Of a DNA stretch of 64,000 nucleotides, positions 1-64,000 are shown piece by piece (position 1 is the first letter of the stretch; each line of letters begins with the position of its first letter). Position numbers and translations under genes: made by a program. Location of the stretch: NCBI GenBank assembly GCA_963575645.1, contig OY754465.1:59171901-59235900 (forward strand), read 5' to 3'. Origin of the DNA: Xanthostigma xanthostigma (lineage: Eukaryota; Arthropoda; Insecta; Raphidioptera; Raphidiidae). A model generated the notes under the pieces. That model ran no database searches. It worked only from the letters and a program-made list of their open reading frames with translations, and had not been told where the DNA came from.

Positions 1-222
1 GCTATACTTACAAAATATTTTGGGGTAATGAGAGCATCAGCTGTTGAATACAGCGCCATCTGTTGAACGTTAAAGTAACACACGCTATACTAAATATTTT
101 ACGGCAGCGGGAATATTTGCTGTTGAATACAGTGCCACCTGTTGGACGCTAAAGCAACACACGCTATAGTAAACGTTTTACGGCAACGGGAGCGCCATCT
201 GTTGGACGTAACAGCAACACAC
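1..222. repeat. Degenerate tandem repeat, about 80-bp unit
   Basis: About three units begin near 1, 84 and 163. Each starts gctata, contains a form of gccatctgttggacg and ends in aacacacg. The third unit is shorter. The array probably continues left of the window. No coding potential is seen. Confidence 0.75.
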
Positions 223-770
223 GCAAACCGGACTGAGTCACTGCAGCGCATGACCGGATACGGCTAGTAATTAATAAAAAAATGTTTAAACGGATGACTG
301 TCACTAATTGTGTCATTATTTTTGTTTTCTGGGCTGACCGGAAGATTAGAACATTTCCATTCTTTCACGGATCACGTTTCAAAACAAATCTAAAATTTAT
401 AATTTGGTATTTTAATTTATGCCTGAGAAATATAATAATTTAGTGTTTCAACAAATGCGTAATATAATAAATGTTAAAACGGTTTCCCTAAGGGCATCGT
501 TCGTAAATTTAGAACATATAATTTATATACAGGCTGTTTCAAAATTGTACGGTAGGTACTACTGCCATTTGTAGATAGATATGTGCTTTTGAGTACCTAC
601 AGAAATAATTATGCAGAAAAATTCAAAAATAAAATTAATATAGAAAAATGAAAAAAAATATATTAGGTAATAAAATGCATAAAATTTAACAAAAAATATC
701 ACGAGACTAAAAAACACGCCAGGAATTTTGTAACGTCGTGATGTTCGAATTTGTTTGCATTTGAACTAAT
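223..770. other. No recognisable feature
   Basis: AT-rich sequence with stops in all frames. No splice-flanked coding stretch and no paired repeat ends are seen. Confidence 0.5.
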
Positions 771-930
771 AAAAATTCTACAAAATATTTTCTCTCTCGA
801 CAGTCGTTTCGGAAAATCAGTTCATCTTCAGAAGTACAGACATATGCTACTGTACTGTACTCTGTACTCCTGAAGATGGACTGATTCTCCGAAACGATCA
901 TCGAGAGAGAAAATATTTTGTAGAATTTTT
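771..930. repeat. Foldback repeat with hammerhead-like cores
   Basis: Two inverted arms of about 60 bp (771-832 and 869-930) flank a short centre rich in gtac. Each arm, read outward, carries CTGAAGA, a GGA/TCC-type short stem and then GAAAC (870-895 on the plus strand, mirrored near 802-832). That resembles the CUGANGA...GAAA core of hammerhead ribozymes, as found in Penelope-like retroelements. A fragment of one arm recurs near 25080-25127. The match to a functional ribozyme is inference: I could not close a convincing stem III. Confidence 0.55.
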
Positions 931-3779
931 AAGTGTTCTTATTGGGGTTCGTCAAATGGGCGGAGCTTTAAAAACGATGGAGTATCTTTCCCGTAGTTAC
1001 TATGGTTACTATATATAGTAAACAGTGCAATAGGGAATATGCATGTGGTTTAAATTTACATGATTTTTTTTTTCAAGAATCTTTATTGTCCGGACATTAT
1101 GCCTAAACAATTATTTTACTATTTAGTTCGCTTTTAATTGTAAAAAATATTAATTAAAAAGTGCAAAATAAGCGAGGGAAATTCAATTTTGCGAAACGCA
1201 TCACTATTGGTCGAAACAAAACGTGACGTCACATGGCACGTCACGTCATCTGATTAATATTTAAATTTAATTTTCGGTAGATGGTATAACTGGAGTATGT
1301 TCTCGCGTTTGGTTTATCGTTCATGACAGCAGTCATAACCCAAACAGTGCATTTTTAATCATGAGTGAATGTCATCGTTATTTGACGTTACAAGCTACTC
1401 CTGTCAAATTAATAATCAAAAAACTGTCATTTAGACTTCACGTTTCTCGAGTTATTGATGTTGCCATGGTAACTTTTTTTGATATAATATGTTTCATAGT
1501 TTGAATAAAAATAATAATATTGATTACAAATATCTTTGATTTAAATTTTGTAATTCCCGCCAGTGCCATTTTAACCCATAATAAACCCTCGTCTTTATTA
1601 TTGGTAGAATAAGTTGCAGCGTTGACATGTAAATTGTAGTTGCGTCCAATTTATACAGTTATTTAGTCCAAAAAATGTTAAATATAAATTATTTAAATGG
1701 TCAATAAATTTAATTTTTTTTATGTGTAAATAAAAAGGTTTTTTTAATCTATTATCTACAGTTATTTTTATAAAAAAATCTTTATTTAAACATAAGCAAA
1801 AATAGGTTTAAAGGCAAATCGTGTACTGATTCTCTATATCTACCGTGTTAAATTTCTATTTTTCAAGTATTAATATTTCAAAAACTAAGGGGTCAAAAAT
1901 TTTCAAAAAATTAATTTAGTTTACATACACTATAATTATGATTGTATGGAAAAAAATTTATTGAAAAATCTTTATTTTTTTTCATGCGCTAACCTCCTTA
2001 AAACTGAAAATTGTTATAAAATAACTGTAAAACTATAGTAGGTAACATACACTGAACTGACAGAACGTGCCATGTGACGTAACACAAGACCCGCGAAAAA
2101 TGGCGGCGTTCAAACAAGTCGAATTTTATCGATGTTTTAAAATTTGATTTAATAATTAGTTTGAACATTTCCAAGAGTGTTTATATTTTTTATGGTGTTA
2201 TAATGATGTAAAAAGTGAATTAAAAAAATAAAAAAAATGCTTGCATATACCCTATTGTGAATTTTTGCGAAAAAGAAATTTCCTTGAAGGGGAACGTATA
2301 TTATTATATTATATAATGCCGGCCATATCATAAAATTAGGCAAAAATTCAATTGAAACAGAACCTTCAAGTAAGGTAAATTTAAATGCTTTCTGTTTACA
2401 AACTTTCGATTTAAAGAGTAATCCACAAGAAATAAAAGTGGTAAATAGAGATATTATATCAATGCAGTGTTGATGAACGTTGCAAACATTTATTGAAACA
2501 TTACTTTATTGCAACAGGTAAGTTCCCAACCTAAAAATAGTCATCTGTCAAAATGTATTTTCAACTTTATTTTTTTTCTATGAAAATTCTTAATGTTATT
2601 TAATAATAATAACTATTCAATTAATAAATTAAGTTTTCAATACTCAGACTAAGTATAATACCTACGTATTTGGTAAAATAACTAATCATCTGCATTGAAA
2701 TGACGTGGTACTATTACAACCTTTTACTAATTTTTTATTTGTGTTTGCACGAGGTGAAAACTTCGCAGGTTTCATAATAAGTCATTTATTAATTTATCAA
2801 CGTTTTTTTCATTATTATTATAAAAAAATCACGATAAACAGTATTCATTGACAGTACGATTCATATACTTGTTTCTTCCATGTTAGTTAATAAGTTTCGC
2901 CGCCAGATAGAGTCTTCCATATCGCGGTTCCCAATTAGTTGTTAATTATAATATTTAGCGACACCCTGTATAACGAATGCTGTGTTGATGAAGTGCAATC
3001 ATAATGTCAGTTTATTATCGATGCCAGTGAAGGCCGGACACTGCCCACCGTTGCTTCGCGTAACAACACACTACTATATACCTACTATATAATATACGAT
3101 TGTTGTTTGTTTGCCGGGGTTCCCGCGCTAACCGATCGTTAAGATCACTCACCTACAACTGGCACACACGCATTGCGCGCGCTCACACACACACACGCAC
3201 GCATGTGCGCGCTCTTATATGAACGCACCGATATACTCCAACGTTGCGAGTACGTACCGCGTAGGTATACCTACCTACACTTTCCTCCTATATATCCCAT
3301 ACACGTTTATTATTTATAGTTTAGTTACGTACCCACACACCAGGTGCGTCCAAACGCTAAATAGGGTATATGATACCTACTATAAAAAAAATTCCTGCCA
3401 ATTGGGCGACGGGACCAGTCCAACTTTAAAATGTTGACATTTGATATAGTAAAATAAAGAAAATAGAATTTCAGAGATCTCGTGAGATTACGCGGGTAAT
3501 GGCTAGTATTCAATATGATATTTGCTATCCGTTGCTACGGATAGCTACATAATATATTCCACGTCATATAAAAATTAATCAAAACATGCTTAACTATAGT
3601 TTGTTTTTGACAGATCTACAAAACAAAAGAACAAATGATTTTTTTATTAGGTATCAAAATATTTCCGAAATGTAATGGTAAAATTCAAGTTGTTAATTTT
3701 ATTGTAGGTATTTATTTAGTATTAAATACTACTAGTGTACCCGTGCAAAATTTTTTGCATATACCATTATATTGTTTTA
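931..3779. other. Intergenic, AT-rich, repeat debris
   Basis: No gene recognised. Two CRE-like stretches (gacgtcacatggcacg near 1225, and its near-inverse near 2072) suggest the ends of an eroded inverted element. A CA-rich microsatellite lies at about 3186-3204. On the minus strand a GC-richer stretch (3150-3250) contains a TATA-like catataag and a good donor (gtag|gtgagt at about 3154), so a non-coding first exon of a leftward gene is possible. No downstream exon was found. Confidence 0.4.
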
Positions 3780-4097
3780 AAAATCGGTATTTTGACACAG
3801 GCCTATGACAATATAAGTAGGTATATAGGTACCTACCTTTAATTTACTTGTTGTTGTGTTGGTTTGTTTGTTCTCGATAATTGTCTTATATTTAATTATA
3901 ATTGATAATAATCTGAGGTAATCTTCATTTTTGCTGTGAATGTAAATTTAACTCTTTTTTAACCTATAATTCGACAATGACTTGACAGCTTGTGTGAATA
4001 TAACAATAACTGCAAGTATTTCTATTTGTTGAAATGATTTTACCCAGTAACAATGGTTGAACAGCAGATTTAATTGTTTATGATCGTTATTATGGTT

Positions 4098-4490
4098 ATT
4101 GGTTCGACTGTAAGAGCTGTCGGAATTAATTTATAAAAATTTATCCTCATTTGATAAATTAACGATTTTTACTTTTTTTTTATATAAGAACTGATTTTAG
4201 ACTTGGCAGTCTGTGTCACATAAAAACTCTATTTTAGCCTTAAATTACCATAAACTTACAGTTTCTTTACTTCCATTTACAGTTATTTTTCTTTTGATTT
4301 AGCTTGATCCCTTATAAATTCACAGAAAATGTATGCGAGATCTGTTTATCGTTACCCCGCAAGAGCTGTCAGAATTAATTTTTAAAAATCTAACCTCATT
4401 TGATACATTTACGATTTATACTATTTTTTTCTGATCTGATATTTAAAAACTCTATTTTGGCATTAAATTAACATAAACTTACACGTTCTT
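4098..4490. repeat. Direct duplication of about 150 bp
   Basis: 4098-4261 and 4356-4485 share a series of blocks (aagagctgtc, gaattaattt, cctcatttga, aaaactctatttt, cataaacttac) in the same order. It looks like an old tandem copy of a dispersed repeat. Nothing further is recognised between 3780 and 5460. Confidence 0.6.
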
Positions 4491-5460
4491 AAATTATTTG
4501 GAAAACAAAATAAAATTTATTTGTGTATTAATATTTGGAATATTTGCGCTAAAAAACGAACTAAAAATATACATTTCAATTGTCAAAGTCGACTTGTCAA
4601 ACTGTTACTGTTTGTAAAATCTTCGACATACGTATACATATTTTCATTTCTCTCACGCTCATGTCTCGTGAACATCGGAGGATTTTCTCTCTTTACGTTC
4701 CTCTTTACCCCGATACCCCCTCGTCATTTTTACTATTATCGCTTGAAATCACCCCTTTTAAAGAAATTTCACCAAAAAAAAAATAGCGATAACATATCTG
4801 TGGACTAAAGGCTTCAGTTTAAAAAAAAAATTGTGTCAATCGGTTTAGTAGGGATGGCTGGCGGATTGTCTAGAGATTTAGGGCTTGTGTTTTAAATATA
4901 TAGATGATATTTGTTATTCGTTGCCATGGTTACCTACATATAATATGTTCCACGTGTTCGCAACAAAATTATCTACCTACATTTTCATATATTATATTCG
5001 TGGGTGCCTGTCCACCTAGTTTTATGCCAGGAATCAAAATGTCAACCAAACTTTGGCATTTTATATACATAATTTACATTCGATTGGCAATAAATCTATC
5101 TGAAAACTCCAAAACTGCATTTCAGAAATAAAAACAACTTTAATTTTTTATTAAAAATAGCTGTACCAAGAAAATGAATGGCAACCAAATGAATTTTTCT
5201 TTGTTAATGCATTACATTATCAAATTTCATTAAAAAACTCGATGGCTGAAGATCGAGCCAAATCGGGATCTTGTACTATCAGGGAACAGTATCTTGTCGC
5301 CTAAAATATGAAATCGTTGTATCTGTGTCATCGTTTAAGCAGACCGCCTCGTCAAATGTTGATCACGCCTGCTACACACAGCCTGTTTACTATACTCTAC
5401 CAACACTACGGTGTGCTTGCAGTGTCTTTAATAAATTCATCTTCATTTCAACCGGTCGTT

Positions 5461-5515
5461 GACCTCCCCACACACACTCACACACACATACACACACATG
5501 CGCATGCGCACAAAC
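5461..5515. repeat. CA-rich microsatellite
   Basis: Imperfect (CA)n with a central catgcgcatgcgc palindrome. Confidence 0.75.
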
Positions 5516-5646
5516 AAATACGTTCACAGATTATAAACACGGCATACTATATCAGTGCCTATGGTGCCTATACCATACGTTAACTGGTTGGGTTTGACAG
5601 GCTGTCGACAAGGTTTCCGGTATCAACCCTGTGATAAAATTGAACT

Positions 5647-6227
5647 CATGGCCATATTCATCGAACACTATTAAAGATAGAAATTACTAATCTTGGAACA
5701 AATTTATTCGTTACAATAAAATTTAGTTTCAATTCACCAATCAAATTATCAGGTAAAATAGTTAGTTGAAGAATAAATACACACTGCACTATACTCCTTG
5801 GTATTTTAGTTGAATATTGTGACGTTCACCCAAAAATCCGACCGATGGCGTTAGTGTAAACGTCACAAAAAAGTTTCATTAAAATAATAATGTTTTATCT
5901 TAAGTCCTAACCCAATTGCACACAAAACTTTAATGTTTCACATTTATACACTCCACAAAAGGTTAATCAAATAAATTTACAAGAGCAACTGCAGATATAA
6001 TACTAGGTATACGTTTGTAGGTTAGGTATCATGATCTGTGTGGCGGCCATTATTATTTTCTCAGATGAATAAATATTTATACCCGAGAATTTGGACAGAT
6101 TAGATTTATACCTGCAGTAAACATGGTTGGTGAATTGAATTATCGCTATTTATTCGAAGGAATAGTTACCTGAAGAACAAATGAACCGAATAAAAAACTA
6201 CTTACGTTCGGTGAATATGGCCATTAC
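5647..6227. mobile_element. TIR element (MITE), GGCCATATTC family, copy 1
   Basis: The ends are inverted copies of tggccatattcatcgaac and gttcggtgaatatggcca. The interior is AT-rich and non-coding. A second, more eroded copy lies at 18716-19255 and shares most internal blocks, for example gttagtgtaaacgtc and gaattatcgctatttattcg. No clear target duplication was found, so the superfamily is unassigned. Confidence 0.7.
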
Positions 6228-6454
6228 ACATTGTAATATAAATGGTGCAAGGTACAACCTTACAGTAAGCTAAGAGCCACTCACAAAATCGAAGACACGT
6301 AATGCTACAGGATGTTTCTGATCAAAGATGGATTTTTTGTTTAATGCTAGAGAAAATAACATTTTTTGCACACACCTCTCCCCATAAAATAGCTGCTTTT
6401 CATGCCTGAAATTATTCATTTCGCACTAGTGTGGAACGTAAAAAAACGCAGTTT

Positions 6455-6900
6455 TACTACCATTTTCATATGGTAGTACCATTTAAACCATTTAAAATGT
6501 CTGACACCATATGTCGACATATACGAGGTGTCAGGCATTTTAAATGGTTCATGTTATTTGTCAGAGAACATTATTTTAGCGTTTTGGTTGAAGTTTTTAA
6601 GCTACCCAATTAAAAAACAAACAGTATCTATAAATTTTTACATGTCGTCAAAACGACATCTTTCGGAAAATTTAGAGGGAAAACGCCCCAAAATCAAGAA
6701 AAGTCATAAAGGAAATAGGTGTCAGACTAGGCCTAATGAAGCCATATACAAAGTTTGGGGAGAGTATGTATCAGTAAAATTTTTGCCGACGGGCACTCTG
6801 ACTAATAGTAAAAATATGAAAATGCAACGCAGTCACAAAGAAGTAAACTTGCTTATAAAAAAATTTTGAAAACTATCCGAAAATGAAGGGGGTGTCCGGT
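6455..6900. repeat. Hairpin and adjoining short ORF, unassigned repeat
   Basis: A hairpin at about 6480-6552 pairs catttaaaatgtctgacacc with its inverse around a gtcgac centre. Downstream, 6641-6869 is open on the plus strand for about 75 residues (starts MSSKRHLSENLEGK, Lys/Arg-rich). I recognise no family, and the composition does not argue strongly for coding. A TE remnant is the simplest reading. Confidence 0.4.
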
Positions 6901-7496
6901 ACGTGTACAATAGGTATACTATCTTGTATGTATAATGATATGATGGCGCATCTAACTGTTAAAACTCGCTGGCTCTCGTTTTTGTCATCATGGACCGGAA
7001 AGAAATAGGTATGATGTTGACAGTATAAAAGAATCAAAGAATAAATGCAGGTTTTAGAGAAAATATATGTTGTAAAAATTCCAAAAACTGACCCAGCGTT
7101 AATATATAAACATTGAGATTAATAAGATTTTTAATAAAATTAAAGTATAAAATACCGAATGACGTCACGCCTATGTAAATCAAAGAGAATAATAAACACT
7201 TGCAGTAAATAATCACCGTGTCGCTTGAATTTTTGTTGCGATCATTCACTTCTGCATCATTTAATTAGTTGATTTGTTGTTTATTCCTGGTTTTGTGATC
7301 TTTTATAACACTTATGTCATAGGTTATTTTTGAGGTTAGGTAACTCGCAGCTAAATGAAGCCGTACTGTTTTAATTATTAAGTACCTACTTTTAAGAAAA
7401 TATTTAATATAAATCACATCATTAAGTAAATTTACATACCTATCTTCGAAATACCTCTGCACCACAGCTCTACACTCATAAATACAACATTTAATG

Positions 7497-7640
7497 TCAG
7501 TTGTCATTTAGGCGTGACGCCATGAAACCTACGAGCGTTTTCGCACTTAATTCAAAATAGAAGGATTAAAATGCATTAATTTGCGTTAAATTTAATTTAT
7601 TGCTGAAATAATGTTTTTTTTTTCGGAAATAGTACCTAGT
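7497..7640. repeat. Dispersed repeat fragment, copy 1
   Basis: It shares gtgacgcc/gtgacgtc...gcgttttcgc...ttcaaaatagaa...attgctgaaataatg with 16566-16690, immediately outside the copia insertion. Both are therefore fragments of one dispersed family. The rest of 6900-8200 shows no gene. Confidence 0.6.
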
Positions 7641-8207
7641 CGTATATCTACATTACAGAACGAAATTTCAAAATCTGTCACATAACTTATTACAACTATT
7701 TGACAAATTCAACAAAGAAATAATAATTTGTTTGATTACCTATTTGCATTTTCAGTTAAAATATTTCTACTCAAAATTAAGTACCTACATTTTCTTATAA
7801 CACACCAGAATTTTGACAATTCTATCAGAGACAACCTGTATAGCATATGTCTGATTTAAAAAATTGCTCGCGCTTTTTGAACATCTGTGCATAAAATGCA
7901 GATACGCAAACTGCATAAAAGTTTCTCTTAATATTTGCATAAAATAATATTTACTTATATTTTATTTCAAAACACTCGACCATTCGGTCACAAGACAAAA
8001 GAATAACAATTTTTGTTTGTTAAAATCTTCAACGAAAAATGTTTCAACACTAATATAGTGTCTTCTTCTAAAGTATCTGAAAAAGTCGCAGGTTTGAAAG
8101 AACATAGCAATAAATATTAATTTTAACGTATTTCTTAGAATCTTCGGTACGTATGATGCCGACAACAAAGCTACAAAATAACAAACACAAAAGTAATATA
8201 AAACTCG

Positions 8208-8339
8208 AAATTTGTCCGTCCGACAAAAACTTTTGAACGGTAACTGCGATCATCATGAAATTTGGACACAACATTCATCTCGGTAAACTAAGATTCGTTC
8301 TTTAATTTGCACCCGGGTGAACCCGAGACGGTCCGCTAG
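8208..8339 (+). mobile_element. Helitron 3' end fragment
   Basis: It contains tttgtccgtccgacaaaaac, the palindrome CACCCGGGTG (8310-8319), and the terminal CTAG (8336-8339) followed by T. Those are Helitron 3'-end hallmarks, and the sequence matches the copy at 20558-20895. The 5' part is missing or replaced. Confidence 0.7.
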
Positions 8340-8899
8340 TTCTATATAAATTGATTAATTAATTTTGGGATAAAATAGGCTTGTTACGTATCTATTACAG
8401 GCGACGAAAGTGTTGAATTGTGGATAAAAATTAGCACCAATGCTAGGACCGGGGAAAAATACACCTATGTAGAAAGAATGACAGATATCCTTTCATGGGT
8501 TTGCCGCTTCATTAAGCAAACTATAATGATAACTCAATCCTACTACTAGAAAAAACGCGATTTTTGAGCCTTTTTTTAAATATTCTGTCATTTCTAAAAA
8601 ATTCATATCCACACCTTTGCAAGGAACGAGTCTTATATGCAGCGCGCTCGGAGACACGAACGCTCGGTAAGAAGGGCAACCCGAGAAATTAATTTTCTCC
8701 GCGACATCTTTGCTATATCGAAACTAAAAGCGCGGGAAAGCTGAAAAAGATTTCTATATACTAACTGCAAAGAGAGTTTAGTGACAAAAATAACTTGACA
8801 AGTAACACAAAAGGAAAGATTGTGAGAGATCTAACAAAAAGCCATGTGCGAGCGGCACCACCACGACCGAAGTGAAACTTCTTATGTAAAAGTAATATA

Positions 8900-9640
8900 C
8901 AAATCTTTGATTAACGTCTGAATAGAACTCTTCAAATAAATAAAATTGTCGACCAATTTTTCTCAGACCATACCTAAATTGGCAAAAAATAATAAAAATA
9001 TAAACGTCATCTTGTGTTATATTGATTTGTATTTTTATTATTTTTTGTCAATAAAATATATATATTTATAATTCAATTAATTGACGTTTCGGTTCGGATG
9101 TGGACTTCTTAAGAATTCAGCTAAAAAACATTAATTAATTAATAATTAGTTTCTAACAGAATTATATAACTTTTGTTAATATATTATATGTCTGAAAAAT
9201 TGGTCGATAATTTTATTTATTCAACACGCGTGAGTAATATGTAATTTCGGGGCCCTGCTAAACTCGGGAGAAATAATAAATTACTTCATGTTGACGCGTA
9301 GAGTGCTAATAATAAACCGTACTGTGAGATAATGAATTTTCTGGACCAATAGGAACGCAGTAACAATCCCAAGCCGTTAAATAATGAAAAAAAACTGCAC
9401 AGCTTCTGGACCAATAGGAACGTGGTAGGCGGTATTGTATATATGAAAACAGCATCGCAATTCAGTGAAAGTCAGGGCCATCTTGTGTGCATCAAGGGCG
9501 GTGGGTACGTCAATCAATGAAGTGATTTATTATTTTTCCCTCTTTTATCAGGGCCCCGATTACATATTACTCGTGCTAGTTGAATAAAATATTATGTACG
9601 ACAATTGATCGAAGGAGAATATTCCACTCGCGTGTTACCG
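8900..9640. repeat. Nested foldback: outer arms plus inner TIR cassette
   Basis: The outer arms (about 8905-8990 and 9179-9225; a related inverse near 9580-9615) carry the ggtcgataattttattta block also found at 32735-33042. An inner element, 9226-9578, has inverted ends of about 28 bp (gtgagtaatatgtaat...ggggccctg and its inverse). See the separate entry for the promoter-like content. Confidence 0.6.
9226..9578. promoter_or_regulatory. TIR-bounded cassette with CCAAT boxes, TATA and initiator
   Basis: Between 28-bp TIRs lie two copies of ctggaccaataggaacg (9341 and 9406), giving two CCAAT motifs, then TATATAT at 9438-9444 and an arthropod-style initiator TTCAGT at 9461-9466, spaced about 26 nt from the TATA. 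This is an orderly core-promoter layout on the plus strand. No ORF follows directly. It may be the promoter end of a retroelement or a captured promoter. Function is inference. Confidence 0.45.
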
Positions 9641-9955
9641 CACTCGCGAAGCTCTTGCGGCAAATTTCACGCTCATGGAATCTTCTCCTTCTCTCACTAA
9701 TCACACAATATACTATTATATTGAAGAGTAATTAGACGTTTATCAAAAATTTAAAAATAAACATATACTTCTGCGATTAATTTTATTCTATTTTTATTTT
9801 CCGTCGTAAAAGTATTTAAAATTTATTTTTGACAGTCAATAATAAAATGCTGTCAATTTATACCGCGTTGCCATGGCTTTCTATAATGTCACAAATTTGT
9901 GTCGTCAACGCAGAGAACGACACAATGCCATTGTTTATATTGCGTGGTTTCGTCG

Positions 9956-10048
9956 TCACTCATTTGTGTTACTCATTTGCGTCACCGATTTGTGTCACGC
10001 ATTCGTGTTACCGATTTGTGTCACGCATTCATGTAACCGATTTGCGTT
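9956..10048. repeat. 26-bp tandem repeat with 13-bp halves
   Basis: Units of the form accgatttgtgtcacgcattc plus five bases repeat about three times, with degenerate half-units upstream (actcatttgtgtt). An overlapping open frame on the plus strand (9829-10284) is explained by this repeat and GC-rich sequence rather than by a recognisable protein. Confidence 0.65.
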
Positions 10049-10059
10049 TTTCGTTTCCG

Positions 10060-10396
10060 TCCATTTTGCTCCCCGAATCGACATGGCGACGCATAAGAAG
10101 TTTCACTTCGAAAAAACAACTCCGTCTATGTTTTAGCAGCGTAGGTATGCGTCGAACGAGAGAGCACGACTCCGCTAACCCAATTCTACGACACCCGAAG
10201 TGGAATGATGACACAGTTTCGCGCGCGGTAGAGAGGCAGCGTAAGACTACTTTCCGTCAGAGCGGACATCGCCCCCGAGTCTGATTAACTTTATAACAGT
10301 GACAGTCTGTAAGAGCGTTGACCCCTTCTTACAGCGGCAGCAACTCAACTCGTGAGGCTTTTGTCAGTTTTAAAACATCGACTCCACCACTCATTA
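10060..10396 (+). promoter_or_regulatory. GC-rich segment, possible 5' non-coding exon
   Basis: This is distinctly more GC-rich than its surroundings, with scattered CpG. It ends in a strong donor-like sequence (cattag|gtaagtgc at 10396), and an initiator-like tcagtt occurs near 10360. It could be a promoter and first exon of a rightward gene. I found no downstream exon, so confidence is low. Confidence 0.25.
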
Positions 10397-10488
10397 GGTA
10401 AGTGCTTATATACCGGCTATAATCTCTGCGTATAAAATTCTTTACGAGCTGGACCACAACAAAATCGGCTCGCGCTAATGTCAGAAAC

Positions 10489-10760
10489 TACTGAAAAAAA
10501 TCTTTTTTGTTGGATAGCCCATTTATCGAGGAAGGCTATCTATACTAATATATAAAGCTGAAGAGTTTGTTTGTTTGTTTGTTTGTTTGAACGCGCTAAT
10601 CTCAGGAACTACTGGTTCAAATTGAAAAAAAATTTGTTGGATAGCCCATTTATCGAGGAAGGCTATAGGCTATATAAAATCAGGCTACGACCATTAGGAG
10701 TGGAGCATTAATGAAAAATGTTGCAAAATGTATCTCAAAAATAAGTTTCTATTCAGGTGA
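10489..10760 (+). mobile_element. Helitron fragments, one inside another
   Basis: A full 5' start (tatactaatatataaagctgaagag, split here as tatactaatatataaagctg and aagag) begins at about 10541. It sits within an older fragment that already carries ttggatagcccatttatcga. The 3' hairpin and CTRR end are absent. Confidence 0.6.
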
Positions 10761-10805
10761 AATGCACTACCTAAATATACTCATATTAGCGTTCTGAGTA
10801 CACAA

Positions 10806-10878
10806 CCCCGGCTGGCTCAATCGGTAGAGCATGCGGCTGTCAATATCAGGGTCGTGGGTTCGAGCCCTACGTTGGGTG
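10806..10878 (+). tRNA. tRNA-Lys-like pseudogene (anticodon arm altered)
   Basis: The 73-nt sequence aligns by eye with an animal tRNA-Lys(CTT) over the D arm (ggctcaatcggtagagc) and the T arm (gtgggttcgagcccta, intact B box). The anticodon stem is mismatched, the position of the anticodon reads GTC, and the acceptor ends are imperfect. T-runs follow from about 10884. Most likely a pseudogene or a tRNA-derived SINE head, not a working tRNA. Confidence 0.55.
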
Positions 10879-11417
10879 AATACATTTTTTTTTATTTTCT
10901 ACATTGCTTTCTTCTAAGGCTTACATTTAAATTTATTTTAATTTTATTTATTTAATTAAAAAAAAATTATTAGCTTTATAGTCCAAGAGACGGCTGCAGA
11001 AAATGTGTCGTCATAAGGTGGACGAACGAAAAAATTAGAGATAATAGTTAAGACCATAATTAAGAAAGATCGCTAAGGTTGCCTGCGTAAATCCTGCCGA
11101 AACAATGTTTTTTTTAATTTGTTTATCAGTTAATAGACCAGTGAAATTAGCTTTTGACAAGGACTAAATTAATAACAGAAAACGAACGATGAGGAAGGGA
11201 AGAAACTGCCGTCAGAAATACAGAAACCAAAAATTCAAATGCGTAAAAGGCCGGAGGGCTGTGGGGGGTGCATTTTAGGGGTCAAACGCGGTTTTTCGTT
11301 ATTTCCGGTGAAAGTTGACCTCCAATCGAAAAATGTTGCATGGCAATGTTGTAGGTATTAAAAGGATCTACAACTTTTATGAATATAACTTTTTCACATA
11401 ACCTTAAAGATTCAAAT

Positions 11418-11579
11418 AAATATTGAAAAAACCGTGTTTTTCGTTTTTAATTTTTTTCTCCTGCAAATTACAGCTTATTTAGGACATAGAAAGGTAAGAC
11501 TCCTGAAAATTTCATGAAAAAAAAATCATTTTTGAAGGAGAAAAAATTAAAAACGAAAAACACGGTTTTTTCAATATTT
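11418..11579. repeat. Inverted repeat with arms of about 42 bp
   Basis: aatattgaaaaaaccgtg...ttctcc (11418-11461) is mirrored at 11537-11579. It lies in unassigned repeat sequence (10880-11904) that also carries gctgtgcgttgatagatc followed by tandem cagt, a motif common in insect repeat tails. Confidence 0.65.
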
Positions 11580-11904
11580 CTACTATCTGTGTGCCAAATT
11601 TCAACCCAATTCGTCTAGTGATTTGAGCTGTGCGTTGATAGATCAAGTCAGTCAGTCAGTCACGGTTTCCTTTCATATTACAGATTGTCGTGTCACAAAT
11701 TTTGTTCGCGCTAATCTCCGAAAATATTTTAAATGTGTCTTGCTGGGGTCCAACTTACACTATAGGACAGTTTTTAATTTTTTTTATTACAAGAAACTGG
11801 GAGAGAAGGAAAGAGGGAGAGAGAGAAACTATTCTCATATATAAAGCATATCTATATCGTGTCACGATTACTGTCGGCGCTAAACTGTTTTAGTAGCATG
11901 AAGC

Positions 11905-12180
11905 TGTTAGTATATTTATTTGTATACTGATTAATGTACAACTTTAATTTTGATAATTCCTTTATTTGGTCCAATCAGACGAACAATAATTTTGTGAATA
12001 ATTATGGAATGGAATTTTTACAATTTTGATTTTGAAAAAATAATTTTAACTAAATATTTATTGCATAAGTTTTAAATAATGTTAGATAATTTAATAAGAT
12101 TAAAATAATAATATTCTATAGTAAAGCTCCATTCACATTGGTATTATAATTGTTGCAATACTTATACATATAATTCAACA
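11905..12180 (-). repeat. 3' LTR of the copia element
   Basis: 276 bp, TGTTAG...CAACA in plus-strand reading. It is identical by eye to 16231-16506. Confidence 0.92.
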
Positions 12181-12220
12181 CCCCTCCTCAACAATTATAA
12201 TATGTTTTCCGTGTGTTCTG

Positions 12221-15200
12221 TCAATCGACAAGATTACATTCTTCTCTGTGTTTCTTTAGCTTGATCCCAGCTAGTGGCTTTGTTAAGATATCTGCAGTCA
12301 TGTTTTCTGTTGCACAGTATCGCAGCTTTATAATTTGTTTCTTGACTAAGTCACTTACAAAATGGTATTTGGTGTCTATATGTTTGCTTCGACTTCTATG
12401 CCCTTTGTTCATCACCAATTGTATTGCACTTTGATTATCTTCGTATATTACAGTTGCTTCAGCTTGTTTTTCCCCAAAGTCTTCTAACAGTCGCCGTATC
12501 CACAGTAGTTCTCTACTAGCTTCTGCAAGAGCTATATATTCTGCTTCGCAGCTAGACCAAGCTGTGCATGTTTGTTTCCTGCATGTCCAGGCAATGGTGC
12601 CTCCGTTGTACTGAAATAGATAACCACTGTGTGACTTCCTGTCTTCTCTATCCTCCGCCCAATCCGCGTCCGCAAATCCGATCAGATTACTCATGTCTCC
12701 TCCTAATTTCAATCTGAGATTTTTTGTTCCTTTTAAATAGCGAACAACCCTTTTTGCCTCGTTCCAGTCGGTTTGCGTAGGACTTTTGACCCATTGACTT
12801 AAAATAGATACGCATGCTGTAATATCTGGACGTGTGTGTGTCGCCACGTATAGTAGAGCTCCAATAAGCTTCTGATAATCATTGTTGTTATTCATAGTTT
12901 TTCGATCACGCAATATTTTCAGATAACCTGTGTCCATTGGCAATTTTGAAGATTTTGCGTTCTCTAATCCGAATTTTTCAGTAATTTTCTCAATGTATGT
13001 AGTTTGATTTAGGTAAAAAATCCCCTCCTCATCGCGTTGTACATCGATCCCGAGATAATTAGATAGCTCACCAAGATGACTGAGTTCAAATTCCTTTTCT
13101 AGCCCTCTTGCTATATTTTCGATGGCGGACATGTCCAAGCAAACAATAAGTAAGTCGTCTACATGAAACACCACGTATTCAGTTTCCCTTTCAGTGTGTC
13201 TTGAATACAAACAAGGATCTGATTGACTCTGCTTGAAACCAAGGTTTACAATTGTCATGTGTAGCTTTTCGTACCATGTCATCGCCGCCTGTTTTAGACC
13301 ATATATGCTTTTCTTGAGCTTACATGCCAGATGTTCCTTGCCTGGAACTATATAACCATCGGGTTGCTTCATATATATCGTTTTATCTAACTTCCCGTTG
13401 AGAAATGCAGTTTTAGCATCGAAATGATGAACTAGTAATTTTCTTTTAGCTGCAATTGTAAGCAATAAACGTAAAGTTACTGCTGTCACAACTGGGGCAA
13501 ATACTTCGTCATAGTCTGTGCCGTATTTTTGGCTGAAACCTTGCGCGACCAGTCTTGCTTTATATTTCATTATCCCGGTATCCTTATTTTCCTTTCTCTT
13601 AAACACCCACTTGCATCCGACTGGTTTTCTGTCATTTGGTGTCTCTGCAAGTTCCCAAGTATGATTCTTTTGTAGAGATTGCAGCTCTTCGTCCATCGCT
13701 TTGTTCCAGTGATCGCAATCTGGTCCATTAAGAGCTTCCGTTCTGTTTCGTGGTTCTCTATATTCTTGAATCACAGTCTTTGCTGAATGTTCAAACCTCT
13801 CTGGAGGTTTTCCTTTATTTTGGCGTTCAGAGCGCCTTTCAGTTAAGTCGCTTAGATCTTCTTGAGATCCTGGATACACGTATGTCTGATCTGCTTCTTC
13901 TGTTTGTTCAAATGTTAATTCTGCATCAGACATATCCAGAATGTTTCTTGGTATAACTGCTACTTGTTGCCTTTGCAGTTCGATCAAGTCGTTTTGATCT
14001 TGATCTTCTTCATTTTTCTCGTCAAAATCTTCTCCAAGTCGTATCTGTACGTTTTGCAATTGTTTCTTCTTCATTTCTACTGTCGGTCTTTTCACCTTCA
14101 TCACTTCATTGTCATGATCGTCGAGCTCCACAAATCTCACGTCTCTATTGATAGTAATTTTATTTGTTTCTGTATCGAGCATTCTATATGCTTTTGCTTC
14201 TGTAGAATATCCAACAAATGTTAATAACCTTGCCTTATTATCGAGTTTCTTTCTTTTTTCTTTAGGTATGAACGTGTATCCTTTACATCCAAATATCTTC
14301 AAATGCTCCACTCCTGGTTTTTTGTTGTTCCACAGCTCGTAAGGTGTTTTTCCTGTTATTTTTATGGGCAATCTATTTTGTAAATAATTTGCAGTGTTCA
14401 CTGCTTCTGCCCAGTATTTATTCTGAAGTCCTGCGTCTATAAGCATACATCTAGCCGCCTCAGTAAGCGTCCTGTTTTTGCGTTCTGCAACCCCGTTTTG
14501 TTGAGGTGAGTACGGCGCTGTATATTGTCCTCGTATACCTTCCTCAGCATAAAATTCCTTTAACTCTTTATTTACATATTCACCTCCATTATCAGATCTT
14601 ATTATTTTTGGTTTTTTATTAAATTTATTTGCTGCATACCTGATGTACTCTTTGATTTGCTTCGGTGCTTCCGACTTATTTTTCAAGAAATATATTTCCG
14701 TATATCTGCTATAATCGTCAATCATTGTCATAAAATATCTTTTACCACTTGGCGTTGCTGTATTCATTGGTCCACATAGATCAGTGTGTACAAGATCTAA
14801 TATGGAAGTCGCCCTATTAGTCGACGTCTTTGGAAAAGATGCTCTGGTTTGTTTTCCTTTAGCGCAACATCCGCATATTTCCTTGATTCCGCAATCACGT
14901 ATTGTAATCCCTGACACCATTCCTTTATCTTGTAGTATCTTTATGTCTTGAATGTGTCTATGGCCAAACCTTTTGTGCCAAGTATGCTGACACAGATCTG
15001 TATGTTGTCTCACATTAGCTGCCGATTCTCCTTGCTGCACATTTAATTTATACATACCAGATGATAGATATGCTGATGCTATTGTAGTATTCTCTTTAAC
15101 GATTTTGCATTCCTTATCATGAAATTTCACATCCAGGCCTTTACCCGTCAATTTCTTCACTGACAGCAAACCTTCAGTTAGATCAGGAACATACAAGACG

Positions 15201-16186
15201 TCTTGAAGCTTCACTGTAATAGATTTGTTCTGTTCATTTAGACATTCTAATTTTCCTGACCCAAATCCGAGTACTTTAGCTCTTTGTCCATTTGCCAAAG
15301 TAACGTTAGATTTTCTGTTTTCATCAAGAACATCAAAAAATCCTTTGTTGCCTGTCATGTGACTCGTGGCACCGGAATCAACGTACCACACGTTCTTATT
15401 GCTCGTGTTGTGATGAACACTAAAACAAACATGCTCTGATTCGCCCTCATTGTCCTCAACTTTATTTGCCTTTTCTTTATTCGTTTTCCATTTTTGATAC
15501 TTTCTACAATCCTGTTTGAAATGTCCCATTTTCTTGCAGAAGAAACAAGTGACTTTATTGGCGACTGATTGTTGCTTTTCTGATGCTTTCATAGCAGTGC
15601 TTGACTCCCCTGAGTCTGGAACACCTTGTCTTCTCTTGTGTTCATCAATGAGTTTACCTTTAACTAAATTCAGTGTTAGTTCTTCCTCGGGTCTGCTTTC
15701 CAATGCTGTAATTAGAGTGCTGTAAGACTCAGGCAAGCTACTGAGCAGCATGGCGACGAAGAGATGATCCTTTACTTCTTCTCCAAGTGCCGTAAGCTTA
15801 TCCACGAGATCCTGCATGGTCGTTACATGTTCTTCCATGTTTCCTGATTCAGCGAGTTTCAAATTGCAAATCTGCCTCAGCAGATACACTTTGCTGGTTA
15901 GTGTCGACTTCTCATGATAATTTTTCAATGATTCCCAAACCAGTTTAGCTGATTTTTCCTTCCGTATGTGTATCAGTTGAGAGTCTTCGACTAGCAGTCC
16001 TATAGTAGCACGCGCCTTGTTATCTTTCTTATCCCATGCAGCAGCCGTTGTCGGATCCGTTGGTCTTTCTGTGACTATTGCAGTCCATAAATCTTCCTTA
16101 ATGAGTAATAATTCCATTTTAAATTTCCACACTTGATAATTATCATTGTTCAATTTATTTACATATGAACGTAACGAATCTGCCAT
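12221..16186 (-). CDS. Copia gag-pol polyprotein
   Basis: A single frame of about 1321 residues, counting from MADSLRSYV. I chose this start because the upstream in-frame extension runs through the primer-binding site into the LTR. In order: a copia-type Gag; a CCHC knuckle (CFFCKKMGHFKQDC); an aspartic protease (VDSGATSHMTG); GAG-pre-integrase and a DDE integrase core (HTDLCGPM, DNGGEYVN, SPQQNGVAERKNRT); a reverse transcriptase with HVDDLLIV at the YVDD position; and RNase H ending with the copia-typical SKHIDTKYHF. Length and order are normal for the family. Copia makes Gag by alternative splicing or processing of this frame. Confidence 0.93.
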   Translation of the reverse strand: MADSLRSYVNKLNNDNYQVWKFKMELLLIKEDLWTAIVTERPTDPTTAAAWDKKDNKARATIGLLVEDSQLIHIRKEKSAKLVWESLKNYHEKSTLTSKVYLLRQICNLKLAESGNMEEHVTTMQDLVDKLTALGEEVKDHLFVAMLLSSLPESYSTLITALESRPEEELTLNLVKGKLIDEHKRRQGVPDSGESSTAMKASEKQQSVANKVTCFFCKKMGHFKQDCRKYQKWKTNKEKANKVEDNEGESEHVCFSVHHNTSNKNVWYVDSGATSHMTGNKGFFDVLDENRKSNVTLANGQRAKVLGFGSGKLECLNEQNKSITVKLQDVLYVPDLTEGLLSVKKLTGKGLDVKFHDKECKIVKENTTIASAYLSSGMYKLNVQQGESAANVRQHTDLCQHTWHKRFGHRHIQDIKILQDKGMVSGITIRDCGIKEICGCCAKGKQTRASFPKTSTNRATSILDLVHTDLCGPMNTATPSGKRYFMTMIDDYSRYTEIYFLKNKSEAPKQIKEYIRYAANKFNKKPKIIRSDNGGEYVNKELKEFYAEEGIRGQYTAPYSPQQNGVAERKNRTLTEAARCMLIDAGLQNKYWAEAVNTANYLQNRLPIKITGKTPYELWNNKKPGVEHLKIFGCKGYTFIPKEKRKKLDNKARLLTFVGYSTEAKAYRMLDTETNKITINRDVRFVELDDHDNEVMKVKRPTVEMKKKQLQNVQIRLGEDFDEKNEEDQDQNDLIELQRQQVAVIPRNILDMSDAELTFEQTEEADQTYVYPGSQEDLSDLTERRSERQNKGKPPERFEHSAKTVIQEYREPRNRTEALNGPDCDHWNKAMDEELQSLQKNHTWELAETPNDRKPVGCKWVFKRKENKDTGIMKYKARLVAQGFSQKYGTDYDEVFAPVVTAVTLRLLLTIAAKRKLLVHHFDAKTAFLNGKLDKTIYMKQPDGYIVPGKEHLACKLKKSIYGLKQAAMTWYEKLHMTIVNLGFKQSQSDPCLYSRHTERETEYVVFHVDDLLIVCLDMSAIENIARGLEKEFELSHLGELSNYLGIDVQRDEEGIFYLNQTTYIEKITEKFGLENAKSSKLPMDTGYLKILRDRKTMNNNNDYQKLIGALLYVATHTRPDITACVSILSQWVKSPTQTDWNEAKRVVRYLKGTKNLRLKLGGDMSNLIGFADADWAEDREDRKSHSGYLFQYNGGTIAWTCRKQTCTAWSSCEAEYIALAEASRELLWIRRLLEDFGEKQAEATVIYEDNQSAIQLVMNKGHRSRSKHIDTKYHFVSDLVKKQIIKLRYCATENMTADILTKPLAGIKLKKHREECNLVD

Positions 16187-16230
16187 ATTTAACCTTATAT
16201 CTTTAGTATTGATCACCTGGGCCCATAACC

Positions 16231-16506
16231 TGTTAGTATATTTATTTGTATACTGATTAATGTACAACTTTAATTTTGATAATTCCTTTATTTGGTCCAA
16301 TCAGACGAACAATAATTTTGTGAATAATTATGGAATGGAATTTTTACAATTTTGATTTTGAAAAAATAATTTTAACTAAATATTTATTGCATAAGTTTTA
16401 AATAATGTTAGATAATTTAATAAGATTAAAATAATAATATTCTATAGTAAAGCTCCATTCACATTGGTATTATAATTGTTGCAATACTTATACATATAAT
16501 TCAACA
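16231..16506 (-). repeat. 5' LTR of the copia element
   Basis: 276 bp. Followed on the minus strand by the primer-binding site and then the gag start. Confidence 0.92.
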
Positions 16507-16565
16507 GAAGCGACATCTGTTAGAATTTTGGTAACAGAAGCAAACAAAAGAAACTGTATACCATG

Positions 16566-16690
16566 TCAGCTGTCACTGAGGTGTGACGTCGCAAGCGTTT
16601 TCGCGATTACTTCAAAATAGAAAGATACAAATGCAATAATTTGCGTTAAAATTTAATTTATTGCTGAAATAATGTTTTTTTTCCTAAACT
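16566..16690. repeat. Dispersed repeat fragment, copy 2
   Basis: Partner of 7497-7640. It begins about 55 bp beyond the right target duplication of the copia element. 16690-17125 holds nothing recognisable. Confidence 0.55.
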
Positions 16691-17129
16691 ATAGAACTGA
16701 ATTTAAAAAAATCTGTCATCATGCCTATATTATAAACACAAATGAATGGTTTTTACAGTTGTATAATTTTTGATCTCCGAAACCACTGCATCAAACCAAA
16801 CTACTGATTGTAGGTAGCCCATTAAAATAAATTTTTTAATATGCAATCGTTTTGAGCCAGTCCATAGACAACAATCCGATACGCATGCTACTAAATAACA
16901 CGAATGTTTTCTTCACCACACTACATCTCTTTAGTCTTTACACATTTCCTTGACGAGAATGTAGAACTGGAAGGAAAGCTATGCCAAAAATAACTGTACT
17001 AAAAATATACTTACTTATATGCATATTATGTTATACTCGAATACAGGGTGTGAAAAAAGGTCCAAGAAATCAACGAACCTACTTCGTTAAAAAGAAAAAT
17101 TAGAAGCCGTTGTGGGACACCTATAGACG

Positions 17130-17665
17130 ATGTGAAACGTAAAGGATCCTACACAAACCTTATGGGATTTGGTTCTCGGTTAAATTGCTCGAACATGGTT
17201 TTATTTTATAGTTTAAAGGTCACTAAGAAAAAGTGTCCGTACTCCGTGGGCGCATAGCCTAAAAATCAATCGATTTTTAGCTACAGATATTTTTTAACGA
17301 GATTTTAGATATAGGGATATCCATTGAACTCACAAACATGTTCAGCTTTAATAGTCGAAAACTAGATAATGTTGGAAGGTGTCACCTTGCAGTATAAAAT
17401 AATAATGTTATATTCGGATTCAGAGCACTCGAAAACACATTTCTAGAGCTTAGGATTTTTCAAGATTGTGAATTCAATGGATGTCCCTATATTTAAAAGG
17501 GGAACTATAAAACGGTCGAATAAATAAAAAAAAATTGGTGACTGATGATGAGATACTGTTTTAATAACTTGAGATATTAAAATAATAGTTGGGTGACTAA
17601 ATTACTAAGTGAGCGACTAGAATGCCTTCGGTAATTTTGAAGCAGATATCTTCTTTTGTTTTTCA
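17130..17665. repeat. Dispersed repeat, half of the TIR family seen at 47140-48395
   Basis: It shares about 530 bp with 47140-47690, including gggatttggttctcgg, cactaagaaaaagtgtcc, tttttagctacagatat and gtgactgatgatgagatact. Only one half is present here, and the opposite terminal repeat is missing. Confidence 0.75.
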
Positions 17666-17787
17666 AGTCAACTTTATTATCATGTTGTGACACAATAATT
17701 TATCGTATTTTCGTCAAGTAAAAACTTCCTAATTGAGTGGAATTTTTCGTTTACGTTGTGTGTAAATTGGAATAAGATATAGTTTAA

Positions 17788-18331
17788 AATCCGGTATTAG
17801 AAATATAAACCCTCATCTGTTATTTGTGATGACAAAGATAATAATATGTTACTATGTTAGGTAATATTTACATTGATAAATCGCACATGGGTTGCCTAGC
17901 TAAATCGCGTACCGATACTGTTAAATTAAATAAATTCTTAACTTTTTTGGATCAACTTCCTCGATTTGTTAATCATAAAAATCGAGCCTAAGATGAGAGA
18001 ATATTACGCAAGCAATTGGAATATACTATTGTTATAGGTATACATAAATATAGATCATCCACATAAAGATACCTTGTAAATAGTTGTGTTCTGTGTACTT
18101 TATTTGTTTTGTTAACATTTAATTTCTGTCATATTCTCTCATCCAAGGCTCGATTTTTACGATAACAAATCGGGGAAGTTGATCCAAAAAGTCAATTAGA
18201 ATTTATTTAATTTAACAGTATCGATACGCTGATTAGCTAGGCAACGTCCATGTGCGATTTATCTAACATATAATCTTTATCATCATCAAATAACAGATGA
18301 AGATATATATTTCTAATACCGGATCTCGCTT
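17788..18331. repeat. Long inverted-repeat element with arms of about 200 bp
   Basis: The ends are atccggtattagaaatat and its inverse. The arms share internal blocks such as tcgcacatgg/ccatgtgcga, ggatcaacttcctcgatttg and its inverse, and catcttag/tcatctt-type segments. Non-coding. It is a MITE-like or foldback element, unassigned. 18332-18715 contains nothing recognisable. Confidence 0.7.
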
Positions 18332-18715
18332 TAATACATTGTAACAAATATTACGCAAATGAAAGTTCAAATGACACCCGTTAGAAATCATGGGAGTACG
18401 CGCCCATGCTTCAAACAACAATGCAGCGCCGCTTGAATAAAGTCACACATCAATCATATTCATATAATATATTCGTGCGTGTATACGGCATGTATTATAA
18501 TTACCGTACAACTATATAATTATAACGCAATGAAAGTCATAAACAAAACATCTAATTTGTTTATAACGAATTTCTCAAGACATCGGAACTTCGTCCGCAT
18601 TAACAGAGCCTGTTTTGACATTGAATTTCCGTATAAAAGGCAAAGGCGGATCTAGGTTTTTCGCAGCCTAGGGCTTCTTGAAGTCCAATCGTGTCACATT
18701 TTTTGTTATAGATTA

Positions 18716-19255
18716 ATGCCCATATTCAAAGATAGAAGTTACTATAATCTTGGAACAAATTTATACTTTACAATAAAATTTACTTTCAATTCACCAAGCA
18801 AAATATCAGGTAGAAAAGTTAGTTAAAGAATAAATATACACTGCGCTACACTCCTTGCTCTTCTTGTTGAATATTTTGACGTTCAACCAAAAATTCAACC
18901 GAAGGCGTTAGTGTAAACGTCCAAAAAAATTTTTCACAAAATAATAATGTTTTACAACTATACACTTCACAAAAGGTTAATAAACAACACATAAGTAAAT
19001 TCACAAGCGCAAACTGTAGATATAATACTTTATAGGTTAGGTATTATGATCTATGTGGCGGCCATTATTATTTTATCAGGCGAATAAATATTTATAACCT
19101 CAAAGTAAGAGAGAATAGATTTATACCTGCGGTAAACATAATTATATTTGGTGAATTGAATTATCGCTATTTATTCGGAGGAGTAGCTACCTGAAGAACA
19201 AGTGAACCGAATAAATAACTAAGTACTTACGTTCGGTGAATTTATTTAGCCATAA
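18716..19255. mobile_element. GGCCATATTC-family MITE, copy 2 (eroded)
   Basis: Shares internal sequence and order with 5647-6227. The left terminus is shortened and the right one carries a small insertion. 19256-19760 shows no gene. Confidence 0.65.
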
Positions 19256-19760
19256 GAATCTTTAATTTGGGATTCAAATTTCATTTTCAATAATGTATCT
19301 CGAACATAGCAATGTTAATCTTTAACTCAAAATTAGTTAGAATGAATCTTAACTTCTACAACTCGAATATTTTCTTACAAAATCTCTACAACACGATTTT
19401 TTTTCAGTTCCCTTGTAATTCGTCTTACAGAGGTTCTACTATATTAAACACAAGTTATTATAATGAACAAGGGTTCAATAATCCGCAATTTTATCTTCAA
19501 ATGTCTTGTGAATAGAATTAACAGCGATTTTAATAATGTTTTGGCAAATGTTGCGACTGAGTTGTTTTTGATTTTAGGATTTTGTAGCCGTTGTCATAAA
19601 TTTAGAGTTCAAAAAATTTAGATGGGACTTGACAAATTAAAAAGTGAAGCATTGGGTCGATAAAGACTATAGCGTAGTGGCAAGGTGCTAAGTGCAACCA
19701 AAACGTTCTTCGCATTAATGTTAATCCCTGTTAGTGAAATCCAGGATCAAAACAGAATTT

Positions 19761-20164
19761 CAGTGTAAACTCTATATAGCGACTGTGCACTTTGTGGCGT
19801 TATTGAGAGTTGTCGTTAAACGGACATAAGAAACAATTCATTAATATTTTTTTACAATAATATGTATTTACTCATAATATATAAAATTTTCAACTGACCA
19901 ACAAACTTGTCGATAAGAACATATATGAATGATAATCCCAACAAACAAAAAAACGAATTTCTTAAAATCTTCGGTACGCATGATGCCGACAACAAAGCAA
20001 CAAAATAACAAACAAGTACTGTTTATTGCTTAACGGTGACGTATGGTTGTCGTTATTTAGAGTGGATCATTATAATATGAGCACAAGGTAACTAGAGTTG
20101 ACTAATTTCGACGTTTTCAGGACTTTGTCGTTATATCGAGTGATGTTAAATAGAGTTTACACTG
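19761..20164. mobile_element. pogo/Tigger-like non-autonomous element
   Basis: The termini CAGTGTAAACTCTATATAGC and its counterpart (CAGTGTAAACTCTATTTAAC on the other strand) match the pogo-type TIR style. TA follows the right end at 20165, while the left flank is TT. A Helitron-like fragment (cggtacgcatgatgccgac, about 19971) has been inserted internally. No transposase frame remains. Confidence 0.6.
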
Positions 20165-20557
20165 TACGTAGTTTCCGACCAATTTCCGAAGCCCTTTCTA
20201 ATTTAACAGCTAAGAGATAATGGAAATATTTTCACCTAGTGGTCCACTTTGTTATTGAAATAGAGCAGTGACCGTCCATTAGTCGATTGGTAGCGCTGGA
20301 AACAGGAGGCGTGTCTCCGGTCAATGAACTCTTTCGGATGAAAAATACAGTTACCAACTTTATACAAATAATATGAACTAAGTACTTTCAAAACCCATAC
20401 CGACATACAATCGTAGTGCCACACAATACGTGTGTAAAGACGGATTTTTATAAAAGCGCCGTTAAGGCGGAACGTCTCAAATCTGCTCTTATACTCCGTT
20501 GACCACAACAAGACCAACAGCTGATGTCTGCATGATCTATTCCATCAGTCAATGAAA

Positions 20558-20895
20558 TCTATACTAATAAGCTGAAGAGTTTGTTTGGTGTAACACGCTA
20601 ATCTCAAGAACTAGTGGTTCGAAATGATTTTTTTTTTGTTGGATAGTCCACTTATCGAGGAAGGCAATAGGCTATATAATATCACGCTACGACCAATAGA
20701 AGCGGAGCATCAATGAAAAATGTTGCAAAATATAACTCATTTGTCCGTCCGACAAAAACTTTTGAATGGTAACTCCGATCATCATGAAATTTGGACACAA
20801 CATTAATCTCGGTAAACTAACATGAATGTGTGTACTCATGTCCCTCCCCTCCATTCGTTCTTTTGCACCCGGGTGAAACCGGACGGGACCGCTAA
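20558..20895 (+). mobile_element. Non-autonomous Helitron, both ends present
   Basis: It starts TCTATACTAATAAGC after an A and ends CTAA before a T, the classic A|T insertion of a Helitron. A CACCCGGGTG hairpin (20866-20875) lies about 16 nt upstream of the end. The interior carries ttggatagtcc, cacgctacgaccaatag and gatcatcatgaaatttgg, shared with the fragments near 8.2, 10.5 and 50.1 kb. No helicase ORF. Confidence 0.75.
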
Positions 20896-20937
20896 TCATA
20901 TATAAATACAGCAAGGAAAAAAGTTGCAGTACCGATT

Positions 20938-21117
20938 TGAGTGTGTTAATTCGCACGCATTGTGATGAAACATACATCGTTCTCTTCGCTGTGATGAGGG
21001 GAAGTGCACAATTAATGTTTCATCACGATATGTATGAATTAACACAGGTAAAATCGATTCAGAAATTTGTTATATATATTCGTATTATGATACGAATATA
21101 TATAACAAATTTCTGAA
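20938..21117. repeat. Two adjacent hairpins, one perfect
   Basis: 20940-20972 and 21017-21049 form an imperfect inverted repeat (gtgttaattc, gatgaaacat). It is followed by a perfect palindrome with 28-nt arms and a 4-nt loop (21058-21085 and 21090-21117; arm begins ttcagaaatttg). Confidence 0.75.
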
Positions 21118-21275
21118 CGCCACCCGGTCACATTTTGTTAATACAAATGTTGTTTAGAACTAGAGTTGTTTAGTACCGAAAGATGTCAATCTTAATTTAA
21201 ACATCGTACCGATACAAATTTATTTTAGTGTTACTGTACCTTGGCAATGTTATATCTCATATTATTTTTCATTCA

Positions 21276-22690
21276 ACAAGCGTTTGTTAGAAGAAGATAG
21301 ATAGTGACGCTACAAATGCATTGAAGGTGTCGTTTTTTATCAATTGTCACCAATCTTATAATGCCATAACGTTCAAACTTAAAAATTTATTGTATTACGG
21401 TCGAATGTCGGCCACTTGGCGAGTATTATTTAACATACTAGCTCCAAGCCTGGCTTCGCTCGGGCCAAGTTCTGCGTGTATTTAAAGTCGTAGCCATACA
21501 AATACTGCCGGTCCTTCGAGTGGGATATTTCCGCCTCTTTAATAGTCTTGAATTTTGACCTAAATTACTACAATTCCCCACTTGTGGTTTTGGAATGCTA
21601 AAAACGTTCATACGGAAAACCATTTTTCTTTGTGTTTAGAAGAACCAGAATCTAACAAATTATTACAATATTGTCCCGGAATACAGTAGATTTGGACACA
21701 CCTATAAAACAAGAGATATTTTGTAACGCATCATCAATTCAGCGGTACGTTGACAAAATATTGACCGCAATATGAGATCGCTTTTTGTTTCATAAAAAAA
21801 ACACTATCAAACAATGTCGCACGTGTCTAATGCCATAACGGTTTAATTAAAGTGCAGAACGATATGTCACCTTGCTCGTTCAGACGGAACAATGTTGAAT
21901 CATTGCCACATATTCTGCGCAACAGTGCTCCTAAACTAATCGAAACCCCGTGGCAGGTCAACTGCGACATACAGTATGTAAACACGTAAGGTGCACATAG
22001 GGAAATTAACATTGGGAAAAAATGACTGGATCAGAGTGAGCCTTGAAATCTTGTTTTTCAATTTGACAGATAATATATAGTCTTTTGCAAAATGAATGTG
22101 TATACTACCGAAGAAAATATTGAAATGATTACAACATAATCGGACTTTTTTCATTAATGGGACATTAAATTCCCAAAAATACTTATATGGTGCGAGATCA
22201 AATATCTCCGCCTATATTCGTGTTGAACCTAAAGACATTTGAGTCACTGATTTACCAACGCGCATACGTCATACCAGTCAGACAATTTTTGTTCCAAACA
22301 GATGGAGTTGTTTTTTTGTTTTATTTTTGTACAAAAAAATTAAAATAATGATTTATAAGAGCTTTTTATTATTAAAAAAGCCAAGTAGAATAAAAATAAA
22401 TCAAAATAAAATAGAAATCCTCAAGATTACCACGATAATTCAATGGAAATAACAATTAATGCAGTCATGGCTAACTCTGATCCAAGTATTTTTTCCCAAT
22501 GCTAATTTCCCTATGTGCTACATAGATACTAGTGCTCGCCAAGTGCTCGAAATACGACCGTAATTCATCGAATTTTTAATTTTGGACGTTATGTCATTAT
22601 ACGAATGGTTACGATTGATGATAAACGACACCTTTAATGCATTGGTAGCGTCACTATCTATCTTCTTCTAACAAACACTTATTTCCAAGC
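21276..22690. mobile_element. 1.4-kb element with TIRs of about 150 bp
   Basis: 21278-21432 (gtttgttagaagaagatagatagtgacgctac..., key blocks only) is mirrored at 22530-22688. The interior includes a second pair of similar segments (gggaaattaacattgggaaa near 22000 and its inverse near 22495), so the structure is nested. Short open frames inside match nothing I recognise. DNA transposon or MITE, superfamily unresolved. Confidence 0.65.
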
Positions 22691-22719
22691 GCAATTAAAA
22701 GATCAAAACAAATAAGGAT

Positions 22720-23262
22720 GGTCCTAGAATAGTCCAAACAGTGTACCACATCCAATAAGAATTTTTGTGCTTCCCCTTTTTACTGGATTTAGTCATCAAA
22801 TAGTCTGGATCTTCTTACGAGCTCCAGAAGAATGACCACTGGATTATTCTGTGGAATGAATCCGTCCTCATCTGTGTACCTAACCAAAGAAGTATGTCTT
22901 TCTGTTTCATCCTGCATTTCTCAAAATCTGCATGATATTGATTCCTGGTGTATCCCCATCATATTATGTAATATTTATGAATGTCGGCCTGCTAACTATG
23001 TCTAATTATGTCCTCACTGAGTCTTGGGGAAGAACCTACAACCATTTTCTCCCTATGTTTCTTACCTAAATCTAGGTTCCAATCGGAGAGATGTTGTTCG
23101 CTGGTTCATCTCCATCTGTTGGACGTTTCTGTAATAAATCCCACAAACTAGTTCGGGTTCAATGATTTTTTCAGAGGTCCCTTGTCTAGCGATGGTATCT
23201 GCTTTATCATTGCCTCCTTCATGACCTGGTACCCACATTAATGCCAAATCGCAGAAAGGATT
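22720..23262 (-). mobile_element. LINE fragment: RNase H domain and tail
   Basis: The minus-strand frame contains LALMWVPGHEGG then NDKADTIARQG, the conserved RNase H tail of I/R1/Jockey-type non-LTR elements. Downstream (left) it decays through several stops. It begins abruptly at 23262 against another repeat, so it is truncated at both ends. Confidence 0.75.
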
Positions 23263-23795
23263 GTCAAATAAATTGGTTGTCTGTAAAGTCGGTTTACGGA
23301 CGATAGTTTTACGTGATAACGTCATAAATAAACATTGAACCATACTCGTAAAGTGTTGAAAAATAACTTTGTTATTTATTTTTCACATTATACGTATACG
23401 TTTCCAAACATTTATTTTTACATATTTAAATAGTAAAATTAGAGTTCTAACCAACTGTAGAAACGGTTTTGAAATATAATGAACCGTTTTCAAAATACAC
23501 GCAGTTTTAATAAACGGACGGTCGGGTGGTGTGGATTTTTCACTCCCTGTAAGTATATATACGAGCGAACTGTGTCAGCCTATTGGAAGTTTGTGTCTTG
23601 TAATCTTTAATAAATAAATTTTTGTAGCTGTCAAACTTGGGCCGATCGTGCTTCTCTATCGCTTATACTGCGCTCTCGCTTGCACGCACAGGGTCTGGCG
23701 GAACGTGACACTTTTTCGTACATGCAGCCGGTGTTTCATCAATTTATAAGATTGGTGTTTCATCAATATTTATAAGACGTTATCACGTCAAAAAA
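23263..23795. repeat. Inverted-end repeat (cgtgataacgtc family), copy with insertion
   Basis: The left part (gtcggtttacggacgatag...tacgtgataacgtc) and right part (tgggccgatcgtgc...gacgttatcacgtc) match the shorter copy at 41930-42153. About 290 bp (23345-23635), with a TATA-like tatatata and aataaataaa, intervene only here. A fragment of the left end recurs at 49019-49072. Confidence 0.65.
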
Positions 23796-24534
23796 TGATT
23801 TGACAATGATCTTAAATTATAATCATATATGTAATTACAGTTTCCATACAATTGATCAATTATTTTTCAAACATATGGAGAAATATGTATGTTTAAAATC
23901 TGAGGTCACTGTCAAATCAGACTTTTAGACAATCCTTTCTGCAAGCCAGCATAAGTGAACTTTATTTCTTGACCCAGGCACGGTTAATTAAACTATATCA
24001 ATTTCATAACGCCAGCACTCTCAAATGAAAAGTTTTTGTATGACGGACAATTTATATGCAGATATTTTGGTGAGAAAATATTAATTAATTTATTTGTTAT
24101 TATGCAATAATGAGTCATATCTAAATTTGGGAAAGCTTGAAAGTATATATCAATAGATGTACAGTCACGGACGTCCAGCCTTAATGGAAGAGTGCAGACG
24201 TACACAGATGTGAGTGAGACACCAGTAGTTCTGATAACGCTCACATACACATTCGAAGACAGCCTTAACATTTCGAACATTCTCTAGGTGTATGCAGTAA
24301 ATGTCAATGTACCCTAGCGCCTTTTTCAAAACATTTCGTCACGGATTACCCACACACTGTTCTTTTCAAGAAATGCGTACGAAATTCGGGGAAAAGTTTG
24401 AGGAGCGTAAACACAACAAAACAAGCATATATACCAGTGGCGTGCGACTATCACATTATTTTCGATATCAATATTTTCTCTTTGTTATTTTTTGCACTAA
24501 ATAAGTATAGGTAATAATTATCACTTTACAAAAT
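23796..24534. other. No recognisable feature
   Basis: AT-rich, short frames only, no splice-flanked coding sequence seen. Confidence 0.4.
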
Positions 24535-24960
24535 TATTTTTTAAATATGATTGCAGGTATTCAATTCGTTCCTAATTTTTCACACTGCTTATAACGTTCT
24601 TCTTTTTGTTGTATTACAATATGAAGCTCAGATGACAGATCAAAGAAATATTTAACTAAAATTGTCATATAGAGGCGCAAGTAGCAAAAGCGTTGAGCTA
24701 TGCCGTCAGATGGCATCATGCAGCATTGCTGTGACGTTGTTCAGCGTTGCTCACTGTTTCAAAATTAAAGCCGTCAGATGGCAGACGTTGTTCAGCGTTG
24801 CTGTATTGTGTCTTAATGTAATTTTAATAATTAATGAATTTACAAAAACAAAAGCAATAATAAATTTTTTAGTTGTCGATGTCAGTAGAGCAAGCAATTA
24901 TCTGTAAAATGATATATAATTTATGTGGAGAAATTGTGTGGTTTTTTCTAAAAAGGGAGG
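24535..24960. repeat. Dispersed repeat, copy 1 (partner at 34325-34905)
   Basis: Nearly identical by eye to the copy in fu intron 4. It includes an internal duplicated block, gccgtcagatggca and cgttgttcagcgttgctg, which is further amplified in the other copy. Non-coding. Confidence 0.8.
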
Positions 24961-25019
24961 CAAACATCTTAACCTTAACGTATTAATATATATACCTATA
25001 ATCTATATATATGATGATT

Positions 25020-25180
25020 GTAGGGTGGGCCAGGCCCGCCTGGCTCCCCCCTCTTACTACGCCAATGAGTACAGAGTACAGTATATGTCTGTACTCCTGA
25101 AGATTAACTGATTCTCCGAAACGATCGGTAGGGGCCCCTATCGATTGCGGGGCCCTGGGCACGTGCCCAGAGGGAAAGCG
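25020..25180. repeat. GC-rich repeat fragment
   Basis: gggtgggccaggcccgcctg precedes a foldback-arm fragment (ctgaagattaactgattctc), then gggccctgggcacgtgccca, which includes a perfect 16-bp palindrome. It looks like a TE split by a later insertion. 25181-25919 holds a GC-richer, unassigned stretch (25317-25560). Confidence 0.45.
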
Positions 25181-25920
25181 CCTGATAGGAAACAGAAGGA
25201 ATATTAGAATATCGTTAAGATGTACGTCACTGGTATATTATATATACTTTATGTTTCTGTATAAATAATGTACAGTGTGTATTTGCAATCAATAATCATT
25301 TATTACAAAATCACATGCGGCGGCGGGAAACTAAGGTCAGTCACCTTTATAACTCCACGTGTATCTAAAATGTAGGTAAACACGCTCTCTGCAATAACAC
25401 TGCCTCTTAACTGGCGGTGAACGCACAACAAAACACATAAATAACGTACTTAATACGATTGTTGCACTGTCCAATGCACTCGGTACTGCGCAGTTGTTCC
25501 GAATTTTAAACGATAGCTTTTTGTTTGTTGTTGTCCCAGTCCACAGCACTTAAACTGTACAATAATACATATTTTGTGGCCGCGGGCCAAAATCGCGTAT
25601 GTCGAATCTGTAGGTATTGTAAATTGTAAAATAAGGTTAAGGAGGTTGGGTCAAAAATTCAAAATTACAAAAATTTGTTAAAATTCTTCTCGGAGATATA
25701 CACCATATTTCAAATTTTGAACATTATGGGCAGTCTCATTGTTGAAAAAATAAAATTCAAAATATATTCTTAATATACATGCAATCAAATGACAGTCGAT
25801 GAAATAGTTACTTAAAACAACAGAAAACTCATAAAATGAAATATAAGTCATAATAGGATTAATTTCAAAAATAACTATGCAATGAAATATACATTTTCAA
25901 AGTTAATAGGAACAAAAAAA

Positions 25921-26094
25921 ATATTTTTTACAAAAAAATTGAACCGACTTCACAATAAAAAGTAAAAAATAATTGCGTATTGAAATGTTTTGGAGTCGGT
26001 GTCAGCCAAAATGAAAACATTTCAATACGCAATTATTTATTACTTTTTAGTGTGAAGTCGGTTCAATTTTTTTGTTAAAAATATTTTATTTTTC
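25921..26094. repeat. Inverted repeat, gaaccgacttca family
   Basis: The two arms carry ttgaaccgacttcac, actttttattg/ataattgcgtattgaaatg and inverses around a short centre. Downstream (26106-26440) are further family pieces: a repeated gaacatacataaaaaa block and cctcctcctttttgttgaag. This motif is widespread in insect genomes. Confidence 0.65.
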
Positions 26095-26799
26095 TCTTTT
26101 TAGTGTTAATCTAACACTAAAAATCGGTGAACATACATAAAAAACATTATGCGTGCCTTTGAAATTTGAGAGTTTCCCTCGATTTCTCCGGATTCCACCA
26201 TCAGATCCTGACTTGGTTCCGCTGGGACCACCTCTGAGGTGCACTCTTTCGAATAAAAAAAAATTTGAAAATCGCTCCATAATTGACGGAGAAATCGATG
26301 AACATACATAAAAAAAAATTAATTAAAAAAAAATATATAACGAACATAGAACCTCCTCCTTTTTGTTGAAGTCTGTTAAAAACTAGAACTTTTCCCTGTA
26401 CTAGTAATGAGAAACTAATTAAAATAAAACACAAAGATCACGATTTAGTGAGTTTAACATAAATTCTCAATAAGCAAAGAGAAATATCCAAGATCTTTCA
26501 ACTTTGTTCTATAAGGAAAATATGGCCACTCTTCTTCCAAAGAATAGAAATTTTAAGTGAAAGGAGGAAAACAGTTTAAAAAAAGTGTTTAAGACCACAT
26601 GGTACAGAAGTTAAACTTTTCACTCACGGTTTTCCTTAAGTCATTTTAAGGAAAAAAAGTTATATCAACATAATGTCCGATTCAAAGAATTTTTAATGTT
26701 GCAGATTAAATTCGGTTTAATCCTGAAATACTGCAGATTGCGACGGCATATTGAAGCTAGCCAGAAATCTCTTACCTTTCCGAATCGAATCCATGTTGA

Positions 26800-27072
26800 C
26801 AAGGGCGTAGATAGGGGGGTAAAGGGGGTAATTAGCACCCCCCAGGATCATAAAAATAAAATAATAAAACTGAAAATAATAAAAATTTCTGCCTAAAAAA
26901 ATAAAACTTAGAAACATTCTTGAAAAAAAATTTGTAAAATTGGTTTGAAAATTGATATTTTGCTTGGCACCTTCCTTTGTGAGTATTCTTGTGTGATATT
27001 AATAAAACTTAAAAAAAATATTGATGATTTTTTTCTTTACCTCCCCAGAAAAATAAAGTATCTACGCCCTTA
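26800..27072. mobile_element. hAT-type MITE, 273 bp
   Basis: TIRs CAAGGGCGTAGATA and TATCTACGCCCTTA, with a perfect 8-bp target duplication CATGTTGA (26792-26799 and 27073-27080). Non-coding. Confidence 0.85.
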
Positions 27073-28600
27073 CATGTTGATATAATTTAATAACCTAAGG
27101 AAGATTTCTCCCGAAACAGCCTGTATAATTTAAACCCAAGATTATTTTGAATGTAAAGATGGGAATACCATTCAGATTTTACATTCAGTATGGTTTTAGA
27201 ACACCAATTTTCTTCGAAAATTCTCACTCATTCACATCGGTTAGCCTGAGCAAAGCCAAGAACTCAAAAAAAGAATTTTATATTTTGCGTTGCGACATCA
27301 ATTGAGAGTATTTTAGGTTTCAACAAAATCTGTCCAAGACAGGTATCGAAACCGAACCAAAACCAAAAACCGCATTTTAACTTTTTAAGTATACACTAAG
27401 TCCAAACTTAAGTCCTTTTATAACCGAAACCGAAATCCGAATTTAAATCCTCCTAAAAAACGAAACCATAACTAAGGTTGTCAATATTCTAAAAACGAGT
27501 TTTTTTCCTCTTGATACACAAAATTTCCGAAATCCTCCAAAAGTTCTATAGGTCGCTCTCTAATTTTTTTTATTCGCGGTTTCGCTCACATTTATTTCGA
27601 TTATGACGGATACCTTACTTTAACCCGAGCATAATCGGGTAAAAATTAATTTGTATATCCGGGTATCAACAATTATTAGTAGTGTAAATCAATTAGGTAA
27701 TACAAGTAGAACTATTCTTTAGATATTGAAAGCTAAATGATTTATAATACGTAATGTTAATTATACTTGAAATAAATTCTTAAATAATGGTAAAGGGGAC
27801 AAAATGTGCAATATTTTCACTTTTTATGGCCTACGTTTTTTTTTGTCCATTTGCCCATTATTTAAGAATTTATTAATTAATTAAATATTACGCATTAAAA
27901 CTATGGAAAATATTAGTTAACTATACTTTGGTATAAGTCAAAGGACGCTGATGACCTTAACTGTTTAGCGTCTACAATCTATTTGTAAGCCAAAGATTTC
28001 AGTTATTATTATTAAAAATAAAACCAGTATTTGAAACTTCTTGTTTTCGTAGAACAAAAAAAAACGATTTGTTTTTACACGCGCGTGCCATCTAGGTAAT
28101 TCATAACTGACTGTTTTGTAGCCATCTACCAAAATAGTTACTAACTACTAAAATTATTTCACGCACGCCAATTCTCTACTAAGTATTTTTAAAACTCAGC
28201 ATATTTAAAGCGATGTATTACTGCGCCAAAAAATAAAACCATGCGCCTTTTAAGCACTTTTATATGAATAAATTAAATCACAAGCAAGAATCTATCTGTC
28301 AAGAACGAACATTTAAAAAGATTATTCTGTTACTGTGGTCTTCAAAATTAAATATTATTTATACTAATATGGAAAGATACAACACTTGTTTGTATGTAGG
28401 GGTAATCTCTGGAACTACCAAAGCGATTCTAAAAATTCTTTTAGTAATAAAAAGCTATACTATCGCCGAGTAATATAGGCTGCATTTTATTTTAGTAAAA
28501 ATAAGTTTTTAATTTGAAATCTCAATATTTGTAAATCAAGTTGGTATAACAAGATCTGCTTGGCTTTTTAATTGGCTTGCGCTGACCAAATGGTTGGATA
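27073..28600. other. Intergenic, no gene seen
   Basis: It contains a hairpin at about 27777-27870 (ttcttaaataatgg and its inverse). Otherwise AT-rich, with no supported coding sequence. Confidence 0.4.
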
Positions 28601-28648
28601 TACATCGCTAGATTGAAGAGTTTAATTGGGAAAATACTTACCGATGTC

Positions 28649-28740
28649 GCTGCCGAGCGAGGCGCAGTCCCGCAAAGCCAGACGGAGTCGAAGGCACAAC
28701 TACTGTTGTCAATCACGTGCAGAGTCGCGAGTACCGGCTA
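28649..28740 (-). promoter_or_regulatory. Possible 5' exon of a leftward gene
   Basis: A GC-rich segment on the minus strand ends in a strong donor (gacatcg|gtaagtattt, boundary at about 28647). It lies about 140-230 bp beyond the fu polyadenylation signal and has a TATA-like tatatta just upstream. No ATG-initiated frame and no next exon were found, so it may be a non-coding first exon. Confidence 0.3.
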
Positions 28741-28875
28741 ATATAAACTACAAGTTTAAAAACAGGACCAATCGGTAACAAGGATAGTCAAGGACTAGTA
28801 TTAGTTATAGGAGCTAAAGAACATTATATAGGATTAATTTTTATGATTTTAAATAAAAAATAAATATAGTTTATA

Positions 28876-28881
28876 TTTATT
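28876..28881 (-). terminator. fu polyadenylation signal
   Basis: AATAAA on the minus strand, about 45 nt after the fu stop codon. Confidence 0.6.
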
Positions 28882-28926
28882 ATAAAATTTGTTATATAGA
28901 CAAACAAAACACTTAAATTCATATTT

Positions 28927-31900
28927 TTAGTCTGTTTCACTCTGTTCATAAAAAGGCAGATGTCTCAACTCGCAAACTGATGCTTCGGCAACCTGAAAAT
29001 TAATTAATTAAAGACAACCCTGTTCTTATCGATATATTTTAATAAAACAAATGAAAAATTTATGATTAGAAGAAAGTAATAACACCTTGAAGGGTATATT
29101 CTGTAGATTTGCCTTTGTAAAATTTAACTATATTTCAAAATATCTTTATAAAAAATCTGACATTAAGTACTAGCTACTGTCAGAATATAAAAATTAAATT
29201 TATTTAGTATAAAATATCAATTTACAAGATATAACCATAATTTCTTTAAAAGACGACATGTTTCGACAACCTAATATCATCATTAGATCAGAAAACAAGT
29301 TAGCAGTATGGAATTAAGGGATCACGTAACACCAGCCCCGGATCTAAGGGGGGGCAAACCGGGGCACTCGCCCCGGGTGGCAGTTTCAGGGGGCGCCAAT
29401 ATCATAATATAATATGGTTGAAAACCACACTCAATCTATTCCTTTTTTCCGATTTTCTCAGTCTGCTTGTTTTCTGACGGTTTCCGTTTACGAAAAATGC
29501 CAACCATTATATATTTGTGAGTTTTTTTAAGTAATTTATCTTAAGAGGGGGCGCCATTATTAAGCTTTTGCCCCGATTCGAAAAAATCGTAGATCCGGGG
29601 CTGCGTAACACAAATCAATATTTTATAATGAATCTACGTACGTTCCGGACACTTTCGATCGAATCGTAAACCAGTGCTTCGAGCGTATTCTTTAGGCTGA
29701 CGTTCCACGTTGACTTCAGCGCCCTACATCTGGATCTCGCCATCAATCGCAGTAACATACAAACTCTTCCACGCAACAAAGCGCTCGAATGTTTTAGCAT
29801 ATTGACAAAATCGACGTTTGTACCGTCCGCATCACTGTCTAAAGGCGCCAGAGCGATTTTCCCGACGAGTTCGGAGTTTTCAGGAAACAAGCACAAGATT
29901 TTAGTCAAAATCGCCACCAAATCTGTTACAATCCGTAATTTACGTTTATCTAGAAAAATGAAACAATTGAAATGCAGATAGATGCCTCGTTATTACTATT
30001 GCATTCATTGATAAGTACTTACGAAGCTGCAATAACTTTTTCAACATTGGAATAGCATTGAGTAAAACAACGGCGTCGCAAAATTGAGTAACAAATATCG
30101 GATCTCGATACACTAAGTTACAAATGAGAACGAATATCATCTGAAGAGCTTGTAGTTCATCCGCTGCCAAATCGGATATGGATCTGCACGGTTCCGATGT
30201 AGATCTGTTCGTAGGCGTATCGCTTGAACTAACACTCGCCGTTGTTTGCACTCGAGTGATTAAATGCGCTCCGTAAATTAAATTTGGAATAAGTTTAATT
30301 TCTATATAAACCTGCAAACAATAATTGACAACTAATAACTTATAAAGGTGGCACTTCACATGGCTATTTGTGTTCGCTATTGGGTGTTTGTTGTATTTGG
30401 CAAAATATATGACGTTCAAGACAAACATGCAAATAGAGGCAAATACGACCATCCACACATGGCAGTCAAATAGCAAACACACAAACATTTGGCAGCAGAA
30501 CGCAAGGTTCAAAAGTGCAGGAATTTTAGCACTGTTTCATTGTCCCAATTCATTTTCAATAGTAATTGTTCCAGTTGTCGCTCACAGCACAGACACAAAA
30601 ATACTGCACGTTCGTACAGGTTCATGTTCATATATATTTTTTAGAAAACGCAGTTCTATTCAAACAATTAACTATTTAATTAGGCCGCTCAAATATTATG
30701 AAGTTTCCCATTTTGTATTTTAAGTAACTCAAATGGATGTTTGTAAGTTGCTGTTCTGTTGATTTCTCGTCACGCGCAGTCAGTCGCTCACTTAGTAATA
30801 CAGTAACCCAAATTGATTATTTTTGTCACCCAAAATTTTATTTCTCGTCACGCGCAGTCAGTCGCTCACTTATTAATACAATAACCCAAATTGATTATTT
30901 TTGTCACCCAAAATTGTAATTTACAGTCACTCGTTTAAATACTACCCATTTTAATTTAGCGAGACGGACCATTAAAGCAGATGAACAACGTACATTTTTT
31001 ATTTGTACCAAATGTTCTTCCTTGATACCATCGACGACAAAAGGTAGCGCCAACAACGAAGCCACATTTTCCAAGACTTTAGAATTGGCGGCTGGATTAT
31101 GCAATGGCGCAATCACCACTACGGCAAGACTCGGTTGCAGCAGGGATGCCAATTCCCCTGAAGCTATTTCGCACATGGTTCGATGCAAGAATGCCAACCA
31201 TTCTTCGCATTCCATCGGATTTTGAGCATCGCCCACTTCCCAATTTTCTAATGCGTTCAATTTCGTGGGAGTCACGTTTAAATCTGAAAAGTAGACGTTC
31301 TGGTAAAAAATGAATAGAATGTTTTGTCACTTTAATAAGGTCAATCCTTTCTTGTCAATTATCCTTATATATTATTCTAACTAAAGGTTGCTACACACGA
31401 AGCTGGTTTTGCCGCTAGATTCTTCACTAGATGGCTTTTATGCGTTCGTTTCACACGATGCATGTATTGAAGCTTGCTTTTTAGATGGGTTTGTTGCGCG
31501 CGCAGTGACAGTTGAAGTGTTAACAAAAGTGGACGTTTATTGTCTCTGAACAGAACACACGCTATGGTGTCGTGTTTCTTTGTCGGCGTTTGGCCATGTC
31601 GCCTATGTGACAAGATACTGTTTCTTGCTCAAAACAAGCAGACAAACTAGTACGAAAAATTGCCCTGGTTCTAATTTTAAAATCCATCTTGTGACCTCCC
31701 CTCCTCGTAGCCAGTCCGCTGGCCAGCACAAGTCCCAGCAGTGATTCTAGTCTAGCAAAACCAACCTCATGTGCAGCGGCTTTAATAATCCAACCTTACC
31801 TGCGCAAAGTATCACATTATCCTAACCTTACTACGGGTTAGCCTAACCTTACTATGACTTAACCGAACCTAACCTTACTACAAATGCAAACAAGATCCAA

Positions 31901-34900
31901 CCTTACCTGGCAAGGTATTATCTTGTACCTCCGTCTTCACTTCTAAAAGACTTTTATTGTTATCGTTGTTTTCAATATTGGTCTCGTCATCTTTAGTAAC
32001 ATTTTCGGTTTGATTATTTTGCGTCAACTCTGCATTTGACTGTTTTCTGCTAAGCTCTTTGTTTGAAACAATTTCCTTGTTCATAGACATTTTGTCGAGT
32101 TTTATTTCCTCGGTTTTCTTTTCTCCTTGACTTAACTTCTTAGCAAAATTATCTAAATTCTGACTTAGTTTATTCAAGTGTCCATCTCGGACCAACCTAA
32201 TACTATCCATTTCTGTACCGACAGATTTGTTAACGAGTTCATCCTGTAAAATCGTACCTTCGCTTTTTGTCGTAAACTTAACCGTAGCATTTTTGTCTTT
32301 CAAACTTAACTTAGAGAGCGATTTAGTTATTTTATCTGTCGATTTTTTATGATCCAACTCGTTTTTTAAAAAATGTTCTTCACAAGAGCTACGTAATGAA
32401 GCTAAACTCACATACTGACCATCGGTAGAATGGGATGGGCTCAACGGTTCATTCTGATCGGTCGTTTGGACTCCGTGACTTACAGATCTGAATACATAAA
32501 AAAATTGCAGTTTTGTATTGCAATAAATTCGGTATTTGCGTGTAAAGTAAATTACATAAATTATAAGAAAAACTCATGATCTCAGACAATCACGAATACA
32601 CTAATCTGACGCTTCTATTTCCTGATTAAAAAATGAACTTTAAAATTTGAGTTGAAAATAAAGAGTTTAGGCATTAAGGAACAAAATAAGTGACAAATAT
32701 TAAATCTTTGATTAACGTCTGATTAGAACTCTTCAATAAATAAAATTAGCGACCAATTTTTCAGACAATATATTAACAAAATATATAATTAATACATTAA
32801 CGTTTCGATCCGGATTTGGACCTTCTTCAGAACTGATCCAAAAAATACAAAAATTTTTTTGATATTATTAATAATTTTGAAAGAATTTTATAAAAAGCGA
32901 ATTAGAAATTAAATATTAATTATTTTTTATATTTTTAGATCAGTTCTGAAGAAGGTCCAAATCCGGATCGAAACGTTAATGTATTAATTATATATTTTGT
33001 TAATATATTGTCTGAAAAATTGGTCGATAATTTTATTTATTGAAGACAAATATTAAAGTCTTACGAGTTTCATTTCAAAACTCGATAATCATGAACTTGT
33101 CACTAATTTTCAAGTTATCGAGATACTCATAAACATTTTCAGCATAACTTCAGCCCACTTTCGACGACTAGCCAATGAAACTGACAGATTTCTCTGCAAC
33201 TATAATTACTATACTTGAAATGTGACGGTATCACGGTATTAATACGCACTCATATCTATCTATAGTGCATAACAAGCTGTACCGGGGTAAAAGTTTTGGG
33301 TACATTCAGCGTGGTTCCCTATCTTATAGTATATGCGGTCAGAGACATGTTTTCGTCTACAATTGAATCTATCAAAACACCCTTAAGGTTACCCAACCAC
33401 CAAGATTATATACAAATAAATATAGTTTTAAAAAAACTAAAAAACACGCTTTATATCGAACTAAAAAGTAAAAAATATTTTTTTTTAAATAAGCTTAAAA
33501 AGCGTGGGGCGCTTTGTTCCACATTTTCGTACATCGAGCGCCCCACGCTTTTTAAGCTTATTTTAAAAAAATTATTTTTTACTTTTTAGTTCGACATAAA
33601 GCGCGTTTTTTAGTTTCTTTTTAAACTATGTTTATTTTTTACTTTTTAGTTTGATATAAAGCGTGTTTTTTAGTTTTTTTTAAACTATATTCATTTTGCA
33701 CTTTTTAGTTCGATTTATTGTCAAAAATTTGCCGAAAAAAAAACAATTTTTTTTTTCGGCGTGGACGGGATTAGAACCCATGACCCGTGATGCCGAGAGT
33801 TGACGTCAGCGAAGACCCGTGCTTTAGACCGCACGGCTACCCATTGTACTTACAGTGCTGGCATATAATACCACTATATAAACCACTTGCTGTAGTCCAA
33901 ATGGAGATTACAAACATACATACAAACTTACAAGTGAAACTAATATAAAGCGTGTAAAAATATAACAAAGCAATACCTGATTTGGCTGTTACTTTTCTGC
34001 ATTAAATCGCTTCTTTGTTTCTCCTTAGCTTGCATTTGTGGCAAAGACAGGGGCTGAGTCAAAGGCATGGACTGAGGATCTTCAGTTATTAGCACGTGTC
34101 CATCGACAAAAGGATGGTTCAAAATGTCAGGCCAGCGCATTCGTTTTTGAGGATCTTTTTGTAGCAAACCCTAAAAGTGTCAATGATGTAAGTGATATTT
34201 TAGAAGTCCAGCAAACTTTAATCAAATATTTTTCTTCACGAATTGGTTGATGTTTCTCAAACTTTAACTATGTGAAAGCTGACAGCTTCTATTGTAATAT
34301 TATTTCTACTAGTGTGACCTGTGCGAATTATTCGCACTAAATAAGTATAATAATTATCACTTTAGCAAATTATTTTTTAAATATGATTGCAGGTATCCAA
34401 TTCGTTTCTAATTTTGCACACTGCTTATAACGTTCTTGTTTTTGTTGTATTACAATATGAAGCTCAGATGACAGATCGAAGAAATATTTTACTAAAATTG
34501 TCATATAGAGGCGCAAGTAGCAAAAGCGTTGAGCTAAGCCGTCAGATGGCATCATGCAGCATTGCTGTGACGTTGTTCAGCGTTGCTCGCTGTTTCAAAA
34601 TTAAAGCCGTCAGATGGCAGTATGCAGTATTATGTCTGTTGTATTACAATATGAAGGTCAGATGACAGATCGAAGTGTTGACGTTGTTTCAAAATTAAAG
34701 CCGTCAGATGGCAGACGTTGTTCAGCGTTGCTGTATTTTAATTAATTTACAAAAACAAAAGCAATAATAAATTTTTTAGTTGTCGATGTCAGTAGAGCAA
34801 GCAATTATCTGTAAAATGATATATAATTTATGTGGAGAAATTGTGTGGTTTTTTCTAAAAAGGGAGGCAAACATCTTAACCTTAGCGTATTAATATATAT

Positions 34901-37642
34901 GACATGATTTTTGTTTCTACAGCAAAACTTATCCAAAAGTAACTATTACATATAAAAAAATATGATGAGTAGTTTTAATATAAGGTCCTAAGATTTAAAA
35001 TACCTGCAAAAACGACACGCACTGGGACGAAATAAACTCCGGCCACTGCACCTGTTCGCATCGAATCATCCTGACGAGATGAAGAATCGACGTAGTGCAA
35101 AACGGAGGAGCTCCGGTTAACAGTTCGTACACTATGCATCCTAACGACCACAAATCCGCTGCATGATCGTATGGCTCCTCGGCTATGAGTTCGGGTGCCA
35201 TGTAGAGAGGCGTACCTTTAATCGACGTCAATACATGAGTACCCGTGCTCATACTGCGAGCCAATCCGAAATCGCAAAGTTTAGCTGTGTTCTTAGAATC
35301 GAGAAGAATATTTTGTGGCTTTAAATCCCTGAAATAATTACAATAATATTGAAAAAACTCGGGTCGCAGTGTCAAACTCTACTGTTAGTATATTTTGCTG
35401 AAACAGGCCGAGTGGCTTTATTATGTGAAGTTGAGTTTGTTTTTAGACAAAATAAAAAATTCTTAATTTCAATATTATTATCAATCCAGCATCTACATCA
35501 AATTATATACACCTTTCAGTAAGCAAATTCATATCCGCAAACTAGTATTTTCATAAAATGTATAAGTCCGGTCCTGTCGGGCCGATTATATTAAAATTTT
35601 AGCAGCACACTCTAATCTTTACTAAACGGTTTAATTTAAATTTTGAAACAATTCTGATAATTTCTTCGGTATTTTTGAGTCCAAAAGCTTTTTTCAATCT
35701 CTAAAAACCGTTCTTAAATTGGTCGGATTGGGTCCATTTTAAATAGGCTTAGAGCGGTGATGGGTTCCAATATGTGAACCAAATTTCGTCAAAATCGAAT
35801 AACTCTTTCGAAAGTTATTGCCCGTACACACTAGTGATGTGCCGGATCGTTAAAAATGTATATCCGCGGATACGGATCTGAATACGGATATTTGATTTCA
35901 AGATCCGCGGATACGGACACGGATCTTAACTTTCTTAGAGTACGCGGCGGTAAATATTGCACATCGACCTTTGGAAAGAGACTATCTGTTATGGGAAAAA
36001 GTTATTGACCTCTTTAAGAGTTAACTCTCATAACAGATTGTCTCTTTCCAAAGATTGATGTGCAATATCTCATTACAAAAATAGTTTTTTACTACCTTTG
36101 AGTTATGTACTATTAGTATGGTACTCACTACGATAAATGTTTGCAATATAAAGGTGCCAAATACGATTTAAAAAAAAAAAATAATCTGAATGGAATTTAA
36201 CAGTTTTTCATTATTACCTAATCACCTATATATATAAAATTTCATCTATGAATTGAAAATTAATAAGGTAAAAGATCCGTAAAAGATTCGCCAAAAACTA
36301 ACGGATATGGATCTTTCTTCTCCCTCGGATATCCGAGGATACGGATACGGATATCCGGCACATCACTAGTACACACACATACACATTTTCAAAAATGGTG
36401 CCAAAATGTTCAAGAGGTTATGAAACGTCGAGAAATTTTAATCAAATCCTCAGCTCCCGTCACCCGACTGATGCCAATAGTGTGTGTGCCATATGGAAAA
36501 TAATAAGTATTGTCTGGTGTATTATAAGACCGATTGTGACCTACGGCCGGTAAAAGTTTCGTGCTCCGATCTGTCTCTGCAGGTTATTATACTTGCCTGT
36601 GTAAAACTCGATGAGAATGTAAATAGTATAATGCAGACACCAAGTCCCATACAATTATCCGTACTCTATCCTCCGGTAAATAGCCCTCTTTTCCGAGGAT
36701 TACGTGCAATTCTTTCCGAGCGAATTCTGTTACGACTACAATCTGAAACGTTTGCATATAAACATATCAGCACCAAGCCTTCCTATCCCGAAATATAATT
36801 AGAAAAATAAATTGAATTTAAATTTAAACAAAACAAAAACTATGCTACCCAAAATTCCTGAAAATAAATTTAACTATGACCTAAGAGTGAGTTTAAATAA
36901 ATCAACAATTGATTATTGTCTCCGAACATCTAACAAATTTGTGTAAAAATTTTTTTTATCTTTGTAGTTCGTAAAATATTCCGAAATTGTGTAAATTTTA
37001 CAGATTAGATTGACCATCGATAAGAAAGCCTTTTAATTTTCTTATCTAATTTGGAAGGCTCAGAAAGAGCACTACTATACCATTATTAAATAACACTTAC
37101 TAGCAAAACTAATCAGAAAATAATATATTTCAATCATTTAGAATTGAAATTAATTGTCACCCAAAAGTATGATAATTTTATTACAAAACATTCTTAACTT
37201 TATTAAAACAATCAATCGGTTAAGTGCAGTGTTTGAGCCTAATACAGAATGATCGTTCTAACTTCTATATTAATCTCAAATACTGTGCAAAACTCTGATT
37301 CAATCATTTCAACTATGTTTTAAAAAATAGTAAATTCTAACCTCATTTTCGGTCTCAAATGAATCGAGCATCTGAATTATATTGGGATGATGCAAATGCT
37401 GCTGTATTTCACATTCTCTTCTCAAGCCTTTCAGTTCATCTTGTGAACGCCCTCGCTATTCCAAAAAAAAGAAAGGAATTGGCATAAAAAAGCCTCATAA
37501 ATTAAATAAATTTTTGGTACATAACAATTACCTTTCTAATAACTTTTAAAGCTACTGTTTCCTTGTCAGAATTACGTTTTGCTTTGTATACCCGTCCAAA
37601 AGATCCTTCTCCAACCAAACTAACAATCTGATACTTATCCAT
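28927..37642 (-). CDS. fu: Serine/threonine kinase Fused (STK36 orthologue), 10 exons
   Basis: Exons: 37642-37532, 37455-37342, 36742-36597, 35328-35004, 34170-33977, 32487-31907, 31283-30946, 30311-30023, 29949-29642, 28992-28927. They sum to 2472 nt, 823 aa plus TAA; Drosophila Fused is 805 aa. The kinase spans about residues 4-254: GEGSFGRV glycine loop, VALK with K33, HRD with D125, DFG with D143, and GTPLYMAPE after a Thr-rich activation loop. Residues about 297-490 (exon 6) are Ser/Lys-rich and probably disordered. The rest is the helical C-terminal regulatory region, ending YEQSETD. Fused acts in the cytoplasm downstream of Smoothened in Hedgehog signalling. All exon phases agree. Donors are GT except exon 3, which uses GC. 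Introns 3-9 are full of transposons. Confidence 0.93.
29333..29603. mobile_element. hAT-type MITE in fu intron 9, 271 bp
   Basis: Perfect 13-bp TIRs CAGCCCCGGATCT and AGATCCGGGGCTG, with perfect 8-bp target duplication CGTAACAC (29325-29332 and 29604-29611). Confidence 0.9.
30639..30945. mobile_element. Repeat in fu intron 7, abutting the exon 7 donor
   Basis: The right part (cagtcagtcgctcac...ctcgtttaaatactaccc, about 30776-30947) and left part (ttagaaaacgcagttctatt) both match the interior of the 47140-48395 element. An internal stretch is locally duplicated (the gtcacgcgcagtcagtcgct block occurs twice). The shared homology reaches the exon 7 boundary, so the donor gtagta may belong to the repeat. 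Confidence 0.65.
31382..31784. mobile_element. TIR element in fu intron 6, family copy 1
   Basis: Ends taaaggttgctacacacgaa and ...cctcatgtgcagcggcttta are inverted copies over about 35 bp (core ctggttttgccgctaga). Other copies lie at 45946-46371 and 54487-55488. Possibly PIF/Harbinger-like (TAA/TTA at the edges), but the target duplication is ambiguous. Confidence 0.7.
31790..31890. repeat. Short cctaaccttacta minisatellite
   Basis: About four imperfect copies of cctaaccttacta lie just inside fu intron 6, next to the exon 6 donor. Confidence 0.55.
32735..33042. repeat. Foldback element in fu intron 5, hammerhead-like cores
   Basis: Arms of about 130 bp. The right arm carries CTGAAGA (32946-32952), a GGTCC/GGATC stem with loop aaatcc, then GAAAC (32970-32974). 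The left arm is its inverse. One arm recurs alone at 62757-62815, and outer blocks recur at 8905-9225. Confidence 0.65.
33420..33961 (-). mobile_element. Hairpin element with tRNA-Leu-like module, copy 1
   Basis: The ends carry acacgctttatat and aatataaagcgtgt in inverse orientation. A long palindrome centres on 33513-33537, between gcgtggggcgc and gcgccccacgc. On the minus strand, 33757-33847 resembles tRNA-Leu: an A-box-like tagccgtgcgg, a long variable region, and a near B box ggttctaatcc. It sits in fu intron 5, ending about 15 nt from the exon 5 donor. The palindrome arms here lack the caataat...attattg segment present in copies 2 and 3. Confidence 0.7.
34325..34905. repeat. Dispersed repeat in fu intron 4, copy 2
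   Basis: Matches 24535-24960. The gccgtcagatggca block is present in additional tandem copies here. Confidence 0.8.
35832..36368. mobile_element. hAT-type MITE in fu intron 3, 537 bp
   Basis: Termini TAGTGATGTGCCGGAT and ATCCGGCACATCACTA, with perfect 8-bp target duplication GTACACAC (35824-35831 and 36369-36376). The ends carry repeated ggatacggatac subterminal motifs. The centre holds an inverted repeat (gaaagagactatctgttatg and its inverse). A sister copy is at 54667-55207. Confidence 0.9.
36597..36742 (-). CDS. fu: fu exon 3, followed by a GC-AG intron
   Basis: It encodes the kinase segment from [12 protein letters not shown] to [14 protein letters not shown], joining phase 0 to FETENE and phase 2 to DLKPQN. 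The donor reads CACAG|GCAAGT, a non-canonical GC donor with an otherwise ideal consensus. No in-frame GT alternative preserves HRD. Confidence 0.88.
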
Positions 37643-38553
37643 GCTTATTTATTTTGTTTTTATTTAATAAATCAAATTACTTTTCTACATTTTGACAAGA
37701 CTATCTGTCATAAACAACATTAGCATACAACTAAGGACTAAGGAGGTTAAAATTGCATGTCAACAGCAGTTTTGCTGGAAAAATTACAACCTAAGAAAAA
37801 TTAATTAAATTAAAATTCAAATTGGAAGACGTTAATCGTTAATTTTTTTATTAATTTTTGTAAGACGTTTGTGGTGACCGGTTAATAATAGTTAAGTAAT
37901 AAAAAATGTGATAATAGCATTAAAATAATAGGAAAAGTTGTGTAATAAAGCTAAACATTTTGAAATTAATTCAGTCTGATGTCTCTAATGTGGACATTAG
38001 TTTCATTGTTATATGTTGAAGGTGTGTATCTGAAACTGTTGTTCGAATCGTGTATTAGCTTGTGTACAATGGACAATTTTATTTTTTCATTTCAAAGTAT
38101 ATCAAAATAATTATAACTAAAAACGTGTGTGTTGAAAACAATATTACAAAACAGTGTATAGTGCAGCAATGCCAAGTACCTACATTCAGGATTATAAACC
38201 AGACTCCATTCCGAGGAAAATCTGTCCGGTATATCAAGGTATGCAAAATAATTAATTTTTACTATTAATTAGCTGTAAGATAAAATCGAGAACAAAATGG
38301 CGGCAACTTATATTTGTTTACGTCCTTTGTTGCACCCATTTTATATACATGGTTGCACCATTCTCACAATATTTAATACAATATTATAATAATATGAAGA
38401 AATTTAATTAAAATTAAAGAAATGTTTATAAAAATCAGTCTTTTTATTATACAAAAAGAAAATAACATAAACTTTGCGTTATATTTTCACATAAGTAAAT
38501 CTTTGTGAATTGATATCATTAAAACACAATACACCTCAATTTGACAGAGTAAA
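37643..38553. other. Spacer between the PDZ gene and fu
   Basis: About 0.9 kb separates the PDZ-gene polyadenylation signal from the fu ATG and must hold the fu promoter. No obvious TATA box near the start and no repeat family recognised. Confidence 0.5.
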
Positions 38554-38559
38554 TTTATT
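38554..38559 (-). terminator. PDZ-gene polyadenylation signal
   Basis: AATAAA on the minus strand, about 45 nt beyond the TAG stop at 38604-38602. Confidence 0.55.
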
Positions 38560-38601
38560 TTAACAAAATTACAATATTTCAATAATAATAGTGACGATTG
38601 C

Positions 38602-41600
38602 CTAATTATGAAAATGTCTATCGTGATTGTTTTTGTATGACGTCGATGACGAAATTGGCCAACGGACCGACGTCTGATAATTGTCCGTCCTGTATTTTGA
38701 TTGCATCTGGTCCACTCGAACCAACAATTCCTGATCGGGAGGCTTTCCAGACGGTCTTTCAATTTTTAGTGTTATGACCGGAACTTGGGGTGCTTCTCCT
38801 TTATGATTCCTTTTCATAGGCTTCCGAACATCTTGACTGCTGTCGCACGTTGAAACTGTCGACAGCTGGGGCGAAGTCTGAACGGACTGTAAACTTTGAG
38901 CTCTGTGCAAAGACAACCGTATCGGCTTCTTCGGAGGTTTCGGCCTCTGCTTCGAGTCCTCGTTTAAACAGCACGTCGTGAATTTCTTATCGTTCGGAAT
39001 CGGTTCGCTCGTATAGTCGATGGATTTCAAATACGATTTTGTCGTTACTCTGCCGTGCGAATGACTGTGCGCGCATGCGCTTGATTCGCTATCAAAATCC
39101 AGAGACTTGACGCTTCTCGCGTCTGTTAAACGGGTTGAATCTGATCCGTTGTACAATTCGTCTACGCTACGCGAATCACACAAATTCGTAGCTATATCTT
39201 TCGACTCCTTTTCGATTACAGTCAACGATTTCTTTCTCGAATGTTTATCGTTTTTGTAATGTTTCTTTTGGGCGTGGTTTCCGTAGTGCATTTGTCGAAT
39301 ATGTTCGATGGCCGAAGAGCTTTCGGAATTGTAGTCCAAATGCTTGGCCGTATGAGTATAAAGACGAGTGTAGCGAGGCTTAATGTTACGATGATAAGAA
39401 TCGTTGGCAGTAGGAATGTGAGTGTTCGATACGTTGTGTTGCGCCGATCGCGGACGGAACGTCCGTAGCATGTCTCTACTGTCAGCTTCCATGCCCGGTA
39501 GATTGGCGACCAGAGCCGTTACTTGTGGACCTTTTTGAAATACCTACAACAAAGAAATTGTTGGCGCTTTAATACTTATATTAGCAACTCGTTCCAAGAT
39601 GTTTATCGGTGATTAAATCAAATACTAATAATTTTAACGTCCGTTTCTCAACTTTATGTCATAATAGAGTATAGACGCCATTCGCACCATTAGATACTAT
39701 TTTCCACCTAAAGATAGGCAAATTTTGAGCACAGGAGTTTGACAGGTAATCGGCCTTAGCCTTGAATAAGAAACCATCTTGATATTTATCTGGATTTATT
39801 GATGGAAACCATGGAAAACCTTAACAAGATGGCCGGTACAGGAATTACCGTTTAGGCGAGACGGCGAGGAGTTTTGGGTGTATTTTTCGGGCACAGGCGA
39901 GATTATTGTTGGAATCGGTTCGGTTTAGGGTATAGTTCAACCCCCTAAGTTTGCTTAGAAATTATTGGTGTGCTTGATTTTATCAATTAGTGACGAAAAT
40001 AGTGTTTTTTTCTCTATTTCCTTTAATATCTCCGTTCCTCTTGACTTTTAGTATAGCATATGCATTGAGAAAGTTGTGCCTTATGAAATTTCCTAAAAAA
40101 TGAGCACTGACAGAGGTCACTAAGTGCAATTGTTAACTTGCAAATAAACCCGAAAGTTAAAAAAACACGTTTTTTTCACTATTTTTTTTACTAAAAAATG
40201 ACCGCAAATAGATGGCTGAAAATTCTCAAAAATGATGTCTATGTTGACCCAAACATGCATGAATAATTTTAGCGTCATCGGTCAATTACTTCTCGAGTAA
40301 TTACGATCACTTTTTTTTGTTTCCTTAATTGCAAATTGCGCCATTTTTTTCACAAACGGGTTTCGCTGGTCGGACCAATCCACAAAAATCACAAATCCAT
40401 TCAACTTTAGTATCCCGTTGGAATTTTTAGAAAAAATTTATTCTAACCGATTTTATAACGATTTTTTTAGCGATACCAATTTTAGACAAACGTATAAAAC
40501 CATATAACTTTTCCAATATTCAATCGTTATAAAATCGGTTAGAATTATTTTTTTCCAAAAATTCCTCCTCGTCGTCTAGCCTAGTTTGTCGGCGAGAGGC
40601 AACAGGAAAAGTCCCAGCCACACCTGCCCCGGCGGGATTCGAACCCGGCATCTCCCGAATACGAGTCTAATGGTCTCCAAACTCGGTTTATCGGTGATTA
40701 AATTAAAATTTGTCCACAAACTTGCGCGAATCAAAATAATTTTACAATTAATTTCAGTACTAATGTCGACATTAGTATTACCTGAACATCCGATTCCCGA
40801 TTAGGCGAAGTCGGCGACGGCATTATACTAATATTAGTGATGTTCTGGTTACTTTTCACGGTTGACGTAATCGCCGACGAATGTTGCGTAATTTTATGTT
40901 CGTTCTCGTTGATAGACGTTTGTCTTTGAAGCAATTCGGAAACTTGTTCCTCGAGATACGATATCCTATGAGTCAATCGTATATTGTCGCCGCGCAGTTC
41001 CTCTTTCGTCCGTTGAGCTTCCTCGGCCCTCTCCTTGACGAGGTTCAGTTCAGAGCGAAGGTTTGACACTTCTGTCGACGAGTAAGAACTGGACGGCGAC
41101 ATTCCGATTTTATAATCGGAAGGTAGACTCTGGTGGTAGCGGAGCAGAGCCACTTGAGCCGGATCGGGAGCCACCGCCAACAACCGCATCATATCGTCTT
41201 TGGTTTTGTTTAAAACAAATTTACCATTGACTTCGACAATTCTGTTGAACAAAACAAGTAGCAATATTTGAGTAAATATGAACCATGGATATATATATAT
41301 ATATATATTAATAGATAGCGGATGCCTATCCTGGAGCATTGTGCGGAATGGTTCGAATTAGAAGGCATACGGAAGCCATTTTGTACGTGGAAAACGCCGT
41401 AAAAAGCGCGCGGGATTCAAAAATATTAAATATTCTATAATATGATGTTAATGGAAAAACAATAAAAGTCGCACTAAACAGTGATATTTCGCTCCAAAAC
41501 CTATTTTTATATTGAAACGTTTCAAAAATTACAAAACTGAGCATAAATATAATATAAAAGCTTAGAACATTTTACATTGTCAGAGTGGCATCAATGCTTG

Positions 41601-44600
41601 TCAACCTTGATGCCAAATTGACAATGTAAATTAATGTTCTAAGCTTTCACATTATATTTATGCTCAATTTTGTAATTTTTGAAACGTTTCAGTATAAAAA
41701 AAGGTTTTGGAGCGAAATATCACTGTTTACTGTGAGTTTTGTCGTTTTTCTTAATAAAATCATATTATAAAGTAATTAATATTTTTGAATCTCGCGCGCT
41801 TTTTACGGCGTTTTCCACGTACAAAATGGCTTCCATATGGCTTCTAATTGGAACCATTCCGCACAATGCTCAAGGATAGGCATCCGCTATCTATTAATAT
41901 ATACCTATATCTATGGTTCAAACTTAAAAAAATTGGTTGTCTGTAAAAGTCGGTTTACGGACGATAGTTTTACGTGATAACGTCATAAAGAAACATTGAA
42001 ATGCCTACAAGCCGACGCTTGGGCCGATCGTGCCTCTCTATCGCTTATACCGCGCTTTTGCTTGCACGCTCAGGCTCAGGCGGAACGTGACACTTTTTCG
42101 TGCGTGCAGCCGGTGTTTCATCAATTTATAAGACGTTATCACATCAAAAATTTAATGAATTACAATTGAATTTCGACCACTAGGTGGCCGTTAGTTTTTA
42201 TAAAAACGATTATTTGTTATCATACCTGTCGCCTTTACAGAGTCCGATATTGCCGAGCGTCCATTCCACAAATAGACCTGATTGGTTGTCCCGCTGTTCA
42301 ACTCCAAAACGTGGATTTTTTACGTCGAATGTAATTTCTAAAGAATGCAAGCTCACGTGCTTTGCATCTTTACTGCAACTGCAAACGCGAAAATTAATTA
42401 TTATTAACGGCAAACGTTGAGCTAGGCTTTATAGAGTAACTAGAAAAACACGTTATGGAAATATTTTATTATATTACTGACCAGAAGTACAGTTGAACGG
42501 ATGTCAATAACATAGTTCAATCGTCTCGAGTTATAAAAAAAATGTATTCGAGTATTTAATACTTAAATGGGTTCACAATTTTAATTAATGATATTCAACC
42601 AATATTATAATAATCTTAAAAATAATAGAAATGCAATTTTATATTGAACCATATGCACTAATTTATTGACTATCTTTGTTTAAAGGATATGTTTCAATCT
42701 CTCTGCGAACTGTAAAAGAACCGTACAGTCATGCGCAGTAGTTAAAACGTGTTCCAAAACCGATACAGTTAAGTTTTAGCTATTGCGCATGACTGTGACG
42801 GTTCTGTTACCGTTCGCAAAAAGGTTGAAATCCACTCTTTTGTGTTATCGTATTGCTAAATGAGACAATAAAAGATTGTGAGTCTTGTCTGTGGACATGT
42901 TAGCGATAATATATTAATCTGTAATTAGTGAGCTAAACTATAGTTCCAGATTAAACCCCTGTAATGTGCAAAATATGCCTATAATTATTCGTTTAGTTAA
43001 CTTACCTGAATAGTGTTACCAACGGTCTTTGAGACTGTGAGTTATCCTCTAGACAGAGCTGTAATGATCTGGCCTCCTCGAGCAAACTGAGCGCGTCCAA
43101 TTCTTCCCGACCGAGTTGATATTCTAATTCAGCTTGCTGAATTCGAACGTCGATATTGCTATTAATTCATAATAGATAGATTTCAAAATTTATCTTCCTC
43201 ACGCGAATAGAAATTCCCATGATATAAACGGAAATACGATTGTTGACTTATTTCATAATTTTACTTACTCTGTAATATCGAGTCTATCGAGCGCCATTTT
43301 CAAGTTTTTAATAGTCTGTCGTTTGTTATCCATGTCGTGCTTAATTTTGGCGAGTCGCTCTTCGACTTGCCTCTTCTCCTGAATGCTTAGCGTTCGACTT
43401 CCACCGACCGTATTTCGTCGAAGTCCGCCTGCAGGAGTGGCCGATCGACTTCCTCCCCCCGATGAAAAGTTCAACTGACCTTTAAGGCTGAACATAATTG
43501 GAATTAAGTTTAATAATAACCATAAACAGTCTGGGTACCAAACGGCACGCTATCAAGTTCCTAGATATACGGCATTTATTCCAAGTTTGAACAAAATCGA
43601 TCCATCCGTACCCGAGCGTAGTCGCTATGGGCGGACAAAAATAGGGTTATTGACAACATTTCAAAAAGTATTTAAAATTAAAGAATAAAGGTATATGTAC
43701 CCGTAAAAAATATTTTTTCTCATAAATATAACAGATTTGACTCATTATTAGTTGTTTTTTATTTTGACTTTAAATTCTGCGCCAAAACGTCAATTGACCT
43801 TGACAGCCATGTTTACTGATTGCCTACGTCACAGTAGGCAATCAGTAAACACTAAGCAAGCGGGTACAACGTGACATATAGCATTATAACCAACAAAGTG
43901 TTGCATTTAATATGATTGACAGAGTACAATGAATACACCAGAGAACATACACTGAACAGAGATAACGAATGCACATGGCAGTCAGTGGCACACAGCTACC
44001 GGCCATGTTGACTGATTAATGACGTCACGCGCTGTGATAGGTGTTTGAAATCACGTGACACATAGGTTAAAAATCGTGATTTTATTTATTTATTTTAATA
44101 TATTTAAACGCACTTATTTAATAAAAATAATAATTCTAAATGATATTTTAGACCATAAACTTTCATTATAACACAGTTTTATATTTAATTTTAATCACTG
44201 TCAATAACCCTATTATGAAAACATGTTCTTCCGTTTACGCAACATACAAAATACTTTTTTGAAAACCCCCTGAGTAAAATACAAACAGAAATTCCGTTAT
44301 TATTTTAAATATAAGTTTTTTTTTAAATTATTTTTGTTACATCACCATCATAATATTTTTACACACCTGAGCTGCTTTTCATGCGTGTATAGCGGTCGTG
44401 AAATGACTCATTTAGCACTGGTGCGTAAAGTAAAACAAACATAAATTCATAAACCACCCAAGTCTACCATTAGAAGTATACGAAAAACAACAGCAAGCGC
44501 GAATAGAAATTTTCATAAACAACCTAATACAATTGAAAGCCCAAAAATGTTGACAATATCTCGTACTCGTGTGACGCTCGTTTCAACATAATGTCACCTG

Positions 44601-47600
44601 CCGATAATATAGATCACTGGATCCTAGATACTACATAAACTACGATTTATGGGAATTGTACCTTTGTATAATGTTTTCTTTATCCCTCAACGCATGTCGT
44701 AAATTTTCGATCTCTCTCACAACGACGTCTTTATTGCTGGGCGTATTGCGTATTACAGAGGCACTCGTAATGACTCCTAAACTTTTCTTGCGTCTGGGAG
44801 TCGTTGACAGCGATACTTCGATGTTTGCCATCTAACATAAAAACGAATAATTTATTCTAACTAAACATTTTATTAACTTCTTCTGAAAATAATAGGTAAT
44901 ACAATTGATGCCGGCAGATTTAATTTCAAGGGGGTGTAAAATGACAATCTTGAAACCATGCCGTTGCAAGTGATTTTTTTTGTTTCAACTTCAAATATTC
45001 CAAATAATACCGTTTATTTATTTAAAGATACTTAATATCAACCAAATCTTTTTCCTCTCTTCTTCGTCTCTTTGTCAAGATTGTCAAGGGAGTGCAATCG
45101 CAATTGAATTTGAATTTATTAACTTACTTTTACATATTATTATTTTTACAAATGTCATTATATGTAAGTTTTCCTACCCAACTTGGCAGAGCCAGTTCCA
45201 GGGTAGGAAACAAAACATTTTACAATTTGATATTTGTAGTGTGGGTACTTATAATATTTTCAAAATACGAATAAAATAAAAAAAATGGAAAGAAAATAAA
45301 TGAAATGAATTAATAATGACTTACGAGGTTTTAGTAAATTCAGAGTGATTGAGGATGCTGTAAACAATTTTTGAGTTGTTTTCATGTAACAACCAGCCAA
45401 ATATTTTTTTATTAAATGTTTATAGGCGCTTTATTTTTTTGAATTTAACAGGTATGCTGTTGTATAGCTCTGGAGCAAGGAATACCGCATGGTTTTGGCT
45501 AAAAGTCTTCGACATTTTTGGCACTTGTATGGGATTTTGGGACATCATTCTTGTTTGGTAATTATGATGATATGGGATACGGTTTTCTGACTTTTTATGG
45601 AACAGGGATAGAGCAGCTTTAGCAAATAGTTGAGTAATATTCAATACTCGAAATTCGCTAAAGAGTTCTAAGGAAGGGTAACGACGAGGTTTTTTATGGA
45701 TTATCCGGAGAAGGAGTTTTTGACGCTCAAAGCGCACATGTTTACCAGCTAAAGCACCAGTTTCCTAAGATAGCCGTACCGTAATTTAGCGGCCGTAATA
45801 TGACGGTGAATGCGACATAATAAAAAACGTGTGCCTAGAAGCAAATGGATGTGGTTTACTCGCTAGCAGCGATACCACCGTAACGTAAACAGAACATCGA
45901 TTTACTTCTGTGCACACGTTTTTCTGTGATGTCATTCGCCGCTTATTTAGGTCGCTGCACACGAGGCAGGTTTTGCCGTTAGATTCCTTGTTAGATTTGG
46001 CCGCTAGGTTTCAAGTGCGCTGTAGCGCTGGGTTTCGCGATGGCTTTTATGTGTTCGCTACACACGATGCTTTGTAGATGGGTTTGATGCGCGCGCAGTG
46101 ACACTTCGAATGTTAACAAAAGCGAACGTTTATTATCTCTGAACAGAACACACGTTATGACGTCACGTTTGTTTTGGACGTTAGCCCATGTCGCCTACGT
46201 GACAAGATACTGTTTTCTGATTGGCTTTTGCTCAAAAACAAGCGGACAAACAAGCGCGAAAAATAGCTCCGGTTCTAATTTTGAAATCCATCTTGTGACC
46301 ACGCACGCGAGCCCGCAGTGTTCCAGCAGCGAATCTAGCGGCAAAACCAGCCTCATGTACAGCGGCCTTTAGAAGCCAGGATTGAAGCAAAGTACGTTGA
46401 GATCTCGCGTAGTTTGTAGTAGCGAGACGTGGTTTTATAGATTTCTTACTACCTAGTACCTATTAAGAATCGTGTTCTTATGCTCTGTACACATTTTTGG
46501 TTGTTTACAAAAATGTCGACATTCGATAAAAAAAACTATTTCAATTTGTTTTTCAAAAATTTGAAAAACTATGCTCACCTTCGCTTCTAGCGTTTCGAGC
46601 TGAGCCATTCTTGGCTCAATAATTGGTCCAGATGATTGTAAAACAGTCTGAAAATGAATCAAATCAAATCAAATGAATCAATTAACAACAGTTAGGTAAT
46701 ATTATCGCCAACAAGCACATTTTTAATATCTACATTAAATTACGCTACTTTTATTTTTAAAGAATAAGCGTTTGTTGTGTCTGTATTTTTATAACTAAAA
46801 TCATTTTGTTCAATAAATCGTGGTTCGTAAAAAATGCTTCAAAATTGAACAAAAAAAAAAAAAAAAATACATCATAACATATTATGGAATTCGTGTTTCA
46901 ATAAACCCTTGAATTTTTTTTTTTCATTTCTCAACTAACCCCCTGAATCACAATTCAACATTTTATATTTCACGTCTGTATTTGGGCTACCATACCTCGC
47001 CAAATTTTACGTCAAATACTTTTAGAGAAAATCGCCAGACGGACACCGAAGTAAATCCATAAGTGTTTCGTTTTACAAGGAACACTACAAACGGTCAATT
47101 TCGTTACAAACGTGCAATTTTCGTAGAAAATAACCCCCGCACAAACCTTATGGGATTTGGTTTTCGGTTAAATTGATCGAAAATGGTTTTATTTTATATA
47201 GTTGAAAGGTCACTAAGAAAAAGTGTCCATATGGACGCGTAGCCTAAAAACCAATAGATTTTTAGCTACAGATATGTTTAGCGAGATTTTAGATATAGGG
47301 ATATCCACTGAATTCACAAACATGTTCCATGATCAACTCTTGTGCTTTTTTTTAGAAATAGAAAAATAGTCGAAAACTAGGTAATGTTGGAAGGTGTCAC
47401 TCTGTATAAAATAATAATGTCATATTCGGATTCAGCGCACTCGTAACATATTTCGAGAGCTTATGATTTTTTAAGATTGTGAATTCAATGGATACCCCTA
47501 TATTTAAAATAGGGGAATTATAAAACGGTCGAATAAAAAAAAATTTGGTGACTGATGATGAGATACTGTTTTAATAACTTAAGATATTAAAATAATAGTT

Positions 47601-48794
47601 GGGTGACTAAATTACTAAGTGAGCGACTAAATTACTAAGTGAGCGAGTAGAATGCCTTCGGTAATTTTGAAGCAGATATCTTCTTTTGTTTTTACTTTTT
47701 ATTTTTTTTTCACTTTGAGACTACAACTTAAAACTCACATTTTCATAAAGATTGAAAACCACCGCTTTTTTGATAAAGGAGTATGCGAATTGTCTCGCAG
47801 TGAAGCGCGATGGGGCAAAGGTGGAGCTTTTAAAAAAATAGTTCAGGGGTGAACGATAAACGGGTATGCGAATTGTAATTCCGGGGTGGTCGATAAAGGG
47901 GTATGCGAATTGTCTCGCAATGAAACGGGAAGAGGCAAATGTGGAGTTTTTAAAAAAACAATTCCGGGGTGAACGATAACGGGGTATGCGAATTAAATAG
48001 TTAATTGTTTGAATAGAACTGCGTTTTCTAAAAAATGTATATTTAATTGACAGTCAATTAAATATATATTTTTTAGAAAACGCAGTTCTATTCAAACAAT
48101 TAACTATTAAGAACTGAGTAATTTAGTCGCTCACTTAGTAATTTAGTCACCCAACTATTATTTTCTCGTCACGCGCAGTCAGTCGCTCACTTAGTAATAC
48201 AGTAACCCAAATTGATTATTTTTGTCACCCAAAATTGTAATTTACAGTCACTCGTTTAAATACTACCCTTTAAAATATCGCTAAACATAATATCTGTAGC
48301 TAAAAATCTATTGGGTTTTAGGCTATGCGCCCATAGACACTTTTTCTTAATGACCTTTAAACTATAAAATAAAACCATTTTTGATCAATTTAACCATGCG
48401 GAATCTCGAATCGGAATTGTTACCGCACTAATCTCGAAAATTGATGGAAAACGAATTGCAACGAGGAATACTTTTCCTCTGTCATACACACGGCATTGAA
48501 TCATTCACAACAAGATCTTAGATCATTCTTAGAGAGAACCTACTGTATTAATATATATGCAAAGCAATAATAATTTTGAATTATTGCCGTTATAGCAATC
48601 TCGCCACATATTAATTGACCGGATTCATGATTTCTTTTTAACTTGTGAATCTAGTGACCAATCTTCTTCTATAAGCCGGCGAAATGTAAAGCATTAACAC
48701 ACATTCACTCACCAGTGATGAAGACCTTTGACCTAAGTTGCTATCTGATTTGCTGTCTTCATTGTAATATAAAAATACCGGTTTCTTTGATGAC
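38602..48794 (-). CDS. Coiled-coil and PDZ-domain protein, 3' eight exons (5' end unresolved)
   Basis: Exons: 48794-48713, 46647-46579, 44831-44662, 43487-43269, 43158-43006, 42378-42226, 41241-40782, 39543-38602. All junctions are GT-AG and phase-consistent, giving 748 residues. In order: a charged segment (FLYYNEDSKSD); a coiled coil from MAQLETLEAKMANIE through EEARSLQLCLED; a PDZ fold across two exons (NPRFGVEQ carboxylate loop, LCKGDRIVEVNGK); a second coiled coil (LRSELNLVKERAEEAQ...); VFQKGPQVTALVANLPG; then a long Ser/His/Lys-rich tail with a KPPKKPIRLSLHRAQSL block. I do not recognise the family by name; a cytoskeletal or junctional scaffold is plausible. ATG at 44831 could be an alternative start, but upstream exons join in frame. 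Confidence 0.82.
40432..40556. repeat. Inverted repeat in PDZ-gene intron
   Basis: Arms of about 35 nt (attctaaccgattttataac and its inverse) surround a centre of about 50 nt. It is next to the SINE fragment. Confidence 0.6.
40572..40690 (-). mobile_element. tRNA-derived SINE fragment
   Basis: The minus strand reads gagatgccgggttcgaatcc with an intact B box (GGTTCGAATCC), followed by a conserved-looking tail (ctgggacttttcctgttgcc). The A-box half is degraded or absent. It lies in a PDZ-gene intron. Confidence 0.55.
41275..41929. repeat. 655-bp inverted repeat with arms of about 300 bp, in PDZ-gene intron
   Basis: The left arm starts tgaaccatggatata and the right arm ends tatctatggttca. The arms match over most of their length with small differences (for example gtgcggaatggttcgaatta against its inverse) around a short centre near 41595. 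Non-coding. A transcript would fold into a long double strand. Confidence 0.85.
41930..42153. repeat. cgtgataacgtc family, short copy
   Basis: Matches the outer parts of 23263-23795 and lacks the 290-bp middle. It abuts the inverted repeat to its left. Confidence 0.65.
42689..42832. repeat. Hairpin MITE-like repeat
   Basis: gcgaactgtaaaagaaccgt...cagtcatgcgcagtag is mirrored by ctattgcgcatgactg...cggttctgttaccgttcgc. It lies in the intron between the fifth and sixth of the listed PDZ-gene exons. Confidence 0.6.
43644..44210. mobile_element. Mariner-type MITE in PDZ-gene intron, 567 bp
   Basis: 12-bp TIRs GGGTTATTGACA and TGTCAATAACCC are flanked by TA on both sides (43642-43643 and 44211-44212). 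A central perfect hairpin (gattgcctacgtcacagtaggcaatc region, arms gattgccta and taggcaatc) lies near 43830. Confidence 0.7.
45340..45740 (-). mobile_element. LINE reverse-transcriptase tail fragment
   Basis: The minus-strand frame includes QKLLLRIIHKKPRRYPS, LFSEFRVLNITQLF, HHNYQTR and LAPELYNSIPVKFKKIK, the familiar C-terminal tail of CR1/Jockey-like reverse transcriptases. It is 5' truncated and lies in a PDZ-gene intron. Confidence 0.7.
45946..46371. mobile_element. TIR element in PDZ-gene intron, family copy 2
   Basis: Same family as 31382-31784. Its ends are ggtcgctgcacacgaggcag and ...cctcatgtacagcggccttta. Non-coding. Confidence 0.75.
47140..48395. mobile_element. 1.25-kb TIR element with internal palindrome, in PDZ-gene intron
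   Basis: TIRs of about 115 bp (47165-47285 and 48275-48390; gttaaattgatc...ttagctacagata). The middle holds near-repeats of gcgaattgtctcgca (47785-47995) and a near-perfect palindrome at 48000-48107 (arm core gtttgaatagaactgcgttt). Related pieces lie at 17130-17665 and 30639-30945. Confidence 0.75.
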
Positions 48795-49018
48795 CTGCAA
48801 AACAAAACGCACAATGTTATCAGTTGACTCCGGATGGACTTCTCATTAATGCAGTGAGCGGCGGATGCAATGTAATTATTACGATATTAAATATTATCGC
48901 GAATACATCTAGCGTGTACTAGAAATGGAGCTCTTTACTATCCGCAGAAGTATTTAGCATCACAAATGATTAGGGGCAAAAAACAAACGGTGACAATTAG
49001 TTGCCCTGTTTTTGTTGG

Positions 49019-49072
49019 TAAAAAAAATTGGTTGTCTGTAAAGTCGGTTTACGGACGATAGTTTTACATTTA
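49019..49072. repeat. Fragment of the cgtgataacgtc family
   Basis: Carries only the left-end block attggttgtctgtaaagtcg...gatagttttac. Confidence 0.6.
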
Positions 49073-49498
49073 CGGTGAGTAAAGTACAGGAATGTAACGA
49101 TCATTTATCTAAATATGTACCTACATTTAAAAATTATATGAATTTTGGAAATGTAGGTAATCATCATTTATAAAAAAAAATTGAAATATTCCTAAATGAA
49201 AACAGACGAAGCTATTAATAGTGTATTGTGCAACTAGTGCGACAATGCCGCACGAGTTACACATACTATTTTTTATTACGAATTAAATTAAATTAAAATT
49301 TTATTACGAATCAAAAAAAGAAATTAGAAGTTATTGTATTGGTAACTATGGTAACTCTGAATTTGCGTGCGGCAAACAATAATTTCAGTGCGACAAATAA
49401 AGTTTCCGCACGCAAATGAAAATAGCTACTTTTCAACCGTAACAGCGTGCGTAAACATACCACTTTTCCCGCATGAGTAATAAAAAATATGTTCTTAC

Positions 49499-49607
49499 AT
49501 TTTTATTTCCCGTTTCCTCAGATCGCCACAAGTTGAAAGTTTTTCCGAGTACTAAAGAAGTCATCGTTAATTCATCTCTGCTCTTTATAGCCGTAATGAT
49601 GTCTTCA
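49499..49607 (-). CDS. Candidate coding exon, upstream of the PDZ gene
   Basis: A good acceptor (tattacag) and donor (aaaaat|gtaagaac) enclose one open frame that reads EDIITAIKSRDEL, then TMTSLVLGKTFNLWRSEE. The other two frames contain stops. It ends in phase 0, whereas the next recognised PDZ exon (48794) needs phase 2. So a connecting exon is missing, another donor is used (aactt|gtggcg would give phase 2), or this is a different gene. Confidence 0.5.
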
Positions 49608-49865
49608 CTGTAATAAAAAAAAACCGCCAAATTAAAATTTCGTAAACCATAGAGGGCTTGTATTCTATAGGAATTATAGTAAAAATAAACTATGGTAGTC
49701 CGGTGAAATACCGTCAAATATATAGGATATTTGATACTATAATAAATCTATACTAGAATAGAATAGAATAGATTTATTTCTAAACAGGCAAATAGGCAAG
49801 AAATTGTCAAAATATGTTACAAGTTTCAATCATGATAAATTAATTAAAATATTCCTCAATAGAGT

Positions 49866-50088
49866 AAAAACCACAGAGTAAAAACACTGCTGAATGAGAA
49901 ATTTTTTTAACGCAATTTTAAATAAGCTAATGTTTAGATCTTTTATTTCGGCAGGTAAATTATTGAAAATGTTGATCCCAGAACAAACTGGGCCTTTACT
50001 ATATAAAGAAAGACATTGTTGAGGAACTATACAATGTGTTTTGTGCCTTGTATTATATTCATGTACAGACTCATTAGTTGGAAAATTA
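49866..50088 (-). mobile_element. LINE reverse-transcriptase tail fragment, second
   Basis: The minus strand reads HEYNTRHKTHCIVPQQ, SLYSKGPVCSGINIFNNLP and AEIKDLNISLFKIALKKFL, a typical CR1/Jockey-like tail. It is 5' truncated; a Helitron abuts it at 50101. Confidence 0.75.
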
Positions 50089-50100
50089 TTTACTAATTTA

Positions 50101-50398
50101 TTTATACTAATATATACAGCTGAAGTTTGTTTGTTTGTCAGGAACTACTGGTTCGAATTGATTTTTTTTTGTTTGTTAGTCAATTTATCGAGAAAGGCTA
50201 TAGACTATATAATATCACGCTACGACCAATAGGAGCGGAGCACCAATGAAAAATGTAGCATAATGTAACTCAAAGTTTGTCCGATCATCATGAAATTTGG
50301 ACACAACATTCATCTCTGTAAACTAAGATGAATGTGCGGACTCATGCCCCCCCTCATTCGTTCTTTTGCACCCGGGAGAAAGCGGGCGCGACCGCTAG
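50101..50398 (+). mobile_element. Non-autonomous Helitron, eroded 5' end
   Basis: Starts ttatactaatatatacagctg and ends CTAG (50395-50398), with a damaged CACCCGGG hairpin just upstream. Same family as 20558-20895. Confidence 0.65.
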
Positions 50399-50615
50399 GA
50401 GTAATATAAACATAAAACTTTTGAACTGTGAAGTGAATGTTTTCTGGCTGCCGGCTGGTGCAAGTTGAATTGAACGCAATGTTGTTTTCGTAAGTAGATA
50501 CTATTTTACATTTTTACGCTGCAAAATCAGCAGAAAAGGGCGGTTATTACTAAACGGCCTAGAGCGGCCGAGACTGCTATAGTCTGCCTCTGCCTCCAAT
50601 TTCAAAACTATAGAT

Positions 50616-50901
50616 CAGGGGTGGGCAAATTTTTTGATCGTCGAGCCACATTGCGGATGAAAATTTGACCGTGGGCCAAACAATTTCTTTTTCTAATTTT
50701 AAGTTTACTTTTTTTGAAACAACAATTTCAAGTTTCTAAACACTATTTACTATTTTTCTAAAATTCTTTTTATGCGCCAATTTATATTGGCAAACAGTAA
50801 TATTTTTGCTTTTAATAATCACTTATAAAATGCTTTGCGGGCCGAAGAAAATTCTACTGCGGGCCTGATCCGGCCCGCGAGCCGCCATTTGTCCAGGCCT
50901 G
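50616..50901. mobile_element. hAT-type MITE, 286 bp
   Basis: Termini CAGGGGTGGGCAAA and (inverse) CAGGCCTGGACAAA, with perfect 8-bp target duplication CTATAGAT (50608-50615 and 50902-50909). The interior carries gggccgaag...ggcccgcgagccgcc, typical of a widespread hAT family. Confidence 0.9.
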
Positions 50902-51071
50902 CTATAGATGAATAATATCAGAAAAAGTTTTACTTTTGGTTAGTAGAAAGTATGTGCCTACTTTCAAACCGCATTATGTGCGTGCCTAACTCGCACTTGA
51001 CCATTTTGTTTCTTCCGTAGGTATAACTCAATTTGAACTGAAACTCATATTTTAGTAGAACCACTCAAATA

Positions 51072-52067
51072 CAGTCAAACCTGAGTGAGTGAGAACTGGG
51101 TAAGCGAGAAAACTCTCTAAGTGAGATTAATTGCCCAGGTATCGTCTTTGTAACCCTCTAAAACCTCTATATGTGAGCAAGAGAAACTTCTATAAGAGAA
51201 AGACGTTTTTCACTCATGGACCTCTATAACTGAGACTACTACTTGCCTGCCCTCTATAAGCGATAGTCGAACGTATTAATAGTTCCACGAATTTTAAGAA
51301 TGAGTCATAAATAGCTGAACTAACTAACATTGTTTTTGTATAATATTATAGTTTGTATAGACCTCTATAATAAAAAAGGTCACCCCTACAGTAACTCTAT
51401 AAGCTAGGAACTCGGATTAGTGAAAAACCTTCATAAGCAAATATTTTTTTTAAAATAAGCTTAAAACAATAATGAATAAAAAATACTAGTATTATTGTGA
51501 AAAAAGCGTGGGGCGTCTTGTTCCACATTTTCGTACATCGAGTGCCCCACTCTTTTTTCACAATAATACTAGTATTTTTTATTCATTATTGTTTTAAGCT
51601 TATATTTTAAAAAAAATATTTTTTACTTTTTAGTTCGATATAAAGCGTGTCTTTCAGTTTATTTTTTAAACTATATTTATTTTCCACTTTTTAGTTCGAT
51701 TTATTGTCAAAAATTTGCCGAAAAAAAAACAATCTTTTTTTTCGGCGTGGACGGGGTTAGAACCCACGGCCCGTGATTCTGAGAGTTGACGTCAGCAAAG
51801 GCCCGTGCCTTAGACCGCACGGCTAACCACTGTAGTTGCAGTGCTGGCATATTATACTACAGTAATATCCCACTTGCTGTAGTCCAAACGAAGGTTACAA
51901 ACAAACATACATACATCCATACAAACTTACAAGTGAAGTTAATATAAAGCGTGTAAAAAGATCACCTCTGTACCTTTATATAAGCTAGAAACTCGGTTTA
52001 GTAAAAAACCTCCATAAGCATGAAAGAGATCGCGGTTCCTTAAACTCTGGCTTATCCAGGTTCGCTG
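51072..52067. mobile_element. pogo-like element split by a hairpin/tRNA-like element
   Basis: Termini CAGTCAAACCTGAGTGAG and (inverse) CAGCGAACCTGGATAAGC with flanking TA. The interior has repeated ctctataa-gcgag style motifs. A copy of the hairpin element (51420-51962) sits inside, bracketed by two similar blocks (aaactcggttta...cataagca at 51399-51441 and 51976-52020). No transposase frame. Confidence 0.65.
51420..51962 (-). mobile_element. Hairpin element with tRNA-Leu-like module, copy 2
   Basis: The palindrome centre at about 51515-51542 has the same orientation as copy 1. The tRNA-like module is 51744-51834 on the minus strand. The arms are longer than in copy 1 because they contain the caataatgaataaaaaatac segment. 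Confidence 0.7.
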
Positions 52068-52381
52068 TATATATATTTAGGTAACATAAAACCAAATATC
52101 CTAATGCAGATGCTGGTCCGTTAGTTTGACTCTTGCGTCTTGTAAGTCCCGTCACTCTACGAACAATTAGTTCTTTAATTGTTAATTGAGTTAGTACAGA
52201 AAGGCAACTGCTGCTTGAGAATTAACACTTTCTTTCATTGTTTACATGTCAAGTGTTTATTGTTAACGGCAATAATTAATTATATAAGCACGAAAATGCA
52301 GCGATTTCCAAACGGCTCTATTCACAATTTCACAAAAATTGTGCAAACTTGACGTTTCACTGACACAGAATGGTCACAAGA

Positions 52382-52589
52382 CAGGCGCGGTCCGAAGGGT
52401 CACAGGGGACATGACCCCCCCCCCCAAAATCTATGTCAAATTGAAAAATCTCAAAAATTTGCCAAATATATAAATATATATAAAATAAAATTGTGTCTTG
52501 TGCAATAATGTTTATTTTATTCCAGATACCTATTTTTTATTAGTGTAGTGAGTGACCCCCTCCAAAATTTCAGGCTGCGACCGCGCCTG
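52382..52589. mobile_element. hAT-type MITE, 208 bp
   Basis: TIRs CAGGCGCGGTC and GACCGCGCCTG, with perfect 8-bp target duplication TCACAAGA (52374-52381 and 52590-52597). Confidence 0.88.
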
Positions 52590-52657
52590 TCACAAGAGAA
52601 ATGAAATATGATTATACAGTATCATAAATTTGCCAGTAGAATTAGAGGCTAATAACC

Positions 52658-52806
52658 TTAGTTGTCGCGAGTCTTTAATCTACAATCGAGGGTCGGTTTG
52701 GGAACTAAAAAATCACCGGGAAAATTAGCAAAAGCCTCTACGAGACCGTGTAAAATATCCGGACCGGACTGGACCTGTCCATGGATGACCAGCGTCCCAC
52801 GAATGC
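52658..52806 (-). CDS. Orphan coding exon, probably C-terminal
   Basis: After a pyrimidine-rich acceptor (ccttctgttttttcaaag) one clean frame, entered in phase 1, reads IRGTLVIHGQVQSGPDILHG, then LVEAFANFPGDFLVPKP and TLDCRLKTRDN, then TAA. The other frames have stops. Hydrophobic/charged alternation and codon choice look like conserved host protein. No donor of a phase that fits the exon at 49607 exists, so I read it as the last exon of an unidentified gene or an exon of the PDZ gene by an unknown route. No AATAAA is seen nearby. I do not recognise the family. Confidence 0.5.
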
Positions 52807-52859
52807 CTTTGAAAAAACAGAAGGTTTACTATATGCACCAGGCATAGCTGATTAGAGTA

Positions 52860-53895
52860 AATATATACATTTTTATTTTTTTTGTAAGAAATACTTTTTG
52901 TAAGCGGTGCGGGTGATTAAAAAAATTGTATATACAACCGATTGCTTTCATTTTTGTACTGGGTATTCTAAACAACAATAGCTCCGTCCGGTACCAGAAT
53001 TATACTTAATTATAAAGATAATTTCTATTTTTTTAACCGATTTTCAACGACAATTAATCACGATTTTTTCAATGTTTTTTTTAAAGTTCGCCATTTTGTT
53101 ATTTATTGCTAAAAATGTTTATTTCTAGTACGGGATAGAGCCATACAAGCCTACGAAACAATAATTTAATTTAATTATTATAATTCAGATGACTCCAAGT
53201 GACGTTATCACCCGCGCTACCCATCAACCTCCATTAAAAGAACAATTATAAAATGGCGTAAAATTAAGCAAAAAAAAAATGTTTTTCTTAGTTTCCGATG
53301 TCAGTAAAAACATGTAACAAAATTGAAATGTATTGTACATTAGTTTGTTATAAAAAAATCCTGAAATAAGGGTTGAAAACGAGCCTGAACACCAGACTAC
53401 GTCCTTAATTAAGGAGCGCGTTTAATTTTATTTTGCTTATTAACCAACCTGTATACGGTGTGATGTGGGCAAAACATTACGTACAAAGTGACTGATTCTT
53501 AAGATAGTTAAGTATGGTATGCACATATATAATGATTATGATGATATCCCACTGCTGCAATGCTATCTACACACGGTCGTGGGAAGAGCACATTCTGTAC
53601 TAATAATAATATTATATTATACCTGTGTTGTGAGTATACTCGAGTAGACTGTGTATATAGTAAATGTGTACATTTAATGATACCCTATAGTATAGCGCGA
53701 CAATGACTGAAGCCGGTTACCCGTGTACCGGATACTCGCCAGACGTCAGACAAGTCAGTAATAATAATTTACCAAGGCATAATATAAGCCAAAGTACAAA
53801 TATTAGACAATTTGAAATTGAGCTCAAAAAGTACATCACTACAAATTGTTTTTATAGTATAAATGAATATTTAAATTCTTAGCTTTTAATTTGAT
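52860..53895. other. Intergenic or intronic, no feature
   Basis: AT-rich sequence, no supported exon or repeat boundary. Confidence 0.4.
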
Positions 53896-54290
53896 CAGTG
53901 GCGTAACTAGGACTATGTGCGCCCCCCCCGCAGATTTCTGAAAGCGCCCTGCTATTTTGCAGCAGTTTCCATCTTTCATATTTTTGGTAAAAAATGTCAC
54001 TTGTACGCGTTTTTTTAATTGAAATGTTTATTTTTATGCTCGCTGAAGTCGTGTCTAACCTCTTCGAAAGTCATTTCGTATGTCTTTGACTAATTATTAA
54101 ATTAGGTATTATTTTTTATTTATTATTGTAAATGTTAACTTGTAACAATAACACTGTGCAAGTGATATTAATATTTTATTATTAACACACGGCAGTCTTT
54201 TTTTCAAAAATTTATCATTTTCATCAAAGGACTTGAGGGCGCCCCTGGCTGTGGCGCGCCGCCCCGCAACGCAGGGCCTGCGGGGGCATT
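53896..54290. mobile_element. hAT-like fragment, one end only
   Basis: It begins CAGTGGCGTAACTAGG, the same terminus type as the element at 62673, and contains gcgccccccccg and gggcgcccctgg blocks. No matching right terminus or target duplication found. Confidence 0.5.
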
Positions 54291-54486
54291 ATTTATTTTA
54301 TTGATTTTAATTTGACTATTCACATCTATACTTAGTATAGCTAGGTGAAATATTGTTATTGTTATTATTATTACTACGGGCAATGGTGGATTAAAGTGAT
54401 CAATAAGTTCTCTTCTCCACCCGGCATTGCACCCGCATAGCTCTATATTCGAAGCATTTGAATGAGTGTGTGCATGCAAAAGACAC

Positions 54487-55488
54487 TAAAGACCGCTCCA
54501 AACGAGGCTGGCTTTGCCGCAGGAATCACTGTTGGCACTTGTGCTTGCTGGCGCGCTGGCTGCGAAGATGTAACTGACGTCACTGCGCGCTCGCAGAAGA
54601 TGGATTTCAAAATTAGAACCGGAGCTATTTTTCGTGCTTGTTTGTCTGCTTGTTTTGAGTAAGAACTAGTGATGTGCCGGATCGTTAAAAATGTATATCC
54701 GCGGATATGGATCTGAATACGGATTTTTGGTTTCAAGATCCGCGGATACGGATACGGATCTTAACTTTCTTAGAGTACGCGGCGGTAAATATTGCACATC
54801 GACCTTTGGAAAGAGACTATCTGTTATGGGAAAAAGTTATTGACCTCTTTAAGAGTTAATTCTCATAACAGATTGTCTCTTTCCAAAGATCGATGTGCAA
54901 CATCTCATTATAAAGATAGTTGATTTAGTACCTTTGAGTTATGTAGGTACTATTAGTATGGTACTCACTACGATAAATGTTTGCAATATAAAGGTGCCAA
55001 ATACGATTAAAAAAAATAAAAAATAATCTGAATGGAATTTAACAAGTTTTCATTATTACCTAATCACCTATATATATATAAAATTTCATCTATGAATTGA
55101 AAATGAATAAGGTAAAAGATCCGCCAAAAACTAACGGATACGGATACGGATCTTTCTTTTCCCTCGGATATCCGCGGATACGGATACGGATATCCGGCAC
55201 ATCACTAGTAAGAACCAATCAGTAAACAGTATCTGGTCACATGAGCGACATGGACAAACGCCCATCAACAAACATGACGTAATAGTGTGTGTTCTGTTCA
55301 GGGACAACAAACGTACACTTTTGTTAACATTCAAACTGTCACTGCGTGCGCACCAAATCCATCTTTCAAAACAAACATCGTGTGAAAAGAACACATAAAA
55401 GCCATCACGAAACCAAGCGCCACAGCATGCTTGATACCTATAGCAGTCAAATCTAGCGGCAAAACCAGACTCGTGTGCAGTGACCTTT
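54487..55488. mobile_element. TIR element, family copy 3, carrying a nested hAT
   Basis: Ends taaagaccgctccaaacgag and tctagcggcaaaaccagact...gtgacctttg belong to the family at 31382 and 45946. It is interrupted by the hAT at 54667-55207; without that insertion it is about 450 bp, in line with its sisters. Confidence 0.75.
54667..55207. mobile_element. hAT-type MITE nested in another element, 541 bp
   Basis: Sister of 35832-36368, with termini TAGTGATGTGCCGGAT and its inverse. Perfect 8-bp target duplication GTAAGAAC (54659-54666 and 55208-55215). Confidence 0.9.
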
Positions 55489-56225
55489 GTTCTTTTATTA
55501 TTCTCAAAACTAAAATTAAAGATATAGTACCTAAAATATAATATGATTAATTACGGGTAGTTGGGTACTCGTCGTCTATGATAATTATTACTAATGGCCC
55601 TACGTGCGTGTTGTATATAATAATATACAGTGTGTCCACTATGTTTACTGCAATAAAATTAAATGTGACAAAAACCCGTTTTACATACTTTTTTATTCTC
55701 AATTCCCTTTTTTCGTTTTTCGAATTTAAAGCACTTCGAAATAACTTAAAAGCAATTACATTCAGGGCCGGTCTCAGGTTGGTTTCGTACTAACAAAATA
55801 CTTTGTTTTCAGAGGAAATAACTTCAAAACAATGAAATTTGACTTTATAGTTAAATAAATCCTTAAAGGATCTATTTATCTAAAAATAAATCAGTATAGG
55901 TATATTTAAATTCAGGGAGCGATTATGTTTAAGCAGTTATCGAGACAATCGATTTATTTTATTTTCTATCAGTGACTATATCCTTATTTAAAGGAGTAGG
56001 AAGAAAATAAAATAAATTCCCCGAGAAATTTTCTAAAAATCCTGAGTATAAACTTTGGGGTCGCTCCGTTGAACAAGTGTTTGAGCTAAGTTTCTGCACA
56101 CAACTTTGAACGGATATTCAAAAATCGGCTTTTCAGTATTATAATTACTTATAGGAATCATGAAATATCTAAATTCGTTGAAAAATTCGTTAAAAATATC
56201 CACTTTGTGTGGTTTATCATTTATA

Positions 56226-57200
56226 CTAGCAACCCGCGGTTCGGCTTCTCTCGAATTTGTACATTCCGACCGTTTTTTCGTCGACTTACGTTGCAAAATT
56301 GATATCCACGAAAAGCGCTTAACATTAGTAAGCTATCCTTAAAAGATTGGCATAATTATGTCATCGAGGGACTTTTCTGTATAGAGGAACAATTCCACCA
56401 TACATTGTTTTGTTATATTTCGCAAATGGATACCTAAGGCAGCCTTTTCGATGAAAGCTCCCAGTCGACTTGATTTTTTTCGACATCTTCAACAATGATT
56501 CATCGTCCATATTTCAACCAATTTACACAAAACATTAATATGAATTATAATACATATATAAACCTTTCTCTTGAATCACTGCGTCCATTGATGAAAACCG
56601 TATGAAAATCCGTTCGGTAGTTTTTGAGTTTATCGCATTCAGACAGACAGACGCGGCGAGGGGACTTTGTTTTTTTTTTATTATAGAGAAAAACAAAATT
56701 AAAATACAAAATAATAACAAAAATTGTTTTATATTATGTAGTGTTGATGAACATGTTTCAAGGAGAATTACATGGTTTTATCGATATCCCTGTATAAATG
56801 TACAATGCGGAACAGTAAACTACCCACTAGGGCATTACAGGCAAATGGCGATTTTTATAATAACTAATTAGATTTAAACATGATATTTACCTACAGAATG
56901 GGACAAAAGACATTGTTATAAAGCAATTATACTCCTTTGTTATAACTTATAATTTACTAGCGGTCTGGTCCGGCTTCGCTCGAATTTGTGGATTGCTGCC
57001 GTTTTTTCATCGACTTACGTTGCAAAATTGATCGCCACGAAAAGCGCTTTTATTTTAACGCGATAATATATACGCCTATGTTCATCCTGAAGGTCTAATC
57101 AAAATATTGGTGAAAAAAATCGGATGAGTAGTTTCGGAGATTACCTCCTACATCCAAACTTGCAAACTTTACCTATAGCTGTATAATATAAGTATAGATA
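56226..57200. repeat. Two direct copies of a dispersed repeat
   Basis: 56226-56320 and 56956-57049 share actagc...cggcttc-ctcgaatttgt and cgacttacgttgcaaaattg...cgaaaagcgctt. Copy 1 runs on to cagacagacagacgcggcga and a T-run (about 56640-56690). It resembles the tail of an insect retroposon. 55489-56225 and 57201-58221 show no supported gene. Confidence 0.6.
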
Positions 57201-58221
57201 AATAGTTTGTTTCAAAGAATAGAAAAATTCGTTGTCAAAATAAAATTTCAATCGGTGAAAAGGTGCAGATACTACGTGGTCAAAATATTTTTCTTACATG
57301 AAAAAAAAAACGGTTTGAACAAGATCTTCATAATTTTTTTGAAGAAGTTCGCTAATTATAAAAGTTGAAAAAGCATTAGAAAAAAATAAGCGAACATATT
57401 TTGTTCTGAAAAAAAATTCACTTACCTACTCGCGTTGTCAATTGAAGCATATAGGTTCGTTTCTTATCCGAGCGTTCAAATCTCCACGCCTCCGCCAAAC
57501 ATTGTTATTTTTTTTGTTTTCTGTTTAGTTGCAGCTCTTCTTTTGTTTATAAAAAAAGTTGGCGAGCATATTAAACGTTTTTTTAAAAAAATGCACTCAC
57601 TGGCGTTCACAATTAAATCAGATTCATTTCTTATCCGAGCATTCAAATCTCCACGCCTTCACAGTTTTTCTTTTGTTTGAAAACAAATCTAATCGCGAAA
57701 TATTCAATTTTGTCAACGCATCACTGCAAACTGTAAGCCACAATATGATAATTAAAACACTTATAATGCCAAACAATTAAATTTCACAGCACTAAACACT
57801 TTTAAGAACACATTTTAATTAATTAATTATAATTTATTTATTCTGGAATTGTCATTGACTTTCACCAATTTCACACTAAAATTTCCACAAAACAAACACA
57901 AAATCAACCGTAAACAAAACACATTTTTAAAGGTGCACTTGTTTTTCAACGAATAAAAAACAGTTGATTGTTAAGAATTGTCGTTTAATATTTCACTGTC
58001 ACAAAAAAAAACAGATGCATCTAATAAAAAAAAACTAGTAAACAATTTTGATTGGTCGGTCCGGTTTAGTAGACTGTTTTCCTTGACACATATAACATTA
58101 TTAATTGGGTAAACAATATAATAATTTGATTATGAAGAGTTTTTTGAACTGCTTTGAACTTTCCAACTCTTTCGCGCGGCAACTTTATAAAAGTTGTTTG
58201 TGCGCCCGCTTATAAAATACT

Positions 58222-58534
58222 TTAAAGGTCGTTTTTAAACTGAAAACTAAAATAACTGTTTACAAGAGGTTCGCACGTACGTACGTATGAGTGTATGTTG
58301 AGACTCCGCTGCTGGAGCGACTCTCCTGATCCGCCGTCTTCGTCCCTCGCACAATCGTCTATTAAAAACAATTCGGCCTGCCGCACGGTCAGATCGGGGC
58401 ACACGGAGATGGACACCGAACGGTTCAGTTCACCGGTCGCATTCGATTCACTGAATCGCAATGCGCAAATGAACGACAACATAGAAAATCAGTTCAGGTC
58501 GGAAATTGTAGACAGTGACCTCTGCAGTGACTAA
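58222..58534. other. GC-rich candidate exon, open on both strands
   Basis: The minus frame starts with ATG at 58482 (MLSFICALRFSESNATGELN, then SVSISVCPDLTVRQAELFLI) and reaches a gtacgtacg donor-like run near 58283. The plus frame (58295-58534) ends SPVAFDSLNRNAQMNDNIEN... SDLCSD and stop, preceded by a TATAAAAG at about 58186. GC content is far above the surroundings, so one strand is probably a real exon. The minus reading could be a first exon upstream of the PDZ gene. Strand unresolved. Confidence 0.4.
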
Positions 58535-58939
58535 TTATTTTTATGCTGGGTTGCAGGAAGTATTGTTAGAAAATCTGATATGAGAATGATTTTAGATTAT
58601 GATCATATAATTAGCATTTTTACACTACAGGTCGTCGTCAAACATTAGTGCTGGGTTGCTTCTTAGATTGTGATCGTATACTAATTAGTTTTTATAAATG
58701 CAAAAGAAGTATAATGTCGTTGTCAAACTCCCTGTCATATTATTATGTAGAACATTAGATGGTACTCACACAAATACAAAATGAATCGTCATAATAAATA
58801 AATATAGTTTAAAAAAATTTGAAAAGAAGTTTGACCCTGCAGGCCATCCCTGTAACTTCCCGCTATTTTCGAGTTCAAAACGCTCAAAAATATATAAAAT
58901 ATAGCAAGAAGTTTATTTTTTAGCTCTTCGAGCTCAAAA

Positions 58940-60125
58940 AAAAAAACACTTTGTTACGAAATTTTCGTTCACTATATCTCATGAACAAATGAACCGATTT
59001 TGATGCGATTTGCGGCAGTCGACTCAATTTTTTATCCTAAAAAAGTAATTTATTGCAGAAAAATCGATCTCATAGGAATTTTACGAGCAATTTAAAAAAA
59101 ACACTTTTTTACAAATTTTTCGTTCACGATATCTCGTGAACAAATGAGCCGATTTTGATGCGGTTTGCGTTTTTTTTGCAGTTTTTTTAACCTAAGAAAG
59201 TAAATTATTACAAAAAAATCGATTTGATAAGAATTTTACGAGTAATTATAAAAAATTACTTTTTTCCTAATTTTTCGTTCACGTTATGTCATGAACAAAT
59301 GAACCAATTTTGATCTGGTTTGCGGCGATCGACGCAGTTTTTTTAGCCTAAGAAAGTAAATTATTACAAAAAAATCGATTTGATAAGAATTTTACGAGTA
59401 ATTATAAAAAATAACTTTTTTCCTAATTTTTCGTTCACGTTATCTCATGAACAAATGAACCAATTTTGATCTGGTTTGCGGCGATCGACGCAGTTTTTTT
59501 AACCTAAGAAAGTAAATTATTACAAAAAAATCGATTTGATAAGAATTTTAAGAGTAATTATAAAAAATGACTTTTCTCCTAATTTTTCGTTCACGTTATC
59601 TCATGAACAAATGAACCAATTTTGATCTGGTTTGCGGCGATCGACGCAGTTTTTTTAGCCTAAGAAAGTAAATTATTACAAAAAAATCGATTTGATAAGA
59701 ATTTTACGAGTAATTATAAAAAATTACTTTTTTCCTAATTTTTCGTTCACGTTATCTCATGAACAAATGAACCAATTTTGATCTGGTTTGCGGCGATCGA
59801 CGCAGTTTTTTTAGCCTAAGAAAGTAAATTATTACAAAAAATCGATTTGATAAGAATTTTACGAGTAATTATAAAAAATTACTTTTTTCCTAATTTTTCG
59901 TTCACGTTATCTCATGAACAAATGAACCAATTTTGATCTGGTTTGCGGCGATCGACGCAGTTTTTTTAGCCTAAGAAAGTAATTTATTACAAAAAAATCG
60001 CTTTGATAACAATTTTAAGAATCATTTTAAAAAAACACTTTTTTACGATTTTTTCGTTCACGGTATCTGACAAACAAATGAACCGATTTTGATGCGGTTT
60101 GCGGAAATCGACGCAGTTTGTTAAG
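58940..60125. repeat. Tandem array of 155-156 bp units, eight copies
   Basis: The marker tcgttcac occurs at 58965, 59120, 59275, 59431, 59587, 59743, 59898 and 60054, so the period is 155, 155, 156, 156, 156, 155, 156. Units from 59275 to about 60000 are nearly identical; the outer ones are diverged. Core blocks are atctcatgaacaaatgaacc, ggtttgcggcgatcgacgca and cgatttgataagaatttta. Confidence 0.92.
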
Positions 60126-60350
60126 GAGAAGAGCTGATTAGATTTTGGAATTATTCGGTTTAGTAGTTTAGAAAATATTTTACAAAAACAAATTTTAAAA
60201 AATTTTTGAAACTTGTTTTTTTTAAGATTTCTCAAAATTTTTTGGGCCGAATCGTTTCAAATTTTCAGGAAGTCTAAGTTCACCAAGATCACGTAAGATG
60301 CCGCAAACCGCGTTTCAGTCGGACACTCCGTTCAAAAGATATAAAAGGTT

Positions 60351-60354
<4 letters not shown>

Positions 60355-60383
<29 letters not shown>

Positions 60384-60385
60384 CC
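60355..60385. repeat. CA microsatellite inside the TIR element
   Basis: catacatacatacacacaca continuing as (CA)n, then ccccc. Confidence 0.75.
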
Positions 60386-60555
60386 CCATACATACAGCCC
60401 TACGGACATCATCGCCAAAATAGTTTTAATAGCTTCCTAGGACCTCAAAACGTCGAGATCTGGCGAAAACTCGATTTTCGAAAATCGGGGTGAAACCAAT
60501 AACTTCCCGATTTTTGAAAAAAAAAAAAAATTTTTTTTTTTAAAGCGGGAAGTTA

Positions 60556-61102
60556 AAAAACTAAAAAACACGCTTTATACCTATCGAACTAAAAAGTAAA
60601 AAAATTTTTTTTTTTAAATAAGCTTAAAACAATAATAAATAAAAAATACAAGTATTATTGTGAAAAAAGCGTGGGGCGCTCGATGTACAAAAATGTGGAA
60701 CAAAGCGCCCCACGTTTTTTTCACAAAAATACCTGTATTTTTTATTCATTATTGTTTTAAGCTTATTTAAAAAAAATATTTTTTACTTTTTAGTTCGATA
60801 TAAAGCGTGTTTTTTAGTTTTTTTTTTAAACTATATTTATTTTCCACTTTTTAGTTCGATTTATTGTCAAAAATTTGCCGAAAAAAAACATTTTTTTTTT
60901 CGACGTGGACGGGATTAGACCCACGACCCGTGATTCCGAGAGTTGACGTCAGCGAAGACCCGTGCCTTAGACGGCTAACCGTGACTGTAGTTACAGTGCT
61001 GGCATATTATACTACTTACAGTAATAAACCACTTGCTGTAGTTCAAACGAAGGTTACAAACATACATACAAACTTAAGTTAATATAAAGCGTGCAAAAAG
61101 AT
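60556..61102 (-). mobile_element. Hairpin element with tRNA-Leu-like module, copy 3 (loop inverted)
   Basis: It starts directly at the right end of the TIR element. The palindrome arms match copy 2 (caataataaataaaaaatac segment present). The 25-nt centre at 60680-60704 is the reverse complement of the centre in copies 1 and 2, while the flanking arms and the tRNA-like module (60901-60995) keep the same orientation. Confidence 0.75.
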
Positions 61103-62672
61103 CGCTTTTGAACCTAAATTTTGATCAAAACCTGTGGAAAATTTTTATTTCGAAGTGGCGATTGTACAAATAACTAGGTATAGGTCGGGTCGAGAAGCAT
61201 GAAATTTTGCACAGGATCTCCTTATATAACGTAGGTGACCACTAAGAAAGGATTTTTGAAAATTCATCCCCTAAGGGAGTCAAATATTTAATCTATAAAT
61301 TAAAAATAAGTCAAATGTCGGCAAATTTTAGGTGAAAAATTGCAGCCATCCGATAAACAGCCAACAAATATAATACTGTAACACAGTGAAGCTGAAGATT
61401 CCACTACTGTTGTTTAAAACATTGTTTCATCTCAATTGCGTGCGGAGCCGCGGGTAACCGCTGGTAAATAATAATTTATAAATTCTCTCTCTTTCCATGC
61501 TATTTCTCGTCTAGTGCCGCGCATTTTTGGGCAATTAATTCTGTTCTGAGGGCATGATATTTGCAAAACGAATCAACAAAATAATCTACCAAAAGTATGA
61601 AACGATTTGAACGAATCGTATATCTCGTGTCGATAGTCTTGAATTTCCACGACAGAAATATTTAAATCACGTAATCTTTTGCAAACGGCCATTCTAGCTT
61701 GTATAGAATGAAAAAAAAACGAAACTTATGTAAGATCATTTTGTTGTCTCTCTGTCCGTCAAGACCCTTTTTATCAGGAGCGGCTTACGGTGTTTAAAAA
61801 ATTACGCATTTTTATATCGATTCACCTATCATAGCATATAACCTATCGGCTATTTCCCGTTGCCTTAGAATCTTAAAAGTTGACAAAAAAAGATCTATAA
61901 AGTCTTAGCACAAGTAAAAGAAATAATCAGAAAATCATTAATTTCTAATTCTATGGGGAATTATTACGTGACGAAATGCTTAATTTTGTCAATTGTCATG
62001 AATAAGGCTGTCTTTAAATTGTCTTAAAATGTTCATATCTACAGGAATTTTTATTTTGCTTAAATGTAATCGTTTTATAGGACAAAATAGCACTCAAAAT
62101 TTTAAATATATAAATGGAAACACGAGTCGTCATGTTTACCCAGTGTGACGTCATTCTTGTAGTATGCAAACAAACGATTACACGAAGCTCGTTTACTGGT
62201 TACTAATGTGTTTGTGACGTTTTATAAGTTATAATACATTATTATTATTATATAAATAATATACTTACTTACATTATAATTATTTTGTTTACTACAAGTC
62301 TGACGTCACACTTCGAACCATCATGGCTGGCAGCTTTTTCAGAAAGTAAATTGTCAAAATGAAATTCTAAATCAAATTCGTGTTTTTGTGAATATATAAA
62401 CCAGATTTCTTATTTGATACATTTTCGTTTCACAAAAATCATTTATTTTATAAATAATCTAATAATTATAACGGTATGGTACCCTCAGGGCGCGAGTTAC
62501 ATAATATAATTATTATTTTTATGTACCTACGTATCAAGGGCAGGTGGCAAACCAATCCTAAAATTAAATCTGAATCGATTAACAATTCTTATCCTCAAGA
62601 AAAATTTCTATCAAAACCGACATTAACGCGAACGAAGCCGCGGATAATAACTAGTCAAGAAATGCTTGTCCT
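61103..62672. other. Intergenic, no gene seen
   Basis: It contains an inverted pair near 62130-62180 and 62285-62325 (catgtttac...gtgtgacgtcat and gatgacgtcacac-like inverse), resembling the CRE-like ends near 1225 and 2072. No supported exon. Confidence 0.4.
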
Positions 62673-62944
62673 CAGTGGCGTAACTATACCTTTTGAGGCC
62701 CGTGGCAAAATCGGATGGAGCCCTCCCTCAATGTAAAGAAGCTCAAATATTAATTATTTTTTAGATCAGTTCTGAAGAAGGTCCAAATCCGGATTGAAAC
62801 GTTAATGTATTAATTAGTAACGAAGCTCAACCAACGTTATACATTTTTAATTTGTGTATGTTTTTTAGTAGATAATTTAAATTAATTGAATACTAAATAT
62901 TGTAATAATAAATGTTAGGCCCGTGGCCTATTGTTACGCCACTG
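62673..62944. mobile_element. hAT-type MITE carrying a foldback arm, 272 bp
   Basis: TIRs CAGTGGCGTAAC and GTTACGCCACTG; near-perfect target duplication (ttgtcct and ctgtcct flanks). A foldback arm with a CTGAAGA...GAAAC core (about 62757-62815) lies inside, as a later insertion or captured piece. Confidence 0.75.
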
Positions 62945-63423
62945 GCTGTCCTTAACTAAAGAATTTCTGTCTGCCATAATCGAGATTATCACCCGTAAGC
63001 ACAGACTCACCTCCTCGCATACCGGAATGCATGCATTCGGAGATACAAGCGAGGGGCACACGCGATATACCTACACACTGTCGGTTAGAGGTCCTACGAT
63101 CAACTGTTGCGTGACACGTTAGCGCTACGCCCCGCCGACACACACACACATCGTCTGCAATCTTCAGTTTGTTCGCTTTTATTTGCCCTTTTGCTGCAAT
63201 TGACGCAACCGTTTCGTATATTTTCATCCCTTATAAACTTTGCTGAAGTAAAACATTAATAAAAAATTAGTGCCTGACACGCTTCGAACTTAATTTCATA
63301 ATTAACTTTACAGTTCGGCCTCCTGGGAGCATCATTGCAAAATCGTGGTTGTTTGGAGGCAATAGTGCCTCCTACTGAATGCGCAAACGGTAATACATCT
63401 CCGGGTATTTTTTGGTTTGACAA
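62945..63423. other. GC-richer unassigned segment
   Basis: 62945-63235 is less AT-rich, with ORFs on both strands that match nothing I recognise. A CA run lies at 63139-63150. Confidence 0.35.
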
Positions 63424-63951
63424 CAGCGTTGCCAGACGTCCCGATTTTTAAATCAAAATTAAATGTCCCGCGCGGGACAGGCTCAGTCCCGCTTTTAAAA
63501 GAAGTTAAATCTTCACAGAAATATCATGAATAAGTAATTCTTATAAATAAGTAATTATTCTCTTATTGTAAGTTGCAATTTGTAACACTCATCCACAGAC
63601 TATTGTTTGAAACACCATATTTTTCTAATGAATAAAACTTTTTTGATTTTGATTTGTTTTTTTTTTTTTTATTTTGAAGACGAATAAGACTCAACTATTT
63701 AACGATAGGGTAAATCTGATTTAAAATATTACCTATATCTTTATTAAAATACATTTTCTATGGCTATTTTTGCTGTATATTGTCACGTAAACGCAATTTT
63801 AATTCAAATAAAAAGATAAATAGGTATTTGAAAACTTCTGATTATATACGTTTTTTTACTATGTCCCGCTTTCGACGAAAGAATCCCGCTGTTTTCACTC
63901 AAAGAGTTCCAAAATCCCGACTTCGCAAAAAAAAAACTGCAGGCAACGCTG
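63424..63951. mobile_element. hAT-type MITE, 528 bp
   Basis: Termini CAGCGTTGCC and GGCAACGCTG, with perfect 8-bp target duplication TTTGACAA (63416-63423 and 63952-63959). Subterminal gtcccgcttt/cccgacttcg repeats. Non-coding. Confidence 0.9.
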
Positions 63952-64000
63952 TTTGACAACGAAATAATCATTAGCAACCTCGTACTATATGATATATCAC

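Follow-up and report, generated by a model that had tools for sequence, protein, structure and literature searches.

Foldback elements and MITEs carry long inverted repeats and no genes, and their target site is duplicated. In excerpts of their description (PMC4067079), HINE or DINE-1 elements have subterminal inverted repeats of 12-15 bp, close to the terminus at the 5' end and some tens of bases inside it at the 3' end (2-4 nt and 38-60 nt, respectively, in mite HINEs) and a palindrome of 5-10 bp situated 8-35 bp from the 3' end, and they insert in T-rich sequence without a clear target-site duplication. The 3' terminator of the Helitron Helraiser is also a hairpin, given in the relevant part of PMC4778049 as a 19-bp palindrome 11 nt from the CTAG end. 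The terminal repeats of AAV are palindromes found in two configurations, flip and flop (PMC1131931, in excerpt). Template switching has been documented to produce loop inversion and paired stem changes at hairpins (PMC8794818); in the sections of that study that treat RNA genes, the inverted loops are mostly of 4 nt and reach 7-8 nt, and complete loop inversions are termed very rare.

Here we describe a HINE-like element with a flip/flop hairpin, in which the inversion is real and recurrent. It occurs in the window, by which we mean the whole 64,000-nt stretch analysed (Xanthostigma xanthostigma, contig OY754465.1). Like HINE or DINE-1 elements as excerpted in PMC4067079, it is non-coding, present in high copy number and furnished with 13-bp subterminal inverted repeats, a short palindrome near the 3' end and T-rich variable termini, but it also has a ~290-bp terminal palindrome with a two-way loop, a feature unmentioned for HINEs in those excerpts. 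Like the rolling-circle transposon Helraiser (PMC4778049, in part) it has a hairpin at its 3' end, but one whose arms measure ~130 bp and extend to the terminal bases. As in the excerpted account of AAV (PMC1131931) a terminal palindrome exists in two configurations, but here the palindrome is at one end only and the ratio is 3:1. Symmetric stem changes and in-place loop inversion are common to the element and to the template-switch mutations of PMC8794818 (in the sections cited above), although here the loop is 25 nt long, each arm measures ~130 bp and inverted copies make up about a quarter of the total. Loop inversion is known for small RNA hairpins, and the element is a large, mobile version; a limited search of the open-access literature turned up no account of a transposon hairpin whose loop inverts.

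Anatomy and identity of the element

Direct reading of the window shows three copies of one ~530-bp element, and BLAST of the three against the window (E<=1e-5) returned no fourth. The element consists of a ~290-bp palindrome at one end and a ~250-bp non-palindromic tail, and the order of arms and tail is identical in all three (Table 1). The loop of copy 1 reads tttgttccacattttcgtacatcga; that of copy 2, cttgttccacattttcgtacatcga, is one base off it, and that of copy 3, tcgatgtacaaaaatgtggaacaaa, is its reverse complement. The first-pass annotation had noted three copies with shared arms, a central palindrome and a module on the same side, and a reversed centre in copy 3 with arms and tail unflipped. 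Reading and BLAST bear out the former and reading the latter, with one mismatch relative to copy 1, and the starts it gave for copies 1 and 2 (33420 and 51420) hold approximately, copy 1 running from ~33414 and the match of copy 2 from 51439. Copy 1 has the same ~40-bp deletion in both arms, plus an extra tandem ~55-bp unit.

Table 1. Features of the three copies, in window positions; the minus strand is the one that runs from the presumed 5' T-string end to the 3' hairpin end.
Feature	Position	Strand	Remarks
Copy 1	33414..33960	-	orientation A; short-arm subfamily
Copy 1 loop	33513..33537		orientation A
Copy 2	51439..51962	-	orientation A; full-arm subfamily; left end truncated
Copy 2 loop	51517..51541		orientation A
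Copy 3	60556..61099	-	loop orientation B; left end truncated
Copy 3 left arm of palindrome	60556..60679		terminal arm
Copy 3 loop	60680..60704		25 nt; orientation B, opposite to that in copies 1 and 2
Copy 3 right arm of palindrome	60705..60843		internal arm
Copy 3 tail	60844..61099	-	box A/B-like words; subterminal repeat ATATAAAGCGTG near right end

In 68 loci taken with 1.5-kb flanks, the intact element runs from (A)AATAAATATAGTTTAAAAAAAACTAAAAAACACGC at the left to ATATAAAGCGTGTAAAAA at the right, and the inner end motifs, where both are present, are 499-608 bases apart. The palindrome, with its ~130-bp arms around the 25-nt loop, extends to the element's very first bases. The hairpin of copy 3 (60556-60840) has a folding energy of -111 kcal/mol as single-stranded DNA, against a shuffle mean of -29 (z -24), and the 3' end of the right-to-left strand is a near-perfect hairpin of ~290 nt with a 25-nt loop. 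The flanks of copy 2 (51398-51439 and 51979-52020) form an imperfect ~40-bp direct repeat, ataagctaggaactcgg...ccttcataagca, seen by eye, and the left end of this copy is truncated at that repeat. Elsewhere in the window Pfam identifies a protein kinase domain in a 126-aa frame (34995-35375, minus strand), from which copy 1 is ~1 kb away, and a Copia-type gag-pol in an open frame of 1359 aa (12221-16300, minus strand).

The absence of a target-site duplication, the subterminal inverted repeats, the small 3' palindrome and the T-rich variable ends suggest that this non-coding, highly repeated and mobile element is a non-autonomous Helentron (HINE), presumably moved by a rolling-circle Rep/helicase. 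The 13-bp subterminal inverted repeats, ACACGCTTTATAT / ATATAAAGCGTGT, are set in by ~5 nt at the 5' end and by ~29 nt at the 3' end, just outside both ranges given for mite HINEs in the excerpts of PMC4067079, and the consensus shows the short palindrome (TAGTTT..AAACTA) ~9 nt from the 3' end. Flank words of 60 copies showed no clear excess over shuffled flanks that would indicate a target-site duplication (best count of matching words 13 vs 8.9 expected, in A-rich ends), and the one empty site found sits in an A-run, where the junction is not clean. The HINE traits present are the subterminal inverted repeats, the 3' palindrome and T-rich insertion without a clear target-site duplication. 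In its long inverted repeats and lack of genes the element also resembles foldback elements and MITEs, from which it differs in that no target-site duplication was detected; a MITE, foldback or TIR transposon was rejected because none of fixed length was found in the 60 copies.

A HINE is expected to have an autonomous partner with the same ends that encodes Rep, helicase and endonuclease. The Helitron Rep domain has 89 matches in the genome, including many 1555-aa frames of identical score on several contigs, which suggests a recent burst. Seven of the matching frames measure 2103-2509 aa, the size of endonuclease-bearing Helentrons (for example at C1:60108002, C2:56145664 and C10:6816221), and frames in this size range with Rep and with helicase are present as candidate partners. 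Head-to-tail junctions, expected of rolling-circle tandems, are few (2 genome-wide, with 0 for the controls, and 1 diverged junction in 64 flanks) and lend weak support. The tail had been described as a tRNA-Leu-like module; it shows box A/B-like words on the minus strand, which are visible by eye only. The tRNA models do not support that description: ARAGORN found 0 tRNAs in the window, copy 3 gave 10 Rfam matches at E<=1, none of them to the tRNA model, and that model was not the 1 match to the tail of locus L040 at E<=5. A tRNA-derived SINE was rejected on the lack of a tRNA match (ARAGORN, Rfam) and of a target-site duplication in 60 copies. The best Rfam matches of copy 3, to MIR8562 (64.2 of 211 bits) and U12 (35.2 of 53), fall below the gathering scores, and we attribute all 10 to chance, the hairpin being AT-rich. 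Another repeat, gagtgtgctttagaccacac...gactgaag, stands directly at the right of the element in L025, L028 and L047 and is present in L007 and L044 too.

Loop orientation across the genome

We counted loop orientation throughout the genome (623 Mb, 28 contigs) with exact patterns, which include the spacer to the tail, a spacer that mostly suits full-arm copies. These patterns gave 589 A (308 forward, 281 reverse) and 204 B (96 and 108), or 74% A and 26% B (~3:1), and the reversed control patterns gave 0. A single local rearrangement at copy 3 is ruled out by the 204 B loops, and with it the circumstance, named in the first-pass annotation as refuting recurrent flipping, that copy 3 would be the sole flipped member. 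The same annotation had proposed to count orientation over the genomic copies; both orientations proved common, also among close relatives, although the mix is not the roughly even one envisaged. An exact search of viral contigs with the loop core found no match.

The same picture was obtained with queries from which the loop had been left out. A module query returned 21 A, 11 B and 7 loopless copies among 39 fetched, the query copy being excluded; with the query copy included, a short-arm query returned 29 A, 6 B, 2 loopless and 3 unread among 40, and a full-arm query 20 A, 6 B, 5 untyped and 9 unread among 40 (in one batch of the latter 5 of 20 loops were typed by script and 10 more by eye from partial ends). 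Both loop orientations are thus shown to be common among otherwise matching copies. Queries that carry the loop behave otherwise, since all 60 copies fetched with A-loop queries (of 80 places) were A and 27 of the 29 fetched with a B-loop query (of 40 places) were B. Such returns, together with the weak clustering of orientation described below, would be expected if A and B were two old subfamilies, each fixed for its loop and mixed by recombination between copies. The one-sided returns are largely query bias, however, and the loop-free queries bring back both orientations, so that we regard two old subfamilies as very unlikely.

Among 148 module-bearing loci, 9 lack a loop by a rule allowing five errors (L071, L075, L076, L077, L084, L086, L091, L130 and L132). 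In L071 two adjacent palindromes without the GC-rich inner stem have, by eye, a new centre (GAATAAAAAATACAAG-like) in opposite orientations, which looks like a second, shorter flip system arising from fold-back at ATTATTGT.

Linkage and inheritance of orientation

The A consensus (95 copies) and the B consensus (44 copies) agree over ~540 bp save for the loop, a single site in the arms and a length difference of one base in the tail. To compare the loop with its surroundings, we calculated the association between markers in 138 copies. The ~40-bp deletion is strongly associated between the left and right arms (r2 = 0.86), as is arm site 29 (ACTAGT vs ACAAGT/ACTTGT; r2 = 0.61, 92 copies), and tail markers are associated with the deletion (r2 up to 0.72), whereas loop orientation shows r2 <= 0.085 with any tested marker. 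We obtained similar results for the 66 copies from loop-free queries [arm site between arms r2 = 0.58 (n = 34), deletion between arms r2 = 0.82, deletion against tail marker r2 up to 0.76, loop against any tested marker r2 <= 0.060]. Both arms of one copy are thereby shown to carry the same family-level substitution and deletion, and loop orientation is shown to vary almost independently of flanking markers that are themselves in linkage. Because the markers are linked across the loop while the loop itself is nearly unlinked, the loop must have flipped repeatedly. Exchange between copies can hardly flip a loop between linked flanking markers: markers in the arms ~30 bp to either side are linked mutually but hardly to the loop, and mixing of two subfamilies would need exchange confined to the loop again and again.

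Further symmetric arm variants were found by reading, as deletions in L079 (outer hairpin) and L103 and as the same 4-nt insertion in both arms of L142. Insertions of 4 nt of the TAGG/CCTA kind, an unusual class of mutation, recur in the arms of L012, L026, L050, L056, L082, L141, L142 and others. In L011 and L023 the ~55-bp unit is duplicated at the left end too, mirroring the right-side duplication of the short-arm subfamily.

Orientation is nevertheless weakly clustered on the tail. On a tree of 138 tails, itself of poor resolution (L081, which lacks the tail start, was left out), parsimony requires 34 orientation changes, against 37.6-37.8 with shuffled labels, and 42-49 of 500 shuffles were as low as 34; the branches with good support force 2 changes only. 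In a count of arm/tail haplotypes that leaves out ~20 of 139 copies with unlike arms, both orientations occur in 6 of the 49 haplotypes. Nearest tails agree in orientation more often than shuffled labels in the full, query-biased set of 138 (0.645 vs 0.560; 2/500) and among 35 copies from the short-arm query (0.829 vs 0.712; 21/500). The corresponding values are 0.667 vs 0.608 (87/500) for the 66 copies from loop-free queries, which comprise 49 A and 17 B, and 0.484 vs 0.525 (377/500) for 31 copies from the module query. This weak clustering indicates that loop orientation is partly inherited, but it hardly marks a stable subfamily. The idea of B as a subfamily was first hinted at by query-biased samples and is disfavoured by the loop-free searches and by linkage. 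Subfamily history alone does not explain the recurrent inversion of the loop.

Arm changes, mechanism and significance

To place the changes in time, we separated variants shared by many copies from rare arm substitutions, defined as those with at most 4 occurrences. There are 246 rare substitutions in left arms and 204 in right arms, with 6 symmetric pairs vs 1.05 by shuffling; under another counting rule there are 240, 201 and 9 symmetric. Rare changes are mostly one-sided, and resident copies are therefore not steadily homogenised, while the excess of symmetric ones shows that some conversion is recent or takes place in resident copies. Similarity between the two arms is 95.8% within a copy and 95.4% when the left arm of one copy is compared with the right arm of another, so that rewriting is invisible copy by copy, and the case for it is one that stands on a few family-level symmetric variants. 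Since these are common to many copies, they were made in source copies before the spread. With family-wide arm changes symmetric and private ones mostly not, hairpin-templated copying during multiplication fits best, and the hairpin seems to have been copied repeatedly from itself as the element multiplied.

The different rare changes carried by the two arms of one locus also bear on the quality of the assembly. Perfect inverted repeats confuse short-read assembly, and identical arms might let an assembler set the centre either way. Here, however, both arms of each locus are separately resolved, and an assembly of so few contigs suggests sequencing by long reads, which would cross a palindrome of 290 bp; an assembly or library artefact is therefore extremely unlikely.

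The explanation that we favour, with confidence a little past the midpoint, is that the HINE hairpin was rewritten and its loop flipped by template switching during copying of the element. The element would be copied, probably with one strand unpaired and folded up, and the polymerase would occasionally switch between arms or between strands of this hairpin. One arm would then serve as the template from which the other is rewritten, and a fraction of such events would also write the centre backwards, so that the loop flips and the outer sequence is unchanged. Template switching between arms or strands would explain rewritten arms and inverted loops at once, and a single event may do both. Flipping would be repeated, yet not at each copying, or else biased, because A outnumbers B by ~3:1 and orientation is weakly inherited. 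The same 3:1 ratio counts against template switching, in that free flipping at each cycle predicts otherwise, as do the sharing of orientation among tail neighbours and, where flipping and rewriting are confined to multiplication, the symmetric rare changes in excess of expectation. Of the alternatives offered in the first-pass annotation, flip/flop or a cruciform, the hairpin-based process they have in common is well supported, as the arms change together, but the evidence leans to template switching.

Tandem hairpins upstream of the module bear on template switching in both directions. Their count is a lower bound, many loci being short. At least 2 of 148 loci (L124 and L131) have tandem hairpins with opposite loops, A then B, and look like one hairpin copied twice, once in each direction; at least 2 others (L006 and L079) have the same orientation twice, B and B. 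That 2 of these 4 loci repeat one orientation counts against template switching. L131 and L079 were labelled and scored for their arms by the outer hairpin, and in L131 the hairpin on the module side has the opposite orientation to it.

Alternatively, the loop could be inverted in resident copies, through cruciform extrusion or recombination between the arms after insertion, with occasional gene conversion of the arms. Long near-perfect inverted repeats are prone to inversion, the palindrome is of this type, and the 6 symmetric rare changes would fit such conversion. If resident copies flip, B might also be older: among the 66 copies from loop-free queries, private changes in the tail amount to 1.23% in A copies and 1.37% in B copies (p = 0.19), and for all 138, a query-biased set, the values are 1.32% and 1.67%. 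B is slightly older in each comparison, though not significantly, and an age test with 17 B among 66 is weak. Rare arm changes are mostly one-sided, however, widely shared symmetric variants must have arisen before the spread, in source copies, and the weak clustering on the tail means that orientation is partly inherited, so that we consider inversion at resident copies rather unlikely.

A third process would be a rolling hairpin like that of parvoviruses, in which the 3' hairpin primes the second strand, a Rep nick resolves it and the loop inverts at each resolution; we think this improbable. Parvovirus flip and flop occur in about equal amounts, and here the two configurations are both present but unequal (589:204). 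The palindrome extends to the terminal bases, as a rolling hairpin would have it, but at one end only, and orientation is partly inherited. Many intact Rep-helicase frames exist in the genome, and a rolling hairpin would be expected to give both flip/flop and matching arms (PMC1131931, in the parts cited); work on Helitrons, in the excerpts of PMC4778049, describes circles. In its fullest form, a lineage of rolling-circle (HUH-Rep) transposons would have evolved a parvovirus-like self-priming 3' hairpin, formed by the displaced single strand and resolved by a nick, with the loop giving the parity of past resolutions and the arms rewritten, which we hold to be doubtful in like degree.

Hundreds of natural copies in one genome constitute a record of long-hairpin copying, in which loop inversion and arm rewriting are countable against linked markers. 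The element thus serves as a natural eukaryotic assay of template switching at hairpins, and perhaps of the second-strand step of rolling-circle transposition as well, and it would tie the biology of transposons to the way in which parvoviruses replicate their hairpin ends.
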